Positions 1-64,000 of a stretch of 64,000 nt of DNA are shown here, one piece after another. Under the pieces are notes generated by a model that was not told the origin of the DNA, made no database searches, and saw nothing but the letters and a program-made list of their open reading frames with translations. Position 1 is the first letter of the stretch. Each line of letters opens with the position of its first letter. Both the position numbers and the translations under genes were made by a program. Source of the stretch: Bacteroidota bacterium (lineage in GTDB: Bacteria; Bacteroidota; Bacteroidia; B-17B0; Aurantibacillaceae); assembly GCA_963169355.1 (NCBI GenBank), contig CAUJCR010000034.1, positions 1 to 64,000 of the forward strand. The letters run 5' to 3'.

Positions 1-79
1 CAAAAAATAAGCACTATCTGTTTTTATATTTTGTTTTTGACCTTGTTTCATTAACTTTACTTAAAGTAATAGCTAATTT

Positions 80-343
80 ATGATATTTACTAATAAATTA
101 CAATTTCAATTGCCGCAGCATTACAAATGCAGCGGAGCGGGCGTTTCACTCTCTGAACTGTTCGCCACTACTGACGAGATTAAAGAGGTAAACTCCCACG
201 ATAAAACGGTAATGGAAAAAGTGAGCCTGATTGAGAGCCTGAACGATGATGAAAAAAATACCCTTTACAGTATGCTCGATGCCTTTATCGGCAAGCGAAA
301 ACTAAAGGATGCTCTTTCTAATGTATTGCAAGATGTAAAATGA
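80..343 (+). pseudogene. Truncated XRE-family regulator (C-terminal part only)
   Basis: The 87-residue frame ends like many Bacteroidota XRE/HTH_3 regulators: a 'SLSELFATTDE' stretch, then 'DKTVMEKVSLIESLNDDEK' and a basic helix (GKRKLKDALSNVL). In the family these follow an N-terminal helix-turn-helix. That domain is absent here: an in-frame stop lies at 74-76, two codons before the ATG, and the first 15 or so residues look unrelated. The coding DNA is about 45-50% G+C by eye, well above the rest of the window, which suggests foreign origin. It overlaps the next gene by 4 bases. Family assignment is from memory of the C-terminal pattern. It could still be expressed, but it should not bind DNA as a normal regulator. 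Confidence 0.55.
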
Positions 344-654
344 CAAACAATAATTTAAAAAATCAATTCAATCAAGAGTTGGCCGGCTTGCCGGGCAATC
401 AAATATTATCCTCGGAATATCGTAAGAAAAAACTGATTACCTACCTGATTAGAACCGGTGTTGCTATTGTGCTGTATTTCTTATTTTGGAAGTATCAGTG
501 GGTACGCTGGTCGCTGGTGGTTTACGTTCCTCTCAACCTGTTTTCCCTGTTCTCAATTTTCGGCTGGAGCTTTTTTCTAAAAAGAAAGATTGAACGAACC
601 AAAAGGAAAATCGAAGAAGCGGACACAATACAGACGAACTCAAAAACCGATTAA
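340..654 (+). CDS. Small two-helix membrane protein, function unknown
   Basis: The product has 104 residues. A hydrophilic N-terminus is followed by two hydrophobic segments at about residues 31-49 (a LITYLIRTGVAIVLYFLFW stretch) and 57-78, then a highly charged tail (KRKIERTKRKIEEAD). The ATG overlaps the stop of the preceding regulator remnant (ATGA at 340-343), so the two were probably one translationally coupled unit. Base composition is raised like its neighbour's. I do not recognise the family. Both genes probably arrived together on the same foreign fragment. Confidence 0.6.
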   Translation: MTNNNLKNQFNQELAGLPGNQILSSEYRKKKLITYLIRTGVAIVLYFLFWKYQWVRWSLVVYVPLNLFSLFSIFGWSFFLKRKIERTKRKIEEADTIQTNSKTD

Positions 655-657
655 TCT

Positions 658-1089
658 TTACTTATTCAGGAACTCCTTGTAAGCCTCTTTGATTTTCTGG
701 ATTATTTCATCACTCGCATCAATGGAACCCAAGTTCTTTTTTTGCTCGGCATAAAGGTCTATTAACTCCTGTTTTTCTTTAGGATGAGATTTCCAATAGT
801 TCGGTTCATTATTGATTAAAAATAAAGAACAAAGCAAGTCGCCTGGATAGTTTTCAACTTCTAAGAATAAGTTCTCTGTCAATTTTTTAATTCCTATCGG
901 AACTATAAATTGTAATCCAGAATTTTCAAGAATTAGGAAATAAATGTCAGATAGGTCAAGTTGTTCAATGGGTTTGTCATGAAGCATATAAAATCTATAT
1001 TCGGTACTCCAGTCATCCTCTCTTGGAATATTACCTTTCCACTTCCATCCCTCTAATTCACTAATACTTTTACTGAGAATTTTTTCCAT
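658..1089 (-). CDS. Immunity protein, CdiI-like, for the adjacent polymorphic toxin
   Basis: The product has 143 residues. Its layout matches the contact-dependent inhibition immunity family I know as CdiI_3: an N-terminal 'KSISELEGWKWKG', a middle 'KPIEQLDLSDIYFLI' with 'GLQFIVPIGIKKL', then 'ENYPGDLLCSLFLI' and 'YWKSHPKEKQELIDLY'. Proteins of this family bind and neutralise the C-terminal toxin domain encoded just upstream. Here the ATG starts five bases after the stop of the Ntox28-like toxin frame, the classical toxin-immunity order. It is intact, unlike the toxin gene. It may be kept for protection against toxins delivered by siblings. The family call is by pattern memory. Confidence 0.65.
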   Translation of the reverse strand: MEKILSKSISELEGWKWKGNIPREDDWSTEYRFYMLHDKPIEQLDLSDIYFLILENSGLQFIVPIGIKKLTENLFLEVENYPGDLLCSLFLINNEPNYWKSHPKEKQELIDLYAEQKKNLGSIDASDEIIQKIKEAYKEFLNK

Positions 1090-1094
1090 TTTAT

Positions 1095-1742
1095 TTAAAA
1101 ATTGCTTGCTGCCTTCTTGGCACTGTTTAATGTATTTGATATGTCATTATATTGTTTAGTGACATCATTTAATATACCCTGTGCTGCCTTTAATGCATCT
1201 CCTTCAAATGCCCCAGCTTTAATTTGTTTTGTGAGGTTGTCTATTTGAGTTTTCATACCGCTAAGCGCTTCTGTAGCCTTTTTTAAATGTTGATAAGGTG
1301 TGCCATCCGCTTTAACACCACTTTTTAAACCATATATTTCCTTAACTGCACCCGCTAAATCATCTTCTTCTAATCCTCTAGCTTGATTATTAAACTTCTT
1401 GGTAAAGTCTGCAACCAAATCAGAGCCTTTGCCCATTACTTTATTAGGTCCAAGTTTTTTAAACGCTTGTCCTGCTGCTTTTCCTGCCCATTCGGTAACG
1501 CTTTCAAACTTCTTGGTTATTTTATATACTGCATATCCTTGGTCGCCCAATTTATAAGCCCCGTAAGCATCTCCCGCAATAGGTATAACTTCAATTGCAT
1601 ATTCCCACCATGATTGGGAAGTAGCTATATCAATAGCATCTAAAGCATCTCCAGCTAATTGTTTTGCCCAACTCTTAGACATATATGCTTTTAATCGATT
1701 CTTTATAGCAGCCTCAACTGTTTCTTTAGCTGCTTTTTTCAA
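1095..1742 (-). CDS. Polymorphic toxin C-terminal tip, Ntox28-like, separated from its RHS core by an amber stop
   Basis: The frame reads 215 residues from a TTG. It continues the frame of the RHS core upstream; only TAG at 1746-1748 and one Gly codon lie between. The first 100 or so residues are an RHS-to-toxin linker (GLKKAAKETVEAAIKNR, then IPIAGDAYGAYK). The last 90 are a predicted all-helical domain with 'GVKADGTPYQHLKKATEAL' and 'QIDNLTKQI', which resembles bacterial toxin 28 (Ntox28), a predicted nuclease family. An immunity gene follows. Without readthrough or reinitiation at the TTG, the toxin could not be delivered attached to an RHS shell. It could be a decayed remnant or a displaced tip cassette. 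Confidence 0.6.
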   Translation of the reverse strand: MKKAAKETVEAAIKNRLKAYMSKSWAKQLAGDALDAIDIATSQSWWEYAIEVIPIAGDAYGAYKLGDQGYAVYKITKKFESVTEWAGKAAGQAFKKLGPNKVMGKGSDLVADFTKKFNNQARGLEEDDLAGAVKEIYGLKSGVKADGTPYQHLKKATEALSGMKTQIDNLTKQIKAGAFEGDALKAAQGILNDVTKQYNDISNTLNSAKKAASNF

Positions 1743-1745
1743 ACC

Positions 1746-2171
1746 CTACTTTGCTACTTGCTTTGCAAAAATTGAAATAGGACTTTCACCATCAGGGTCA
1801 GTAAAGAAATTCGGATTGTTATTAAAAACAGCATAACCAGAAATGTCATGCAGAATAATAGGATCTATTTGCCATCTTCTTCCAATCCTTGGATCATATC
1901 CATAATCCCCAAAAGACAAGTGATTTCCGCTTCCTTTTATTTCGTCATCCTTTTCATGTCCGTTAAACCCGAAACGATAGTTCCCACTATTAAACTGCCT
2001 ACCTGGCATTGGGCTACCAAAGGCGTAATAATCAGTTGAGCTTATCACATCGGGTAGGTAGTAATCGGTTATAAAATCGTTATTGGCATCTACAGGTATT
2101 TTGCGGTCGGAGATAACAGTAAGTACATTCCCTAAATGGTTGCTTAGTTCGTATGGGCTTACTCGTTTCAT
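1746..2171 (-). pseudogene. RHS repeat-associated core domain fragment, 5'-truncated
   Basis: The frame carries the conserved RHS core that precedes toxin tips: 'YELSNHLGNVLTVISDRK', 'DYYAFGSPMPGR', 'YRFGFNGHEKDDE', 'YGYDPRIGRRWQIDP' and 'PNFFTDPDGESP'. Complete RHS proteins have well over a thousand residues and a signal or delivery domain. Here only about 140 residues remain. I place the start at the ATG at 2171 (MKRVSPYELSN). An ATG at 2198 in the same frame lies inside the secDF terminator hairpin, so its extra residues are artefact. The frame ends at TAG 1746-1748, where homologues typically read through into the toxin linker. This makes it a pseudogene or orphan tip fragment. Confidence 0.8.
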
Positions 2172-2182
2172 TAAGTAAATAT

Positions 2183-2224
2183 AAAAAAAACGCTCCAAAA
2201 TTTTAGAAAATTTGGAGCGTTTTA
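2183..2224 (-). terminator. Rho-independent terminator of secDF
   Basis: A 10-bp stem (ACGCTCCAAA pairing with TTTGGAGCGT, 2190-2199 and 2211-2220) with A/T-rich extension on both sides forms a strong hairpin 18 bases after the secDF stop. It is flanked by A8 and TTT runs, so it can work in both directions. The RHS fragment begins right next to it. Confidence 0.85.
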
Positions 2225-2241
2225 TATAATAAGAGGCTTAG

Positions 2242-5200
2242 TTATTTTTTCTTATCAAAATCAACCACAATTGGTGTTGAGATACATAATGATGAGTAAG
2301 TACCAATAATACGACCAATTAATAAGGCAAATATAAACCCTCTAATACTTTCTCCACCAAAAATAAAGATAACAATTAATACAAAGAATACGGTTAACGA
2401 AGTTAAAATAGTACGGCTTAAGGTGCTATTTAAAGCGTAATTAATTAAAGTATTATGCTCTTCTTCGGTTTCATCGGCTTTGCTATCTTCGGCAAGGCGT
2501 TCACGAATACGGTCAAATACTACCACAGTTTCCGTCATGGTATAACCCATTACCGTTAATATGGCGGCAATAAAATCCTGACCTATTTCTAACGAGAATG
2601 GCACTACACCTTCTAGTATGGTGTAAAAAGACAATACAATTAACACGTCGTGAAACAAGGCTACTACAGCTCCTAAACCATATTGCCATTTTTTAAATCG
2701 TACTACAATGTATATAAACATTACTAAGCACGAGAATAAAATTGCGGCATAAGCTCCGTATAAAATATCAGTAGCAATAGTTGGTCCTACTTTTTGTTGG
2801 CTTACCAAATCGTGTTTTACTTGCAAAGTATTTAAACCATCATTTAAAGCTTTTTCTACTTCAGTATCTACGGTTGGCGAGTTATCACTTACACGATACG
2901 AAGTAGTAATTTTCATTTGATGGCTACCACCAACCGTTTTTACTTCTAACGAAGCATCTTTAAAGGCATCTTTTAAAGCATGTTTCACATCTTCGGTATT
3001 CATTTCTTTATCAAAACGAACCATGTAAGTACGTCCACCTTTAAAATCAACACCTAATTTTAATCCGCCATTTACAAAATACATAATTGTACCTGCAATA
3101 ATAATTACCGACGAAATGGTATAATATAATTTACGACGTCCTACAAAGTTAATAGCTACTTCTTTAAATGAATTGCGAGTTACATTATTATCAAATGGAA
3201 TCTCCATTTTACGGCTCAACATCCAATCAAAAATTAAACGTGTAATTAAAATAGCCGAGAATAATGAAGCGCCAATACCAATTAATAAAGTAGTGGCAAA
3301 ACCTTGCACAGGTCCCGAACCAAATACCATTAAGATAATAGCTAAAATAGCCAAGGTAACGTTCGAGTCAATAATAGAACTCATGGCGTGTTTAAAACCC
3401 TCGTTAATAGCTTGCGCTGTTGTTCTACCTTGCGCTAATTCCTCACGCACCCTTTCAAATATTAAGATGTTGGCATCTACCGCCAAACCAATGGTTAACA
3501 CAATACCTGCAATACCTGGTAAGGTAAGCACAGCATTCATCGAACTTAATATACCCATTATAAAAAACATATTGGCTACCAATGCTACATTGGCTACCAT
3601 ACCTGCTTTGTTATAGTACATATACATAAATACTAAAATAACTAATAAGGCTACCATAGTACTTGTTAAACCTGAGTCAATGGCCTCTTGCCCTAATGTA
3701 GGACCTACCACGCTTTCTTCAACAATACGAGCAGGCGCAGGTAATTTACCAGCACTTAATACAGCGGCTAAAGCTTCGGCTTCTTCTACGGTAAAGTTAC
3801 CTGTAATTTGAGAGTTACCGCCTTTAATTTCGCCATTTACAGTAGGTGCCGAGTAAACCATGTTATCCATTACCACAGCAATTGAGCGACCTTTTTTATC
3901 GCCTTGAGGTGCATTTTCTCTAGTAAGCTTTGCCCATTTTTGAGCAGCTTCACCAGTCATGCTCATGCTAATGTATGGGTGACCACCACTTTGTGCATCA
4001 AAATCTTTTCTTGCATCGGTAATAATATCGCCATACATAGCAGCTTTACCATTGCGGTCGGTTACTTTTATAGCATATAATTCGTAATACACACCTATCA
4101 CATCACCCGATTCGTTTTTAACCTCTTCGGGTTTAGCACCCCACATAAATTTAAGTTTTTTAGGTAAAAACGATTTTAATGCTGGATGCCTTAATAATTC
4201 ATTCGCCTTTGCCGTATCTTCTTTGCTATATGCACGCGCTACAACTGGCCCCGGTAAAAACTGCTCGGGTTGTTGAGTTTGCTGGTTATACGACACATTA
4301 GCTTTTAAAGGACTTGGCGTATTACCCACATATATTAATGGGAAACGCATGTTAAACGAATCTAAGGCTGTTAATTTTACTTTGTTATTTACTGTTTTAG
4401 TAGCTAACGAATCGCTCGTTTTAGTTAAGCTATCAACCGCTGCCGAAGCTACTTTATTAGTATCGGCTGGTGTAGTTGTTTTAGTAGAATCGGTAGCTAC
4501 TGTATTGGTTGTATCCGATTTAAAATCAAAATTAGGATATAATGCTTTCGATAATTTAGTGTTGGCTTCAATTAATAAATTACCTAACTCGGTATTATCG
4601 TAAGTTTCCCAAAACTCAAGATTTGCAGTTCCTTGTAATAATTCACGTACACGCTCTTTATCTTTTACCCCTGGTAGTTCTACTAAAATACGCCCGCTAT
4701 TACCCAATTTTTGGATATTAGGTTGAGCAACCCCAAAACGGTCGATACGAGAACGGAACGTTTTTTCGGAGTTAGAAATTGATTCATCTACTTTTTCGCG
4801 AATAAATTTAATAACCTCTTCGTTAGAAGCATTGTAATCAATTTTACCTTTAAGCTCAATAGTTTGAAACAAAGGCGCTAAACGACCATTAGGTGCATTT
4901 TCTTTATATTTTTTTGCAAACAAGGTAAGGTAATCGTCATTGTTTCCAACACCCAAGCTGTTTTGAGCATCTTCTAACGATTTTTTAAATAATGGGTCTT
5001 GATTATCATTCGACATGTTTTTTACAATGTCTTTTACAGATATTTCAAGCGTTACGTTCATACCACCACGTAAGTCTAAGCCTAAGTTAATTTCACGACG
5101 TTTACACTCATCGTAAGTATAACTTGCAATTAATAAGTCATACACTGGTTGGTTTTTCACCGAATCTAAATAACGATCGGCTAATTTTTCTTTTAAAGAA

Positions 5201-5403
5201 TCTAAGTAAAACGACTCTTTAGTAGCATCGCCATTAGCGTATTTTTTGGCGTTGGCTTGCACCGCAGCCGATTCTAAAAGACTAGTGGCATACTCGTTAG
5301 CATCTGATTCAACGCCACGGGTAACCCATGTAAACGATAAATAAAAAATACAAGCTAAAGCTAATAATATAGCAAAAATTTTAATGGCACCTTTGTTTTG
5401 CAT
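2242..5403 (-). CDS. secDF: Protein translocase subunit SecDF (fused)
   Basis: This is an inner-membrane export factor that uses the proton gradient to help the SecYEG channel pull proteins across. At 1053 residues it is the fused SecD-SecF form common in Bacteroidota. The N-terminal membrane segment is at about 7-27. The SecD signature 'INLGLDLRGGMNVTLEI' follows near residue 105, then the periplasmic domain with 'RILVELPGVKD', a Thr/Ser/Ala-rich linker near 300-345, and six SecD membrane helices. The SecF half starts near residue 750 (RRKLYYTISSVIIIAG) with 'LGVDFKGGRTYMVRF' and ends in its own helices with a DFDKKK tail. It is a single-gene unit with a clear promoter upstream and a terminator downstream. 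Confidence 0.97.
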   Translation of the reverse strand: MQNKGAIKIFAILLALACIFYLSFTWVTRGVESDANEYATSLLESAAVQANAKKYANGDATKESFYLDSLKEKLADRYLDSVKNQPVYDLLIASYTYDECKRREINLGLDLRGGMNVTLEISVKDIVKNMSNDNQDPLFKKSLEDAQNSLGVGNNDDYLTLFAKKYKENAPNGRLAPLFQTIELKGKIDYNASNEEVIKFIREKVDESISNSEKTFRSRIDRFGVAQPNIQKLGNSGRILVELPGVKDKERVRELLQGTANLEFWETYDNTELGNLLIEANTKLSKALYPNFDFKSDTTNTVATDSTKTTTPADTNKVASAAVDSLTKTSDSLATKTVNNKVKLTALDSFNMRFPLIYVGNTPSPLKANVSYNQQTQQPEQFLPGPVVARAYSKEDTAKANELLRHPALKSFLPKKLKFMWGAKPEEVKNESGDVIGVYYELYAIKVTDRNGKAAMYGDIITDARKDFDAQSGGHPYISMSMTGEAAQKWAKLTRENAPQGDKKGRSIAVVMDNMVYSAPTVNGEIKGGNSQITGNFTVEEAEALAAVLSAGKLPAPARIVEESVVGPTLGQEAIDSGLTSTMVALLVILVFMYMYYNKAGMVANVALVANMFFIMGILSSMNAVLTLPGIAGIVLTIGLAVDANILIFERVREELAQGRTTAQAINEGFKHAMSSIIDSNVTLAILAIILMVFGSGPVQGFATTLLIGIGASLFSAILITRLIFDWMLSRKMEIPFDNNVTRNSFKEVAINFVGRRKLYYTISSVIIIAGTIMYFVNGGLKLGVDFKGGRTYMVRFDKEMNTEDVKHALKDAFKDASLEVKTVGGSHQMKITTSYRVSDNSPTVDTEVEKALNDGLNTLQVKHDLVSQQKVGPTIATDILYGAYAAILFSCLVMFIYIVVRFKKWQYGLGAVVALFHDVLIVLSFYTILEGVVPFSLEIGQDFIAAILTVMGYTMTETVVVFDRIRERLAEDSKADETEEEHNTLINYALNSTLSRTILTSLTVFFVLIVIFIFGGESIRGFIFALLIGRIIGTYSSLCISTPIVVDFDKKK

Positions 5404-5436
5404 AAAAATGATATTTGTTCAATAAAATTAAGGGTG

Positions 5437-5468
5437 CAAATATAATGTACCGTTACATATAAAACAAA
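5437..5468 (-). promoter_or_regulatory. secDF promoter (TTTG-N20-TATATTTG)
   Basis: On the minus strand a -33 TTTG (5465-5468) is followed after 20 bases by the Bacteroidota -7 box TATATTTG (5437-5444), 33 bases before the secDF ATG. The spacer holds an ATGTA/TACAT inverted repeat that could be a protein-binding site. Confidence 0.7.
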
Positions 5469-5522
5469 TAAATTTAACATTGATAATTAAGTAGTTAGCT
5501 ATTTTTACTCTAATTTAATTCG

Positions 5523-5530
5523 TATTTTTG
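5523..5530 (+). promoter_or_regulatory. -7 box TATTTTTG next to a start codon
   Basis: TATTTTTG lies only five bases before the ATG at 5536. Transcription from such a box starts a few bases downstream, so the mRNA would have almost no leader. The -33 element is weak. Confidence 0.5.
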
Positions 5531-5535
5531 AGCCT

Positions 5536-7767
5536 ATGACAAGATGTGTACTTATTATTGGCTTTTTAGTTTTAGGATTTGTTTTACAGGCTCAAAACCT
5601 AGTTTACCGAGATACAACGCCTGCAGTTTTTGAAAATGGTGTTAAACTAAAAATGCCTTGGGCAGGCGGAATTAATTTTGCATCGTTTACACCTATTGAT
5701 TTAAACGCCGATGGAAAATTAGATCTTGCCGCTTTTGATAAAATAAGTGGTTCGGGCGGAAAACTAAGAACCTACTTAAATGTGGGTGGCACGGGCGAAG
5801 CTAAATATTTACACAGTTTTACGTATCAAGAAGATTTTCCAGCTGTTACCGATTGGGCACTTTTTTTTGATTATAATTATGATGGCAAAGCCGATTTGTT
5901 TACCTACACCACAGGTGGTATTAAGGTTTTTAAAAACACATCAAATGGCGCTACGCTTTCGTTTCAATTAGAAAAATCGTTATTAAGAAGTAATTATAAC
6001 CCTGGCGGTCCTACACCTAATTATAGCAACATACCTGTTATAACCGTGGGCATACCAGGCATAGCCGATTTAGATAATGATGGCGACTTAGATATTTTAA
6101 CCTTTTCTTACACCGGAGTAAGAGTTGAATTTCATAAAAATATGAGTCAAGAAAAATACGGTGTAGCAGATAGTTTAGTGTTTGATATGGTAGATAATTG
6201 TTGGGGCGATTTTCAAGAAAGTTCTTGCATGGTAGATTTAAACATGTGCCCGTTTATGAAACAATACCAACAAGCCATTGAGGCAAATCCCAATAAGGTA
6301 CTACATGCAGGCTCGTGCATTATGTGTTTTGATAGAGATGGCGATGGCGATCAAGAATTATTATTAGGTGATGTATCTTGTAATCATCCTATTTTTGTAT
6401 CTAACGAGGGCAGCACTAGTAATGCACATATTGGCGATACCACAGCGTTATACCCAAATTATCCAAACAAAGCCTCTACCAATGTCATTCGTTTTAATAC
6501 ATTTCCTTGCTCGTATCATTTAGATATTAATAATGATGGTGCTAAAGATTTAATTGTAACTCCCAACTCCATATCGGGTGCCGAAAATTACCAAAGTGTG
6601 TGGTACTACCAAAATACCTCTACAACACCTACCGTTAATTTTGTATATCAACAAAATAATTTTTTACAAGATAATATGATTGAGTTAGGCGAAGGCGCCT
6701 ACCCTGTTTTGTTTGATGCGGATGCCGATGGGAAAAAAGATTTAATAATTGGCAACCTTGGTTATTTTACTGTAAACACCAATAAGTCTAAATTAGCGTA
6801 TTATAAAAACATAGGTACCAATGCATCGCCATCGTTTTCATTAATTACTCGCGATTATCAAAACCTTTCGAGCTACAACATTTTTTCAATGGCTCCCACC
6901 TTTGGTGATTTAGACGGCGATGGCGACCAAGATTTAATAATAGGTGGCAACAATGGTCGGGTACATTATTTTGAAAACACTGCTGGCGCTGGTAATGCTG
7001 CAGTATTTAGCAACTATACCGCCAATTATCAAAACATATTAGGTAACAATTTAGTATATCCGCAGTTGTTTGACGTGGATAATAATGGCACTTTAGATTT
7101 ATTGTTAGGCTCCTTAAATGGTAAACTCATTTATTACCAAAACATAGGTACAACCACAACGCCTACCTTTACATTAGTGTCAAATAATTTTGGTAATGTG
7201 GATGTACGACAATTAAGCATTGGAGCTACTACAGGATACAGTACGCCTTATATGTTCAGAGATGCAGGCGTTACAAAGCTGCTAGTAGGTTGCGAAGTAG
7301 GTAGCATTTACTTATACGATAATATTGATGGAAACTTAAATGGCACTTTTCAAAAAGTAGATACCATGTTGTATGGTATTAACGAAGGAACCCGCAGCGC
7401 ACCTTGTTACGAAGATATTACAAGCGATGGTAAGCGCGATTTATTGGTAGGAAATTATTCGGGTGGTGTTGCCTTTTTTAATTCAACCAATGTGAGCATG
7501 GTAAATGTAAAAGAAACATTTTATGAAAACGAGGTAGTGGTTTTTCCTAATCCAGCTAATCAAGTGGTTAATATTTCTATCAACAACCATCAAATAGAAA
7601 CGCTTAACATTTCGTGTGTAGATATGTTAGGAAAAACCATTAAACAATGGGAAAGTCAACAAAAACATATCACACTAGATGTTTCAACCTTAGTAAAAGG
7701 CATTTATTTTATATTAATCAGTAACCCATCAGGAGTTACCATTAGTAAAAAAATAATAATAGATTAA
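5536..7767 (+). CDS. Secreted FG-GAP/VCBS repeat protein with T9SS type A sorting domain
   Basis: The 743-residue product has a signal peptide (cleavage near 'GFVLQAQ', residue 20) followed by about nine FG-GAP/VCBS repeats with Asp-rich calcium-binding loops, such as DLNADGKLDL, DYNYDGKADL, DLDNDGDLDI, DRDGDGDQEL, DINNDGAKDL, DADADGKKDL and DLDGDGDQDL. These build a beta-propeller. The last 85 or so residues ('VVVFPNPANQVVNISI' through 'LVKGIYFILIS') are a type A C-terminal sorting domain that sends proteins through the type IX secretion system to the cell surface. The binding partner or substrate cannot be read from the sequence. It sits alone, divergent from secDF and convergent with the next gene. 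Confidence 0.93.
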   Translation: MTRCVLIIGFLVLGFVLQAQNLVYRDTTPAVFENGVKLKMPWAGGINFASFTPIDLNADGKLDLAAFDKISGSGGKLRTYLNVGGTGEAKYLHSFTYQEDFPAVTDWALFFDYNYDGKADLFTYTTGGIKVFKNTSNGATLSFQLEKSLLRSNYNPGGPTPNYSNIPVITVGIPGIADLDNDGDLDILTFSYTGVRVEFHKNMSQEKYGVADSLVFDMVDNCWGDFQESSCMVDLNMCPFMKQYQQAIEANPNKVLHAGSCIMCFDRDGDGDQELLLGDVSCNHPIFVSNEGSTSNAHIGDTTALYPNYPNKASTNVIRFNTFPCSYHLDINNDGAKDLIVTPNSISGAENYQSVWYYQNTSTTPTVNFVYQQNNFLQDNMIELGEGAYPVLFDADADGKKDLIIGNLGYFTVNTNKSKLAYYKNIGTNASPSFSLITRDYQNLSSYNIFSMAPTFGDLDGDGDQDLIIGGNNGRVHYFENTAGAGNAAVFSNYTANYQNILGNNLVYPQLFDVDNNGTLDLLLGSLNGKLIYYQNIGTTTTPTFTLVSNNFGNVDVRQLSIGATTGYSTPYMFRDAGVTKLLVGCEVGSIYLYDNIDGNLNGTFQKVDTMLYGINEGTRSAPCYEDITSDGKRDLLVGNYSGGVAFFNSTNVSMVNVKETFYENEVVVFPNPANQVVNISINNHQIETLNISCVDMLGKTIKQWESQQKHITLDVSTLVKGIYFILISNPSGVTISKKIIID

Positions 7768-7938
7768 TTTAACCCAAATTATGTATTAGCAATTCTATTA
7801 CGAGCTAAAATCTCTGCAAAATATGAAGCTTCGCCACTTTTTCTCTTTCACCGTAACAGTGGCTACGCTTCACTCGTAAAAGTTCATATTTTATTGGGCT
7901 TTTAACTCTCACTGCTAATTTCTAATGCATAATCTGGT
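7768..7938. repeat. Imperfect palindromic intergenic element
   Basis: The whole gap between two convergent genes is a degenerate long inverted repeat. The outer arms are near 7769-7783 (AACCCAAATTATG) and 7928-7941 (CATAATCTGGTT). The inner arms include AAAATATGAA...GCTTCGCCAC (from 7819) against GTGGCTACGCTTCA...TTCATATTTT. A 24-base piece of the left arm (7787-7810) recurs with one mismatch at 60393-60416. It may serve as a terminator for both flanking genes, or be a degenerate MITE or REP-like unit. Confidence 0.55.
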
Positions 7939-9237
7939 TTAAAGTTCTAATCCTGCATTTAAGGCATCTCTTAAAATAGAGAAGCCCTCTACTCCAATAG
8001 ATAATCTTACTAATGAATTAGTAATACCACGCACACATCTATCTTCCTCAGGAATAACGGAGTGAGTCATGCTAGCTGGGTGTTCAATATAACTAATTAC
8101 AGAACCTAAGCTAACAGCTAGTTCCATAGGTGTATCAGGGCGAGCAAAATAATTCATTAATCTTACACCAGCATCAAATCCACCTTTTACCTCAAACGAA
8201 ATCATACCACCACCATTGCGCATTTGTTTTTTACATAATTGATGATGCGGATGACTTGGTAAGCCTGGATACCAAACTTTTTCTATTTTAGGATGTTTCT
8301 CCAAAAACTCAGCAATTTGCAATGCGGTTTTACATTGATGCTCCATGCGAACGCCCATTTCTTGAATAGTTAAACTATTTAACCAACTATCAAATGGCGA
8401 TGGTGTTGGACCAAAATCTTTATACACTGGAAAAACCTCTTTACTAAAAAATTCAAATGGACCAAGCGCCGCACCCGCGATAGAAGTAGAGTGTCCGCTA
8501 ACATACTTTGTTAATGAATGAATAACCACATCGGCTCCTAACCTAAAAGGTTGTTGTAAGTATGGTGAACAAAATGTGTTATCTACAATTAACATGGCTT
8601 CATGTTGCTCGGTATATTTAGATATAGCCTCAATATCACACAGTTGCAATGTAGGATTATCAGGCGATTCGATTAACACCGCACACACATGAGGATGAGC
8701 TTCTAAAGTATTTTTTATATTTTCAGGATTAGTAGCATCAACAAAATAAATATCAATCCCAAAACGTTTTTGTAAAAAGCGCATTAATGAATCGGTACAG
8801 CCATACACATTACCTACAATAATTCCATCGCCAGGCTGCACAAAACCCATAATAATAGTGGAAATAGCCGCCATACCAGATGAAAACACCAACGATGCAA
8901 TTGTAGGATTTTTTTCATCACGCTTTAAAGCTGTTTCAATAATATGCTGACACTCTAATTGAAACAACACCTTTTCTAAATACTCGGTATTAGGATTTCC
9001 TAAGCGTGTATAGATACGTGCATAAGGTTTTTCGCCCGAAGGAGAATTTCCTACAAATCGTGAAGCACCATCTGCTACATCTTTAAACTTAAAGGTTGAT
9101 TTTTGATGAATGTTTGGTAATCCAGTACCTGCACAAATGGCGTTAAACTTATCTGTATTAAGTTGTTTTTCGGTGGTGGTGGCATAACTATGTTTTTTTT
9201 CTATCCACTCTTTCCACCAATAAAATCTTCCTTTCAT
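7939..9237 (-). CDS. Cys/Met metabolism PLP-dependent enzyme (cystathionine gamma-synthase/lyase family)
   Basis: This 432-residue enzyme belongs to the trans-sulfuration family, which acts on cystathionine, methionine or activated homoserine. The PLP-binding lysine is K244 in 'SLTKYVSGHS'. 'YTRLGNPNT' (76-84), 'NVYGCT' (Y145) and 'LIVDNTF' (D219) are the other cofactor-site motifs. It ends like homologues, with 'RLSIGVE' and a short tail. Substrate cannot be fixed from sequence: cystathionine gamma-synthase, gamma-lyase and methionine gamma-lyase all remain possible. It is the third minus-strand gene after tyrS and the 132-residue gene, 39 bases behind the latter, and may share their transcript. 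The first 25 residues look like an extension; a later start is possible. Confidence 0.9.
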   Translation of the reverse strand: MKGRFYWWKEWIEKKHSYATTTEKQLNTDKFNAICAGTGLPNIHQKSTFKFKDVADGASRFVGNSPSGEKPYARIYTRLGNPNTEYLEKVLFQLECQHIIETALKRDEKNPTIASLVFSSGMAAISTIIMGFVQPGDGIIVGNVYGCTDSLMRFLQKRFGIDIYFVDATNPENIKNTLEAHPHVCAVLIESPDNPTLQLCDIEAISKYTEQHEAMLIVDNTFCSPYLQQPFRLGADVVIHSLTKYVSGHSTSIAGAALGPFEFFSKEVFPVYKDFGPTPSPFDSWLNSLTIQEMGVRMEHQCKTALQIAEFLEKHPKIEKVWYPGLPSHPHHQLCKKQMRNGGGMISFEVKGGFDAGVRLMNYFARPDTPMELAVSLGSVISYIEHPASMTHSVIPEEDRCVRGITNSLVRLSIGVEGFSILRDALNAGLEL

Positions 9238-9276
9238 GGCTCGATGATTTATGAAATTAGTACTTAATAATCCATC

Positions 9277-9675
9277 TTACTTTATCCATACTCCCTGCTT
9301 ATTAATAACAGGAATAGTGGTAAAATTAGAAGGAATAATTGTTTCGGGTAAAAATACAAATTTTTTATCTAGGAGTTTGTTATCAATTGTAAAACTCACC
9401 CAATATTCATTATTTAAGCCAAAAACTTCTTTCGTTATAGGCTCAATAATCATATAATCTTGCTGTTTTATCACCTCAAAGTAATGCCTTAAAACACTGG
9501 TTTTACGGGCTTGTTCGTTAATAACTCCGTATCCAGAAGAAGAAACTAAAACATTTTTTATCTCTACTGACTTTAAATTTATCAGATATACATTGTATTC
9601 GTCTAAACCCTCTATTTCTTGCACAACAGCCACTGCAATATCTTCAACCTCTGGAAATACAATATCTTTAATCAT
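9277..9675 (-). CDS. Conserved Bacteroidota protein of unknown function, coupled to tyrS
   Basis: The 132-residue product is soluble, with no signal peptide or membrane segment. It looks like a compact alpha/beta domain with 'IAVAVVQEIEGLDEYNVYLI', 'TSVLRHYFEVI' and 'VFGLNNEYWVSFTI'. I have seen very similar proteins in other Bacteroidota genomes without a proven function. Its ATG overlaps the tyrS stop (TAATG at 9673-9677), so translation is coupled and a role near translation is possible, but that is inference from position only. Confidence 0.75.
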   Translation of the reverse strand: MIKDIVFPEVEDIAVAVVQEIEGLDEYNVYLINLKSVEIKNVLVSSSGYGVINEQARKTSVLRHYFEVIKQQDYMIIEPITKEVFGLNNEYWVSFTIDNKLLDKKFVFLPETIIPSNFTTIPVINKQGVWIK

Positions 9676-10961
9676 TATTTCAATTTAATTAAGTAGTTTT
9701 CTTTTTTTCCTTTGCTTACTAATAAAAATTTCTCGCCCGTAAAATGTGAAAGATTAATAGATGTATTTACATCGGTAGTTTTGTTTTTATTTAAACTCAC
9801 TGCATTAGCAGTTACCATTTCTCTTGCTTTTCCTTTACCTGTAAATACTGGCGCTTTTTCAACTAATAAGTCAATCATGTTAATGCCATTTGCAACATCA
9901 GCTTTACTTACTTCAAACGTATCAATACCGCCTAACATGCGTTCAAAATTATTCACATCTAATTTAGAAACATCTTCGGCCTTTGATTTAAAAAGAAATT
10001 CAGAGGTTTCAATGGCTTGTAAATAATCGGCCTCGCTATGCACTCTTATGGTAATATCTTTTGCAAGTGCTTTTTGTAAATGCCTTTCGTGAGGCGCAGC
10101 CTGCTGCTTAGCCTCTAATTCCTCAATTTCTTGTTGATTGAGTAAGGTAAAAATACGAATGTAAGATTTAGAGTCTTCGTCACTCACATTTAACCAAAAT
10201 TGATAAAATTTATATGGAGATGTTTTTTCTCTATCAAGCCACACATTGCCTCCCTCTGTTTTACCAAATTTAGTTCCATCCGATTTTTTAATGAGTTGTG
10301 TAGTAAGCGCAAAGGCCTCACCACTAGCCTTACGTCTAATAAACTCGGTGCCCGTTGTAATGTTTCCCCATTGGTCGCTACCACCCATTTGTAATTTGCA
10401 TTTTTTTTCTTTCCATAAATGGTAAAAATCGTATCCTTGAATAAGTTGGTAACTAAACTCTGTAAACGACATTCCTGTTTCGCCCGTAATACGATTTTTT
10501 ACAGAATCTTTAGCCATCATATAATTTACAGTAATGTGTTTTCCAGCATCACGAATAAAATCTAAAAAGGAAAAATTTTTAAACCAATCATAATTATTGA
10601 CTAATTCGGCACTATTAGCACCGCAATCAAAATCTAGGAAATGACTTAATTGTTTTTTAATTCCATCTACATTTTTATTTAAAGTGTCGCTATCTAACAA
10701 ATTACGCTCAGCTGATTTTCCACTTGGGTCGCCCACCATACCAGTAGCACCACCTACAAGCGCTAAAGGTTTATGCCCCGCCAACTGAAAACGAAGTAAG
10801 GTCATAATTTGTGCTAAACTACCCACGTGTAAACTATCGGCTGTTGGATCAAATCCAATATAACCAGTTGCCATTCCTTTTGCCAACTCTTCTTCGGTGC
10901 CTGGCATCATATCATGCAAAATACCACGCCATTTTAATTCTTCTATAAAATTAGGTTTCAT
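9675..10961 (-). CDS. tyrS: Tyrosyl-tRNA synthetase
   Basis: This cytoplasmic class I aminoacyl-tRNA synthetase attaches tyrosine to tRNA-Tyr. At 428 residues it has the usual bacterial length. The HIGH-type motif is 'HVGSL' (45-49) after 'GFDPTADSL', and the KMSKS loop is 'KFGKT' (231-235). '[11 protein letters not shown]' (191-201) is the tyrosine-site signature. A C-terminal S4 RNA-binding domain occupies roughly 360-428. It heads a minus-strand unit with the 132-residue gene and perhaps the PLP enzyme. A -7 box (TATCTTTG) lies 23 bases before the ATG. Confidence 0.98.
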
Positions 10962-10984
10962 TACTAAAAATAAAAATTGAGTTT

Positions 10985-10992
10985 CAAAGATA
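10985..10992 (-). promoter_or_regulatory. tyrS -7 promoter box TATCTTTG
   Basis: TATCTTTG on the minus strand lies 23 bases upstream of the tyrS ATG. It fits the Bacteroidota TAnnTTTG consensus; no convincing -33 TTG is seen at the right distance. Confidence 0.5.
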
Positions 10993-11136
10993 ATGAATAA
11001 TGTTGAGCCTTAAACCTATTTTTAAAATCAATCGAAAGATTTCGTAGTAGTGAAAAATTCTAAAACCACATTATTAATCAACTTGAAGATGGCAACGAAC
11101 GACCATTAAATGAATAAATACATGAGTAAAATTTCT

Positions 11137-11144
11137 TATCTTTG
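11137..11144 (+). promoter_or_regulatory. mtaB -7 promoter box TATCTTTG
   Basis: The box sits inside the longest open frame of mtaB and four bases before its internal ATG at 11149. This argues that the upstream ATGs at 11110 and 11122 are not used and that the mRNA is leaderless or nearly so. Confidence 0.55.
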
Positions 11145-11148
11145 TCAG

Positions 11149-12504
11149 ATGTTATTTGAAGGCAAAACAGTTTCATTTTACACACTTGGCTGCAAATTAA
11201 ATTTTTCAGAAACCTCATCCATTGCTCGTACTATGCAGGAGAATGGTTTTAGAAAAGTAAATTTTGAGGACGGAGCTGATGTGTGTGTTATTAACACGTG
11301 CTCTGTTACCGAAAGTGCCGACAAAGAATGTAAACAAATAGTAAAAACAGCTCTCAGTAAAAATCCCGAAACATTTATTGCGGTGATTGGCTGTTATGCG
11401 CAGCTAAAACCCGATGAAATTTCAAATATTGATGGCGTTGATGTTGTATTAGGGGCATCCGAAAAATTTAAGTTATTAAACTACATCCATCTCTCAGGCA
11501 AAAACACACATGCCGAAATTCATAATTGTGACATTGCCGACGTAAATACATTTATCGGTTCATTTTCGGTTGGCGATCGCACCCGTTCATTTTTGAAAGT
11601 ACAAGATGGTTGTGATTATAACTGTACCTTTTGCACAATTCCATTAGCACGAGGAAAAAGCAGAAGTGATACCATTGAAAACGTAGTAGCTAACGCTAAA
11701 AAAATTGCAGCCTCGGGCGTAAAAGAAATTGTACTAACTGGAATTAATCTAGGTGATTTTGGTTATGGAATTGAGCTTGATAAACTTACTAAAAAAAGGA
11801 AAGAATACACATTTTTAGATTTAATAAAAGCACTTGATGAAGTAGAAGGTATTGAGCGATTCAGAATTTCATCTATTGAGCCTAATTTACTAAAAGATGA
11901 AATCATTGATTTTGTAGCAAACTCCAAACGATTTGCACCTCATTTTCACATTCCACTACAAAGCGGTAATAACGAGGTATTAGGTAAGATGAAACGTCGC
12001 TACCAAAGAGAATTATATGAAAATAGAGTAGCCAAAATAAAAGAAAAAATGCCTCATTGTTGCATTGGTGTAGATGTTATTGTAGGTTTTCCAGGCGAAA
12101 CCGAGGCTCATTTTATCGATACTTATAATTTCATCAATCAATTAGATGTATCATATTTACATGTTTTTACTTATAGCGAACGTGATAATACCGAAGCGGT
12201 AGAGATGAGCGGTAATGTGGTTTACGCTGAAAGAAAAAAAAGAAACAAAATGCTTCGAATTTTATCTGCAAAAAAACTGCGAGCATTTTATGAGAAGAAC
12301 TTAAATAAAACATTTACAGTTTTATTTGAACATGAGAATAAACATGATATGATGTTTGGATTTACCGAAAATTATATTCGTGTAACATTACCTTATAACG
12401 AAAGCATCATTAATACGCCTATTAGCATTACTACAAAAGCATTAACCGAAGATGCCTTTGTAAGCGGTGAATTACTACATGCCGATGCAATACAACATGA
12501 ATAG
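11149..12504 (+). CDS. mtaB: tRNA t6A37 methylthiotransferase MtaB
   Basis: This radical-SAM enzyme adds a methylthio group to the t6A base at position 37 of tRNAs, giving ms2t6A. The N-terminal UPF0004 domain holds the first cluster cysteines ('FYTLGCKLNFSE', 'INTCSVTESAD', 'VIGCYAQ'). The radical-SAM CxxxCxxC is 'GCDYNCTFC'. A C-terminal TRAM-like segment follows. 'CKLNFSE' and overall length (about 450) point to MtaB rather than MiaB or RimO. I start at ATG 11149 (MLFEGKTVSFY) because family members begin just before 'FYTLGCK' and because a -7 box lies immediately upstream; the open frame itself extends to 11110. It is divergent from tyrS and appears monocistronic. Confidence 0.92.
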   Translation: MLFEGKTVSFYTLGCKLNFSETSSIARTMQENGFRKVNFEDGADVCVINTCSVTESADKECKQIVKTALSKNPETFIAVIGCYAQLKPDEISNIDGVDVVLGASEKFKLLNYIHLSGKNTHAEIHNCDIADVNTFIGSFSVGDRTRSFLKVQDGCDYNCTFCTIPLARGKSRSDTIENVVANAKKIAASGVKEIVLTGINLGDFGYGIELDKLTKKRKEYTFLDLIKALDEVEGIERFRISSIEPNLLKDEIIDFVANSKRFAPHFHIPLQSGNNEVLGKMKRRYQRELYENRVAKIKEKMPHCCIGVDVIVGFPGETEAHFIDTYNFINQLDVSYLHVFTYSERDNTEAVEMSGNVVYAERKKRNKMLRILSAKKLRAFYEKNLNKTFTVLFEHENKHDMMFGFTENYIRVTLPYNESIINTPISITTKALTEDAFVSGELLHADAIQHE

Positions 12505-12670
12505 AGAGACAAGTGCCTCATTTTGTTTTATTATTTTTGATTTAACCCAGATATTTATTGAGGACGGCTTAATAAAACACTCTTTTTAAGCTTTTCTATT
12601 GTAGATTTATCTCTTAATTAAAATATATCTGTTTGAAAATTAACAAATTACGTACTTAATAAATATTTCA

Positions 12671-12702
12671 TTTGGTTTATATTATAAACTACTTTATTTT
12701 TG
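12671..12702 (+). promoter_or_regulatory. Promoter TTTG-N20-TATTTTTG of the winged-helix/2TM operon
   Basis: TTTG at 12671-12674 and TATTTTTG at 12695-12702 are separated by 20 bases, an excellent match to the Bacteroidota promoter. The ATG follows at 12719. The rest of the gap from 12505 shows no coding signal. Confidence 0.75.
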
Positions 12703-12718
12703 AAATAAATTTAAAACT

Positions 12719-13306
12719 ATGACTGAAAAAGACATATATCCTGAAGAAAGTATAAAAATAATTCATTCTATGATTAACACTACAAAAAGCAAACTAGCTG
12801 ACAATGGCTTTTTGCTAATATTTTGGGGATGGATAGTGTTTATATCATCTATATTTAATTATACTTTAGATATACTACATATAAAATATGGCTATATAGT
12901 ATGGCCTATATTGATGCCTTTAGGTGGAATCTTCACTATCATCTATAGTAAATTACAAAATAAGAAAACTCATGTGGTAACTTATGTAGATTCATATCTT
13001 ACTCATTTATGGAACGCGTTTGCCATCGTTTTAGTCATTTCAATTTTTGCTTTACCGTTTTATGGAATAAAAAGTAGTTATTTATGCTTAATGTTATTAT
13101 ATGGTTTTGTTACTTATGTAGCTGGGGGATTATTAGATTTTAAAGCCTTACGAATAGGGGCAATGTGTTCATTTGTATGTGCCATTATATCTATTTTTGT
13201 TGGAGATTCTGAACAACTACTTTGTCTCTCTTTTGCAATATTAGGTAGTTACATCATTCCAGGACACTTACTAAATAAAGCCTACAAATCACAAGATAAT
13301 GTTTAA
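12719..13306 (+). CDS. Polytopic membrane protein, first gene of a three-gene operon
   Basis: The 195-residue product has a short soluble N-terminus ('EESIKIIHSMINTTKSKL') and about five hydrophobic segments, beginning near residues 34-54 (LLIFWGWIVFISSIFNY) and ending near 160-185. I do not recognise a named domain; the layout resembles small permease-like or sensor membrane proteins of Bacteroidota. It overlaps the winged-helix gene by 8 bases, so both are translated together. Position next to a one-domain regulator suggests that it and the regulator respond to a shared membrane signal; this is inference. Confidence 0.75.
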   Translation: MTEKDIYPEESIKIIHSMINTTKSKLADNGFLLIFWGWIVFISSIFNYTLDILHIKYGYIVWPILMPLGGIFTIIYSKLQNKKTHVVTYVDSYLTHLWNAFAIVLVISIFALPFYGIKSSYLCLMLLYGFVTYVAGGLLDFKALRIGAMCSFVCAIISIFVGDSEQLLCLSFAILGSYIIPGHLLNKAYKSQDNV

Positions 13307-13592
13307 AGACCTAGATCCAATATTACATTCTCAATTAAGACTTGCTATCATATCACTATTAGTATCAGTAAAGGAAGCAGAGTTTAATTATTTAAAAGAT
13401 AAAACAAATGCAAGCTCTGGTAATTTGAGTGTTCAAATACAAAAACTTAAAGAAGCTGGATATATTGATATTGAAAAGAAATTCAAAGACAATTATCCTT
13501 TAACAATTTGTAGAATAACGAAAGAAGGTATTAAAGCGTTTGACAAATATGTGAAAGAAATTCAAAACTATATAAACCTAAAAATCAAATAA
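13299..13592 (+). CDS. Winged-helix transcriptional regulator (HTH_34-like)
   Basis: The 97-residue protein is essentially a single winged-helix DNA-binding domain: 'HSQLRLAIISLLVSVKEAEF' (helix 1-2), 'KDKTNASSGNLSVQIQKLKEAGYI' (recognition helix) and 'KKFKDNYPLTICRITKEG' (wing), then a short C-terminal helix. The pattern is that of the MarR/ArsR-like HTH_34 family. It has no obvious ligand domain, so any signal must come from a partner. It is sandwiched between two membrane-protein genes and starts inside the upstream gene, with the 2TM gene one base after its stop. Confidence 0.85.
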   Translation: MFKDLDPILHSQLRLAIISLLVSVKEAEFNYLKDKTNASSGNLSVQIQKLKEAGYIDIEKKFKDNYPLTICRITKEGIKAFDKYVKEIQNYINLKIK

Positions 13593-13593
13593 T

Positions 13594-13881
13594 ATGGAGA
13601 CAAAAGAAGAACTAAATGAAAGACTATTATGGTCAATAGCTAAAAAACGTGCTAAATTCAAAAAAAGTTTGACTACTTACCTAATCATAAACTCGTTTTT
13701 TTGGATTTTATGGCTTTTCACTGGAGATTCATATAATTACACTTCTATTCCATGGCCAGCATGGTCTTGTTTAGGTTGGGGAATTGGAATAGCATTCCAA
13801 TATGCTGACGCTTATCATTTCCATGACAAAATAGATAGTATTCAAAAAGAATATGATAAACTAAAAAATAAAGATGCGTAA
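13594..13881 (+). CDS. 2TM domain-containing membrane protein
   Basis: The 95-residue product has a charged N-terminus ('KEELNERLLWSIAKKRAKF'), two hydrophobic segments at about 28-44 and 52-70 around a Trp-rich turn ('IPWPAWSCLGWGIGIAFQY'), then a charged tail. This is the 2TM domain found in many Bacteroidota proteins, alone or fused to histidine kinases. It closes the operon and is followed by a bidirectional terminator. Its pairing with a winged-helix regulator is a recurrent arrangement in the phylum to my knowledge, but the function is not established. Confidence 0.85.
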   Translation: METKEELNERLLWSIAKKRAKFKKSLTTYLIINSFFWILWLFTGDSYNYTSIPWPAWSCLGWGIGIAFQYADAYHFHDKIDSIQKEYDKLKNKDA

Positions 13882-13920
13882 AAGCAAAACTTAACTTATA
13901 CCAAATATAATTACTAATAA

Positions 13921-13952
13921 GAAAGGCTAACTCAATTTTGAGCTAGCCTTTT
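13921..13952. terminator. Bidirectional terminator between the 2TM gene and gdhA
   Basis: AAAGGCTAACTCA pairs with TGAGCTAGCCTTT around an ATTT loop (one mismatch), ending in a T run on the plus strand and preceded by A-rich DNA. It lies between convergent genes and can end both transcripts. Confidence 0.8.
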
Positions 13953-13971
13953 TAATTTGATTAAGATAATC

Positions 13972-15243
13972 TTAGTAATTACCTTTTAAAGTAACACCTT
14001 GACCAATTTTTTGTAGAGCAGTTATATAAGCTGCAATACGCATTGATGTTTTAAACTCTGCAGCATTATTCCAAACATGAGAAAAAGCAATTTCCATTTT
14101 TTCATCATGCTTTGTGTTAACTTCGTTTTCTGTCCAATAGTAACCAGCTTTATTTTGAACCCACTCAAAATAAGAAACAGTAACGCCACCACTATTTGCT
14201 AAAATATCAGGCACAACTATAATTTTTCTCTCATTCAATACATGGTCAGCTTCTGGAACTGTTGGTCCGTTTGCTCCTTCAACAATTAATTTTGCTTGAA
14301 TATTTTGAGCAATTTCTTCGGTAATAACATTTTGTAACGCTGCTGGCACTAATACATCACATTTACAAGTTAATAAATCATTAGCACCAATTTCAGTTCC
14401 GCCTGTAAAGCCTTTTAATACTCTGTTGTTTTTTGCAGCAAAATCTAAAGCAGCTTTAATATCAATACCTTTTTCATTATAGAACGTAGCTGTATGATCG
14501 CCAATAGCTACAATTTTAATTCCTTTTTCATGTAATAAACGTGCTGCATGAGAACCTACATTACCAAAACCCTGAACAGCTGCAGTTACCGATTTTGGGT
14601 CTAAATTCATTTTTTTAAGTGCTGCTAATGTATTCACCATCACGCCACGTCCAGTTGCAGCATCTCTACCTAAAGAGCCACCAACTACAATTGGCTTACC
14701 TGTAATCACACCAGGAGAATCTTCACCAGTTACTTTATTAAATTCATCTAACATCCAAGCCATCTCACGCCCGCTTGTTCCCATATCTGGAGCTGGAATA
14801 TCTTTATTGACACCAAAAACATCTTTCATACTCTTTGCGTATGCACGTGATAATCTTTCTAATTCACCTACACTCATAGCACGAGGATCACATTTAATTC
14901 CACCTTTAGCACCTCCATAAGGTAAATTAGCCACAGCACATTTAAAACTCATCCATGCCGCTAATGCCATCACTTCATCTTGATTTACATCCATAGCATA
15001 ACGAACTCCACCTTTACTAGGGCCTAATATTGTTGAGTGAACAACACGATATCCTTCAAAAACTTGAACTTTACCATTGTCCATCATAATTGGTAAACTC
15101 ACTTTTACTTGTTTCATTGGGTTACGTAAAATCGTAGCCACATCTTCCGATAAGTTCATCAATTTAGCTGCTACATCTAAGCGTGCTAATACAGCATCAA
15201 ACATTGATTCGTGTGTTTGTGCTTTTGCGGTTTGGGTTGACAT
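13972..15243 (-). CDS. Glu/Leu/Phe/Val dehydrogenase (glutamate dehydrogenase type)
   Basis: This NAD(P)-dependent enzyme interconverts glutamate and 2-oxoglutarate plus ammonia. At 423 residues it is the short hexameric type. 'GYRVVHSTILGPSKGGVRY' binds substrate, 'LPYGGAKGGIKCDP' carries the catalytic lysine region, and 'PAPDMGTSGREMAWM' and the Rossmann segment 'AAVQGFGNVGSHAARLL' follow. 'ANGPTVPEAD' and 'PDILANSGGVTVSYFEW' are family hallmarks. It has its own strong promoter upstream and a shared terminator downstream. Cofactor preference cannot be read with confidence. Confidence 0.95.
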   Translation of the reverse strand: MSTQTAKAQTHESMFDAVLARLDVAAKLMNLSEDVATILRNPMKQVKVSLPIMMDNGKVQVFEGYRVVHSTILGPSKGGVRYAMDVNQDEVMALAAWMSFKCAVANLPYGGAKGGIKCDPRAMSVGELERLSRAYAKSMKDVFGVNKDIPAPDMGTSGREMAWMLDEFNKVTGEDSPGVITGKPIVVGGSLGRDAATGRGVMVNTLAALKKMNLDPKSVTAAVQGFGNVGSHAARLLHEKGIKIVAIGDHTATFYNEKGIDIKAALDFAAKNNRVLKGFTGGTEIGANDLLTCKCDVLVPAALQNVITEEIAQNIQAKLIVEGANGPTVPEADHVLNERKIIVVPDILANSGGVTVSYFEWVQNKAGYYWTENEVNTKHDEKMEIAFSHVWNNAAEFKTSMRIAAYITALQKIGQGVTLKGNY

Positions 15244-15274
15244 AATTTCTATTTTTTTAATTTTAATTATCTAG

Positions 15275-15304
15275 CAAAGGTAATAATAAAAGATAGGTTT
15301 GCAA
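15275..15304 (-). promoter_or_regulatory. gdh promoter (TTG-N19-TACCTTTG)
   Basis: On the minus strand TTG (15302-15304) and TACCTTTG (15275-15282) are 19 bases apart, a near-ideal Bacteroidota promoter, leaving a leader of roughly 25-30 bases before the ATG at 15243. Confidence 0.75.
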
Positions 15305-15408
15305 GGTTTATAAACATGATAAAAGACATTTACATCTTTTAACTTTTCCTCGATATTATATCCAAAATAAACATGTTTTTGTCGATTAAAAACCTTAAAT
15401 TATATAAA

Positions 15409-16245
15409 TTATTTAAAAAGGGATAGGTATAAAAAGATAAAAGGCGACACAAATAATAAGCTATCAAAACGGTCTAAAATACCGCCATGTCCTGGCATTA
15501 TTTTTCCTGAATCTTTAACTCCGGCTTGTCTTTTAAACATTGACTCCACTAAATCTCCAATTGTTCCAAATACAGATACAAGCATAGCAATAACTATCCA
15601 ATGAACTAATGCTAACTCATTAAACCATTGAGCTATTAAAAACGAAGCTCCTATAGTTAAAATTGCTGCACCAACTGTTCCTTCCCAGGTTTTTTTTGGT
15701 GAAACACGTTCAAATAATTTATGCTTACCAAAGAAACTACCTACTAAATAAGCACACACATCATTAGTCCAAATTAATAAAATAATACCTAATACATAAT
15801 GTGGGTTATAGTTAATTTGACTAGTTATATCTACACCAGCAATTTTATTTAATAATACAAAAGGAATTACAGCATACATTACACCTGTAAGAGTGTATGT
15901 AATATTCTTAAACGAATGTTCATCGGTATCAAACAAAGCTTGAATAAATACAAGAAACACACACACTATAATAGCAGCCAACAAACTAGTAGTAGATAAA
16001 AGTGTGTTATAACTTAAAAGATTATAAACATAAATAAACAGAGCTAACAAATACCCTAGCCATTTATAGGGCTTTGCACCAAGCCTTTCTGATAAAATAT
16101 AAAATTCATATAATCCCCAAATGGAAATAATAAGAAACAACATTGTAAAAGAAACAGCATGAAATAAGATACAGCTTAATAAGACGGCTACAAAAATTGA
16201 TGCCGTTATGGTTCGAGTGGTAAATGTTTTAACATCAAATGCCAT
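15409..16245 (-). CDS. cdsA: Phosphatidate cytidylyltransferase (CDP-diacylglycerol synthase)
   Basis: This membrane enzyme makes CDP-diacylglycerol from phosphatidic acid and CTP, the branch point for bacterial phospholipids. The 278-residue product has about eight hydrophobic segments. The family signature is near the C-terminus: 'SFFGKHKLFERVSPKKTWEG' followed by 'GTIGDLVESMFKR' and 'KDSGKIMPGHGGILDRFDS', with the conserved Asp and Ser/Lys residues intact. A complete intrinsic terminator with its T run lies directly before the ATG, which leaves no room for a normal leader from the upstream gene. Expression must therefore come from readthrough or from an unusual mechanism. Confidence 0.95.
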   Translation of the reverse strand: MAFDVKTFTTRTITASIFVAVLLSCILFHAVSFTMLFLIISIWGLYEFYILSERLGAKPYKWLGYLLALFIYVYNLLSYNTLLSTTSLLAAIIVCVFLVFIQALFDTDEHSFKNITYTLTGVMYAVIPFVLLNKIAGVDITSQINYNPHYVLGIILLIWTNDVCAYLVGSFFGKHKLFERVSPKKTWEGTVGAAILTIGASFLIAQWFNELALVHWIVIAMLVSVFGTIGDLVESMFKRQAGVKDSGKIMPGHGGILDRFDSLLFVSPFIFLYLSLFK

Positions 16246-16276
16246 AAAAAAATCCCTCTTGTATTAAAAGAGGGAT
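16246..16276 (-). terminator. Terminator hairpin abutting the cdsA start codon
   Basis: On the minus strand ATCCCTCTT pairs perfectly with AAGAGGGAT (9 bp, 7-base loop) and is followed by a T tract that runs straight into the cdsA ATG at 16245. It ends the 115-residue gene 18 bases after its stop, and may also gate cdsA expression. Confidence 0.8.
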
Positions 16277-16294
16277 GTCTTATATTAGTTTATT

Positions 16295-16642
16295 TTATGC
16301 AGTAACTGATAAGGCCTCGTAACACTTTACTTCTCCAGCATCGCCTAAGTAATTGGCGTCTATTCTTACCAAACCAATTTGTTTTAATTGATCTCTATTT
16401 AAAGGCTTAACGGGAACCCAAGTATCATCTACCACTTTTAAATCTACATCTTTACCTAATAAAACCTGATTTAGTTGTTTTTGGGTTAAATACACGCAGC
16501 CCTCTCCTTCTTCTTCATCAGCCGCAATTAAAACAGTACCTACCACTTTAAGTTTAGGAACTTCTGGTTTATAAGTAAATGACAATCCCTCTTGAGTATT
16601 TTGCTCAATATATTTTATTCCAAGTAAATGAATATCCGCCAT
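16295..16642 (-). CDS. Small soluble protein of unknown function
   Basis: The 115-residue product has no signal peptide or membrane segment. It is acidic, with a 'VLIAADEEEGEGCVYLT' stretch, a 'LLGKDVDLKVVDDTWVPVKPLN' stretch and two cysteines (CVYL, VKCYEAL). I do not recognise the family. The gene stands alone between two hairpins that share the same stem sequence, one behind the upstream metalloprotease and one behind itself. It starts with MADIHLLGIKYIEQN; no obvious promoter box was found. Confidence 0.65.
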   Translation of the reverse strand: MADIHLLGIKYIEQNTQEGLSFTYKPEVPKLKVVGTVLIAADEEEGEGCVYLTQKQLNQVLLGKDVDLKVVDDTWVPVKPLNRDQLKQIGLVRIDANYLGDAGEVKCYEALSVTA

Positions 16643-16681
16643 AATTCAATAAGTATTAATAAGGTTACAATTTTAACGATA

Positions 16682-16714
16682 AAATCCCTCTAATCAAACA
16701 AATTAGAGGGATTT
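16682..16714 (-). terminator. Terminator-like hairpin downstream of the metalloprotease
   Basis: AAATCCCTCTAAT pairs perfectly with ATTAGAGGGATTT (13 bp, 7-base loop). It lies 33 bases behind the metalloprotease stop. Its T run is weak (TTTTATC). The ATCCCTCT core is the same as in the hairpin at 16246-16276. Confidence 0.7.
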
Positions 16715-16746
16715 ATTTCAACGTTTTTTGAATTATGTTAATAATT

Positions 16747-18072
16747 TTATTTAGATACTGTTATCTTTTTAACAGTACTCATCTCAGAATTATACACTTT
16801 TACTAAATATAACCCATTACTTAAATTACTCGTATTAATAATGTTTTGGAAATCTAATTGAGACATGGTGCTCACTAATTGACCATTGCTATTATAAATC
16901 TCACACACTAAATTTTGTGGAATTACCTTAGTTAAATTCAAATGAAAGGCTTCACCTGCTGGATTAGGATACACAAATACGTAATCGCTAAAGTTGTTTT
17001 TAATTTCTGGTAGACCAACCGTTGAACAACCTACTGGAGAAGCCGCTAATGACATACGTGCAGGGTCGGTATTAATATATGAGTACATACGTGCCTTTTG
17101 TCCCTTAGTAAACATTGCCATACACGAATCTGAAGAATAATCCATATAATTTTCTACCATATCGGGTGGATCAATTGTTCCCCAAAAACTTGACTCATTG
17201 GAACAAGAATTAATAGTGAAGTTACAGTCTGTTTGCGACTTAGCTGCTTGATTTGGAGTATCATCTACAAAATCTGTAGAATCACACTGACTACCTGAAC
17301 CTCCATTATCATCATCAGCCCAAATATGGCGCATACCAAAAAAATGGCCTATTTCGTGAACCGCAGTTTTTCCTAAATTACTTGTAGCTACTGCCCCTAC
17401 TCCATAACCAAAATATTCGCTTTGTATAACAACGCCGTCTAAAGCAGGACTTGTGCCTGGAAAAGTAGCGTAACCTAATACAAACACATTTCCAAAAATA
17501 CTCATATCACACACCCAAATATTTAAGTATTTATCATTTGGCCAAGGATCATCACCATTTGTTGCAGAGCTTTTTACTTTATCCATATTTAAAATTGGAT
17601 CAAACCCTGCATTAGATGGCGCCGACTTCCTCACAATACCAGTTGTAGGATTCCCGAGTGTATCGGTAGCTGCTAAACAAAATTGTATCTCAATATCTGC
17701 ACCTAAAGAATCAAACTCAGGGCGTACATGTGCATAATTTGCATTTAATTTTCTATAACACTCATTTAAAATGTTAATTTGTCTTACAATTTGTGAATCT
17801 GGGATATTTTGAACGGCATTTTTATAAACCACATGCACTACCACAGGAATTGTAATAACAGTATTTTGTTGTTTTAATGCATTGGCTTTATTAACAGGAT
17901 TTGCTAACCAATTCTTTGCTAATAAGTCAGCCTGCATCAACATAGATTTACTTTGTGCATTTTGCATTTGTAAATGATACGCTGGCATTGTAGCACATTT
18001 ATCCATGTTTTGCGCTTTTGAGATTAAAAGCGCACTCATAAGAGTAGCTGAGAAAAGTAATTTTTTAATCAT
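16747..18072 (-). CDS. Secreted pappalysin-type (M43) zinc metalloprotease with T9SS type A domain
   Basis: The 441-residue product has a signal peptide (MIKKLLFSATLMSALLISKA), a propeptide-like region, and a metzincin catalytic domain. The zinc motif HExxHxxGxxH is at 239-249 (HEIGHFFGMRH) and the downstream 'NYMDYSSDSCMAMFT' supplies the Met-turn. Cysteines such as those in 'CDSTDFVDDTPNQ' fit the cytophagalysin/pappalysin group. The last 75 or so residues ('VFVYPNPAGEAFHLNL' through 'SNGLYLVKVYN') are a type A T9SS sorting domain, so the enzyme should be exported and retained at or released from the cell surface. Substrate is unknown. Confidence 0.93.
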   Translation of the reverse strand: MIKKLLFSATLMSALLISKAQNMDKCATMPAYHLQMQNAQSKSMLMQADLLAKNWLANPVNKANALKQQNTVITIPVVVHVVYKNAVQNIPDSQIVRQINILNECYRKLNANYAHVRPEFDSLGADIEIQFCLAATDTLGNPTTGIVRKSAPSNAGFDPILNMDKVKSSATNGDDPWPNDKYLNIWVCDMSIFGNVFVLGYATFPGTSPALDGVVIQSEYFGYGVGAVATSNLGKTAVHEIGHFFGMRHIWADDDNGGSGSQCDSTDFVDDTPNQAAKSQTDCNFTINSCSNESSFWGTIDPPDMVENYMDYSSDSCMAMFTKGQKARMYSYINTDPARMSLAASPVGCSTVGLPEIKNNFSDYVFVYPNPAGEAFHLNLTKVIPQNLVCEIYNSNGQLVSTMSQLDFQNIINTSNLSNGLYLVKVYNSEMSTVKKITVSK

Positions 18073-18174
18073 AGTTTCAATTTTTCGGTTGCGTATAAAG
18101 ATAGGTAATTAAAAGTAAAATTACCCTAAGAAAAATTACTGCAAATGATAAAAAAATAAGACAGTAGAGAGACG

Positions 18175-18657
18175 CTACGGCACATCTAATTCGGGAGAGG
18201 TAACTACATTACTCTTATTACCAGCAGCGTCTAATAAATAAAACACATATTTGATTTTTTTAACCTGACTGGTGTGCCGATATTGTTGTAGCTTTATACT
18301 AATCTCCCCACTAATGGGCTTGCCTTTATACGAATCGGTGGGTGCTTTCACAATATAGCCAATTCTAAGCGTGTCATTATTATTCCAATCATAATAAGCT
18401 ACATATTTATCTGATATGGTATCAAAATAATAATAAGTGTACCAAAATGTTTTTGTTGTATCCTCTTGTCCTACACCAATGTCGCCATTTCCATCGGTAA
18501 ACTTGGTTACCAAAACTCCTGAATCTCCAGTAAACGGATAAAAATCTTTATATTCTATTTCAGGAACTTCTGAATATGATTTTTTCTTTACACAAGCGTA
18601 AAACAATCCACTTACAAGAAACAAGAAAAATAAATATCTAAAAAAAAGAGACTTCAT
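18175..18657 (-). CDS. Predicted lipoprotein of unknown function
   Basis: The 160-residue product has an N-terminal hydrophobic stretch ending in a lipobox (SGLFYAC, Cys near residue 22) and a 'VKKKSYSEVPEIEYKDF' linker, so it should be lipid-anchored. The mature part is beta-rich with 'VTKFTDGNGDIGVGQEDTT', which looks like a calcium-loop or Ig-like region, and 'YVFYLLDAAGNKSNVV' at the end. Short lipoproteins with a 'DGDGDIG' loop are common in this phylum, but no function is known to me. It is divergent from the LuxE-like gene, 44 bases away. Confidence 0.8.
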   Translation of the reverse strand: MKSLFFRYLFFLFLVSGLFYACVKKKSYSEVPEIEYKDFYPFTGDSGVLVTKFTDGNGDIGVGQEDTTKTFWYTYYYFDTISDKYVAYYDWNNNDTLRIGYIVKAPTDSYKGKPISGEISIKLQQYRHTSQVKKIKYVFYLLDAAGNKSNVVTSPELDVP

Positions 18658-18701
18658 GAATATTTCAGCATAAATTTACAAAAAATAATTTAAACCCAAG
18701 G

Positions 18702-19706
18702 TTGTCTAATCTTAAAAACATACAAAATCGGTTCTTTAACCTTCATTTTAACTCAACCGACGAGGAGTTTAATGCAATTTGTATGGATGTTTTTCATTAT
18801 CAGCTACAGCATAATTTGGTTTACCAACAATATGTTTCTAATCTAAAAACAGATATTCATCAAATTTCACACTATCATCAAATTCCGTTTTTACCGATAG
18901 AATTTTTTAAAACACAACGTGTTGTAAGTTCAGAAACCACAAATAACACCATCTGTTTTACAAGTAGCGGTACCACTGGACAGCAAGTTTCTAAGCATTA
19001 TGTAAACGACATTCAATTGTATGAAACCTCGTTTTTAAAAGGATTTGAGTTGTTTTATGGCAAAGCTCATCAATATTGTATTTTAGCTTTATTACCTAAC
19101 TATTTAGAGCGCGAAGGCTCGTCTTTGGTTTATATGTGTAACCATCTCATTAACCTATCTAAGCACCCAATGAGTGGATTTTATTTACATAATTTAGATG
19201 AATTAATTAAAACCATTGAAACATTAAAAAGCACTGGGCAACACGTATTATTAATTGGCGTGAGCTATGCTTTATTAGACCTAGCCGAAAAAGGCGTTTC
19301 GCTTAATCATCAATTTATAGTAATGGAAACAGGCGGCATGAAAGGTAAACGGAAGGAATTATTAAAAGAAGAACTGCATCAAATTTTAAAAGAAAAATTA
19401 CAAGTAGAGACTATTCATAGCGAATATGGTATGACGGAGCTTCTGTCTCAAGCATATTCAAAACAAAACGGCGTATTTACAACGCCTCCATGGATGAAAA
19501 TATTAATTAGAGATGTTCATGATCCTAAAACAATAATAAACACTCATAAAAGCGGAGGAATCAATGTTATTGATTTGGCAAATCTCAACTCTGTTTCTTT
19601 TATTGAAACTAAAGACTTAGGAAAAACTTTACCTAATCATCAATTTGAAATTTTAGGTAGGTTCGATAATAGCGATATAAGAGGTTGTAACTTAATGGTT
19701 CAATAA
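18702..19706 (+). CDS. LuxE/PaaK-family acyl-transferring protein (acyl-protein synthetase-like)
   Basis: The 334-residue product resembles LuxE-type acyl-protein synthetases and adenylate-forming PaaK relatives. The phosphate-binding loop is 'TSSGTTGQ' (87-94), and 'HSEYGMTELLSQAYS' near residue 240 is the second core motif. A likely role is activating or transferring an acyl group; the substrate is unknown. I accept the TTG start because the conserved region begins by residue 8 ('IQNRFFNLHF') and the next ATG would remove it. It is followed after two bases by the alkyltransferase-like gene and probably shares its transcript. Confidence 0.8.
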   Translation: MSNLKNIQNRFFNLHFNSTDEEFNAICMDVFHYQLQHNLVYQQYVSNLKTDIHQISHYHQIPFLPIEFFKTQRVVSSETTNNTICFTSSGTTGQQVSKHYVNDIQLYETSFLKGFELFYGKAHQYCILALLPNYLEREGSSLVYMCNHLINLSKHPMSGFYLHNLDELIKTIETLKSTGQHVLLIGVSYALLDLAEKGVSLNHQFIVMETGGMKGKRKELLKEELHQILKEKLQVETIHSEYGMTELLSQAYSKQNGVFTTPPWMKILIRDVHDPKTIINTHKSGGINVIDLANLNSVSFIETKDLGKTLPNHQFEILGRFDNSDIRGCNLMVQ

Positions 19707-19708
19707 AA

Positions 19709-20053
19709 ATGAGTAACATTCATACAAATGATTTTTTTGATCAGGTATATCAAGTGGTGCGGCTAATACCTAAAGGTAGAGTTACCAGTTATGGTGCTAT
19801 TGCCAAATACTTAGGTGCTAAAAAATCGTCGCGTTTAGTTGGTTATGCTATGAATGCTGCTCATGCTCAAAAAAAGCCTGTGCCTGCACACCGTGTTGTA
19901 AATAGAAATGGAGAACTAACAGGAAAACATCATTTTAAAACACCCTTTGAGATGCAGGAACTTTTAGAGAAAGAAAAAATAAAAATTAAAAACGATAAAA
20001 TTATTGATTTTAAAAAATACTTTTGGGATCCAACTATAGAATTAGCGCTATAA
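19709..20053 (+). CDS. Alkyltransferase-like protein (MGMT family, active-site Cys replaced by Ala)
   Basis: The 114-residue product is a stand-alone MGMT DNA-binding domain: 'VVRLIPKGRVTSYGAIAKYLG' and 'RLVGYAMNAA' match the helix-turn-helix and the arginine finger. The methyl-accepting motif PCHR is 'PAHR' here (59-62), so it cannot accept alkyl groups. Proteins of this kind (ATLs) bind O6-alkylguanine, flip it out and hand the lesion to nucleotide excision repair; Trp or Ala commonly replaces the Cys. It sits directly behind the LuxE-like gene without a functional link that I can see. Confidence 0.9.
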   Translation: MSNIHTNDFFDQVYQVVRLIPKGRVTSYGAIAKYLGAKKSSRLVGYAMNAAHAQKKPVPAHRVVNRNGELTGKHHFKTPFEMQELLEKEKIKIKNDKIIDFKKYFWDPTIELAL

Positions 20054-20068
20054 ACATCCTAAAATTGA

Positions 20069-20076
20069 TATATTTG
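20069..20076 (+). promoter_or_regulatory. -7 box TATATTTG before the flippase gene
   Basis: TATATTTG lies eight bases before the ATG at 20085, giving a leader of only a few bases. No clear -33 element was seen. Confidence 0.45.
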
Positions 20077-20084
20077 CACCCTTT

Positions 20085-21635
20085 ATGCAACAAAAGAAGT
20101 TTGTTAAAAATATTGCTTTCCTTATCATCCTCAATTTGCTTATTAAGCCATTTTGGCCATTAGGAATTGAACCAGCAGTACAAAAAGCTGTGGGGAATGT
20201 GGCCTATGGCGAATACGCTATTTTATTTAACTTCTCATTCTTATTAAATATTATTTTAGATTTTGGAGTTACTCAATTTAATAACCGAAATATTGCTCAA
20301 AATAATCATTTACTAACCAAGCATTTTAGCAGTTTATTCTCATTAAAGCTAGCCTTAGGAGTTATATATTTTATAGTAACCCTATTGCTAGGCTATTTTA
20401 TAGGTTACGACTATCGTTACATGAAGCTTTTGTTTGTTTTAACAATCAACCAATTTTTAATTAGCATGATTTTATATCTGCGCTCCAGTTTATTAGGCTT
20501 GCACTTATTTAAAACAGACAGTTTTGTTTCGGTAGCAGATAGAATTATTATGATTGTTATTTGTATTGGTTTGATATTAGGCTGGTTTGGCATACAGATA
20601 GATATTATGATTTTTGTATATACCCAAACATTAGGTTATTTATTGACAGCCGTTATTGCTTTTATGACGGTGTATTATAAAACCGAACATTTTACCCTAA
20701 AATGGAATTGGCCATTTAGTTTAATGATATTAAAACAAAGTTTTCCTTTTGCAATTTTGGTTTTATTAATGACTTTTTATAATCGCTTGGATAGCGTGAT
20801 GTTGGGTTATATACTCCCACAACAAAACATGTATGTGTTTTATTTATTAGAAAAAATAAAAGACACACCGCAACTTATGGCATATCAACCCATACATGAT
20901 ATAGTGATTTCATCGCAACATTTAGCAGTAAATACAGGCGCTTATCAGGCTGGTATTTATGCCAAAGCATTTCGTTTATTAGAAGCAGGCAATATGATTT
21001 CGTATCTATTTTCTATTCAGCTTATTCCTATTTTTAGTAGAATGATTAAACTAAAAGAGAATGTAGAACAACTCGTTAAATTGTCTTTTATATTATTAGT
21101 TACTCCAGCATTGGTTGTTTCGGTAGGATGTTTCTTTTACAACAACGAACTTTCAGCTATTATTAATCATGGCGTAACCGACTCGGCAAAAGAATTTAGT
21201 ATTTTGATGTTGTGTTTTACAGCCGTTTCGATTACGTATATCTTTGGAACTTTACTAACTGCAAACGGAAATTTAAAACAATTAAACTCCATGGCGGTTG
21301 TAGGAATATTAATAAACGTGGTGTTAAACTTTATATTAATACCACATTACAAAGCCTATGGTAGCGCCATATCCAGTTTAGTAACTCAATTTTTTACGGC
21401 AGGAATTCAAATTTATTTTGCGTACAAAATTTTTAAGTTTAAAATAAATTCTCGTTTAATTATTTCCTTAGTGATTTTTATTATTGGCATTGTTATTTTT
21501 AATTATTTCTCACTTACTTTTACAAGTAATTGGTTAATTAATTTTGCTATTATGGTCGCATTTTGCGGACTTTGGGCATTCCTCTCTGGATTACTCAGCA
21601 TCAAGTCTATTTTACGATTTGTAAAATACCAATAA
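20085..21635 (+). CDS. Polysaccharide/oligosaccharide flippase (Wzx-like, MOP superfamily)
   Basis: The 516-residue product has about 12-14 hydrophobic segments and the layout of lipid-linked oligosaccharide flippases, which move glycan units across the inner membrane. Recognisable pieces are the N-terminal 'VGNVAYGEYAILFNFSFLLN', 'LDFGVTQFNNRNIAQN', 'FYNRLDSVMLGYILP' and 'GAYQAGIYAKAFRLLEAGNM'. In relatives I remember, the last two pieces are nearly contiguous. Here about 40 hydrophilic residues ('YLLEKIKDTPQLM' through 'ISSQHLAVNT') separate them. No glycosyltransferase genes are nearby, so the glycan cannot be guessed. Confidence 0.88.
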   Translation: MQQKKFVKNIAFLIILNLLIKPFWPLGIEPAVQKAVGNVAYGEYAILFNFSFLLNIILDFGVTQFNNRNIAQNNHLLTKHFSSLFSLKLALGVIYFIVTLLLGYFIGYDYRYMKLLFVLTINQFLISMILYLRSSLLGLHLFKTDSFVSVADRIIMIVICIGLILGWFGIQIDIMIFVYTQTLGYLLTAVIAFMTVYYKTEHFTLKWNWPFSLMILKQSFPFAILVLLMTFYNRLDSVMLGYILPQQNMYVFYLLEKIKDTPQLMAYQPIHDIVISSQHLAVNTGAYQAGIYAKAFRLLEAGNMISYLFSIQLIPIFSRMIKLKENVEQLVKLSFILLVTPALVVSVGCFFYNNELSAIINHGVTDSAKEFSILMLCFTAVSITYIFGTLLTANGNLKQLNSMAVVGILINVVLNFILIPHYKAYGSAISSLVTQFFTAGIQIYFAYKIFKFKINSRLIISLVIFIIGIVIFNYFSLTFTSNWLINFAIMVAFCGLWAFLSGLLSIKSILRFVKYQ

Positions 21636-21653
21636 ATTAAGTCTTACATTATC

Positions 21654-22493
21654 TTAAAGCTCACTTAAATCAAAATGTTTATCCATTCTGATACCTCTTT
21701 CGGTGCGAGTAAGTGTGCAACATTCAACACTTGGGTCGTGTTCAAAAAACAAAACATACTTATTTTCGAGTGCTTGTTTAAGCATTATCTCTTTTTCTTG
21801 CAAGGTATTTAAAGGGCGCATATCATAGCCCATCACATAAGGAATTGGTATATGTCCAGTAGATGGAATTAAATCTGCCATAAAGGCAATAGTGGTGTTT
21901 TTATATTGAATTATGGGCAACATCATGGCTTCGGTGTGCCCAAATACTTCTTGTATTTTAAATCCTGAAATTAATTCCTGAGTACCGTCAATAAATTTTA
22001 GTTGGCCACTTTCTTGAATTGGTAAAATATTTTCTTTTAAAAAACTTGCTTTTTCTCGTGGGTTAGGATTTATTGCCCAGTCCCAGTGTTTTGGGTGTGT
22101 CCAGTAAGTAGCGTTTTTAAAAGCAGGCCTTAGTTTTGTTCGGTCGCTGTTATATTCAATACTACCACCACAATGATCAAAATGCAAATGGGTTAAAAAC
22201 ACATCGGTAATATCATCTCTATGAAAACCATATTTAGCCAACGATTTATCTAACGTATCATTACCATGCAAATAATAATATCCAAAAAATTTATCGTCTT
22301 GTTTGTTACCCATGCCATTATCAATTAAAATCAATCTATTACCATCTTGCACTAACAAACAGCGCATTGCCCAACTACACATATTGTTGTCATCAGCAGG
22401 ATTTAATTTATTCCAAATAGACTTAGGAACAACGCCAAACATAGCGCCTCCATCTAATTTAAAATGACCTGTGTTTATTGAGTATAACTGCAT
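21654..22493 (-). CDS. MBL-fold metallo-hydrolase
   Basis: The 279-residue product carries the metallo-beta-lactamase-fold signature 'THLHFDHCGG' (HxHxDH, 102-107), a later zinc His in 'VFGHTEAMMLPII', and the bridging Asp in 'FMADLIPS'. 'LIDNGMGNK' is the first core strand. The layout resembles N-acyl-homoserine lactonase-type or related hydrolases, but the substrate cannot be read. The ATG lies six bases after the proline dehydrogenase stop, so the two form an operon. It converges with the flippase gene, only 18 bases apart. Confidence 0.88.
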   Translation of the reverse strand: MQLYSINTGHFKLDGGAMFGVVPKSIWNKLNPADDNNMCSWAMRCLLVQDGNRLILIDNGMGNKQDDKFFGYYYLHGNDTLDKSLAKYGFHRDDITDVFLTHLHFDHCGGSIEYNSDRTKLRPAFKNATYWTHPKHWDWAINPNPREKASFLKENILPIQESGQLKFIDGTQELISGFKIQEVFGHTEAMMLPIIQYKNTTIAFMADLIPSTGHIPIPYVMGYDMRPLNTLQEKEIMLKQALENKYVLFFEHDPSVECCTLTRTERGIRMDKHFDLSEL

Positions 22494-22499
22494 AACAAT

Positions 22500-23663
22500 T
22501 TATTTTAAATGACTTCTTCTGTTTTTTTCTTTAATAATTAAATTCAACTCTCTTCCAGTTTGCCCTTTTACTGAAGTGTTTTCTTGCGCTCTACGAATTA
22601 AATAGGGTAATACTTCTTTTACTGGACCATAAGGCACGTATTTACACACATTGTATCCAGCAATACTTAGGTTATAGCTAATATGGTCGCTCATGCCATA
22701 TAATTGAGAAAAGTATATACGTTTATCATTCATCGAAATTTGATGATCTTGCATGAGTTTAACTAAATACATACTACTTTCCTCATTATGAGTTCCGGCA
22801 CATAAACCCATCATATTAATATGCTTTACACATTCTTCCAATGCTAAATTGTAATCTTTATCCGAGTCAGATTTTGTTTCTTGAATTGGAGATGGATAAT
22901 GTTTAGCACTTGCTCTTTCCCTTTCTTTCTCCATATAAGCGCCTCTTACTAATTTTGCACCTACCAAATAGTCTTTACTTTTTGCACTGGCAATGGTTTC
23001 TCTTAAAAAGGCTAATCTATCCTTACGATACAACTGAAATGTGTTATACACAATAACACTTTGTTTATTGAATAACGCCATGTTTTCATCAGCCAAGGCA
23101 TCAATAGCTGGTTGTATCCAACTTTCTTCAGCATCTATAAATAATGGTTGGTTTGCCTTACTTGCTTCTTGGCAAATAGCTGCCACACGTTGTTTTACCC
23201 TGTCGTATTCTTGCTGTTCGGCAGTAGTTAAAGTTTCATTAGCACTTACTTTTACCAATAAATCAAATCGGGCTAAGCCAGTTACTTTAAACACGCAAAA
23301 GGGAATTAATGCATTGCCTTTAGCTTTATGAATGGTTTCTATCGTTTCTTTTTTACAAGCTTCAAAATCGCTTTCACTTTCTTTACCTTCTACGCTATAA
23401 TCTAAAATGGTTCCAATGTTAAATTTACCAAGCTCTGCAATGGTTTTATCACACTCATGAATAGTTTCGCCACCCACAAATTGTTTAAAAATGGTGTTTT
23501 TAATTAATCCTTTAAATCCTAAATTTAATCCTAGTGGTGCTAGTTTAGCGCCCATTTTTACTAGCATAGGGTTACCTACTAATTTGAATAACCAATAAGA
23601 TTGTTTTAAATCGCTATTTGTTTTTGCCTTAAAAGCATTTTCGGTATTATCGAATGAAATCAT
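22500..23663 (-). CDS. Proline dehydrogenase (monofunctional)
   Basis: This FAD enzyme oxidises proline to pyrroline-5-carboxylate. The 387-residue product is the stand-alone (beta/alpha)8 type. Visible markers are 'LFIDAEESWIQPAIDAL', 'VYNTFQLYRKDRL', 'YLVGAKLVRGAYMEKER', 'CAGTHNEESSMYLVKLM', 'YFSQLYGMSDHISYNL', and 'YVPYGPVKEVLPYLIRR' with the substrate-binding arginines. It leads the MBL hydrolase gene in a two-gene unit, divergent from the CBS/NAD kinase operon. Confidence 0.93.
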   Translation of the reverse strand: MISFDNTENAFKAKTNSDLKQSYWLFKLVGNPMLVKMGAKLAPLGLNLGFKGLIKNTIFKQFVGGETIHECDKTIAELGKFNIGTILDYSVEGKESESDFEACKKETIETIHKAKGNALIPFCVFKVTGLARFDLLVKVSANETLTTAEQQEYDRVKQRVAAICQEASKANQPLFIDAEESWIQPAIDALADENMALFNKQSVIVYNTFQLYRKDRLAFLRETIASAKSKDYLVGAKLVRGAYMEKERERASAKHYPSPIQETKSDSDKDYNLALEECVKHINMMGLCAGTHNEESSMYLVKLMQDHQISMNDKRIYFSQLYGMSDHISYNLSIAGYNVCKYVPYGPVKEVLPYLIRRAQENTSVKGQTGRELNLIIKEKNRRSHLK

Positions 23664-23721
23664 ATTTTTTTTATCCTCACAAATTTACATAAGATTTATG
23701 AACTTGTTGAAAGATAAATCG

Positions 23722-23729
23722 TATTTTTG
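23722..23729 (+). promoter_or_regulatory. -7 box TATTTTTG abutting the CBS gene
   Basis: TATTTTTG ends three bases before the ATG at 23733, with a TTG about 15 bases further upstream (23704-23706). The open frame's alternative TTG start at 23727 lies inside the box and is unlikely to be used. Confidence 0.55.
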
Positions 23730-23732
23730 CTC

Positions 23733-24395
23733 ATGCTTGTTGCCGATTTAATAACAGACGAAATTCCACCTCTAAAACATACCGACACGGTAGAGTTAGC
23801 ATTAGATTGGATGGAACAATTTAAAGTATCACACTTAGCTGTTGTGAAAAACAGAGAACTCTTGGGTTTAGTATTTGAACACGACCTCATGGACTACAAC
23901 CATCCCGAAGAGAAGATTGAAGACCTAAAGATTAATTTGTTAAGACCAATTATTCACACGCATCAGCACACTTACGACTTATTAAAATTAATGATGTCGT
24001 TTAATTTAACACTTATTGCTGTGTTAGATAGCAATGAGCAATACAAAGGTTGTATAACATTAAAAGGATTATTACAAAATATTTCTACAATGGCTTCGGT
24101 ACAAAATGTAGGAGGCGTTATTGTAATTGAGATGAATCAAGCGGATTATTCATTAACACAAATAGCCAGTATTGTAGAAGGTAATGATGCCAAAATATTA
24201 AGCGCCCATGTTTCATCAATACCAGATAGTACAAAAGTAGAAGTAACCATAAAAATTAATAAAGAAGATTTATCGCGTATTTTACAAACCTTTTATCGTT
24301 ACAACTACAACATAAAAGCCTCGTTTCAAAATAGCGATTTTGAGGGAGGAATAAAAGATAGGCTCAATGAATTTCTTCATTTCTTAAACATTTAA
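23733..24395 (+). CDS. CBS-domain protein
   Basis: The product has about 220 residues. It has a pair of CBS-like motifs in the first 130 residues ('LITDEIPPLKHTDTVELALDWM', 'FKVSHLAVVKNRELLGLV', then 'YDLLKLMMSFNLTLIAVLDSNEQYKGCITL'). Such pairs usually bind adenosine nucleotides. The C-terminal half ('VIVIEMNQADYSLTQIASIV' through 'KVEVTIKINKED') looks like an ACT-type regulatory domain. It is probably a ligand sensor. The NAD kinase gene follows after 18 bases, so a link to adenylate or NAD status is plausible. I start at ATG 23733. Confidence 0.85.
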   Translation: MLVADLITDEIPPLKHTDTVELALDWMEQFKVSHLAVVKNRELLGLVFEHDLMDYNHPEEKIEDLKINLLRPIIHTHQHTYDLLKLMMSFNLTLIAVLDSNEQYKGCITLKGLLQNISTMASVQNVGGVIVIEMNQADYSLTQIASIVEGNDAKILSAHVSSIPDSTKVEVTIKINKEDLSRILQTFYRYNYNIKASFQNSDFEGGIKDRLNEFLHFLNI

Positions 24396-24413
24396 TTCTA
24401 CACGCCAAAAAAC

Positions 24414-25292
24414 ATGACTATTGCCATATATGCAAGAAATACAAAAGATAATTTTCCAGATTATTTGGAGCGCTTGCTAAAAATGGCTTCTGCCGAAAAT
24501 TTTTCGGTTATTGTATATGAACCTTATTTGCAATATTTAAGTGCTGAATTTCATAAACAATTTGACACGCCTGTATTTTCAAGTTCCGAACAATTAATTG
24601 CCAAAGCAGATTTTGTTATTTCATTAGGTGGCGATGGCACAATGCTCGAAACACTTGAGTTGGTTCGTAAATCAGGCATCCCTGTTTTAGGGGTTAATAC
24701 AGGTCGTTTAGGTTTTTTAGCTACTGTTTATAAAGAAGATTTTGAAAAAGCAATTACATTATTAATTCAAGAAAAATACACTTTAGATAAACGAGAACTT
24801 ATTGAGCTAGATAAATCGATTACTTGTTTTAGTGATGTGAATTACGCCTTAAATGAATTTACAATTCATAAAAAAGAATCAAGCGCCATGATTAATATTG
24901 ATACTTATGTTGATGGCGTATTTTTAAATTCCTATTTTGCTGATGGCTTAATTATTTCAACTCCTACTGGTTCTACAGCCTACTCATTAAGTTGTGGCGG
25001 ACCAATTATGATGCCCGATTCGGATAACTTTATTTTAACCCCCATTGCACCACACAACTTAAATGTTCGCCCTATTGTTATCTCAAATAATAAAACCTTA
25101 AGTTTTAATGTAAGCGGCAGATCAGATGAGTATAATGTATCCCTTGATTCTCGTTCGCATACTATAAAAAATAATACAACATTAAAAATTAAATTGGCCG
25201 ATTTTAAATTTAACATGGTTTGCTTAGAAGGTCAACACTTTTTTGAAACCTTACGTAATAAGCTATTATGGGGACTTGATAAACGCCATTAA
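24414..25292 (+). CDS. nadK: NAD kinase
   Basis: This enzyme phosphorylates NAD to NADP. At 292 residues it has the usual bacterial length. The GGDGT motif is at 72-76 ('SLGGDGTMLE') and 'NTGRLGFLA' at 95-103. The C-terminal part holds 'DGLIISTPTGSTAYSLSCGGP' and 'PIAPHNLNVRPIVI', the NAD-binding segments of the family. It follows the CBS gene in an apparent two-gene operon. Confidence 0.96.
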   Translation: MTIAIYARNTKDNFPDYLERLLKMASAENFSVIVYEPYLQYLSAEFHKQFDTPVFSSSEQLIAKADFVISLGGDGTMLETLELVRKSGIPVLGVNTGRLGFLATVYKEDFEKAITLLIQEKYTLDKRELIELDKSITCFSDVNYALNEFTIHKKESSAMINIDTYVDGVFLNSYFADGLIISTPTGSTAYSLSCGGPIMMPDSDNFILTPIAPHNLNVRPIVISNNKTLSFNVSGRSDEYNVSLDSRSHTIKNNTTLKIKLADFKFNMVCLEGQHFFETLRNKLLWGLDKRH

Positions 25293-25370
25293 TCAATAAA
25301 ATTACAATTAACTAAAAATAAAAGTTCAACAATAAAATAAATACTTAATTTTAAACACTGATTAATTTAA

Positions 25371-26675
<1,305 letters not shown>

Positions 26676-26691
26676 TAAATACAAATTCAAT

Positions 26692-26725
26692 AAAAATCCC
26701 GCTACAACAAGGCGGGATTTTTTTT
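26692..26725 (+). terminator. Enolase terminator
   Basis: AAAAATCCCGC pairs with GCGGGATTTTT, followed by a T run, 16 bases behind the eno stop. It is a classical rho-independent terminator. Confidence 0.9.
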
Positions 26726-26762
26726 GCTACAAATCATAGTAATTACCCACTGGAATTCCCAT

Positions 26763-26798
26763 AAAAAAGGCTGCTCATGTTGAGACAGCCTTTTTTTT
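26763..26798. terminator. Second terminator between eno and the convergent secreted-protein gene
   Basis: AAAAAAGGCTG pairs with CAGCCTTTTTT, with an inner CTCA/TGAG stem. A runs on one side and T8 on the other make it usable in both directions; it lies 23 bases behind the minus-strand gene's stop. Confidence 0.85.
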
Positions 26799-26820
26799 GT
26801 TTAATGTATGCTACTTCTAA

Positions 26821-27429
26821 TTATTGTTTAGCAGCTTTTTTAATTGTTTTTCCAATTGTTTTCCCAGCCTTTGCATAGCACTCTGAAATACGAGTTGATG
26901 CATCAAAATCAAAACCAGAGAACTGAGAACCAGGAACGTTTTTCAAAACACCAACTGATAAAACTTTGGATGGATCAGCAGTTTCTACAATAGAAATCTC
27001 AAAATCGCAATAAGCGGGTTGTTTTGTTAAACCAATATTAAAACCAGGTTCTGTTTTAGTAGTATGTACAATTAATGTATATTTTGCACTAGCTTTATCT
27101 CTACCTCCAGCAATCACATCTCCAGCTTCTTTACTAAATAACTCTTCAAACTTTGGGAAGAATACACGCTCTCTATTTTCAACCCATGCTTTCGCCCACG
27201 AATCACCTTTTCCAGCCTCTTTCTTGTTGTAATCCTCTGTTTTTTCTTTCACATACTCCGCCTCGGCTTGTTTTCTACCAACGGTCATGTTGCTAAAATC
27301 GTACTTAATTAAAATTTCTTTTTGTCCTTTAAGGTAAGATAAATCTTTACCAGTAGTCCATTTTTGAGCATTAGCTGATACTGAAACTAATAAGCCAGCA
27401 GCTAAAATAAATTGTGTGATTTTTTTCAT
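26821..27429 (-). CDS. Secreted protein of unknown function
   Basis: The 202-residue product has a signal peptide (MKKITQFILAAGLLVSVSANAQ) and a basic C-terminus (GKTIGKTIKKAAKQ). The mature part is mixed alpha/beta: 'KDLSYLKGQKEILIKYDFS', 'WVENRERVFFPKFEELF', 'KYTLIVHTTKTEPGFNIGL' and 'CDFEISIVETADPSKVL'. The pattern, a periplasmic or outer-membrane-associated protein with a repeated 'conserved beta-strand plus TKTEPGF' core, is widespread in Bacteroidota as far as I recall, with no named function. It has no T9SS sorting domain. It is flanked by a terminator and appears monocistronic. Confidence 0.75.
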   Translation of the reverse strand: MKKITQFILAAGLLVSVSANAQKWTTGKDLSYLKGQKEILIKYDFSNMTVGRKQAEAEYVKEKTEDYNKKEAGKGDSWAKAWVENRERVFFPKFEELFSKEAGDVIAGGRDKASAKYTLIVHTTKTEPGFNIGLTKQPAYCDFEISIVETADPSKVLSVGVLKNVPGSQFSGFDFDASTRISECYAKAGKTIGKTIKKAAKQ

Positions 27430-27618
27430 AACATTAATATTTTAAAAACAAATTAACTCAAATTTACCTTAATAACCTATACCACCTATTGGGTATTTTT
27501 ACTGAATTTTGTCAGGTTATAATCAATAAAAAGGATTTTGTGTTAAATTAAGACAATAGAGGTTTTTGGGCAATTAAAGGTATTTTCGTAATATTACGGT
27601 CTTAAAAAAACAAATAAT

Positions 27619-28803
27619 ATGGCAACAGATAATTTTCAAGCTCACGATTATTATTTAATGGACGAGCTTTTAACCGATGAACACAAACTAATTAGAGATA
27701 CAGCTCGTGCTTGGGTAAAAAAAGAGGTTACACCTACAGTAGAAGATTTTGCTCAAAAAGCAGAATTTCCAAAACACTGGATTAAAGGCTTAGCTGAGAT
27801 TGGCGCTTTTGGGCCATATATTCCAACCGAATACGGTGGACCTGGGTTAGATCAAATATCTTATGGTATTTTAATGCAAGAAATTGAAAGAGGTGATAGC
27901 GGCTTACGCTCTACGGCATCTGTTCAAAGTTCCTTAGTCATGTATCCAATATATTCGTATGGTAGCGAAGAACAAAAAAGAAAATACTTACCAAAATTAG
28001 CAACTGGCGAATTGATGGGTTGTTTTGGTTTAACTGAGCCCGACCATGGGAGTAATCCTGGTGGTATGTTAACCAATTTTAAAGATGCAGGAGATGGAAA
28101 ACATGTGGTGCTAAATGGAGCTAAAATGTGGATAAGTAACGCCCCATTTGCTGACATTGCTGTAGTGTGGGCAAAAGATGAGGCTGGCGATATTAGAGGT
28201 TTAGTAGTAGAACGTGGCATGAAAGGTTTTACAACACCAGAAACTCACGGCAAATGGAGTTTACGTGCAAGTGCTACTGGCGAATTAGTTTTTGATAATG
28301 TTTTAGTACCTAAAGAAAATATCTTCCCAACCATTAAAGGACTAAAAGGACCATTAGGTTGTTTAAATAGCGCGCGTTATGGTATTGCTTGGGGTGTAAT
28401 TGGCGCTGCTATGGATTGTTATGATAGTGCATTACGTTATAGTAAAGAACGTATTCAATTTGGTAAACCAATTGGTGCATTTCAGTTAACCCAAAAAAAA
28501 TTAGCCGAAATGATTACTGAAATTACTAAAGCACAATTATTAACCTATCGTTTAGGTCAACTTAAAAATGAAAACCGTGCAACTCCTGCACAAATAAGTA
28601 TGGCTAAACGTAATAACGTTAATATGGCTCTTCAAATAGCTAGAGAGGCGCGACAAATACATGGTGGTATGGGTATTACAGGCGAATATCCTATTATGCG
28701 CCACATGATGAATTTAGAATCTGTTATTACGTACGAAGGTACGCACGACATCCATTTATTAATTACTGGAATGGATGTTACCGGATTTAACGCCTTTTCA
28801 TAA
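27619..28803 (+). CDS. Glutaryl-CoA dehydrogenase-type acyl-CoA dehydrogenase
   Basis: This FAD enzyme oxidises glutaryl-CoA (and decarboxylates it) in lysine and tryptophan breakdown. The 394-residue product matches the human enzyme along its whole length: 'SGLRSTASVQSSLVMYPI' contains the substrate-binding Arg, 'GCFGLTEPDHGSNPGGM' is the flavin site, 'LRASATGELVFDNVLVP' follows, and the catalytic Glu is E373 in 'YEGTHDIH'. Specificity for glutaryl-CoA is a homology inference. The saccharopine dehydrogenase-like gene at 34449 could belong to lysine metabolism too. It ends before a bidirectional terminator. Confidence 0.9.
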   Translation: MATDNFQAHDYYLMDELLTDEHKLIRDTARAWVKKEVTPTVEDFAQKAEFPKHWIKGLAEIGAFGPYIPTEYGGPGLDQISYGILMQEIERGDSGLRSTASVQSSLVMYPIYSYGSEEQKRKYLPKLATGELMGCFGLTEPDHGSNPGGMLTNFKDAGDGKHVVLNGAKMWISNAPFADIAVVWAKDEAGDIRGLVVERGMKGFTTPETHGKWSLRASATGELVFDNVLVPKENIFPTIKGLKGPLGCLNSARYGIAWGVIGAAMDCYDSALRYSKERIQFGKPIGAFQLTQKKLAEMITEITKAQLLTYRLGQLKNENRATPAQISMAKRNNVNMALQIAREARQIHGGMGITGEYPIMRHMMNLESVITYEGTHDIHLLITGMDVTGFNAFS

Positions 28804-28822
28804 CAGCTAACACAATATAATT

Positions 28823-28855
28823 AAAAAAGCTCAGTATAACAAACTGAGCTTTTTT
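28823..28855. terminator. Bidirectional terminator
   Basis: AAAAAAGCTCAG pairs with CTGAGCTTTTTT (12 bp, 9-base loop). It lies between convergent genes and is symmetrical, so it can end both transcripts. Confidence 0.9.
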
Positions 28856-28886
28856 AATTTACAACAATATCTTATACCGAATATAA

Positions 28887-31800
28887 CTATTGAATGAGCA
28901 ATTTAAATAATTGTGTTCCATCTTTAGTATTTACTTTCACATAATAAACACCTTTAGCAAATGATGACAGATTAACGTTTACTTGAGTAACATTTCTAAA
29001 ATTCTCATTACTTACTACCTGCCCCATGGTATTTGTAATTTCAATGTTCATTCTTTCCTCTAACTGAATTGAACTTACGGTAAATATTCCATTATTTGGA
29101 TTAGGATACATACTTAAATGCGAAGTACTTTGTTGTAACTCTTCAATTTTTGTAGAGAAAGAAACACAGGTTGTTTGCGTATCAACACATCCTTTAGCAT
29201 CTGTAATAAATACAGTATAACAACCCACAGCTAGGTTCCCAACAGTTGGTGTATTTGCAGCAACTGGTGTCCAAGAATAAGTATATGGACTTGTTCCACC
29301 CGATGCACTTGCCGAAACTGCACCATTTGTACAAGAACTACAAGATGCATTTGTACTTGAAGCAGTAGCCGATAATTGGGTAGGCTGTGTTAATGAAACA
29401 ACGGTTGAAGTACTACAGCCATTAGCACTTGTTACTTGCAAAGTATATGAACCAGCACATAATGCTGTACAACTTGCTGACGTACACACTACCGACGATT
29501 GTGATAATTGGTAAGTATATGGAGCTGTGGCACCTGAACCGCTTGAATTCAACACACCATTACATTGCCCAAAACAAGATGGATTTGTATTGGTGTATGA
29601 GATAACTGGATTAGCTTTAATAGAAACCGTAAATAATTTAGCAGAACTTACACAACCTGAACTTGTACCAGTAACTGTATAAGTAGTTGTTATTGTAGGG
29701 CTTAATACACTTGAGGTACCCGAACCACTTGGCAACCAAGTATAGGTAGATGCCCCTGACAATGTTTGTGTAGCTGATTGGCCTTTACATATAGATGTGT
29801 TGGTGAATGCCGTCGTAACGGTTGGTGTTGGAGTTACATTAATAGTGAAATTCTTAGCTGAACTTACACAACCACTGTTGGTTCCTGTAACTGTATATAC
29901 AGTAGTAGATGTTGGGCTTAACACACTTGAAGCACCAGAACCGCTTGGCAACCAAGTATAGGTAGATGCTCCTGTTAAGGTTTGAGTTTTAGATTGCCCT
30001 CTACAGATAGTAGTAGTTGTAAAGGCGGTTGTAACGGTTGGTGTAGGTGTTACATTAATAGTAAAGTTTTTAGCCGCACTCACACAAGCACCTGTAGCAC
30101 CTGTTACCGTATATACGGTAGTAGCTGTTGGGCTTAACACACTTGAAGCACCAGAACCACTTGGTAACCATGTGTAGGTTGAAGCACCTGATAAGGTTTG
30201 AGTTCTTGATTGTCCATTACAGATAGTTGTAGATGTAAAGGCGGTTGTAACAGTTGGTGTAGGCGTTACATTAATGGTAAACAAAGTAGGCGCACTCATA
30301 CAACCTCCACTTGTTCCAGTAACTGTATATACAGTTGTTGCAGTTGGGCTTAATACGCTCACAACCCCTGAACCAGATGGCAACCAGGTATATGTTGAAG
30401 CTCCCGATACGGTTTGAGTTTTAGATTGTCCTCTACAGATTGTTGTAGATGTAAATGCTGGTGTAACGGTTGGAGAGTTTGATATTGTAATCGTTTGTAC
30501 GGCAGTGTTAGTACCATTTGCATTGGCTACAGTTAACGAAATAGTTTTAACTCCCGTAGTTGAATAAGTAACAGATGTATTTTGTGAAGTAGAAGAACTA
30601 GGTGTTCCACCTGGCATACTCCACGACCAAGAAGTTGGATTACCATTAGATGCATCTGTTAATGTAATAGGTGTGTTTACACAAGCTGAAGCAACCGAAG
30701 AAATAGATGCAGTAGGCGCGCCTAATGTACAATTAGATGCGTTTAATGGTGTCATTAAAGGATTACCACAAGTGCCACCAGATTGAGCGTTTCTAACCAT
30801 AACTGCTAAACCACCATTTAAGTCATCAGCATTCAAATTTCTTTTTTGTTGCCCATTTGTTAACGAATAATGCATTAAATCACTCGAATTAATAACATGA
30901 CCTAATTGATGACCATGACCTAACTCATGAACAGTTACTGATTCAAAATCATACTGACTTAATGATGGTGCTGCTGGACCAAATTGCCATGATAAACTAC
31001 CAGGAGTATCATCAAACACAATATCCAACTCATCCACAAACCAATATAATGTTCCACTCATATCACAGCCTCCAAAATAACTTGTACATCTTCCTAAAAC
31101 TCCAGTAGGCAAACTTGAGCTAAAGGTTACAATATTTGTCCCATCTTGTGCTGCTGTATTAATAGTTGTTGTGGTAGATGCTACTGGCCAATTAATATAA
31201 GTAGCACAACGCCATGTTTGTAATGAACGTTCAAATGCTGCCTTTGCTGGCGCATTAGAATTAAAAGTCGTGTTATATGTCCAAGTATATCCACCTCCAC
31301 TTTGATTTATATGTTTTGTTGTATATACAATATTATCTGTGTAGGTAACACTTAAGTGAGCGTAAGGAATTGTTAATATAGAAGAACTACTAGAGCCATT
31401 TACACTAATTATACCTGTACCTGCACGTGTTGGTACCTCAACCTGTATTTGTGTATTTGTCCACGACACAATCTGACTGGCGATAGGAGACACTGTAGTT
31501 GCACCTCCATCATTAGCATTTTTAAAAGCAATTAAAGAAGCGTTAGGCGTTGAACCAAATCCACTACCATTAATGGTAAGTACCGAAAATGTACCTGCTG
31601 TAATTGTAGTAGGCGAAAAACTAGAAATTGCAGCAACAGCTTGAGTTGTATTTACATTTGGTAATGTTTGTAGAAAAGGGTTTATAGATTTCACAACCAA
31701 ATAAGGCTGACCAGTAAGCTGGGTAATTGTATTATACAAGGTTGTAGAGGCTTGTTGATAATTAAAAAAAGGCTCATGTGCTACGTCATTTACCACATCA

Positions 31801-32207
31801 TACCTAATAAAACCTTGTTCACTAGCGTAAGCCTCAAATACTTGTTTACCAAATTGCGAACTTAGATTTAGTTGATTTAATGTAAAAACCCCCACGTCAC
31901 CAATCTTTAGTTCTAAAGCTGGATGCACAACCTGTTTATCAAAACCTACAATCCCACCTTCTGTAATAACTTCGATATAAGCAGGTGCAGAATTTTTAAA
32001 ACTTTTATATACCTCAACTAGATTAGATGTATAAATCAAATCGTGGGAAGTATTCCAGAAGGCTTTTTGATTAACAACCTTACCTTCAATAATAGAACTA
32101 GATTGAGGGATCCTTTGCCCTAATCCAACTGGATACATGAGGCATTGAGCATTAAGTCCAACTGCAACAAAAAAACTGATTACAAAAAATAAATTTAATC
32201 TCTTCAT
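28887..32207 (-). CDS. Large secreted metzincin-type protease with IPT, PKD and SprB-like repeats and a T9SS type A domain
   Basis: The 1106-residue product has a signal peptide, an IPT/TIG-like domain ('ISSFSPTTITAGTFSVLTI', about 194-275), and a matrixin-like protease domain with 'HELGHGHQLGH' at 427-437 and a Met-turn 'LMHYS'. A PKD domain ('CVNTPITLTDASNGNPTSW') follows, then four tandem repeats of 72 residues ('ICRGQSKTQTLSGASTYTW' type), two SprB-like repeats ('NPSCFGQCNGVLNSSGSG', 'TNASCSSCTNGAVSASASGG') and a type A T9SS sorting domain ('LSMYPNPNNGIFTVS' onward). It should be an exported surface or secreted protease. Related 'GxSATLTASGATxYTW' modules occur in the 1692-residue protein downstream. 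Confidence 0.92.
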   Translation of the reverse strand: MKRLNLFFVISFFVAVGLNAQCLMYPVGLGQRIPQSSSIIEGKVVNQKAFWNTSHDLIYTSNLVEVYKSFKNSAPAYIEVITEGGIVGFDKQVVHPALELKIGDVGVFTLNQLNLSSQFGKQVFEAYASEQGFIRYDVVNDVAHEPFFNYQQASTTLYNTITQLTGQPYLVVKSINPFLQTLPNVNTTQAVAAISSFSPTTITAGTFSVLTINGSGFGSTPNASLIAFKNANDGGATTVSPIASQIVSWTNTQIQVEVPTRAGTGIISVNGSSSSSILTIPYAHLSVTYTDNIVYTTKHINQSGGGYTWTYNTTFNSNAPAKAAFERSLQTWRCATYINWPVASTTTTINTAAQDGTNIVTFSSSLPTGVLGRCTSYFGGCDMSGTLYWFVDELDIVFDDTPGSLSWQFGPAAPSLSQYDFESVTVHELGHGHQLGHVINSSDLMHYSLTNGQQKRNLNADDLNGGLAVMVRNAQSGGTCGNPLMTPLNASNCTLGAPTASISSVASACVNTPITLTDASNGNPTSWSWSMPGGTPSSSTSQNTSVTYSTTGVKTISLTVANANGTNTAVQTITISNSPTVTPAFTSTTICRGQSKTQTVSGASTYTWLPSGSGVVSVLSPTATTVYTVTGTSGGCMSAPTLFTINVTPTPTVTTAFTSTTICNGQSRTQTLSGASTYTWLPSGSGASSVLSPTATTVYTVTGATGACVSAAKNFTINVTPTPTVTTAFTTTTICRGQSKTQTLTGASTYTWLPSGSGASSVLSPTSTTVYTVTGTNSGCVSSAKNFTINVTPTPTVTTAFTNTSICKGQSATQTLSGASTYTWLPSGSGTSSVLSPTITTTYTVTGTSSGCVSSAKLFTVSIKANPVISYTNTNPSCFGQCNGVLNSSGSGATAPYTYQLSQSSVVCTSASCTALCAGSYTLQVTSANGCSTSTVVSLTQPTQLSATASSTNASCSSCTNGAVSASASGGTSPYTYSWTPVAANTPTVGNLAVGCYTVFITDAKGCVDTQTTCVSFSTKIEELQQSTSHLSMYPNPNNGIFTVSSIQLEERMNIEITNTMGQVVSNENFRNVTQVNVNLSSFAKGVYYVKVNTKDGTQLFKLLIQ
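29620..30480 (-). repeat. Four tandem 216-bp in-frame repeats
   Basis: The DNA coding for the 72-residue modules repeats with an exact 216-base period: the GGCAACCA landmark is at 29731 and again at 29947, with diverged copies 216 and 432 bases further on. The copies encode near-identical protein and probably undergo recombination or gene conversion. Confidence 0.85.
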
Positions 32208-32390
32208 AGGTTTAAAATTTTTGGTTAATTAAATATACAAAAACAAAATAATAAAATGGTGTTATCCAGATTTTCTCCCTCATTTTTAACATTTGGGGTA
32301 TTAAACAACACGTTGTTTATTTCTATTAGTTAGCGAGCAAAAAAATACGCACAAAAGAATTTAGATTTATAAAAATCAAAAATCAATTTT

Positions 32391-33740
32391 ATGGTAAGGA
32401 AAGCAGTATTAAAAGGAAAAGACAAAAAAATATTTGTACTTGATACTTCAGTGATTATCTACGATCATACCGCTATTAAAAATTTTCAGGAACATGATAT
32501 TGTTATTCCAATTACAGTATTAGAAGAACTTGATAATTTTAAAAAAGGAAACGATACCAAAAATTTTGCTGCTAGAGAATTTACCAGATACATTGATGAA
32601 ATGTCGGGTGATAACTTATTGCAGGAATGGACACCTATCAACGGAAAAACACATGGCTCCTTTAAAATAGAAATGCATGGCTCTTCAAAAATTGATGCAG
32701 AAAAAGTTTTTCAAGAACGCAAAGGCGATCATCGTATTTTAAATGCGGCTTTATATACGGCAGAGCAATATCCTAATAGAAGAGTAATTTTAGTAACTAA
32801 AGATATTAATCTTAGAATTAAGGCTAAATCTTTAAATCTTCATGCCGAAGATTATACAACTGGTAAAATTGTTGCCTTAGATGAACTTTACACAGGCAAC
32901 TCATTAGTTGATAAAGTAAATCCAAACACCATCAATCAAATTTACGAGAAAGGAAGTTGCTTGGCTAAAGATGTATTAAAAAAAGAAACGCCTTTATCAA
33001 ATCATTATTATATTTTAAAAAACGGAAACGCTTCGGTATTGGCTCGTTACGAGGAATCATCAAAATCACTAAAGCGTGTTACTAAAACTTCTTCGTATGG
33101 TATTATTCCTAAAAATGCCGAACAGTCTTTTGCATTAGATGCTATTATGAATCCAGATATTAAATTAGTAACCATACAAGGTGTTGCTGGAACTGGAAAA
33201 ACTTTATTATCATTAGCTGGCGCATTAGAACAAAGAAGAAACTATCATCAAATTTATATTGCTCGCCCCATTGTGCCTTTAAGCAATAAAGATATTGGTT
33301 ATCTTCCGGGCGATGTAAACTCAAAGCTAAATCCATATATGGAACCACTTTGGGATAACTTAAAATTTATTAAGAGTCAGTTTGGTGATAGAGATAAAGA
33401 ACTAAAAGCCATTAATGAAATGGTAGAAAACGAAAAAATAGTGATTTGTCCTTTAGCATTTATTAGAGGAAGAAGTTTAAGTAATATGTTTTTTATAGTT
33501 GATGAGGCGCAAAACTTAACACCTCACGAAGTAAAAACTATTATTACCCGTGCAGGCGAAGGCACTAAAATTATTTTTACAGGAGATATTTATCAAATTG
33601 ATACGCCATACTTAGATGCGCAATCAAACGGATTAAGTTATTTAATAGATAAAGTAAAAGGGCAACCATTGTATGCACACATTACCTTACAAAAAGGAGA
33701 ACGTAGTGAGTTAGCCAACTTAGCCAACGATTTGTTATAA
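32391..33740 (+). CDS. PIN domain-PhoH ATPase (PhoH2 type)
   Basis: The 449-residue product fuses an N-terminal PIN RNase domain ('KIFVLDTSVIIYDH', acidic residues also in 'VTKDINLRIKAK') to a C-terminal PhoH helicase-like ATPase. Walker A is 'GVAGTGKT' (264-271), Walker B 'FIVDEAQN' (368-375), and 'IIFTGDIYQID' follows. Proteins of this architecture act as RNA helicase-nucleases; the cellular target is not known. It stands alone on the plus strand. A separate short-PhoH protein is not in this window. Confidence 0.92.
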   Translation: MVRKAVLKGKDKKIFVLDTSVIIYDHTAIKNFQEHDIVIPITVLEELDNFKKGNDTKNFAAREFTRYIDEMSGDNLLQEWTPINGKTHGSFKIEMHGSSKIDAEKVFQERKGDHRILNAALYTAEQYPNRRVILVTKDINLRIKAKSLNLHAEDYTTGKIVALDELYTGNSLVDKVNPNTINQIYEKGSCLAKDVLKKETPLSNHYYILKNGNASVLARYEESSKSLKRVTKTSSYGIIPKNAEQSFALDAIMNPDIKLVTIQGVAGTGKTLLSLAGALEQRRNYHQIYIARPIVPLSNKDIGYLPGDVNSKLNPYMEPLWDNLKFIKSQFGDRDKELKAINEMVENEKIVICPLAFIRGRSLSNMFFIVDEAQNLTPHEVKTIITRAGEGTKIIFTGDIYQIDTPYLDAQSNGLSYLIDKVKGQPLYAHITLQKGERSELANLANDLL

Positions 33741-33899
33741 AATCTTCAAGGCTCTCGAACTCAATCTAGATGCGGCTTTTAGGAGTTAATTATTGCATAC
33801 ACAGGTATATTAGTAATTCATTTTTTTTGTATATTTATCCGTAAACAAACAGCTTGTGATAGTGATGATGAGTTTTTTCATGGGCTGGTGTTAGTAGTA

Positions 33900-34320
33900 A
33901 TGTTAGACGACAGAAAAAAACGATATATCAAAGAGAGATTCCGTCAATTTTATTGGACGGTATTTTTTTTACTATTCACATTGATAAATTCGACAGTTGC
34001 TCTCGGGCAAAAAGAAACGCAACCAGATAATTCAGATTTTGACAAGCAGAAATGGTTAACGAGTTCCGATTATCGATACGAAATAGTAAAGGATAAGAAG
34101 TTCCCAGCTTTGGAAAATTTGACGAAGAAGCAAATCATTAGACTTCTTGGAAAATCTAACTTTAAAAACAAGAAAGAACTTATATATTGCTTTGATATAC
34201 CAAAAGAAAAAAAAATGTAATTGTGAAGGTTCTTTAATAACAATTAATTTGAATAAAAAAATTCCATCCAAATTTCGTGTAACAATAATTTGGGCTGAAT
34301 CGAAAATTAAAACAGGCTGA
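33900..34320 (+). pseudogene. Small secreted protein gene with a frameshift in an A9 tract
   Basis: The intact frame from ATG 33900 (a GTG at 33888 is also in frame) has an N-terminal signal-anchor-like segment ('FYWTVFFLLFTLINSTVALG') and 'LTKKQIIRLLGKSNFKNKKELIYCFDI', then stops at TAA 34218 right behind nine A's (34207-34215). Moving forward by one base at the tract gives 34 further codons beginning 'CNCEGSLITINLNKK' up to TGA at 34318-34320. The join reads as one natural domain, which resembles short BamE-like periplasmic proteins only loosely. So this is either a pseudogene, a slippery phase-variable gene or a sequencing error. Its function is not known to me. Confidence 0.5.
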
Positions 34321-34448
34321 CAACAAAATGTTCAGTACTGTAAGACAAATAAACACTGCCGTCAACATATAGTGATTAAACAAAGCTTTGCTTCGCTCAA
34401 CTGAACAACTTTTTGGGACTTACAATAGGAAATATAATCAACTAGAAA

Positions 34449-35777
34449 TCAAGCTTCTGTTTCCTTAAACACAATGTTTAATGTTTCAAGTTCTTGTAAC
34501 ATGGGTTCATAAATTTCTTTTACAATAGGAATTTGAACGCCATATAATTTGAACTGACCAGTTAAAAAATTCTTAATGGTAATGGCTAAAGGTAAGCCAA
34601 CCGTTTTTGCCATAGCCGTATGCACTTCATCATCTCCAATTACTACTAACGAAGAGTTTAGTTGCTTTTTTGCGCCTTTTAATTCATACACAAATTGATG
34701 TTGCATTACAATCATGTCATTATCTCCTGGCTTTAACAACCATTTTTCTTCTAATAAATGTTGCAGTATCTCAGCAGGCGATGCTTCCACTAAGATAATG
34801 GGCTTATCCGAAAACAACTCTAAATATTCTAATTTATTCATTACCTCAGCATCTATTTCTGCGCCCATAAATGTTTTGAGTTTTTCTTTTACCGATTGCT
34901 TTCCGCTTGGTAAAAATGAGTTTAAAAGACTGGTATAAGTTAGTTGATTAGCTTGTTTAATTTTATAAGTATCGTCTGTTAACCCTAATTTAACAAACAC
35001 ATTCCAGGCTTTGCAATAACCCGGAAAACGCAGTGTGCCACGCAAAAGTGTTTCAATAGTTTGTAAGCCATATGGCTCTTTATAACTAATGCTATCACGA
35101 TTAGCATACGCATCAAAATCGCCATAACCATCTATTGATATAGTTTCTATTTGTGTATAAATACGATTATATGGTATAAATTTAAGTTGCGATTCCTCAA
35201 TAAATTGAGCAGTACCCTGCCCTGCTAAAATAACATTACGAGGATTCCAACTAAACTTATATCCCCACGGGTTATCATTACTTTCGGGCGCAACCAAGCC
35301 GCCACAAAAAGATTTAAAAGACGTAATTTTTCCTCCTTTAGCTTTTATCTCATCAATCACTTTCATAGCCGAAGCATGATCAATACCTGGGTCAAGACCA
35401 CACTCATTTAAAAGCAAAATATTTTTTTGTTTTGCTTCAGCATCTAATGCTTTCATATCAGCACTCACATAACTTGCCGTAGCTAAATGTTTACCAAATC
35501 GCACACAATCTTTAGCAACATCTACATGCATAAAAGCAGGTAACATCGATACCACAAAATCTGCTTTTTGAATTAAGGTTTCTCGTAAACTCACATTGTG
35601 TACATCAAATTCAACCGCTTCGGCAATAGCTTGATGAGCATTAATTTTAGCCTCTACAGCTTTTTTATTGGCATCAGCAATGGTAATATGCCATTGATAT
35701 TGGGCAGCATGTTGTAATAAGTAATTTATTAAACTGGACGATGAGCGACCTGCTCCTATTATTAATATTCTTGTCAT
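34449..35777 (-). CDS. Saccharopine dehydrogenase family oxidoreductase
   Basis: The NAD(P)-binding motif is 'ILIIGAGRSSSSLINYLL' at the N-terminus. 'LLLNECGLDPGIDHASAMKVID' and 'SFKSFCGGLVAPESNDNPWGYKFSW' are typical of the yeast Lys9-like saccharopine reductases, and the C-terminal part has 'GLPLAITIKNFLTG'. The total is about 442 residues. In the pathway, such enzymes form or split saccharopine during lysine turnover, which fits the glutaryl-CoA dehydrogenase nearby, but the reaction here is inferred. I start at ATG 35777 (MTRILIIGAG). The longer frame begins at a TTG inside the -7 box of its own promoter. Confidence 0.87.
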   Translation of the reverse strand: MTRILIIGAGRSSSSLINYLLQHAAQYQWHITIADANKKAVEAKINAHQAIAEAVEFDVHNVSLRETLIQKADFVVSMLPAFMHVDVAKDCVRFGKHLATASYVSADMKALDAEAKQKNILLLNECGLDPGIDHASAMKVIDEIKAKGGKITSFKSFCGGLVAPESNDNPWGYKFSWNPRNVILAGQGTAQFIEESQLKFIPYNRIYTQIETISIDGYGDFDAYANRDSISYKEPYGLQTIETLLRGTLRFPGYCKAWNVFVKLGLTDDTYKIKQANQLTYTSLLNSFLPSGKQSVKEKLKTFMGAEIDAEVMNKLEYLELFSDKPIILVEASPAEILQHLLEEKWLLKPGDNDMIVMQHQFVYELKGAKKQLNSSLVVIGDDEVHTAMAKTVGLPLAITIKNFLTGQFKLYGVQIPIVKEIYEPMLQELETLNIVFKETEA

Positions 35778-35792
35778 AATCTTAATTGTACA

Positions 35793-35800
35793 CAAAAATA
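35793..35800 (-). promoter_or_regulatory. -7 box TATTTTTG of the saccharopine dehydrogenase-like gene
   Basis: TATTTTTG on the minus strand lies 15 bases before the ATG at 35777. It overlaps the region used by the divergent promoter of the DUF4476 gene. Confidence 0.55.
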
Positions 35801-35804
35801 ACCT

Positions 35805-35812
35805 TAAATTTG
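35805..35812 (+). promoter_or_regulatory. -7 box TAAATTTG of the DUF4476 gene
   Basis: TAAATTTG lies 17 bases before the ATG at 35830, with a TTG at 35786-35788 sixteen bases further upstream. The two divergent boxes are only a few bases apart, so the promoters may compete. Confidence 0.5.
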
Positions 35813-35829
35813 TTATTTAAACAGAATAA

Positions 35830-36933
35830 ATGTTGCAAAAATTACTCATACTATGTTTTGTGTTGATAGCGCCTCATATTGGTTTTTCGCAAAACAACAG
35901 CTTAGTTATATTTAGTGAAAATGGTATTCCGTTTTACATCACTGTAAATGGAGAGAAGATAAATAAACAAGCCGAAACAAATATTAAGGCAAGTGGATTA
36001 TCTAACGGATGGCAACACATCTACATCACCATTCCAGGGATTATAAAAGAGCCTACTCTTAAAGATTCTATCAATTTAGGTACTCAAGAACGATTTCAAA
36101 ATAAAGAATTTACATATATTCTAATTAAAAAAACAGATAAACTAGTTCTACAATTCAAATCAATTTCTGAACCATCAGGGCCACAAACACCACCAGTTCC
36201 AGAGGCACCAAAAGAAACAACGCCTATAATTGACAATAGTATTTACGGTAATGTATATCAAGCCGTAAAAAACAAACCTGTATTTTTTCAAAACTACAAC
36301 ATCGAAACTGAAACGTGTAACACGCCACTTAACGATAAAGATATCCAATACATTAAGAACTTAATTATAAAGGCTAATGATAAAGAAGCCTCACACCGAT
36401 ATATAACTGAAGTGATTAGCAAAAATTGCTACACCGTTAATCAACTAAACGAATTATTGCAACTAGAGCCAATAGATATGGATAGGCTTTATAACGCTAA
36501 AAACGCCTATTGGCATATAAGTGATTTGCAAAACATTAAAACTTTATTGTTCACTTTTAACTATCCAGCTATGAAAGAATCGTTTGAAAACTACATCTTC
36601 GAACAAGAGAACATAGCTAAACAAAAGCAATTAAATTGTTCAACACCCATCAATGAAACAAATTTTAATCAACTCTTTTCTAAATTAAAAAACTTAACCT
36701 ACGATAGCGATAAATTGAATGAAGCAAAAAAACAGTTGAGTAAGACTTGTTTATCTAGCTTGCAAATAAAAAAAATAAGTTCACTATTTACACATGATAG
36801 AGAAAAATTAGATTTTATAAAATATGCTGTCAATATCATAACCGACAAAGAAAACAAAGCAACACTTGCCGAAGAACTTCAATACCAAGGAAGCAAAGAA
36901 GAATTTTATAAACACATACACTATCAACCATGA
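35830..36933 (+). CDS. Secreted protein with two DUF4476 repeats
   Basis: The 367-residue product has a signal peptide (MLQKLLILCFVLIAPHIGFSQ), an N-terminal beta-rich domain ('LVIFSENGIPFYITVNGEKI'), a Pro-rich linker ('PQTPPVPEAPKETTP'), and two helical repeats of about 95 residues. The repeats begin 'CNTPLNDKDIQYIKNLI' and 'CSTPINETNFNQLFSKL' and each carries the 'CxTxxQxxxLxxLF' pattern of DUF4476, a family restricted mainly to Bacteroidota. No function is established. It leads a plus-strand series; the DUF423 gene overlaps its stop by four bases. Confidence 0.85.
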   Translation: MLQKLLILCFVLIAPHIGFSQNNSLVIFSENGIPFYITVNGEKINKQAETNIKASGLSNGWQHIYITIPGIIKEPTLKDSINLGTQERFQNKEFTYILIKKTDKLVLQFKSISEPSGPQTPPVPEAPKETTPIIDNSIYGNVYQAVKNKPVFFQNYNIETETCNTPLNDKDIQYIKNLIIKANDKEASHRYITEVISKNCYTVNQLNELLQLEPIDMDRLYNAKNAYWHISDLQNIKTLLFTFNYPAMKESFENYIFEQENIAKQKQLNCSTPINETNFNQLFSKLKNLTYDSDKLNEAKKQLSKTCLSSLQIKKISSLFTHDREKLDFIKYAVNIITDKENKATLAEELQYQGSKEEFYKHIHYQP

Positions 36934-37337
36934 ATCAAAAAAAATTAATTACCATTGGATTACTTGGCGCTATATCTGTAGCACTAGGCGCATTAGGCGC
37001 ACATTTTTTAAAAAGCAAAATGGCAACGGGTTTAATAACCATCGACCAATTAAATGGTTTTGATACTGCCGCTAGGTATCAAATGTATCATGCTTTAGCC
37101 ATGCTAGCCACTTTTTTAATCTCCAAACATACGCCTCATCGTTTTTTAAATTGGGCATTTAATTGTTTTTTTATAGGCATAATACTTTTTTCGGGCTCAT
37201 TGTATTTTCTTTGCACTAAAAGTTTATTAGGAATGGAATGGCTAAGTTTTCTAGGACCTATCACGCCTTTAGGAGGTTTATTCTTTATAGCTGGCTGGTT
37301 GCTATTAGTTGCAATAGGATTAAACAAACAGAAATAA
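36930..37337 (+). CDS. DUF423 small membrane protein
   Basis: The 135-residue product has four hydrophobic segments, beginning 'LITIGLLGAISVALGALGAH' (the 'GALGAH' is a family mark), then 'RYQMYHALAMLATFLI', 'IGIILFSGSLYFLC' and 'GPITPLGGLFFIAGWLLL'. This pattern is DUF423, an integral membrane family of unknown role. ATGA overlap with the DUF4476 gene indicates translational coupling. Confidence 0.9.
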   Translation: MNQKKLITIGLLGAISVALGALGAHFLKSKMATGLITIDQLNGFDTAARYQMYHALAMLATFLISKHTPHRFLNWAFNCFFIGIILFSGSLYFLCTKSLLGMEWLSFLGPITPLGGLFFIAGWLLLVAIGLNKQK

Positions 37338-37341
37338 AGGC

Positions 37342-38604
37342 TTGAATCGAAAGGTAAACATACTACTTGCTTTTATCTTTGTTTATGGCGCATTATGTTT
37401 TATTTCATTAAATCGTCATTCACACGCTAAAATACACACTTATCATTCCGAAATATGGGCTGATAAAGCTGGGTATAACGTTTACCTTCCTGCTACTTTT
37501 ATTTATCATTTTCAAACAGAATCTTTACCTAAACACATTGATTCATTAACAGGATATGGTTTTACTATTGATAGTACAAATCAAAAAATAATAACCAAAT
37601 ATCCTTATGGTGTTGCTCTCATGCAAAGTCCGTTTTGGTTAATTGCACACTTGCTATCTACCGAAAAAGATGGCTTTTCAGTTCTTTATCAAAAATCAAT
37701 AGACTTTGCAGGTAGTTTTTATTTATGCTTGGGTATATTTATGTTATTTTTTCTTATAAAACAATACAGTACTCGCAACTATGCCATTTTATTGTCCATT
37801 TTACTCACTACCAGCACAGGCATATTTTATTATGGTATCTTTGAAACAGGTATGTCGCATATATATTCATTTTGTGTATTAAGTGCCTTAGTATATTTAT
37901 TATTCCAAACAAAAACTCAAGCCACTTTTTACAACCTACTCTTTTTAGGGTTACTTTCTAGTTTATACATCATTATACGCCCCATAAACATTGTATTTTT
38001 AATCGTCCTTTTTGCTTTTGTACTCTTTCATAATAAATCGGCTATTTTAAATTTTAATACTTTCAAGCAACTAAAAACAATTCATTACATCATTATAATA
38101 AGTATATGTTTAATACTTATCATTCCTCAATTAGCTTATTATAAATATGCTTTTAACTCTTATTTAACTAACTCTTATTCCAACGAATCATTTGTAAAAC
38201 CTACTCTTCGGCGTATTACTCAATTATTATTTTCGCCACACAATGGTTTATTTATCTATTATCCTATTGGTATTTTTTTGCTTATTTACGCATTCATTCA
38301 ACAACATTATTCACGTTTTTTATTATTAAGTTTAGCTTGTGTTTATGTCATTCTTTATAGTTCTTGGTGGAGTTTATCACTTGGTTGCGGTTTTGGGCAT
38401 CGCGCTTTTAACGATATTGCCATTTTATTTTTCATTCCACTCTTTATGAATACGCCTTCACTAAAAAAATCGGTTATTTTAATCATTGGAATTTTAGCTT
38501 TTATCAATCTAAAATTCATTTTTAGTTACGATGGTTGCCTGTTCTCCTCTGAAAATGGGAGTTTCACCGAATATTTCCATATCCTTTTTGGAGAATTTAA
38601 GTAA
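37342..38604 (+). CDS. Polytopic membrane protein, possibly glycosyltransferase-like
   Basis: The 420-residue product has about ten hydrophobic segments and a soluble N-terminal loop ('HSHAKIHTYHSEIWADKAGYNVYLPATF'). The architecture (N-terminal helix, large first loop, then many helices) is like integral membrane GT-C-type enzymes or their relatives, but I see no decisive motif, so the function is open. The only nearby start in frame is a TTG (M1-NRKVNILLAF), four bases behind the DUF423 stop. It seems to belong to the same operon. Confidence 0.7.
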   Translation: MNRKVNILLAFIFVYGALCFISLNRHSHAKIHTYHSEIWADKAGYNVYLPATFIYHFQTESLPKHIDSLTGYGFTIDSTNQKIITKYPYGVALMQSPFWLIAHLLSTEKDGFSVLYQKSIDFAGSFYLCLGIFMLFFLIKQYSTRNYAILLSILLTTSTGIFYYGIFETGMSHIYSFCVLSALVYLLFQTKTQATFYNLLFLGLLSSLYIIIRPINIVFLIVLFAFVLFHNKSAILNFNTFKQLKTIHYIIIISICLILIIPQLAYYKYAFNSYLTNSYSNESFVKPTLRRITQLLFSPHNGLFIYYPIGIFLLIYAFIQQHYSRFLLLSLACVYVILYSSWWSLSLGCGFGHRAFNDIAILFFIPLFMNTPSLKKSVILIIGILAFINLKFIFSYDGCLFSSENGSFTEYFHILFGEFK

Positions 38605-38658
38605 ATTTCTTTTAACAAGTCATTTTTGTATATTTAGGCAATTAAAATAGTACCTATT

Positions 38659-41600
38659 ATGAATTTAAGATATTATGTTTTAATCGCATCGTTATTTTTT
38701 AGCTTACAAATTTTTTCTCAAAAAGGTAAAAATTTAGCTTTAGTGGTAAATGCAGCAAACACAAAAATTAATGAATTTACGTCACTTACTTCCAATGCAA
38801 GTGCAGGTTCCACAATATTAAGTGTAACATCAAGTAGCTTAAATACAAATAGTCGTTTTACATCAACACTTACTCCAGGAGATTTAGTAATGGTTATACA
38901 AATGCAAGGTGCCTTAATTAAATTAAGTCCAGTTCCCATTTGGGCACCTGATAGCACCTATGGAAATATTTACAACTATCAAACCTGTGGAAATTATGAA
39001 TTTGCACAAGTAAAATCTATTATATCAGGCACACAAATTGAACTAGATTGTGGTTTAACTTATAATTATTCAAGTAGTGGAAGAACACAAGTAGTACGAG
39101 TTCCAAGATATAGTGCGCTTACCATAAATAGTGGCGGTGTATTAACCACAGATGCTTGGAATGGAAGCATTGGCGGTATTTTAGTAGCCGAAGTTGATGG
39201 CAACACAACAATAAGTGGAGGTGGAAGCATTAACGTAAATGGTTTAGGATTTAGAGGTGGCGTAGCTGCAGGAAATGGCGGTTCGGGAAATAGTAACTTT
39301 GCAACTCTTAGCAACAATAATGGAGCTGCTAAAGGCGAAGGAATTGGGAGTGATAGAATTACAGGAACAGGTCATGACACCTTAGGATTATATTGCAAAG
39401 GCGCACCAGGCAATGGTGGTGGTGGGGGAAATGCAAATAACTGTGCTGGTGGTGGCGGTGGAAACGGAGGAAATATTTCTAACTATAACGGATATGGAAT
39501 TCCCACTGCAGGTTATACTGCCATCTGGAATTTAGAATGGCCAGGTAGAGCAAGTGTAACTTCGAGTGGCGGCGGAAAAGGTGGTTACGGTACAGCTACA
39601 ACTACTACACCAAACGTAAATTCTGTTGGTCCAAACAATACCGCTTGGGGAAGTTTTAAACGCCCTAACTATGGGGGCTTTGGTGGTCGTCCGCTTGACT
39701 ACTCTACTGGTAAAATTTTTATGGGAGGCGGTGGTGGTGCTGGTCACATGTCTAACGGGCAATCTAATGGAACTAATGCTTGTTCAGGAGGAAACGGCGG
39801 AGGTATTGTTTATCTATTGAATTACGGTACTATTTCAGGAAATGGTACTATTAATGCTAATGGGAACAATGGAAACAATGCGTTTGGTTCACCTACTTTT
39901 TCTTACCCTTCACAAGGAATTGATGGTGCTGGTGGTGCTGGAGCAGGTGGAACTATTATTTTAAAATCAAACGGAACTATTTCGGGGATCACAGCCAATG
40001 CCATTGGTGGTAACGGAGGTAATCAAGTAAAATCAGGTACATCCAGCTCTGAATCGCAAGGTCCTGGAGGTGGTGGAAGTGGAGGGTATATTTCAGGGAA
40101 TGGAAGTGTATTTACACAAAATGTTACTGGTGGTAGTAACGGAACAACAAATGCAAGTAATTTATCGTCCACTTTTCCAATGAATGGCGCTACTTCTGGT
40201 GATGTAGGAACGAATAATCAAATCATAAATCCTTCTTTTACATTAACAACTTCTGCTAACCAAACAATTTGCGCTAATCAATCGGTAAGTTTAACAGCTA
40301 CCTCTAACAACGGTAGCGCAACCATACAATGGTTTAATAATGCTGCTGGTGGAAATGCAATTAGCACAGGTACAACTTATGTAACAACTTATACGGCTAC
40401 TGGTACATATACTGTATATGCTGGTTCATGCCCTGGTATTTACAGGCTTCCTATCATTATTACCGTTACACCAGGTGCAAGTATAACAGTGAACAGTGCC
40501 ACTATTTGTGCTGGCCAAAGTGTTGTACTTACAGCAAGCGGAGCAACTACTTATACGTGGAATACAGGAGCCACAACAGCTTCTATATCGGTATCACCTA
40601 CTGTTGCTACCGTATATACTGTAAACGGAACTCAAGGTTCTTGTTCGGGAGTTCAAACTTCTACGGTAAATGTCAATTCATCTACCGTTGTAAACGTAGC
40701 AAATGCAAATATCTGCTCAGGGAATTCAGCTACATTAACAGCGAGTGGCGCCACCAATTATACTTGGATGCCAGGCGGACAAACAACTACAAGTATTGTA
40801 GTGAGCCCTACTATTAATACAACTTATACCATCACTGGTTCTACGGGTGCCTGTAGTGGAACTACAACTGCAAACGTTAATGTTAGCTCTACACCAACAT
40901 TAACGGCAAATTCACAAACAATTTGTGCTGGTCAGGTTGCAACATTTACAGTAAGTGGAGCAAGCACTTACACTTGGATGCCAGGCAATATAACTGGCAG
41001 CACCTACACAACAAGTCCTTCAAGTTCAGGAACTATTTCAATACTTGGCGCAAATGGTTCTTGTACAACCCAAGTTACTAGATCAATTACAGTTACACCA
41101 AATCCAACAGTTGCTGTAAGTAATCAAACAATTTGTTCATCGCAAAACGCTATCATAACAGCAAGTGGTGCTAATACTTATTCATGGAGTACAGGAGCAA
41201 CAACCTCAAGTATTTCTGTTTCACCAACTACAACTACTGTATATACAGTTACTGGTACAAGCAGTTCTTGTTCAGATATAAAAACGGTAACTATAACGGT
41301 AACTTCACAACCAACAGTCAATGTAAACAACGCCTCTATTTGTTCGGGTAATTCTACTATTTTAACGGCAAGTGGTGCAACTAATTATACTTGGATGCCA
41401 GGCGGACAAACAACATCTACCATATCTGTAAGTCCTAGCAACACTACTACATACACCATTACAGGAGCAACTGGTACATGTACAAACTCTACCACATCTA
41501 CAGTTAGTGTTACTCCTACTCCTACTTTGGTAGCAAGTTCAAGTACTATTTGTGCTGGACAAACAGCTACTCTATCAGCAAGTGGCGCAACTAATTATAC

Positions 41601-43737
41601 TTGGACACCTGGAAATACCAACGGAAGCACATACACCATTGCGCCAAGTTCTAATACCGTGGTTACTGTGTTAGGTGCCAATGGTACTTGTACAACACAA
41701 ACAACTATATCGGTTACTATTGGCTCAGGAATTTCAATTGCGGTAAATAATGCTACAATTTGTACAGGCCAAACAGCTACACTAACCGCAAGCGGAGCAA
41801 CTAATTATACTTGGAGCACTGGTTCAACTTCTAATAGTATTACTGACAACCCTACCAACACAACCACTTATACAGTGAGTGGAAATAACGGTGGCTGCTC
41901 AGGTGTAAATACAGCAACCATATTTGTTAATGCTATTCCAACCTTAACAGCCAATGCAACAGCCAACATTTGTAGTGGCGAAACGGCTACTCTATCAGTT
42001 AGTGGCGCTTCAACCTACACGTGGTCTAACGGAAATACGAGTTCAACACAAACTGTTAACCCAACCACTAATACTGTTTATACTGTAAGCGGTACAAGTA
42101 GTGCAGGTTGTTTAAATTCAAGTTTAACAACTGTTACCGTAAATGTAACTTCAACTCCTACTTTGGTGGCAAGTTCAAGTACTATTTGTGCTGGACAAAC
42201 AGCTACTTTAACAGTAATTGGCGCAACTAATTATACTTGGACACCTGGAAATACCAACGGAACTACATATACCATTGCGCCAAGTTCTAACACCGTGGTT
42301 ACTATATTGGGTGCCAATGGTACTTGTACAACACAAACAACTTTATCGGTTACTATTGGCTCAGGAATTTCAATTGCTGTAAATAATGCTACTATCTGTA
42401 CAGGACAAACTGCAACACTAACAGCAAGTGGAGCAACCAGTTATACATGGAGTAACAATTCAAATTCTAGTTCAATTTCTGATAACCCAAGCAGCACCAC
42501 TGTATATACAGTATCTGGAAATAATGGCTCGTGCGCAGGCGTTTCAACGGCTACTATTTTTGTAAATCCAGTACCTACACTTACAGCAAGCGCAAGTAAT
42601 ATTTGTAGCGGAGGTACTGCAACTTTAAATGTTAGTGGAGCAAATACCTACACGTGGTCTAATGGAAATAGTAGTTCCACACAAACCGTAAATCCAAATG
42701 CAACCACCGTTTATACCGTAACAGGAACAAACACCTTTGGTTGCAATAATATAGGTATTACCACAGTTACTGTAAATGTAGCTACTACACCTACGCTCTC
42801 TGTCAACTCTACATCGGTGTGTAACGGACAAACTGTTACATTAACAGCATCAGGCGCTACAAGCTACACTTGGAACACTGGAGAAAACACTAGCACCATA
42901 AACGTTAGCCCTACTAATACTAGTACATTCTCGGTTATTGGCGATAATTCAGGTTGCCTATCATCAGCTGTAACAAGCACTGTTATTGTTGATCCTACTA
43001 CACTTAGCACATTTACTAACGCATACAATAGTTGTCCTAATCAATCAGTAACCATTCAAGCTACTGGTTCAAATAGCACTACCACAACTTATACTTGGAG
43101 TAACGGTAGCAATGCGTTTTCTCAAACAGTTTCGCCAAGCACTACAAGTACTTTTACCGTAATTGGAACTTCATTAAGTGGATGTCCAGCATTATCGGGT
43201 ACAGTTACAGTCAATGTTAATGCTATTTCTGCTGATTTCACAGGTATTACAACTACAACACTAACTGTTGGCGAGACCTTAAATTTAACCGATGCAAGTA
43301 CCAATGCTAATAATATAAGTTGGCAATACTGCGGAGGCACATCTACATCAAGCGTTATTACAATTCCATTAAGCGATACTGGAACATGCTGTATAAAATT
43401 AGTAGCAACAAATACCTCTTGTAGCGATAGCATTACTAGATGTGTTACTGTTATTAAAGAAATGACGATTACTATACCAAATGTATTTACACCTAATGGA
43501 GATGGAGTGAATGAAGTATTTAAAATAACTAGCAATGGCTTAAAATCACTTCATTGTGCAATTTATGATAGATGGGGTTTAAAACTATATGAATGGGATG
43601 GCGTAAATGGTTATTGGGACGGAAATACTAAAACGGGCCCAGCGCCAGATGGCACTTATTTTTACATCATCACTTATTCGGATTACTTAGATAAAACAAC
43701 AACTGAAAAAGGTTTCTTAAATTTGTTCCAAAAATAA
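38659..43737 (+). CDS. Giant secreted repeat protein with glycine-rich region and T9SS type B sorting domain
   Basis: The 1692-residue product has a signal peptide (MNLRYYVLIASLFFSLQIFS) and a beta-helix-like N-terminal region. A Gly/Asn-rich stretch (roughly 160-480, 'GNGGGGGNANNCAGG' type) follows, then about 14 modules of some 70 residues of the 'ICAGQTATLTASGATNYTW' type, and a C-terminal type B sorting domain ('IPNVFTPNGDGVNEVFKI', 'IYDRWGLKLYEWDG', 'PAPDGTYFYIITY'). Type B proteins are exported by T9SS and are often linked to gliding or surface adhesion. A recent 636-base duplication lies within it. Its role is probably adhesive or structural. Confidence 0.93.
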   Translation: MNLRYYVLIASLFFSLQIFSQKGKNLALVVNAANTKINEFTSLTSNASAGSTILSVTSSSLNTNSRFTSTLTPGDLVMVIQMQGALIKLSPVPIWAPDSTYGNIYNYQTCGNYEFAQVKSIISGTQIELDCGLTYNYSSSGRTQVVRVPRYSALTINSGGVLTTDAWNGSIGGILVAEVDGNTTISGGGSINVNGLGFRGGVAAGNGGSGNSNFATLSNNNGAAKGEGIGSDRITGTGHDTLGLYCKGAPGNGGGGGNANNCAGGGGGNGGNISNYNGYGIPTAGYTAIWNLEWPGRASVTSSGGGKGGYGTATTTTPNVNSVGPNNTAWGSFKRPNYGGFGGRPLDYSTGKIFMGGGGGAGHMSNGQSNGTNACSGGNGGGIVYLLNYGTISGNGTINANGNNGNNAFGSPTFSYPSQGIDGAGGAGAGGTIILKSNGTISGITANAIGGNGGNQVKSGTSSSESQGPGGGGSGGYISGNGSVFTQNVTGGSNGTTNASNLSSTFPMNGATSGDVGTNNQIINPSFTLTTSANQTICANQSVSLTATSNNGSATIQWFNNAAGGNAISTGTTYVTTYTATGTYTVYAGSCPGIYRLPIIITVTPGASITVNSATICAGQSVVLTASGATTYTWNTGATTASISVSPTVATVYTVNGTQGSCSGVQTSTVNVNSSTVVNVANANICSGNSATLTASGATNYTWMPGGQTTTSIVVSPTINTTYTITGSTGACSGTTTANVNVSSTPTLTANSQTICAGQVATFTVSGASTYTWMPGNITGSTYTTSPSSSGTISILGANGSCTTQVTRSITVTPNPTVAVSNQTICSSQNAIITASGANTYSWSTGATTSSISVSPTTTTVYTVTGTSSSCSDIKTVTITVTSQPTVNVNNASICSGNSTILTASGATNYTWMPGGQTTSTISVSPSNTTTYTITGATGTCTNSTTSTVSVTPTPTLVASSSTICAGQTATLSASGATNYTWTPGNTNGSTYTIAPSSNTVVTVLGANGTCTTQTTISVTIGSGISIAVNNATICTGQTATLTASGATNYTWSTGSTSNSITDNPTNTTTYTVSGNNGGCSGVNTATIFVNAIPTLTANATANICSGETATLSVSGASTYTWSNGNTSSTQTVNPTTNTVYTVSGTSSAGCLNSSLTTVTVNVTSTPTLVASSSTICAGQTATLTVIGATNYTWTPGNTNGTTYTIAPSSNTVVTILGANGTCTTQTTLSVTIGSGISIAVNNATICTGQTATLTASGATSYTWSNNSNSSSISDNPSSTTVYTVSGNNGSCAGVSTATIFVNPVPTLTASASNICSGGTATLNVSGANTYTWSNGNSSSTQTVNPNATTVYTVTGTNTFGCNNIGITTVTVNVATTPTLSVNSTSVCNGQTVTLTASGATSYTWNTGENTSTINVSPTNTSTFSVIGDNSGCLSSAVTSTVIVDPTTLSTFTNAYNSCPNQSVTIQATGSNSTTTTYTWSNGSNAFSQTVSPSTTSTFTVIGTSLSGCPALSGTVTVNVNAISADFTGITTTTLTVGETLNLTDASTNANNISWQYCGGTSTSSVITIPLSDTGTCCIKLVATNTSCSDSITRCVTVIKEMTITIPNVFTPNGDGVNEVFKITSNGLKSLHCAIYDRWGLKLYEWDGVNGYWDGNTKTGPAPDGTYFYIITYSDYLDKTTTEKGFLNLFQK
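41521..42792 (+). repeat. Two tandem copies of a 636-bp block in the adhesin gene
   Basis: The block 41521-42156 is repeated as 42157-42792. Two landmarks give the same offset: CCTACTTTGG at 41521 and 42157, and GGCTCAGGA at 41722 and 42358. The block encodes three repeat modules (212 residues), and the two copies differ by scattered changes. Confidence 0.85.
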
Positions 43738-43749
43738 TTTAGAACTATA

Positions 43750-44646
43750 ATGAATGAATTTAGAGAAGAGTTACTTATTAAACTTTCTATTCCGATTTAT
43801 GCCTTAGTTATTGGTATTGAAATACTCTATAGTTGGTGGCATCATAAAAAATATTATTCTACAAAAGGCATCTTAGCCAATTTATACCTCTCTGCCTTAA
43901 ATTTCACTTTAGATATTTTAGTGAGAGGTTTATGCTTATTTATACTTGGTTTTTTTTACCAATTCAAATTAATAGAAATTAATAAAGAAGTACACCCCTT
44001 TTTATATTGGAGTGTTTTATTAATTGCACAAGACTTTATGTTTTACTGGCTACATCGCATAGATCACTATTGCCGATTGTTTTGGGCCGTACATGTTACA
44101 CATCATTCTTCCGAAGAGTTTAATCTTACCGTAGGTTTTCGTTCATCTGTATTTCAGCCATTATATCGTTTTATTTATTTTATTCCGTTATCACTTTTAG
44201 GTTTCGACCCATTAGATGTGATGTTTATTTATGCAGCTACACAAATTTATGGCATCTTAATACATACCAAAACAGTAGGTAAATTAGGATTTTTAGAGTG
44301 GTTTTTATCAACTCCTTCTCATCATCGGGTGCATCATGCTAGTAATATAAAATACCTTGATAAAAACATGGGCATGGTATTTATTATTTGGGACAGACTA
44401 TTTGGTACATTTGAAGAAGAGAATGAAGAAGTTACTTATGGATTAACTTCCAATATAAAAACATATAACCCAATTACCCTTGTGTTTCACGAATGGCAAG
44501 CCATTTGGAATGATTTAAAAAAACCATCATCATTTAAAGATAAGTTCATGTATATTTTTGGTCCTCCAGGTTGGAGTCATGATGGTAGTAAAAAAACCTC
44601 TACGCAATTAAGACGAGAGTTGGCTTTAAAAAGAATTAAACCTTAA
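43750..44646 (+). CDS. Sterol desaturase/AGMO-like membrane hydroxylase
   Basis: The 298-residue product has four or five hydrophobic segments and the di-iron histidine motifs of the fatty acid hydroxylase superfamily: 'HRIDH' (102-106), 'HVTHHSSEEFNLTVG' (from 115) and 'HHRVHH' (191-196). 'HHSSEEFN' is particularly like alkylglycerol monooxygenase and related bacterial proteins. It is likely to hydroxylate or desaturate a lipid at the inner membrane; the substrate is unknown. It starts 12 bases after the giant repeat gene's stop. Confidence 0.88.
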   Translation: MNEFREELLIKLSIPIYALVIGIEILYSWWHHKKYYSTKGILANLYLSALNFTLDILVRGLCLFILGFFYQFKLIEINKEVHPFLYWSVLLIAQDFMFYWLHRIDHYCRLFWAVHVTHHSSEEFNLTVGFRSSVFQPLYRFIYFIPLSLLGFDPLDVMFIYAATQIYGILIHTKTVGKLGFLEWFLSTPSHHRVHHASNIKYLDKNMGMVFIIWDRLFGTFEEENEEVTYGLTSNIKTYNPITLVFHEWQAIWNDLKKPSSFKDKFMYIFGPPGWSHDGSKKTSTQLRRELALKRIKP

Positions 44647-44658
44647 TCATTTTATGAT

Positions 44659-45990
44659 ATGCCTAATATTGTAACTGTTTTCAAAAAAATTACCGACTTT
44701 ATTAATAACAAGTTGTGGAGGCTTCGCTTAGACAAGCTGGAAAAGAAACAAGGTTTTTTATTAAAACAGTTACGCATTTTTATTTTAGCAATTAAAGGAT
44801 TTAATGAAGATAAATGTTTACTTAAAGCCTCTGCCCTCACTTATTATTCATTGTTTTCTATAGTACCAGTTATTGCTTTAGCATTTGCTATTGCCAAAGG
44901 ATTTGGCTACCAAGAAGAAATGAAAAAACAAATTCTTTTAAAATTTGATGACCAACAAGCCATATTATTACAAGCTTTTGAATATGCCGATAAAATGTTA
45001 GCCAATACGCATGGAGGTTTAATAGCAGGTATTGGTGTTGTACTCTTGCTGTGGTCGATTATGAAACTGCTTGGTAATATTGAAAATAGTTTCAACGAGA
45101 TTTGGGAAATTCATAAAGACCGTTCGTTGGTTAGAAAAATTACAGATTATATGTCTATTATGTTACTAGCGCCCATTGTATTTATCTTATCTGGAACAAT
45201 TACCGTAGGCTTAAAAACAAGTGTGGAAGCTGTTACCTCTGATTTATATTATTTTAGTCCCATTACAACAACTTTCTTTCATATCCTTGCCTTTACGCTT
45301 ATCTGGGCTATTTTTGTTTTTATTTATATTGCATTACCAAATACCAAAGTAACCTTCCTAGCAGCTGGAAAAGCAGCATTGGTAGCTGCAGGATTATTTG
45401 AATTATTACAATGGGCTTATGTTGCTTCGCAAGTAGGCGTTGCACAATACAATGCTATTTATGGTAGTTTTGCTGCCTTACCTTTATTTTTAATTTGGTT
45501 ACAATATTCGTGGTATATTGTCTTATTTGGTTCAGAGCTAGCTTTTGCAAATCAAAATGTAGAACATTATGAATTAGAAAATGATATTGTAAACATCAGT
45601 CATCGTTATAAAAGCGTTATTGCACTAATGATTGCCAATTGTGTGGTGAAAAATTTTAACGAAGGCAAAGAAGCATTAACTTCAAAAGAAATTGCCACTC
45701 GACTAGATTTACCAATACGATTAGCTAGAACTATTATAAATGAATTTATAGAAGTAGGAATTTTTAACGAGGTAAAGATGTCAAATGATAAAGAAACAGG
45801 ATACCAACCAGGTATTTCTGATACTAAACTTACGGTAAAATTTATTATTGATAAATTAGACGAAAAAGGCGTGAATAATTTACCAATTGGTGATTCTAAC
45901 GAGTTAGCAACCGTTAATCGTTTAATGAAAGACTTAGACGATGTATTAAACAACAATAAAGGAAATACATTGGTAAAAGACCTTGTTTAA
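44659..45990 (+). CDS. YihY/BrkB-family membrane protein with C-terminal winged-helix-like domain
   Basis: The 443-residue product contains the six-helix YihY/BrkB core: 'KCLLKASALTYYSLFSIVPV', 'GVVLLLWSIMKLLGNIENSFNEIW', and 'QYNAIYGSFAALPLFLIWLQYSW'. About 140 residues follow that look like a winged helix ('EALTSKEIATRLDLPIRLARTIINEF') and a coiled acidic tail. The family was once called RNase BN but is now seen as a membrane protein of unclear function. It lies twelve bases behind the hydroxylase gene. Confidence 0.88.
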   Translation: MPNIVTVFKKITDFINNKLWRLRLDKLEKKQGFLLKQLRIFILAIKGFNEDKCLLKASALTYYSLFSIVPVIALAFAIAKGFGYQEEMKKQILLKFDDQQAILLQAFEYADKMLANTHGGLIAGIGVVLLLWSIMKLLGNIENSFNEIWEIHKDRSLVRKITDYMSIMLLAPIVFILSGTITVGLKTSVEAVTSDLYYFSPITTTFFHILAFTLIWAIFVFIYIALPNTKVTFLAAGKAALVAAGLFELLQWAYVASQVGVAQYNAIYGSFAALPLFLIWLQYSWYIVLFGSELAFANQNVEHYELENDIVNISHRYKSVIALMIANCVVKNFNEGKEALTSKEIATRLDLPIRLARTIINEFIEVGIFNEVKMSNDKETGYQPGISDTKLTVKFIIDKLDEKGVNNLPIGDSNELATVNRLMKDLDDVLNNNKGNTLVKDLV

Positions 45991-46002
45991 ACCATTCATC
46001 TC

Positions 46003-46491
46003 ATGACGCCAAAGCTAATTCCAGCAACTGAAAAAGATTTAGAACTTATTCATAACCTAGCTTATGAAATTTGGAATCAGCATTATGTGAGTATTATTGG
46101 GCAAGAACAAGTAAATTATATGCTTCAAAAAATGTATGACATTGAAAGTTTAAAGGAGCAAATAAACACTAAGAAACATCAATTTTATTTAATAGAATTT
46201 AACTCCAAGGTAATTGGCTTCCTTTCTATCAGTAGCGATAAAAATTCATATTATTTTCTACATAAGTTTTATATACTTTCACAGTCTTCTAACCTAAATA
46301 TTGGCTCCACAGTTCTACAAATTTTAGTTGATATAATCCATCCCAAAAGCATCACGCTTACAGTTAATCGTCAAAACTACAAATCCATTAATTTTTACTT
46401 TAAAAACGGCTTTAAAATCAAAAAAGTTGAGGATTTTGACATCGGAAATGGCTATCAAATGAATGATTTTATCATGCAAAGAGATTTTTAA
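46003..46491 (+). CDS. GNAT-family N-acetyltransferase
   Basis: The 162-residue product has the GNAT fold order: 'LIPATEKDLELIHNLAYEIW', then beta strands 'HQFYLIEFNSKVIGFLSIS' and a weak acetyl-CoA segment 'SNLNIGSTVLQILVDIIHP', ending in 'SINFYFKNGFKIKKVEDFDIG', which is characteristic. The Q/RxxGxG/A loop is modified (SSNLNIGS). The substrate is unknown. It lies twelve bases behind the YihY gene. Confidence 0.85.
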   Translation: MTPKLIPATEKDLELIHNLAYEIWNQHYVSIIGQEQVNYMLQKMYDIESLKEQINTKKHQFYLIEFNSKVIGFLSISSDKNSYYFLHKFYILSQSSNLNIGSTVLQILVDIIHPKSITLTVNRQNYKSINFYFKNGFKIKKVEDFDIGNGYQMNDFIMQRDF

Positions 46492-46562
46492 CATTTTAAG
46501 GCAAAAAATCGTATATTTAAACCTTAAAATAACGTAACATCTACGTTTATTAAAAGCACAAC

Positions 46563-47234
46563 ATGAAATATAATACACAACTTCCAAAACTGGAAATTCC
46601 TGAATATGGTCGAAACATTCAGGTAATGATTGAACATTGTACAACTATCGAAGATAGAGAAGAACGAAATAAATGCGCTAAAGCTATTATTCAAATAATG
46701 GGGCAACTCAATCCTCATCTTAGAGACATCTCCGATTTTAATCATAAACTCTGGGATCATTTATTTGTCATCTCTAAGTTTAAGTTAGATGTTGATTCTC
46801 CCTATCCAAAGCCAAGTCCCGAATCTTTTGCTACCAAGCCCAAATCGGTTCCTTATCCAGCTACCAAAATGAAATACAAACACTATGGTAAAACCATCGA
46901 ACGTATCATTGATGCTGCTAAGAAATACGAAGATGGTCCAGAGAAAAAAGAATTATCTCGTTTAATTGCTACACACCTTAAAAAGTCTTATGTTAATTGG
47001 AACAAAGATTCCGTTACTGATGATGTCATCTTTAAGCAATTTAAAGAAATGACGAATAATGAGTTAGATATTGACGAAACAACAGCGCTAACACATGCTA
47101 ACGAACTAAGAAATAAAAACCATAACAACCAAGCACACATTAACTTAAATGCCGCTACTAATAATAGCGGAGGCGGAAAAAACCGTCATAAGAAAAATAA
47201 AAGATTTAAACATCGCAATAATAACAACCGATAG
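46563..47234 (+). CDS. DUF4290-domain protein
   Basis: The 223-residue soluble protein begins 'KYNTQLPKLEIPEYGRNIQ' and has 'CTTIEDREERNKCAKAIIQIM' and 'FNHKLWDHLFVISKFKLDVD', as in the DUF4290 family of Bacteroidota. The last 35 residues are Asn/Gly/Lys-rich and basic ('GGGKNRHKKNKRFKHR'), suggesting nucleic-acid binding or a disordered tail. The murA gene follows after 11 bases; the same neighbourhood occurs in other members of the phylum as I recall. The function is not known. Confidence 0.88.
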   Translation: MKYNTQLPKLEIPEYGRNIQVMIEHCTTIEDREERNKCAKAIIQIMGQLNPHLRDISDFNHKLWDHLFVISKFKLDVDSPYPKPSPESFATKPKSVPYPATKMKYKHYGKTIERIIDAAKKYEDGPEKKELSRLIATHLKKSYVNWNKDSVTDDVIFKQFKEMTNNELDIDETTALTHANELRNKNHNNQAHINLNAATNNSGGGKNRHKKNKRFKHRNNNNR

Positions 47235-47245
47235 TAGAAAAATTT

Positions 47246-48553
47246 ATGGCTGTATTTGAAGTAACAGGAGGCAAACAACTAAAAGGAGATATTATTCCAC
47301 AAGGTGCAAAAAACGAAGCACTACAAATTATTTGTGCTGTATTACTTACACCCGAAAAAGTAACCATTAGTAATATTCCAGATATTGTTGACATCAATAA
47401 ACTGATTGATTTATTAAGAGATTTGGGTGTAAAAGTTGAAAAAACAGGGCACGAAGAATACACCTTTCAGGCAGATGATATAAAAGTAGATTATTTGGTA
47501 TCGCCCGAATTTAAAAAGAAAGGTGGAGGGCTAAGAGGCTCTACCATGATAATTGGTCCTATGCTTGCCCGATTTGGCGTAGCCTATATGCCAAAACCAG
47601 GTGGAGACAAAATTGGTCGTAGAAGAATGGATACGCATTTTATTGGTTTTGAAAATTTGGGTGCCAATTTTGAATACGATTCTGAGAACGAAACCTTTAA
47701 GGTAACTGCCAAGAAATTAAAAGGTACTTACATGTTACTCGACGAAGCTTCGGTAACAGGTACTGCTAATATTGTAATGGCTGCTGTACTTGCAGAAGGT
47801 ACAACCACCATCTATAATGCAGCTTGTGAACCCTATTTACAACAACTATGTAAAATGTTGATTCGTATGGGTGCAAAAATTTCGGGTGTTGGTTCTAACT
47901 TACTTACTATTGAGGGTGTTACTTCTTTAAAAGGCACTACACACCGCTTGTTACCCGATATGATTGAGATTGGTTCATTTATTGGCTTAGCAGCAATGAC
48001 TCAATCTGAAATTACTATTAAAGATGTATCGTATGATAATTTGGGTTGTATCCCAAAAGTATTTTCAAGGCTCGGCATACAAATGGAAAGACGTGGTGAT
48101 GATATTTATATTCCATCACAATCACATTATGAAATAGAATCGTTTATTGACGGCTCTATGCTAACCATTGCCGATGCTATTTGGCCAGGTTTTACACCCG
48201 ATTTGTTAAGTATTGTATTAGTTACTGCCATTCAAGCACGAGGCAATATCTTAATTCATCAAAAAATGTTTGAAAGCCGCTTATTTTTTGTAGATAAACT
48301 CATTGATATGGGGGCTCAAATTATTTTATGCGATCCGCATCGTGCAACCGTTATGGGGCTTGATCGCAAGGTTCAATTAAGAGCCATTCAAATGGCATCA
48401 CCAGATATTAGAGCAGGTGTTGCGTTGCTTATTGCAGCGATGAGCGCTAAAGGAAAAAGTACCATTTTTAATATCAATCAAATTGATAGAGGATATCAAA
48501 ATATTGATGGACGATTAAATGCCATTGGGGCAGAAATTATTAGGAAAAGTTAA
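47246..48553 (+). CDS. murA: UDP-N-acetylglucosamine 1-carboxyvinyltransferase, Cys-to-Asp form
   Basis: This enzyme catalyses the first committed step of peptidoglycan synthesis, adding enolpyruvate to UDP-GlcNAc. The 435-residue product carries 'IIPQGAKNEALQ' (K22, N23), 'RGSTMIIGPMLARFG' and 'SIVLVTAIQARG'. The loop that normally holds the catalytic Cys (E. coli PGGCTIG) is 'PGGDKIG' with Asp at 121. Cys-to-Asp MurA enzymes stay active and are resistant to fosfomycin. It follows the DUF4290 gene and precedes a TlpA lipoprotein by one base. Confidence 0.97.
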   Translation: MAVFEVTGGKQLKGDIIPQGAKNEALQIICAVLLTPEKVTISNIPDIVDINKLIDLLRDLGVKVEKTGHEEYTFQADDIKVDYLVSPEFKKKGGGLRGSTMIIGPMLARFGVAYMPKPGGDKIGRRRMDTHFIGFENLGANFEYDSENETFKVTAKKLKGTYMLLDEASVTGTANIVMAAVLAEGTTTIYNAACEPYLQQLCKMLIRMGAKISGVGSNLLTIEGVTSLKGTTHRLLPDMIEIGSFIGLAAMTQSEITIKDVSYDNLGCIPKVFSRLGIQMERRGDDIYIPSQSHYEIESFIDGSMLTIADAIWPGFTPDLLSIVLVTAIQARGNILIHQKMFESRLFFVDKLIDMGAQIILCDPHRATVMGLDRKVQLRAIQMASPDIRAGVALLIAAMSAKGKSTIFNINQIDRGYQNIDGRLNAIGAEIIRKS

Positions 48554-48554
48554 A

Positions 48555-49130
48555 ATGAAAAGCATAGTTCCATCGCTCATTGTATCTATCATTTTATTAG
48601 CCTGTGCTAGTAAAAAAGACACAATTTCTTCTAATCAAAGTTCTAACCAAACAAGCAACACTAATTCAAGTCAGGTAGTGGTAGAGGGATTAAACTTGGG
48701 AAACAAAGCACCCGAGATTATGCAAGCTACACCAACAGGTAATGTTCTTACACTTAGTAATTACAAAGGTAAAATGTTACTTATTGATTTTTGGGCAAGT
48801 TGGTGCGCACCATGCCGGGCAGAGAATCCAACAGTTGTTTCAGCCTATAAAAAATTTAAAGACAAGAATTTTAAATCAGGTAACGGATTTGAGATACTTA
48901 GTGTCTCCCTCGATCAAAATGCCGCAGCTTGGGCAAAAGCAATACAAAAAGATAGCCTAATTTGGAAAGGACACGTGAGCGACTTGCAAGGTTGGAATAA
49001 TGCCGCTGCTATAAAATATGGAGTAAGAAGCATTCCAACCAATTATTTAATAAATGGCGATGGTATTATTGTAGCCAAAGGATTAAGAGGAAGCGACTTA
49101 GAAAAAGCGTTAAATGACCAGTTAAAATAA
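48555..49130 (+). CDS. TlpA-family thioredoxin-like lipoprotein
   Basis: The product has about 191 residues. It starts with a hydrophobic segment ending in a lipobox (ILLACAS, Cys near residue 16) and a Ser/Asn-rich linker, then a thioredoxin fold with the redox site 'WASWCAPCRAENP'. 'GLNLGNKAPEIM' is the usual N-terminal strand and 'YGVRSIPTNYLINGDG' carries the cis-proline. It should act as a membrane-anchored thiol reductase in the periplasm. I start at ATG 48555, one base after murA; the longer frame from 48519 overlaps murA. Confidence 0.92.
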   Translation: MKSIVPSLIVSIILLACASKKDTISSNQSSNQTSNTNSSQVVVEGLNLGNKAPEIMQATPTGNVLTLSNYKGKMLLIDFWASWCAPCRAENPTVVSAYKKFKDKNFKSGNGFEILSVSLDQNAAAWAKAIQKDSLIWKGHVSDLQGWNNAAAIKYGVRSIPTNYLINGDGIIVAKGLRGSDLEKALNDQLK

Positions 49131-49140
49131 CCTTGTACTT

Positions 49141-50358
49141 ATGAGATCTAAATTTCTGAATATTCTTTTTGTATTTGTTACTACTATTACAATTGCTCAA
49201 CCAAAGTTCCCCGACAAATTTCCTTTTGACACTTTAGCATACATAGATAAAGAAGGTGTGAAATGTTATTTTGATGTTGCTAAGACAACTAAAAAAATAT
49301 TTTTATTTTTTGATATAAGTACCGAAGCTCAGGCAGAAGCCATGTATGGCGGGGCTAATTTTGTATTTGGTGAAAGAAGAACAGTTATCTTCCCTATTTA
49401 TTTTTCAGGACAATTAATAAAGAAACCCAATATGGAAGTGCGATCGAAAATTGCCGTGCAATTATTTCGAACTCCCGAAACTTCTATTTTTAAAGAATTT
49501 GGTATTACTAAAAATGATTTACCTCTCATAGTTGTTTATAACGAAAAAAACAAATTGTGTGGTATTACCGATGAGGTGGAAAACATCACTAAAATAGCTT
49601 GTGGTGCAGATGCCGCACAAATAAAACTATTACGCTTAAAATTAATGACCGAGAACCCTAATAAAGAATTATTACCTTATGCTGGAAAAGAAGTGGCTAT
49701 TATTGGTGAAAAAACTAAAGATACCGTTGCTAAGGTTATTACCAATAAATATGGCGACTTTAATGTAGAACTAACGGATATTCAACAGGATTATTTAATT
49801 ACGGTTAATGAAAAAAACAAAGCCACTAAATTTGTAATACTTGCTAAACAATCTGGCGAAGTGGTAGGTAGCTTTAAAGCCACAGATAAAGGTTTTGTTT
49901 ATAGATTATTAGCAACTGACCTTGTAAACCTTCCAGAAATATCAGAAGAGGAAGATGATTTGAATTTTACGATGTCTCAAAAAAATATTTCCAACACCAA
50001 TCAATTTGTAATTACCGAAAATTTATATTATCAACTCAAAAACTTTTCATTAAGTCAAAGCTCCAAAGAAACTTTAGAGAACATTTATTCCTTATTAGTA
50101 AACTATCCACAATTCCAATTAGAGATTATTTCTCATACCGATTCACAAGGAGATGATAAAAGTAACTTAACCCTTTCAACCAAGCGCTCTGAATCAGTTG
50201 TAGATTATTTAATAAAATTAGGAGTAGATTCAAGCCGTTTAAAGGCCGTTGGGAAAGGTGAAAAAGAAATTAGAAATAGATGTAAAAATGGAGTTGACTG
50301 TTCCGATAAAGAACACGAATACAACAGAAGAACCGAATTCAAATTTACAAGAAAATGA
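49141..50358 (+). CDS. OmpA-family protein with N-terminal thioredoxin-like region
   Basis: The 405-residue product has a signal peptide ('FLNILFVFVTTITIAQP'), then an unusual N-terminal domain without CxxC ('CYFDVAKTTKKIFLFFDI'), a middle beta-sandwich-like stretch ('KYGDFNVELTD', 'KQSGEVVGSFK') and a C-terminal OmpA peptidoglycan-binding domain ('LEIISHTDSQGDDKSNLTL', 'RSESVVDYLIKLGVDSSRLK', 'YNRRTEFKF'). The OmpA domain has a Cys-bounded insertion ('RNRCKNGVDCSDKEHE'). It is a paralogue of the next gene and overlaps it by four bases (ATGA). Confidence 0.87.
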   Translation: MRSKFLNILFVFVTTITIAQPKFPDKFPFDTLAYIDKEGVKCYFDVAKTTKKIFLFFDISTEAQAEAMYGGANFVFGERRTVIFPIYFSGQLIKKPNMEVRSKIAVQLFRTPETSIFKEFGITKNDLPLIVVYNEKNKLCGITDEVENITKIACGADAAQIKLLRLKLMTENPNKELLPYAGKEVAIIGEKTKDTVAKVITNKYGDFNVELTDIQQDYLITVNEKNKATKFVILAKQSGEVVGSFKATDKGFVYRLLATDLVNLPEISEEEDDLNFTMSQKNISNTNQFVITENLYYQLKNFSLSQSSKETLENIYSLLVNYPQFQLEIISHTDSQGDDKSNLTLSTKRSESVVDYLIKLGVDSSRLKAVGKGEKEIRNRCKNGVDCSDKEHEYNRRTEFKFTRK

Positions 50359-51656
50359 AAAAATTATTACTCATCGTATTCTTGCTGTCGGTAGGAATTG
50401 CCAAATCACAAAAAGTTGAAAAACTAAGAGTTGGTGAAAAAATTGCATTCTCAAAAATAACCGTTATTAATCAAAACCATAAGGACACACACATTGAACT
50501 ACCCAATGGTAAAACAATGATTGACCGTTTTGTACTTATTTATTTTTATTCTCCAGATAAACCCATTAAAGAATTAATGGCTTTTAATAATGAAGTAGAG
50601 CGCATTTTAAATAAATTTCAAAACAACAGCTGTAAAGGCGCTAGTGAAATTGAGTACGTTACTATTTGTGCAAGCAAGGATTTTAAGACATGGGAAAATA
50701 TTTTAAATGAAACTGGTTACAACAAACCTAAATTTACAGGAAAGAAAACAAACGGCTTAGCAGAAAAGGGGTTAAAAGATAAATTACTAGAAATTTTTAA
50801 GGTAACTGATATGCCCAGTTTGTTTTTAGTAAACCCTAAAGGACGATTATACCTCGAAACAAATAATGTAGAAGAGCTTAATAAAACTTTTTTAAACATT
50901 TGTAGAAACTCAAGTAACGCCACTGCCGATTTAACGGGAAAAATATTAGGAGGCGAAAAAGGAAGAACACCGCTTGCAGAACAAAAAGTATATTTAATTA
51001 AAGGCGAAAATGATACCATTAACAAAACACTCACCGATAATTTTGGTGATTTTGTATTTAAGCAAGTAGATACAACACAAAAATTAAGCATCAGATTAGA
51101 AGCCAGTGCTATAAATTTAAAAAGTCAAAAAGTATATTTAGCTAAACAAAGCGGCGAAGTGGTGTCCGAATTTAAAAAATCAAGTTCAGGAACATTTGAG
51201 TATAAACTTTTAACAGTAGATGTAGCCACATTATCAGAAATTGAAGATGAAGAAGATATAACCATGAAGTATAAAAAATTCAGCAGTTCTAATAAAAAAG
51301 ATTTTACCATTGCTGAAAATATTTATTATGACTTAGGTAAATACAATATCGTTACTCAAAGCGAAATTATATTAGACAAAGTGATTGGTATTATGAATGC
51401 CTCTCCAAACGTAAAATTGGAAGTGATTTCACATACAGATGCCCAAGGCGATGATGCCGCTAACTTAAAGCTATCCGAACAACGATCGGAAGCTGTTATC
51501 AATTATTTAATAAGCAAAGGAATTAGCACATCAAGATTAAAAGGTATTGGAAAAGGCGAACATGAAATTAGAAATAGATGTACCAATGGCGTGTCTTGTT
51601 CGGATAAAGAACATGAATACAACCGAAGAACCGAATTCAAATTTATTAAGAACTGA
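50355..51656 (+). CDS. Thioredoxin-like/OmpA fusion protein, paralogue of the preceding gene
   Basis: The 433-residue product has a signal peptide, an N-terminal peroxiredoxin/TlpA-like domain ('FVLIYFYSPDKPIKELMAF', 'DMPSLFLVNPKGRLYLE') that lacks the CxxC, a carboxypeptidase-regulatory-like beta-sandwich ('DNFGDFVFKQVD', 'YLAKQSGEVVSEF') and an OmpA domain ('LEVISHTDAQGDDAANLKL'). The same Cys-bounded loop 'RNRCTNGVSCSDKEHEYN' is present. The tandem pair looks like a gene duplication. Anchoring to peptidoglycan near MurA and a TlpA lipoprotein suggests an envelope-linked redox or stabilising function, which is inference. Confidence 0.87.
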   Translation: MKKLLLIVFLLSVGIAKSQKVEKLRVGEKIAFSKITVINQNHKDTHIELPNGKTMIDRFVLIYFYSPDKPIKELMAFNNEVERILNKFQNNSCKGASEIEYVTICASKDFKTWENILNETGYNKPKFTGKKTNGLAEKGLKDKLLEIFKVTDMPSLFLVNPKGRLYLETNNVEELNKTFLNICRNSSNATADLTGKILGGEKGRTPLAEQKVYLIKGENDTINKTLTDNFGDFVFKQVDTTQKLSIRLEASAINLKSQKVYLAKQSGEVVSEFKKSSSGTFEYKLLTVDVATLSEIEDEEDITMKYKKFSSSNKKDFTIAENIYYDLGKYNIVTQSEIILDKVIGIMNASPNVKLEVISHTDAQGDDAANLKLSEQRSEAVINYLISKGISTSRLKGIGKGEHEIRNRCTNGVSCSDKEHEYNRRTEFKFIKN

Positions 51657-51720
51657 CAAAATTTCGGGAATTTGCAATTGGCAAACATATTGATATCTAG
51701 AGAGTATAAATACTATAATT

Positions 51721-52278
51721 ATGGAACAGAACGAGAAAGAACCGATTAATTCAGCGGAAGATACGCAAGCAAACCATATTGAAACAGAAAACAACGAAAA
51801 AGTTGAGGAAAATGTGGCAGAAAACGAAGTGAAAAACACCGATACTGACGCCAAAATAGCAGAACTCAACGATAAGTATATTCGTTTATATTCAGAGTTT
51901 GATAACTATAGAAAACGCACTATAAAAGAAAAAGCAGATATTATTCGCTCGGCTGGCGAAGAGGTTTTTAAAGCCATATTACCTGTTATTGATGATTTTG
52001 AAAGAGCTATTAAGGCAAATGAATTAGTAACCGATGCTGAACCAATAAAAGAAGGCGTTACTTTAATTTATAATAAACTTAAAACATCTATAACCTCTAA
52101 AGGCTTAGAAGTACTTGAATCAATTGGTAAACCATTTGATGATTCGTATATGGAAGCCATCACCTCTATTCCAGCACCAAGCGAAGATATGAAAGGAAAA
52201 ATAATAGATGAGGTAGAAAAAGGGTATAAAGTAGGCGATAAAGTGATTCGTTTTGCAAAGGTAGTTGTAGCAAGTTAA
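51721..52278 (+). CDS. grpE: Nucleotide exchange factor GrpE
   Basis: This co-chaperone releases ADP from DnaK. The 185-residue product has an acidic, low-complexity N-terminus (through residue 40), a long coiled-coil ('KIAELNDKYIRLYSEFDNYRK'), and a C-terminal beta domain ('LEVLESIGKPFDDSYMEAIT', 'GYKVGDKVIRFAKVVV'). The family motif 'VLPVIDDFERAI' appears as 'ILPVIDDFERAIKAN'. It is the first gene of a grpE-dnaJ pair, 11 bases apart. DnaK is not in this window. No CIRCE element is visible upstream. Confidence 0.96.
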   Translation: MEQNEKEPINSAEDTQANHIETENNEKVEENVAENEVKNTDTDAKIAELNDKYIRLYSEFDNYRKRTIKEKADIIRSAGEEVFKAILPVIDDFERAIKANELVTDAEPIKEGVTLIYNKLKTSITSKGLEVLESIGKPFDDSYMEAITSIPAPSEDMKGKIIDEVEKGYKVGDKVIRFAKVVVAS

Positions 52279-52289
52279 TTTAAAAACAC

Positions 52290-53438
52290 ATGTCAAAAAG
52301 AGATTATTACGAGATACTAGGTGTAGCAAAAGGTGCTAGTGATGATGATATCAAAAAAGCATATCGTAAACTAGCTATTAAATATCACCCTGATAAAAAC
52401 CCAGATGATAAAGCGGCTGAAGAAAAATTTAAAGAAGCTGCTGAAGCGTATGAGGTATTGAGTAATGCCGAAAAACGTCAGCGCTACGACCAATTTGGAC
52501 ATGCTGGTGTTGGCGGTGCTGCAGGAGGTGGCGGATTTGGTGGTGGCATGAACATGGAAGATATTTTTAGCCATTTTGGCGACATCTTTGGTGGTCATTT
52601 TGGAGGTGGCGGATTTGGTGGTGGGCGTTCTAGTGGCGGAAGACGTGTGATGAGAGGTTCTAACTTAAGAATTAAAGTAAAACTAAATCTGCAAGAAATT
52701 GCCAAGGGCGTAGAGAAAAAATTAAAAGTAAATAAATTTGTTTCTTGTAACACCTGTCATGGTAGTGGCGCTAAAAACGGACAAGTAGATACTTGCAAAC
52801 AATGTAATGGTAGCGGTACACAAGTAAAAGTACAACAAACATTTTTGGGAGCTATGCAAACCCAAACCACTTGTAGTGCATGTAATGGCGAAGGAAAAGT
52901 AGTAAAAGATAAATGTAACACTTGCCACGGCGATGGCATTGTGCGTGCAGAAGAAGTTATTTCGGTAAATATTCCGGCAGGTGTTGCAGAGGGTATGCAA
53001 TTATCTGTGAGTGGTAAAGGAAACGCTGCACCTCGTGGTGGTATTAATGGTGATTTATTAGTATTGATTGAAGAGGAAGAACATGAATTACTAAAAAGAG
53101 ATGGCGGTAATTTATTCTATGATTGCTACATCAACTTTGTAGATGCCGCACTTGGCACGAGTGTTGAAATTCCAACAGTAGATGGTAAAGTAAAAATAAA
53201 AGTTGATGCAGGTACACAGAGTGGTAAAGTATTGCGTTTAAAAAACAAAGGATTACCTGATGTAAACTCTTATGGACATGGTGATTTACTGGTAAATATC
53301 AATATTTGGACACCACAAAATTTAAGTTCCGAAGAAAAGAAAATATTAGAAGGCTTACGTCAATCTAAAAACTTTACTCCAAATCCTAATCGAAAAGAAA
53401 AAGGTTTCTTTGATCGTATGAAAGAATACTTTGAGTAA
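52290..53438 (+). CDS. dnaJ: Molecular chaperone DnaJ
   Basis: This Hsp40 co-chaperone stimulates DnaK and binds unfolded clients. The 382-residue protein has the J domain with HPD at 33-35 ('YHPDKNP'), a G/F-rich region to about residue 125, and four zinc-binding CxxCxGxG repeats ('CNTCHGSG', 'CKQCNGSG', 'CSACNGEG', 'CNTCHGDG'), with a C-terminal substrate-binding part. It ends two bases from the bioA stop on the opposite strand, and no terminator lies between them. Confidence 0.98.
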
Positions 53439-53439
53439 A

Positions 53440-54726
53440 CTAATTCAGTTGCTCCAAGAATTTTAAAGTTATTGCGTATAAGGTATCTAATTCGGTTTTA
53501 GTTACACAGTAAGGTGTTATAAAATACAATACATTACCAAGTGGTCTTACAATAACACCTTGTTTTAAAAAGTAGTTGGCAATATTCTCTGAGGCATTAT
53601 TCAAATAATGTGTATGCTCCTCAGTATTTATTTCAAGGGCTAAAATAGTGCCTGTTTGCCTGACATCTTGCAACTTCGAGTGGTTCTTAATTTGACTTAA
53701 AAACGTATGATGACTTTTAGCAATCATTTCAATCTGCGACCATGTTTCTGGTTTTTCCATTAAATCTAAACTTGCCAACGAAGCCGCACACGCTGTAGGA
53801 TTAGCCGTATAACTATGTCCATGAAAAAAGGTTTTAGTTTTGTCTTCACTAACACAGGCATCATAAATAAATTGAGCACAACTTGTAACACCCAATGGCA
53901 TATAACCTCCCGTTAATCCTTTTGAAAGACAAAAAATATCGGGTTGTTGGTTTAAATAATCACTCGCAAAAAACTGACCTGTGCGTCCAAATCCTGTCAT
54001 TACCTCATCGGCTATACAAATCACTTGATTCTCATGGCACAACTTAATTAATCGATCTAAATAGTGTGGCTCGTACATCAACATACCAGCCGCTCCTTGC
54101 ACTAGAGGTTCAAAAATAAAACCAGCAATATCTTTATGGTTTTCAAACCAATTTAGCATCACTTGTTCTATCTCCTCAATATTATCTTGGTTTGGTAAAG
54201 GAATATGAATAACATCAAACAACAAATTCTCAAAGGCATTATTAAACACATTGCGCGCGCCCACACTCATTCCACCAAAGGTATCACCGTGATAAGCGTT
54301 TTCAAAGGCAATAAATTTTCGCTTTGGAATATCTTGATTATGCCAGTATTGTAAAACCATTTTTAGAGCCACCTCTACTGAGGTAGAACCATTGTCGGAA
54401 TAAAATATCTTAGTTTGATTGTTTGGTAAATGTTTTAATAAACGCTCAGCTAAGGTAACCGCAGGCTGATGTGTAAATGCACTAAAAATAGCGTGCTCTA
54501 AAGTATGTAATTGTTCAGTTACCTTTTGTGTTATATACGGATGACAATGGCCATGAAGATTAACCCACCAACTCGAAATGGCATCTAATAATTTTTGATT
54601 TTGATCATCGTAAAAATAAGCCCCTTCGCCTTTTACAATGGGTATAGCATTATTGGCAAATTTTAAATGTGTAAACGGATGCCACACATATTGTTTGTCT
54701 TTTTCAACTATACCATCTAAATTCAT
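53440..54726 (-). CDS. bioA: Adenosylmethionine-8-amino-7-oxononanoate aminotransferase
   Basis: This PLP enzyme converts KAPA to DAPA in biotin synthesis, using SAM as amino donor. The 428-residue product has 'YVWHPFTHLKF' near the start, 'WWVNLHGHCHP', 'YSDNGSTSVEVALKM', 'IADEVMTGFGRTGQFFA' (D240), and the PLP lysine K269 in 'LSKGLTGGYMPLG'. This set is specific to BioA within class III aminotransferases. Other biotin genes are not nearby. It starts 26 bases after the topoisomerase IV A stop and may share its transcript. Confidence 0.94.
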   Translation of the reverse strand: MNLDGIVEKDKQYVWHPFTHLKFANNAIPIVKGEGAYFYDDQNQKLLDAISSWWVNLHGHCHPYITQKVTEQLHTLEHAIFSAFTHQPAVTLAERLLKHLPNNQTKIFYSDNGSTSVEVALKMVLQYWHNQDIPKRKFIAFENAYHGDTFGGMSVGARNVFNNAFENLLFDVIHIPLPNQDNIEEIEQVMLNWFENHKDIAGFIFEPLVQGAAGMLMYEPHYLDRLIKLCHENQVICIADEVMTGFGRTGQFFASDYLNQQPDIFCLSKGLTGGYMPLGVTSCAQFIYDACVSEDKTKTFFHGHSYTANPTACAASLASLDLMEKPETWSQIEMIAKSHHTFLSQIKNHSKLQDVRQTGTILALEINTEEHTHYLNNASENIANYFLKQGVIVRPLGNVLYFITPYCVTKTELDTLYAITLKFLEQLN

Positions 54727-54752
54727 TATTTTCTAGTGTGTGAGTAACATCT

Positions 54753-57383
54753 TTAAAAGTCAAAATTAATTTGCCCGTCTTTTCCTTTAAAATTATTTGG
54801 GTCTAATTTTTCCATTGCCCTACGGTGTAATTCCATAGGCGATAAGCCATTTCCACCGATGCTTTCATCTTCTTCCGAAAAATCTTCTAATTCAATTTCT
54901 TGTGATTCTCTTAAATTAATTTCTTTTACTTTATAAGAAGTTAATTTTTTACCCTTTGCTTTCATATTTGTAACAGGCGAAAACTCTACCAAATTAACGG
55001 TTTCATCTGGAATGTCTTTATCTTTTTGTTTTCCAAATTTCACATCAATAACTGGTTGAATTTGAGAAGTAATTAATTCAATTCTTGAATCATCGTGCTC
55101 GGTTATAATTAATGTTTTAGAAGTGGTGTTTTCAGGTAAAAAACGTTTGGTAATATATGATTTGCTTTCGCCATCATAATACACACAAGTTAAAGTTTGC
55201 TGAGGATAAAATTTTTCAATTAAAACAATATCTTCATCAAAATGATTTAACACATCATACGTATAAAGTTTATAGTATCCTTTGCTGGTAACCGTTAAAA
55301 TTTTATCTTCTCCAGCAAATTTACCTAAATACGTTCCTTTACCTTCTTTATTTAAACGATGTACAGCATCATTAAACCAATAATCTTCGGCAGCTAAAGT
55401 TGAAGCACCTTTTGTTTTTAATAATACTTTTTTTACTGCATACTTAGTAACAATATTTCCTGTAGAAGCTCTTCCTTTTACTGGAATCTCAGAAAAATCT
55501 ACATCTAACTCAAACTTGCGTAAACCCGACACTGGTTTTAAGATAACTTGAACCGTTTCTGCTTCGCCATTGGGATTAATTGTAAACCAATGTACAGTTG
55601 AATTTGGAGTACCTTTAGTTAAGTTATATTCTTTATCACGCGTAACACCTGTTACATTAAATCGTTTAATAAATGTAATTCCTTTTGGTCCATCAGTATA
55701 AATCATATTATACGTGGTGCGTTCATCATTTTTCTTAAAGATGGCAATGTGTATAATATCTTTTCCAATAAATACTTTATCAGATACTTTAAATACTTTC
55801 ATAATACCTTCTTTGGTAAAGGCAATAATATCATCTAAGTCAGAGCAATCGCAAACAAACTCATCTTTCTTTAAACTCTTACCCGCAAAGCCTTCGGCAC
55901 GATTCACATATAATTTTTCGCTAGCAATAATTACCTGTGTGGCGTTAATGGTTTCTAATTCTTTAGTTTCTGTTTTACGCTCTCTGCCGGCTCCATATTT
56001 CTTTTTTAAATTTTTGAAATACTCTACTGCATAATCTACTAAATTAGCTAAATGACCTTTTACAGCTTCAATTTTTGCTTCCAATTCTTTCATGTGTTCC
56101 TCTGCTTTAATAGTATCAAAGCGAGTAATACGAATCATTGGTATTTGAGTAAGGCGTTGTAAATCTTCATCTACAATTTCTCTTAATAATTTTTTACGAT
56201 GCGGCTTAAATCGTTCGTATAAGTATTCATATAACGACTCTCTGGTAGAATATTTTTTAAAGTCGATATACATTTCTTCTTTAATAAATATTTTTTCGAG
56301 TGAAGAAAAATGCCATTTTTCTTCAAGTTCATTTTTTTCAATTTCTAATTCGCGACGCAACAACTCTAAAGTTTGTTGAGTTGAAATTTTTAAAATTTCA
56401 CTAACGCCTAAAAAACGAGGTTTTTCATTTTCGATAATACACGCATTGGGCGAAATACTTACCTCACAATTGGTAAAGGCATATAAGGCATCAATGGTTT
56501 TATCGGGAGAAATGCCTGGTTGCAAGTGAATTAAAATCTCAACATTTTCTGCGGTATTATCCTCTACTTTTTTAATCTTTATCTTTCCCTTATCGTTTGC
56601 AGCAATAATTGAATCAATTAAAGTGCCTGTAGTAGTACTAAATGGAATCTCAGAAATAACTAAGGTTTTAGAGTTTAGTTCTTTAATACGTGCCCTAATT
56701 TTTATCTTTCCACCACGCATTCCATCTTTATAGTCGCTAAAATCGGCAATACCACCTGTTATAAAATCAGGGAAAATTTGTGCCTTGCGCCCACGAAGAA
56801 TTTGAATAGAGGCATCTATCAATTCGTTGAAATTGTGTGGTAATATTTTGGTGGCTAATCCAACGGCAATACCTTCAACACCATGCGCTAATACTAATGG
56901 AAATTTTACAGGTAAAGTTAATGGCTCTTTGTTACGACCATCATAACTCAATCCCCAATTGGTAGTTTTAGGATTAAATAAAACCTCTTGTCCAAATTTT
57001 GATAAACGAGCCTCAATGTAACGTGGTGCAGCTGCGCTATCGCCAGTTAAAATATTTCCCCAGTTACCTTGGCAATCAATTAATAAATCTTTTTGCCCCA
57101 TGGTAACTAAAGCATCGCCAATACTGGCATCGCCATGCGGATGATACTTCATTGTATTACCAATTAAATTGGCTACTTTGTTATATCTACCATCTTCTAA
57201 TTCCCACATGCTATGTAAAATACGGCGTTGTACCGGTTTTAAACCGTCCTCCATAGCTGGTACCGCACGTTCTAATATAACATAACTGGCGTAATCTATA
57301 AACCAATTTTTAAACATGCCCGATACATGTTTAACTCCACTTAATTCTTTGTGTTCTTGTTCGTTATTTGTATTCTCTTCCAT
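54753..57383 (-). CDS. parC: DNA topoisomerase IV subunit A
   Basis: This is the cleavage-religation subunit of a type IIA topoisomerase that separates linked daughter chromosomes. The 876-residue product has the N-terminal breakage domain with catalytic Tyr122 in 'AAPRYIEARLSKFG', the 'GDGLKPVQRRILHSMWELE' equivalent ('MEDGLKPVQRRILHSM'), and 'YHPHGDASIGDALVTM'. A coiled region and a C-terminal beta-pinwheel-like domain follow. The pairing with a 620-residue ATPase subunit and the absence of a GyrA box ('QRRGGKG') argue for ParC over GyrA. Confidence 0.92.
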   Translation of the reverse strand: MEENTNNEQEHKELSGVKHVSGMFKNWFIDYASYVILERAVPAMEDGLKPVQRRILHSMWELEDGRYNKVANLIGNTMKYHPHGDASIGDALVTMGQKDLLIDCQGNWGNILTGDSAAAPRYIEARLSKFGQEVLFNPKTTNWGLSYDGRNKEPLTLPVKFPLVLAHGVEGIAVGLATKILPHNFNELIDASIQILRGRKAQIFPDFITGGIADFSDYKDGMRGGKIKIRARIKELNSKTLVISEIPFSTTTGTLIDSIIAANDKGKIKIKKVEDNTAENVEILIHLQPGISPDKTIDALYAFTNCEVSISPNACIIENEKPRFLGVSEILKISTQQTLELLRRELEIEKNELEEKWHFSSLEKIFIKEEMYIDFKKYSTRESLYEYLYERFKPHRKKLLREIVDEDLQRLTQIPMIRITRFDTIKAEEHMKELEAKIEAVKGHLANLVDYAVEYFKNLKKKYGAGRERKTETKELETINATQVIIASEKLYVNRAEGFAGKSLKKDEFVCDCSDLDDIIAFTKEGIMKVFKVSDKVFIGKDIIHIAIFKKNDERTTYNMIYTDGPKGITFIKRFNVTGVTRDKEYNLTKGTPNSTVHWFTINPNGEAETVQVILKPVSGLRKFELDVDFSEIPVKGRASTGNIVTKYAVKKVLLKTKGASTLAAEDYWFNDAVHRLNKEGKGTYLGKFAGEDKILTVTSKGYYKLYTYDVLNHFDEDIVLIEKFYPQQTLTCVYYDGESKSYITKRFLPENTTSKTLIITEHDDSRIELITSQIQPVIDVKFGKQKDKDIPDETVNLVEFSPVTNMKAKGKKLTSYKVKEINLRESQEIELEDFSEEDESIGGNGLSPMELHRRAMEKLDPNNFKGKDGQINFDF

Positions 57384-57471
57384 TATTCTTAAATCAATTT
57401 TTAAACAATTTACAACTTTAATAGGCTTAGTGAGTTGCTTTATTAATTACAGGCCTATCCAAATTGAAAAT

Positions 57472-59334
57472 TTATTTCACTAACTCCTCTTCTAAATCTT
57501 TCTCAATAACAAGGTTATCAATTATAAATTCCTGACGCTCTTGTGTATTTTTTCCCATGTAATAATTTAATAACTGCTGAATAGAGGCTTGTTGATCAAT
57601 TAACACAGGCTCTAAACGAATATCTTTTCCAATAAATAATTTAAACTCATCGGGCGATATTTCTCCTAAACCTTTAAATCGAGTAATTTCGGGCTTAGGG
57701 CCAAGTTTTGCAATAGCCGCTTTGCGTTCTTCATCGCTATAACAATAAATGGTTTCTTTTTTATTTCTCACTCTAAACAATGGTGTTTGCAAAATATACA
57801 CATGGCCATTTTTTACTAAATCTGGAAAAAATTGCAAAAAGAAAGTTAATAGTAATAAACGAATGTGCATACCATCTACATCGGCATCGGTAGCAATTAC
57901 TACATGGTTATATCTTAAATCTTCTAAAGAATCTTCAATATTTAAAGCAGCTTGCAATAAATTAAACTCTTCGTTTTCATACACTACTTTTTTCCCAAGG
58001 CCAAAACAGTTTAATGGTTTTCCTTTTAAGCTAAATACGGCTTGCGTGTTTACATCACGTGTTTTAGTAATAGAACCACTAGCCGAGTCTCCCTCGCAAA
58101 TAAAAATAGTTGTTTCGTGGGCACGTGGATTTTTAGAATCATCTAAGTGTACTCGGCAATCGCGTAATTTACGATTGTGTAGTGATGATTTTTTAGCACG
58201 CTCGCGGGCTAGTTTTTGAATCCCAGAAAGTTCTTTTCGTTCACGCTCATTCGCAATTATTTTTGCCTCAATGGCTTTAGCAATTTCAGGATTTTTATGT
58301 AAGTAATTATCTAATTGTTGCTTAATAAAATCGCCTACAAATGAGCGCATGGATTGTCCGCCTGGTGCAATTTCTTGCGAACCAAGTTTAGTTTTAGTTT
58401 GCGATTCAAAAACGGGTTCTTGCACTTTTACCGAAATAGCCGCCACAATAGATTTACGGACATCTGTTGGATCAAAATCTTTTTTATAAAACTCACGCAC
58501 CGTTTTTACAACCGCCTCTCTAAATGCTGCTTGATGTGTACCGCCCTGAGTAGTGTATTGCCCATTAACATACGAATAATACTCTTCCGAAAAATGTTCG
58601 TTGCTATGCGTCATTGCTAACTCAATATCATCGCCTTTTAAATGAATGATGGGATATAAAATTTCACCAGTAATATTTTTTTCTAATAAATCTTTTAATC
58701 CATTATCCGATTTATAAACGGCCTCATTAAAATAAAGCGTAAGCCCTGTATTTAAAAAGGCATAATTCCACAACATTCTATCAATGTACTCGTGTACAAA
58801 ATGATACTTTTTAAAAATAGTATCATCGGGTTTAAACTCCACATAAGTACCATTGGCTTCGGTAGTAGATTGCACCTTGCTTTCTTTTAATAATTCGCCT
58901 TTCGAAAACTCAGCGGTTTTGCATTGTCCATCGCGGTAAGCAATTACTTTAAAATGAGTGGATAAAGCATTTACAGCCTTAGTACCTACTCCATTTAAAC
59001 CAATAGATTTTTTAAAGGCATCGCTATCGTATTTTCCACCTGTATTAATTTTAGAAACCACATCTACTAATTTGCCTAATGGAATACCACGCCCGTAATC
59101 TCTAATGGACACCATACCTTCTTTAACTGTTACTTCAATTTTTTTTCCGGCACCCATCATAAACTCATCAATAGAGTTATCCATTACCTCTTTTATCAAT
59201 ACATAAATACCATCATCAAAAGCCGAACCGTCGCCCAACTTACCAATGTACATACCTGGGCGCATACGAATATGCTCTTTCCAATCTAACGACTTAATGC
59301 TATCCTCATTATAATTTCCTACTTGTTTTGCCAT
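57472..59334 (-). CDS. parE: DNA topoisomerase IV subunit B
   Basis: The ATPase subunit that drives strand passage. The 620-residue product has the GHKL ATPase motifs '[14 protein letters not shown]', 'DYGRGIPLG' and '[14 protein letters not shown]', a transducer segment with '[15 protein letters not shown]', and the TOPRIM motifs '[12 protein letters not shown]' and '[20 protein letters not shown]', then '[13 protein letters not shown]'. It precedes parC by 88 bases on the same strand. A perfect long inverted repeat lies just upstream. Confidence 0.94.
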
Positions 59335-59357
59335 ATCTTTTTAATTTAAAAATTAAG

Positions 59358-59399
59358 AAGTCAAAATTTAAAAGAGAACGTACTTTTAAATTTTGACTT
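59358..59399 (-). terminator. Long perfect inverted repeat between the AIM24 gene and parE
   Basis: AAGTCAAAATTTAAAAG (59358-59374) pairs over 17 bases with its exact complement at 59383-59399 around an 8-base loop. On the minus strand it begins four bases behind the AIM24 stop and has a poor T run, so it may be a terminator or an mRNA end-stabilising hairpin. Confidence 0.55.
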
Positions 59400-59403
59400 A
59401 TTT

Positions 59404-60180
59404 TTAGTCACCATCTAATAAATTTCCTAAGCCACCTAAAATACTTCCTTCTTCTTTACGACTACCAGTGCCATAAGATAAAATTCTACCAGCTAATCGA
59501 CTAATAGGTAAAGTTTGAATCCACACTTTTCCTGGCCCTCTTAACACTGCATAGAAAATTCCTTCGCCACCAAAAATCGTATTTTTAATTCCGCCTACAA
59601 ATTGTATATCGTATTGCACGTTAGCTGTAAAAGCTACAATACAACCAGTATCTATTTTTAAAATTTCGCCAGCTTGTAAATCCTTTTCAATTACATGACC
59701 TCCACTATGCACAAAGGCTAAACCATCGCCTTCTAACTTTTGCATAATAAAGCCCTCGCCACCAAATAAGCCTGTACCCAATTTCTTTTGAAACTCAATA
59801 CCTACCGAAACGCCTTTGGCAGCACACAAAAAAGAATCTTTTTGGCAAATAATTTTATTACCTAATTGTTGCAAATTCATAGGAATAATTTTACCAGAGT
59901 AAGGCGCTGCAAAGGTTACTTGCCTTTTGCCTTGCCCCACATTGGTGTAAATGGTCATAAATAAATTTTCGCCAGTAAGTAAGCGTTTACCTGCTGTAAA
60001 TAATTTATTCATAAACCCTTTATGATTGCCATCGCCAAACATGGTTTCCATTTGCACGCCATCAGTCATCATCATAAAACTGCCTGGCTCAGCAATCACC
60101 GATTCTTGAGGGTCTAACTCAATTTCTACGCACTGCATTTCCTCGCCATGCAATTTGTAATCTATTTCGTGATTATTCAT
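59404..60180 (-). CDS. AIM24/TIGR00266-family protein
   Basis: The 258-residue product is soluble and beta-rich, with 'MQCVEIELDPQESVIAEPGSFMMM', 'GKIIPMNLQQLGNKIICQKDSFLCAA', 'GLFGGEGFIMQKLEGDGLAFVHSGG' and 'DTGCIVAFTANVQYDIQFVGG'. These are the hallmarks of the AIM24 family, whose biochemical role is not settled; the yeast relative is mitochondrial. A Gly-rich C-terminus ('EGSILGGLGNLLDGD') ends it. It appears to be its own unit. Confidence 0.93.
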   Translation of the reverse strand: MNNHEIDYKLHGEEMQCVEIELDPQESVIAEPGSFMMMTDGVQMETMFGDGNHKGFMNKLFTAGKRLLTGENLFMTIYTNVGQGKRQVTFAAPYSGKIIPMNLQQLGNKIICQKDSFLCAAKGVSVGIEFQKKLGTGLFGGEGFIMQKLEGDGLAFVHSGGHVIEKDLQAGEILKIDTGCIVAFTANVQYDIQFVGGIKNTIFGGEGIFYAVLRGPGKVWIQTLPISRLAGRILSYGTGSRKEEGSILGGLGNLLDGD

Positions 60181-60212
60181 AGTTATTTATTATTTAAAAA
60201 ATAAAAACTCTA

Positions 60213-60230
60213 AAAAAGGCGAAAGCCTTT
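60213..60230 (-). terminator. Small hairpin with GNRA-type tetraloop
   Basis: AAAGGC-GAAA-GCCTTT on the plus strand. On the minus strand it reads AAAGGC-TTTC-GCC followed by six T's, a usable terminator for the restriction-modification transcript, whose last stop lies about 260 bases upstream. Confidence 0.6.
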
Positions 60231-60392
60231 ATAGATTTGATTTTTAACCCTCCAAATTTAGAAAAATTACACTTAACGTATGGCTATATTTATTCACAAT
60301 ACAGTTGTTGTAAACTATTACTAAACCCTAGCAATAGCAAGTGTTTAGAGGAATAAAAATAATGTATTAACAATCTAACTCAAATTACTCAA

Positions 60393-60416
60393 TAGCAATT
60401 CTATTACAAGCTAAAA
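60393..60416. repeat. Second copy of the 24-base palindrome-arm sequence
   Basis: Twenty-three of 24 bases match 7787-7810 in the palindromic element; the only difference is A for G. Only this short arm is present here, with no matching second arm. Confidence 0.6.
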
Positions 60417-60492
60417 CTAACTGATTATTGTTTTAAAAATTCTAATATATTTATAGTATTACGTCCTCCAAGTAAAATGTAGAAGTTACATA

Positions 60493-61116
60493 TCATCTGA
60501 GTAATTTTACTTTTTCTGTGGTAATTACTTGATTACTTTCAATCACTTTCACTGTGGGTGGGTCAGAGAACTCAAATGTTTTTAGTTCTTTAATTAAATC
60601 GTCAAATTCAGATGATGTGGCTACAATAACATTATCTAATCCAATAACATCACCACTCTTTATTTTTGCTTTTACACTTTTAGCTTCGTTTTCTTCGAGA
60701 GTTATTAAATAACTTAATGCTTTTCTGTGTACATATTTTAGAGCAATAGCTTCCAAATCTGCTTGTTTATAACGCTCACGTAGGCTCGTCTTCACGCTCC
60801 AGCAAATCGGTCCCCTTTCGCTTGTATAAAACATGAGGTCATAAATTACGTTAGGTACAAATGCTACTTTTGCACTCATATAAATTGGTAAAATGTTTTC
60901 ACGAACGCAAAGCGTTGCTAAAATATATTCAAAAACTTTACCATTTAAGTTATTATTTCTATCTGAATGTTTAGAATAAACGCTCCAATATTTTGCCACA
61001 TATTCAGATGGTTTTTTATACTCAACTTTTAAGAAATTGGGAAATAGACTATCAAAAACTTGCTCTGCCTTATTATCCTTACCAATAGTAATACTTAACT
61101 CATTTAATTTTCCCAT
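60493..61116 (-). CDS. Type II restriction endonuclease, partner of the cytosine methyltransferase
   Basis: The 207-residue product starts inside the methyltransferase stop (TAATG). It is mixed alpha/beta. A plausible nuclease core is E63 in 'NGKVFEYILATL', D93 in 'NVIYDLMFY', S107/K109 in 'CWSVKTS' and E122 in 'KQADLEAIAL'. The K-x12-E spacing and the Ser in place of the usual Glu recall the SsoII/PspGI/EcoRII/NgoMIV group of enzymes, which cut CCNGG, CCWGG or related sites and pair with Dcm-like methylases. I do not recognise an exact homologue, so the target site is unknown. The gene is intact. Confidence 0.65.
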   Translation of the reverse strand: MGKLNELSITIGKDNKAEQVFDSLFPNFLKVEYKKPSEYVAKYWSVYSKHSDRNNNLNGKVFEYILATLCVRENILPIYMSAKVAFVPNVIYDLMFYTSERGPICWSVKTSLRERYKQADLEAIALKYVHRKALSYLITLEENEAKSVKAKIKSGDVIGLDNVIVATSSEFDDLIKELKTFEFSDPPTVKVIESNQVITTEKVKLLR

Positions 61117-62384
61117 TATTCAATCATATCTAATAATTTTATTATTTCTTTAGCTGTTGCTTGAATTGCAGGAACAGCAACAGAGTTTCCAAATTGTTTA
61201 TATGCAGAGGCGTCTGCAACTGGTATGATAAAATTATCTGGAAACCCTTGCAATCTTGCCCACTCTCTTGGCGTCATTTTTCGAATTCCTTCTTTATTAA
61301 CTTCACCTTTAATATGAGTGGTGGGTGTAAAATCTTTGAGGCGATGATCATAAACTAAATTTCGCTCTCTCCCCATTCCGCCAACTACAATTGCGTTTGC
61401 AATGCCTTTATCTGAAATTACCTCATATCCAAAACCGTTTCCTTTACTTTCATGTCTAGCCTTATGATTATGTAAAGTTTGTAAATATTGAGTAGAAAGA
61501 AAATATTTTGTTGCAGGAACCTTTTTTTCTTTAACATCAGCAAACTTTACTTTAATATTTGTTGATTTTGGATATTCAAAAGTTGTTATACCAATATCTT
61601 TTCTAAATCCAACTATAAAAATCCTTTCTCTATTTTGTGGTACTCCGAAATCTTTTGCATTAACAATTCGAGGTTCAGGAACGAAATACCCTAAATCATT
61701 GCGTAAAACATTTAAAATTGTTTCGAGTGTCTTACCTTTATCATGATTACGTAACCCCTTTACATTCTCAAGAAAAAATGCTTTGGGTTGTTTGCGCTTT
61801 ATAATTTCAGCCACATCAAAAAATAAAGTTCCTCGGGTATCTTCAAAACCACCTCTTCTTCCAGCAATTGAAAATGCTTGGCAAGGAAATCCAGCACATA
61901 AAATATCAAAACCGTTAGGTATATAAGATTTTGTTTTTTCATTTGTAATATCGCCAAAAGGTGTTTCTCCAAAATTCGCTTTATAAGTTCGTTTTGCTTC
62001 TCTGTCCCACTCGCTGGTAAATACACATTTTCCTCCTAAATTTTGCATTGCTAAGCGAAACCCCCCAATCCCTGCAAATAAATCTATAAAACTAAACTTA
62101 TGTTTTTTTACAGGCGGAAAAGGAACTTGAAAAGTATCAAATATTCCGTATTGCAAAGCTTCCTCGGCAGCCCTCAATGTAACGGCCTCATCAGGGAATT
62201 TATATTCCAGAATTTCTTTTGTAAGCTTAACGGCTTCTTTTTTATAAAATTTAGAAACTCCATTTGTGTTATTATGTAGATAATGAGTAAATGCTGCCTC
62301 GTTAAAATTTTCAGGCTCCTCTATACGCTTCCTAAACAACTTATCATTTAACGTATCTAGTGATATTTTCTCTTTTACTTTCAT
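61116..62384 (-). CDS. C5 cytosine DNA methyltransferase, Dcm-like
   Basis: The 422-residue protein has the cytosine C5 methylase motifs: 'FIDLFAGIGGFRLAM' (motif I, 99-113), the catalytic 'GFPCQAFS' with Cys168 (motif IV), 'FFLENVKGL' (ENV, motif VI, 206-208), 'QNRERIFIVGF' (motif VIII) and 'QFGNSVAVPA' (motif X). 'CVFTSEWDREAKRTYKANFG' and 'QGTLFFDV'-like 'RGTLFFDVAEII' are closest to the Dcm group, which methylates CCWGG or related sites. An extra 95 or so N-terminal residues precede motif I. It protects host DNA from the endonuclease encoded behind it. Confidence 0.93.
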   Translation of the reverse strand: MKVKEKISLDTLNDKLFRKRIEEPENFNEAAFTHYLHNNTNGVSKFYKKEAVKLTKEILEYKFPDEAVTLRAAEEALQYGIFDTFQVPFPPVKKHKFSFIDLFAGIGGFRLAMQNLGGKCVFTSEWDREAKRTYKANFGETPFGDITNEKTKSYIPNGFDILCAGFPCQAFSIAGRRGGFEDTRGTLFFDVAEIIKRKQPKAFFLENVKGLRNHDKGKTLETILNVLRNDLGYFVPEPRIVNAKDFGVPQNRERIFIVGFRKDIGITTFEYPKSTNIKVKFADVKEKKVPATKYFLSTQYLQTLHNHKARHESKGNGFGYEVISDKGIANAIVVGGMGRERNLVYDHRLKDFTPTTHIKGEVNKEGIRKMTPREWARLQGFPDNFIIPVADASAYKQFGNSVAVPAIQATAKEIIKLLDMIE

Positions 62385-62750
62385 TCTTACGACTATATTC
62401 TTTACTCAATTACTAAAATGCAACTTAATAAACATTTTGCTATTCTAATCTCTTCGAAGATATAAAGAGATTATTAACTCTACAAAAAAACTTAGGTCTT
62501 TATTTATGCACAAATCTCAGTAAATCGCCACTTATTTAAAATCAATATTGCCAATTATTTCGGTTGTATCAAATGGTTTAAACCAATCGGCACCCACTTT
62601 GTTTTTTAGTTCTTCTTCTCTTATGTTTTTATACTTCATTTTTAAAAGTAATGATACTGTTCTTAAAAAAATATACTTGCAATTTACAGTGTAGCGATGT
62701 TTTTTACTAGTATAAAAGTGGTAATTATTAACAATAAAATTAAAAAAAAA
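62385..62750. other. 366-base intergenic stretch between R-M genes and FMN reductase
   Basis: No complete gene. It contains only the 35-codon stump at 62532-62639 and AT-rich DNA. A possible minus-strand promoter is a TATATTTTT stretch near 62667-62675, upstream of the stump. Nothing else was recognised. Confidence 0.6.
62532..62639 (-). pseudogene. Stump of an N6-methylase/restriction gene (first 35 codons)
   Basis: A 35-codon frame begins 'MKYKNIREEELKNKV' and continues 'GADWFKPFDTTEIIGNIDF' before a stop. This closely matches, from memory, the start of a family of large Bacteroidota type II restriction-methylase proteins, which continue 'DFCVA...' for hundreds of residues. Everything after 'NIDF' is missing. 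It lies 148 bases upstream of the Dcm-like gene on the same strand, so it seems to be a relic of an R-M gene at this locus. Confidence 0.6.
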
Positions 62751-63278
62751 CTAGAACTTCAAAAAGCCATCTACTTGAAGGCTAATTACACGTTGAGTTT
62801 CTGCATCGTTTATTAATCCATTAACATCCATTAAAGTATCTACTTTGCTAATGGGTAATTTGTTATGATATACATTTATTTTTAAGTAATTTAAAATATT
62901 GGTTAAATGTTCCATGCCTCTTAAATTTCCAGCTCTACCTGTTGAAACACCCACCAAACAAGCTTTTTTATCCCACCAAGTTTTTGGAGGAATGGCATCT
63001 AAAAATACTTTTAAAATACCTGCAAAACTGCCGTTGTACTCGGGCAACACAAAAATAAATTTTTGCTGAGGTTCAATGTGTAAATCTATTAATTTTTGAA
63101 AATCAACCGAACGTTTACCAAACAAATCACTATGTAAAAAAGACTCTGGAAGATTTTTTAAACTCAATAAATCAACCTTTATTCCTTTGTTGGTTAATTC
63201 AGAAATATAGTATTTTGCTACTTTTTCGGTATTGCTATCGGGCCTATGGGTGGCAGATATAACTGTAATTGAGTGCAT
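62751..63278 (-). CDS. NADPH-dependent FMN reductase family protein
   Basis: The 175-residue protein is a flavodoxin-like reductase. 'VISATHRPDSNTEKVAKYYI' is the phosphate-binding turn, 'FVLPEYNGSFAGILKVFLDAIP' carries the typical 'PEYN' motif, and 'CLVGVSTGRAGNLRGMEHL' is the second flavin/nicotinamide segment. It reduces FMN or quinones using NADPH; the true acceptor is unknown. It is divergent from the UPF0173 gene. Confidence 0.92.
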   Translation of the reverse strand: MHSITVISATHRPDSNTEKVAKYYISELTNKGIKVDLLSLKNLPESFLHSDLFGKRSVDFQKLIDLHIEPQQKFIFVLPEYNGSFAGILKVFLDAIPPKTWWDKKACLVGVSTGRAGNLRGMEHLTNILNYLKINVYHNKLPISKVDTLMDVNGLINDAETQRVISLQVDGFLKF

Positions 63279-63397
63279 TATATTATTAACATTTTAGCAA
63301 AGTTATGAATTTTACTGTTAAAAACTAAAATCTAAAAAACACTAAGAATACCTTAAATTTACTGGATTAGATTATTAACGTTATTAGGGACTTTGTT

Positions 63398-64000
63398 ATG
63401 AAAATTACGTATTATGGTCATTCTTGTTTTGGTGTTGAAATAAATGGTAAACAGGTTTTATTTGATCCATTTATCTCGCCCAACGAACTGGCTTCGCATA
63501 TTGATAAAGATACAATTAAGGCTGATTATATTTTAATCTCGCATGGACACGAAGATCATATTGCCGATGCCGTATCAATAGCCAAACGTACTAATGCCAC
63601 AGTGGTATGTAATTTCGAAATTTATGTTTGGTTACAAAAACAAGGCGTTCAAAACATTCACCCAATGAATACTGGTGGCAAAAAGCAATTTGATTTTGGC
63701 TCGGTTAAATGCGTTATGGCTGTACACAGTAGTAGCTTACCAGATGGAAGCTATGGCGGAAATCCTATGGGATTTGTAATTGAAAGCAATGATAAAAACT
63801 TTTATTACGCTGGCGATACGGCACTAACGTATGACATGAAACTAATAGGCGACTACCGTCATATTGATTTTGCTTTTTTACCCATTGGCGATAATTTTAC
63901 AATGAGTGTAGATAATGCTATTATTGCTTGCGATTTCATTAAGTGCAATGATATAATAGGTATGCACTACGATACATTTGGATACATAAAAATAAATAAA
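63398..64000 (+). CDS. UPF0173-type metal-dependent hydrolase, cut by the window end
   Basis: From ATG 63398 the frame is open for 201 codons to the end of the window and has no stop, so the C-terminus is missing. It starts 'MKITYYGHSCFGVEINGKQ', and has 'LISHGHEDHIADAVSIAK' (HxHxDH at 49-54), 'HSSSLPDGSYGGNPMGFVI', 'FYYAGDTALTYDMKLIG' and 'GMHYDTFGYI'. These are the marks of the UPF0173/MBL-fold hydrolase family (usual length about 225 residues), so only some 25 codons are lacking. The substrate is unknown. Confidence 0.93.
   Translation, partial: MKITYYGHSCFGVEINGKQVLFDPFISPNELASHIDKDTIKADYILISHGHEDHIADAVSIAKRTNATVVCNFEIYVWLQKQGVQNIHPMNTGGKKQFDFGSVKCVMAVHSSSLPDGSYGGNPMGFVIESNDKNFYYAGDTALTYDMKLIGDYRHIDFAFLPIGDNFTMSVDNAIIACDFIKCNDIIGMHYDTFGYIKINK

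What the first reader, a model, noticed from the sequence alone, without database searches (positions are those of the whole stretch)
1740..1750. Single amber codon splits an RHS toxin gene
The RHS core frame and the Ntox28-like toxin frame are the same frame, separated only by TAG at 1746-1748 and one Gly codon. The residues on both sides (QVAK / GLKKAAKE) read like the usual RHS-to-toxin junction, so one base change (for example CAG to TAG) would explain the break. The immunity gene behind it is intact. This could be a decayed weapon, a readthrough switch, or a way to keep immunity while silencing the toxin.
Basis: partly seen in the sequence, partly recalled or inferred. Interest (0 to 1): 0.6.

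Follow-up and report, generated by a model that had tools for sequence, protein, structure and literature searches.

The report
Stop-broken spare toxin cassette
A bacterium of the Bacteroidota carries a short spare tip of a toxin-delivery gene, with its antidote, in which a single stop codon cuts the delivery tip from the toxin; similar spare cassettes and occasional stop mutations in them are known, so this is most likely an ordinary, fairly recent loss of function.

Summary
A TAG at 1746-1748 (minus strand) separates an RHS-core frame from an Ntox28 toxin frame in the same phase, and an intact CdiI_3-type immunity gene follows. The only relative found (a Crocinitomicaceae MAG, 55% identical toxin) has one continuous gene with one ordinary residue at the stop and no indel, so this was one gene. 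But it is not a full RHS gene. It is an orphan cassette of only 141 RHS residues behind secDF. Two more orphans in the genome share its 5' edge (terminator-like hairpin, then ATG), and one contig holds eight orphans of another type. Amber recoding is not supported: RF1 is present, no CUA tRNA was among the 30 found, and similar splits in other genomes use TAA, TGA and TAG equally. Best reading: a young nonsense mutation in a stored toxin/immunity cassette, leaving the immunity gene and possibly a toxin with its own start. Orphan rhs modules, including one with an in-frame stop, are already published. In 272 tips surveyed, six single-stop splits all lie 3-34 codons after DPxG, none mid-toxin: suggestive, but small and partly selected. 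An assembly or sequencing error cannot be excluded without reads.

The parts
1746..2171 (-). Orphan RHS tip: ATG to TAG, 141 codons of RHS-associated core ending DPDGESPISIFAKQVAK
   Evidence: TIGR03696; start shared with C1 and C54 copies
1746..1748 (-). In-frame TAG, 13 codons after DPDG
1095..1745 (-). Toxin frame behind the stop, 216 open codons; 55% identical over its length to the toxin part of L027
1215..1412 (-). Ntox28 (PF15605) match, residues 111-176 of the ORF that starts at 1742
1740..1742 (-). TTG two codons after the TAG, a possible restart codon (not shown to be used); first in-frame ATG at 1680-1682
   Evidence: inference
658..1089 (-). Immunity gene, CdiI_3 family, intact, 5 nt behind the toxin stop codon
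   Evidence: 34% identical to the partner gene in L027
2187..2223 (-). Strong hairpin followed by a T run, terminator-like, between secDF and the cassette; same hairpin in front of two other orphan cassettes
   Evidence: (z = -4.9)
1960..2224 (-). Stretch shared with the orphan cassette in C54 (93% over 265 nt; 94% over 224 nt with the C1 cassette)

Best explanation
This is an orphan (displaced, headless) RHS tip/toxin/immunity cassette in which a nonsense mutation arose fairly recently at the tip-toxin junction. Shown: the ancestral frame was continuous, the stop is a single codon, and the toxin and immunity frames are otherwise intact. Inferred: translation from the cassette's own start now ends just after the DPxG motif, so no tip-toxin fusion is made here, and recombination of this tip onto a full-length RHS gene would deliver a toxin-less tip. 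The immunity gene stays usable and can protect against siblings or competitors that carry the intact cassette. By homology to CdiA-CT of E. coli 536 the toxin would be an anticodon nuclease acting on bacteria.
For: Continuous homologue with one residue at the stop column. Orphan structure: 141 RHS codons behind secDF, with the same 5' edge at two other unrelated loci. The other long tip frames of the genome are open into their C-terminal domains. Immunity intact. RF1 present. Other junction splits use TAA, TGA and TAG. Toxin dN 0.38 vs dS about 1.6 against L027, so mostly purifying history. One new stop is expected per about 17 random substitutions in the toxin frame, so the lack of a second stop means a young stop or continued maintenance. 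Orphan modules kept for immunity or as a reserve, and one orphan rhs-CT with an in-frame stop, are published (PMC3150448; PMC4927057).
Against: No second strain of the species is held, so the age and reality of the stop are untested. The clustering of splits at the junction is not what uniform decay predicts, though numbers are small. The toxin frame shows no further decay.
Confidence: 0.66

Rival explanations
1. The stop separates tip and toxin usefully: the toxin is translated on its own from a start behind the TAG (TTG at 1740-1742 or ATG at 1680-1682) and forms a cytoplasmic toxin-antitoxin pair with the CdiI_3 protein.
For: Orphan Rhs toxins of Salmonella are made from internal starts and act as type II toxin-antitoxin modules (PMC7043789). 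Restart codons are near and the Ntox28 domain lies wholly behind both. The toxin frame is otherwise intact. All six splits found lie at the junction, before most of the toxin.
Against: No exact Bacteroidota-type promoter consensus in front of the cassette or the immunity gene. In the other splits the first start codon behind the stop is often far away (40, 67 and 75 codons), so there is no conserved restart architecture. A hairpin and T run isolates the cassette from secDF.
Confidence: 0.14
2. Assembly or sequencing error: the real gene has no stop.
For: The stop lies 1.7 kb from a contig end that is an assembly fork (window 1-141 is identical to the first 141 bases of C54). Orphan tips are repeated sequences in this genome.
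Against: The toxin side of the junction is single-copy in the genome, so cross-assembly at the TAG is unlikely, and single-base substitution errors in assembled short-read contigs are rare (general knowledge; the sequencing method of this genome is unknown).
Confidence: 0.12
3. Programmed readthrough or amber suppression makes some full tip-toxin fusion.
For: The frame continues without change; the stop is a single codon.
Against: RF1 present. No CUA anticodon among 30 tRNAs found (the list may be incomplete). The relative has a sense codon. Other splits use TAA and TGA as well.
Confidence: 0.03

Closest known systems
Orphan rhs-CT/rhsI modules (Salmonella LT2, Dickeya dadantii 3937, Yersinia pseudotuberculosis; PMC3150448, PMC3967940)
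   Same: Headless 3' fragment of an rhs gene with core sequence up to DPxG, a C-terminal toxin and a cognate immunity gene; one published orphan also has an in-frame stop in its retained rhs sequence.
   Different: Here the stop lies after DPxG, between tip and toxin; the orphan sits on a contig with no full-length rhs next to it and has its own shared hairpin/ATG 5' edge; Bacteroidota, not Enterobacterales.
CdiA-CT/CdiI of E. coli 536 (Ntox28 anticodon nuclease; PMC5562914, PMC4927057)
   Same: Toxin carries an Ntox28 match; the only solved-structure match of the immunity protein, though weak (E=0.1), is CdiI of 5j5v.
   Different: Attached to an RHS tip rather than CdiA; only 63 of 113 profile positions matched; nuclease activity untested.
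Orphan Rhs toxin-antitoxin modules of S. Typhimurium (PMC7043789)
   Same: Toxin and immunity without the delivery part, possible internal start.
   Different: No expression evidence here; the stop is the only hint of uncoupling.

Membership tests
Orphan rhs-CT/rhsI module | Fragment of an rhs gene keeping core sequence up to DPxG but lacking N-terminal shell/export region | tested here: met
   141 codons, TIGR03696 match, preceded by a terminator-like hairpin and secDF
Orphan rhs-CT/rhsI module | Toxin domain linked to cognate immunity gene | tested here: met
   Ntox28 and CdiI_3, same pairing in L027
Orphan rhs-CT/rhsI module | Intact (unbroken) tip-toxin frame; usual for members, though a published member has an in-frame stop, so not required | tested here: not met
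   TAG at 1746-1748; filed as a broken member, with the precedent in PMC3150448
Orphan rhs-CT/rhsI module | Near-identical core stretch shared with a full-length rhs, permitting recombination | tested here: inconclusive
   92% over 166 nt to the core/tip in C50 and 91% over 209 nt to that in C30; 97% over the last 60 nt of C8; but the C8 core frame is itself only about 449 codons and the assembly forks there
Ntox28 toxin (PF15605) | Score above Pfam gathering threshold | tested here: met
   29.2 vs 25 bits, profile 18-80 of 113
Ntox28 toxin (PF15605) | tRNA anticodon nuclease activity | not testable with these tools
   needs biochemistry; predicted model too uncertain (pLDDT 47)
Type II toxin-antitoxin module | Independent expression of toxin and antitoxin in the cell | not testable with these tools
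   no expression data; no exact promoter consensus
Stop-codon readthrough / amber recoding | Suppressor tRNA or missing RF1, or conserved stop at the position | tested here: not met
   RF1 present, no CUA among 30 tRNAs (possibly incomplete), stop not in L027

The most novel reading that the evidence does not exclude
Single stops of any kind at the tip-toxin junction of orphan RHS cassettes recur because they are selected: they uncouple the toxin from the delivery tip while keeping toxin and immunity frames intact, giving immunity-only or toxin-antitoxin-like cassettes held in reserve.
Probability: 0.1. Interest if true: 0.5.

Novelty: new member of a known kind. Interest (0 to 1): 0.27.

Why it matters
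It adds a Bacteroidota example to the orphan toxin/immunity cassettes known mainly from Enterobacterales, with the unusual pairing of Ntox28/CdiI_3 on an RHS tip. If the clustering of stops at the junction holds in a larger unselected sample, it would give a countable genomic test of whether orphan modules are kept for immunity, for toxin-antitoxin function, or as a reserve arsenal.

Tried and rejected
Amber reassignment: rejected (RF1 present, no CUA tRNA found, splits elsewhere use all stops). Two separate genes: rejected by the continuous homologue L027. A stop-codon hint in prfB was the normal UGA +1 frameshift site, not a TAG. Close relatives of the toxin: none in 86 other genomes of the family or in plasmids, one in the GTDB genome contigs. 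Immunity relatives at 30-37% identity in five genomes were not pursued. Structure models of toxin and immunity protein were of low confidence (pLDDT 47 and 52), so no fold search was made. The sigma-70 promoter scan found no more than chance. Solved-structure search with the toxin gave only chance hits. A first GC3 value for the tip was taken in the wrong frame and is not used; the corrected value is 0.32.

Full report
Observation. On the minus strand, codons for ...DPDGESPISIFAKQVAK are followed by TAG (1746-1748), GGT and TTG AAA AAA in one phase. The upstream frame matches the RHS-associated core (TIGR03696, E=9.6e-10), the downstream frame matches Ntox28 (PF15605, E=1.1e-6, above the gathering score), and the next gene, 5 nt behind the toxin stop, matches CdiI_3 (E=1.6e-14). 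Seven stops in the window have at least 100 open codons on both sides in frame; six of them are TAA, and this is the only TAG. Adjacency alone is therefore not evidence of a split gene.

Was it one gene? The toxin has no relative in the 86 other genomes of the family or in plasmids, and one in the GTDB genome contigs: L027, a Crocinitomicaceae MAG. There a single gene (4410-5663) runs from RHS core through DPDGESPISI... into the toxin, followed at once by a CdiI_3 relative. The pieces were aligned separately. The tip piece (57% identical) ends at the residue before, and the toxin piece (55% identical) begins at the residue after, the column of the window's stop, with exactly one ordinary residue between and no indel. 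So the window descends from a continuous gene. Synonymous divergence to L027 is near saturation (dS about 1.6 for the toxin) and dN is 0.38 for the toxin and 0.61 for the immunity gene, a history of purifying selection on both. This says little about the time since the stop arose.

What the RHS part is. It is not a full RHS gene. Only 141 codons stand between an ATG at 2169-2171 and the stop. Upstream lies a strong hairpin with a T run (-18 kcal/mol, z = -4.9) and then secDF. Two other places of the genome, C1:191353-191775 (downstream of an unidentified gene) and C54:1274-1693 (behind a gene that reads like ribonuclease Y, identified by eye only), carry RHS tips with the same 5' edge: hairpin, T run, TATATTTACTTAATGAAA(C/A)GAGTAAG, then TACGAACTAAGCAACC. 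A pattern search for the GGAGCG arm plus T run, allowing one mismatch, found these three places and two others (C6 and C28), which were not examined. C38 is an array of eight further tips with a different repeated 5' edge. C8 ends, and C30 and C50 begin, inside one RHS core with an identical 141-nt overlap, an unresolved assembly fork. The window's gene is thus one of several orphan tip/toxin cassettes, and the other long tip frames in the genome are open through the junction.

Recoding. RF1 is present (C15:3608-4666). None of the 30 tRNAs listed reads UAG; this list may be incomplete because some expected isoacceptors are missing from it. RF2 shows an ordinary UGA frameshift site. There is no support for amber readthrough.

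Are such splits common? In one search, 272 non-identical RHS tips from this family and from the wider class were measured from the DPxG motif to the first in-frame stop (regions). The median is 230-259 codons in the samples not chosen for short frames. Six tips are split by a single stop followed by at least 140 open codons in frame: window (+13, TAG), L159 (+3, TGA), L132 (+34, TGA), L278 (+3, TAA), L275 (+29, TAG) and L290 (+26, TAA). None is split at 35-150 with a long open frame behind. L275 and L278 come from regions chosen because their open frames were short, and the window was given; the other three come from about 260 tips not chosen that way. If stops fell evenly over the first 150 codons, three of three within 35 codons has a chance of about 0.013. 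The 35-codon bound was set after seeing the data, so I treat this as a lead. The distance from stop to first possible start varies from 0 to 75 codons, which gives no common restart design. Equal use of three stop codons argues for ordinary nonsense mutation.

Mechanism, shown and inferred. Shown: a continuous ancestral frame, a single stop, and intact frames on both sides with an intact immunity gene. Inferred: translation from the cassette's ATG ends before the toxin; the immunity protein can still be made; a recombinant that received this tip would be toxin-less. One new stop is expected per about 17 random substitutions in the toxin frame, so the clean frame means a young mutation or a maintained toxin with its own start. 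Orphan Rhs toxins with internal starts act as toxin-antitoxin pairs in Salmonella (PMC7043789), so this rival is real but untested here. Ntox28 toxins of E. coli 536 and EC93 are tRNases (PMC9990079, PMC4927057); the weak 5j5v match of the immunity protein (E=0.1) agrees with that family but proves nothing alone.

Relation to the literature. Orphan rhs-CT/rhsI and cdiA-CT/cdiI modules, their lack of start signals, their role as immunity store or reserve, and recombination with a main gene are described (PMC3150448, PMC3967940, PMC4927057). The legend of Figure 9 of PMC3150448 mentions an orphan rhs module of Yersinia pseudotuberculosis IP32953 with an in-frame stop in its retained rhs sequence, a direct precedent. 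The 2012 survey lists Ntox28 without Bacteroidota and without RHS repeats (PMC3482391), so the pairing here extends that list in a small way.

Limits. No reads, no second strain and no expression data are available, and the structure models were of low confidence. The TAG lies 1.7 kb from a contig end shared with C54, but the toxin side is single-copy in the genome.

Noticed in passing
window 2187-2223 and 1960-2224; same in G000 C1:191353-191777 and C54:1274-1700: Three orphan RHS tips at unrelated loci share a hairpin/T-run/ATG 5' edge, as if the edge travels with the cassette.
   Followed up: partly
L021 (G000:C38), all 17 kb: Array of eight orphan RHS tip/toxin cassettes, most with a repeated ~100-nt 5' edge ending GACCAT|GACCCGTTCGGGATG, several C-terminal domains looking unrelated to each other.
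   Followed up: partly
L159:285, L132:2879, L275, L278, L290: Other RHS tips in Bacteroidia with one in-frame stop 3-34 codons after DPxG and a long open frame behind it; TAA, TGA and TAG all occur.
   Followed up: partly
window 1-141; L020 1-141; L018 and L019 starts, L017 end: 141-nt identical contig ends: assembly forks at a repeat and inside an RHS core, so the main RHS gene with its alternative tips is unresolved.
   Followed up: partly
window about 98-130 (minus strand), L020, L018 (several copies), L019: REP-like palindrome CCCGCTCCGCTGsATTTGyAATsCTGCGGC lies 3' of several cassettes.
   Followed up: no
L027:464-6091: Crocinitomicaceae MAG has three tandem RHS tip cassettes with nearly identical 5' parts and different C-terminal domains.
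   Followed up: partly
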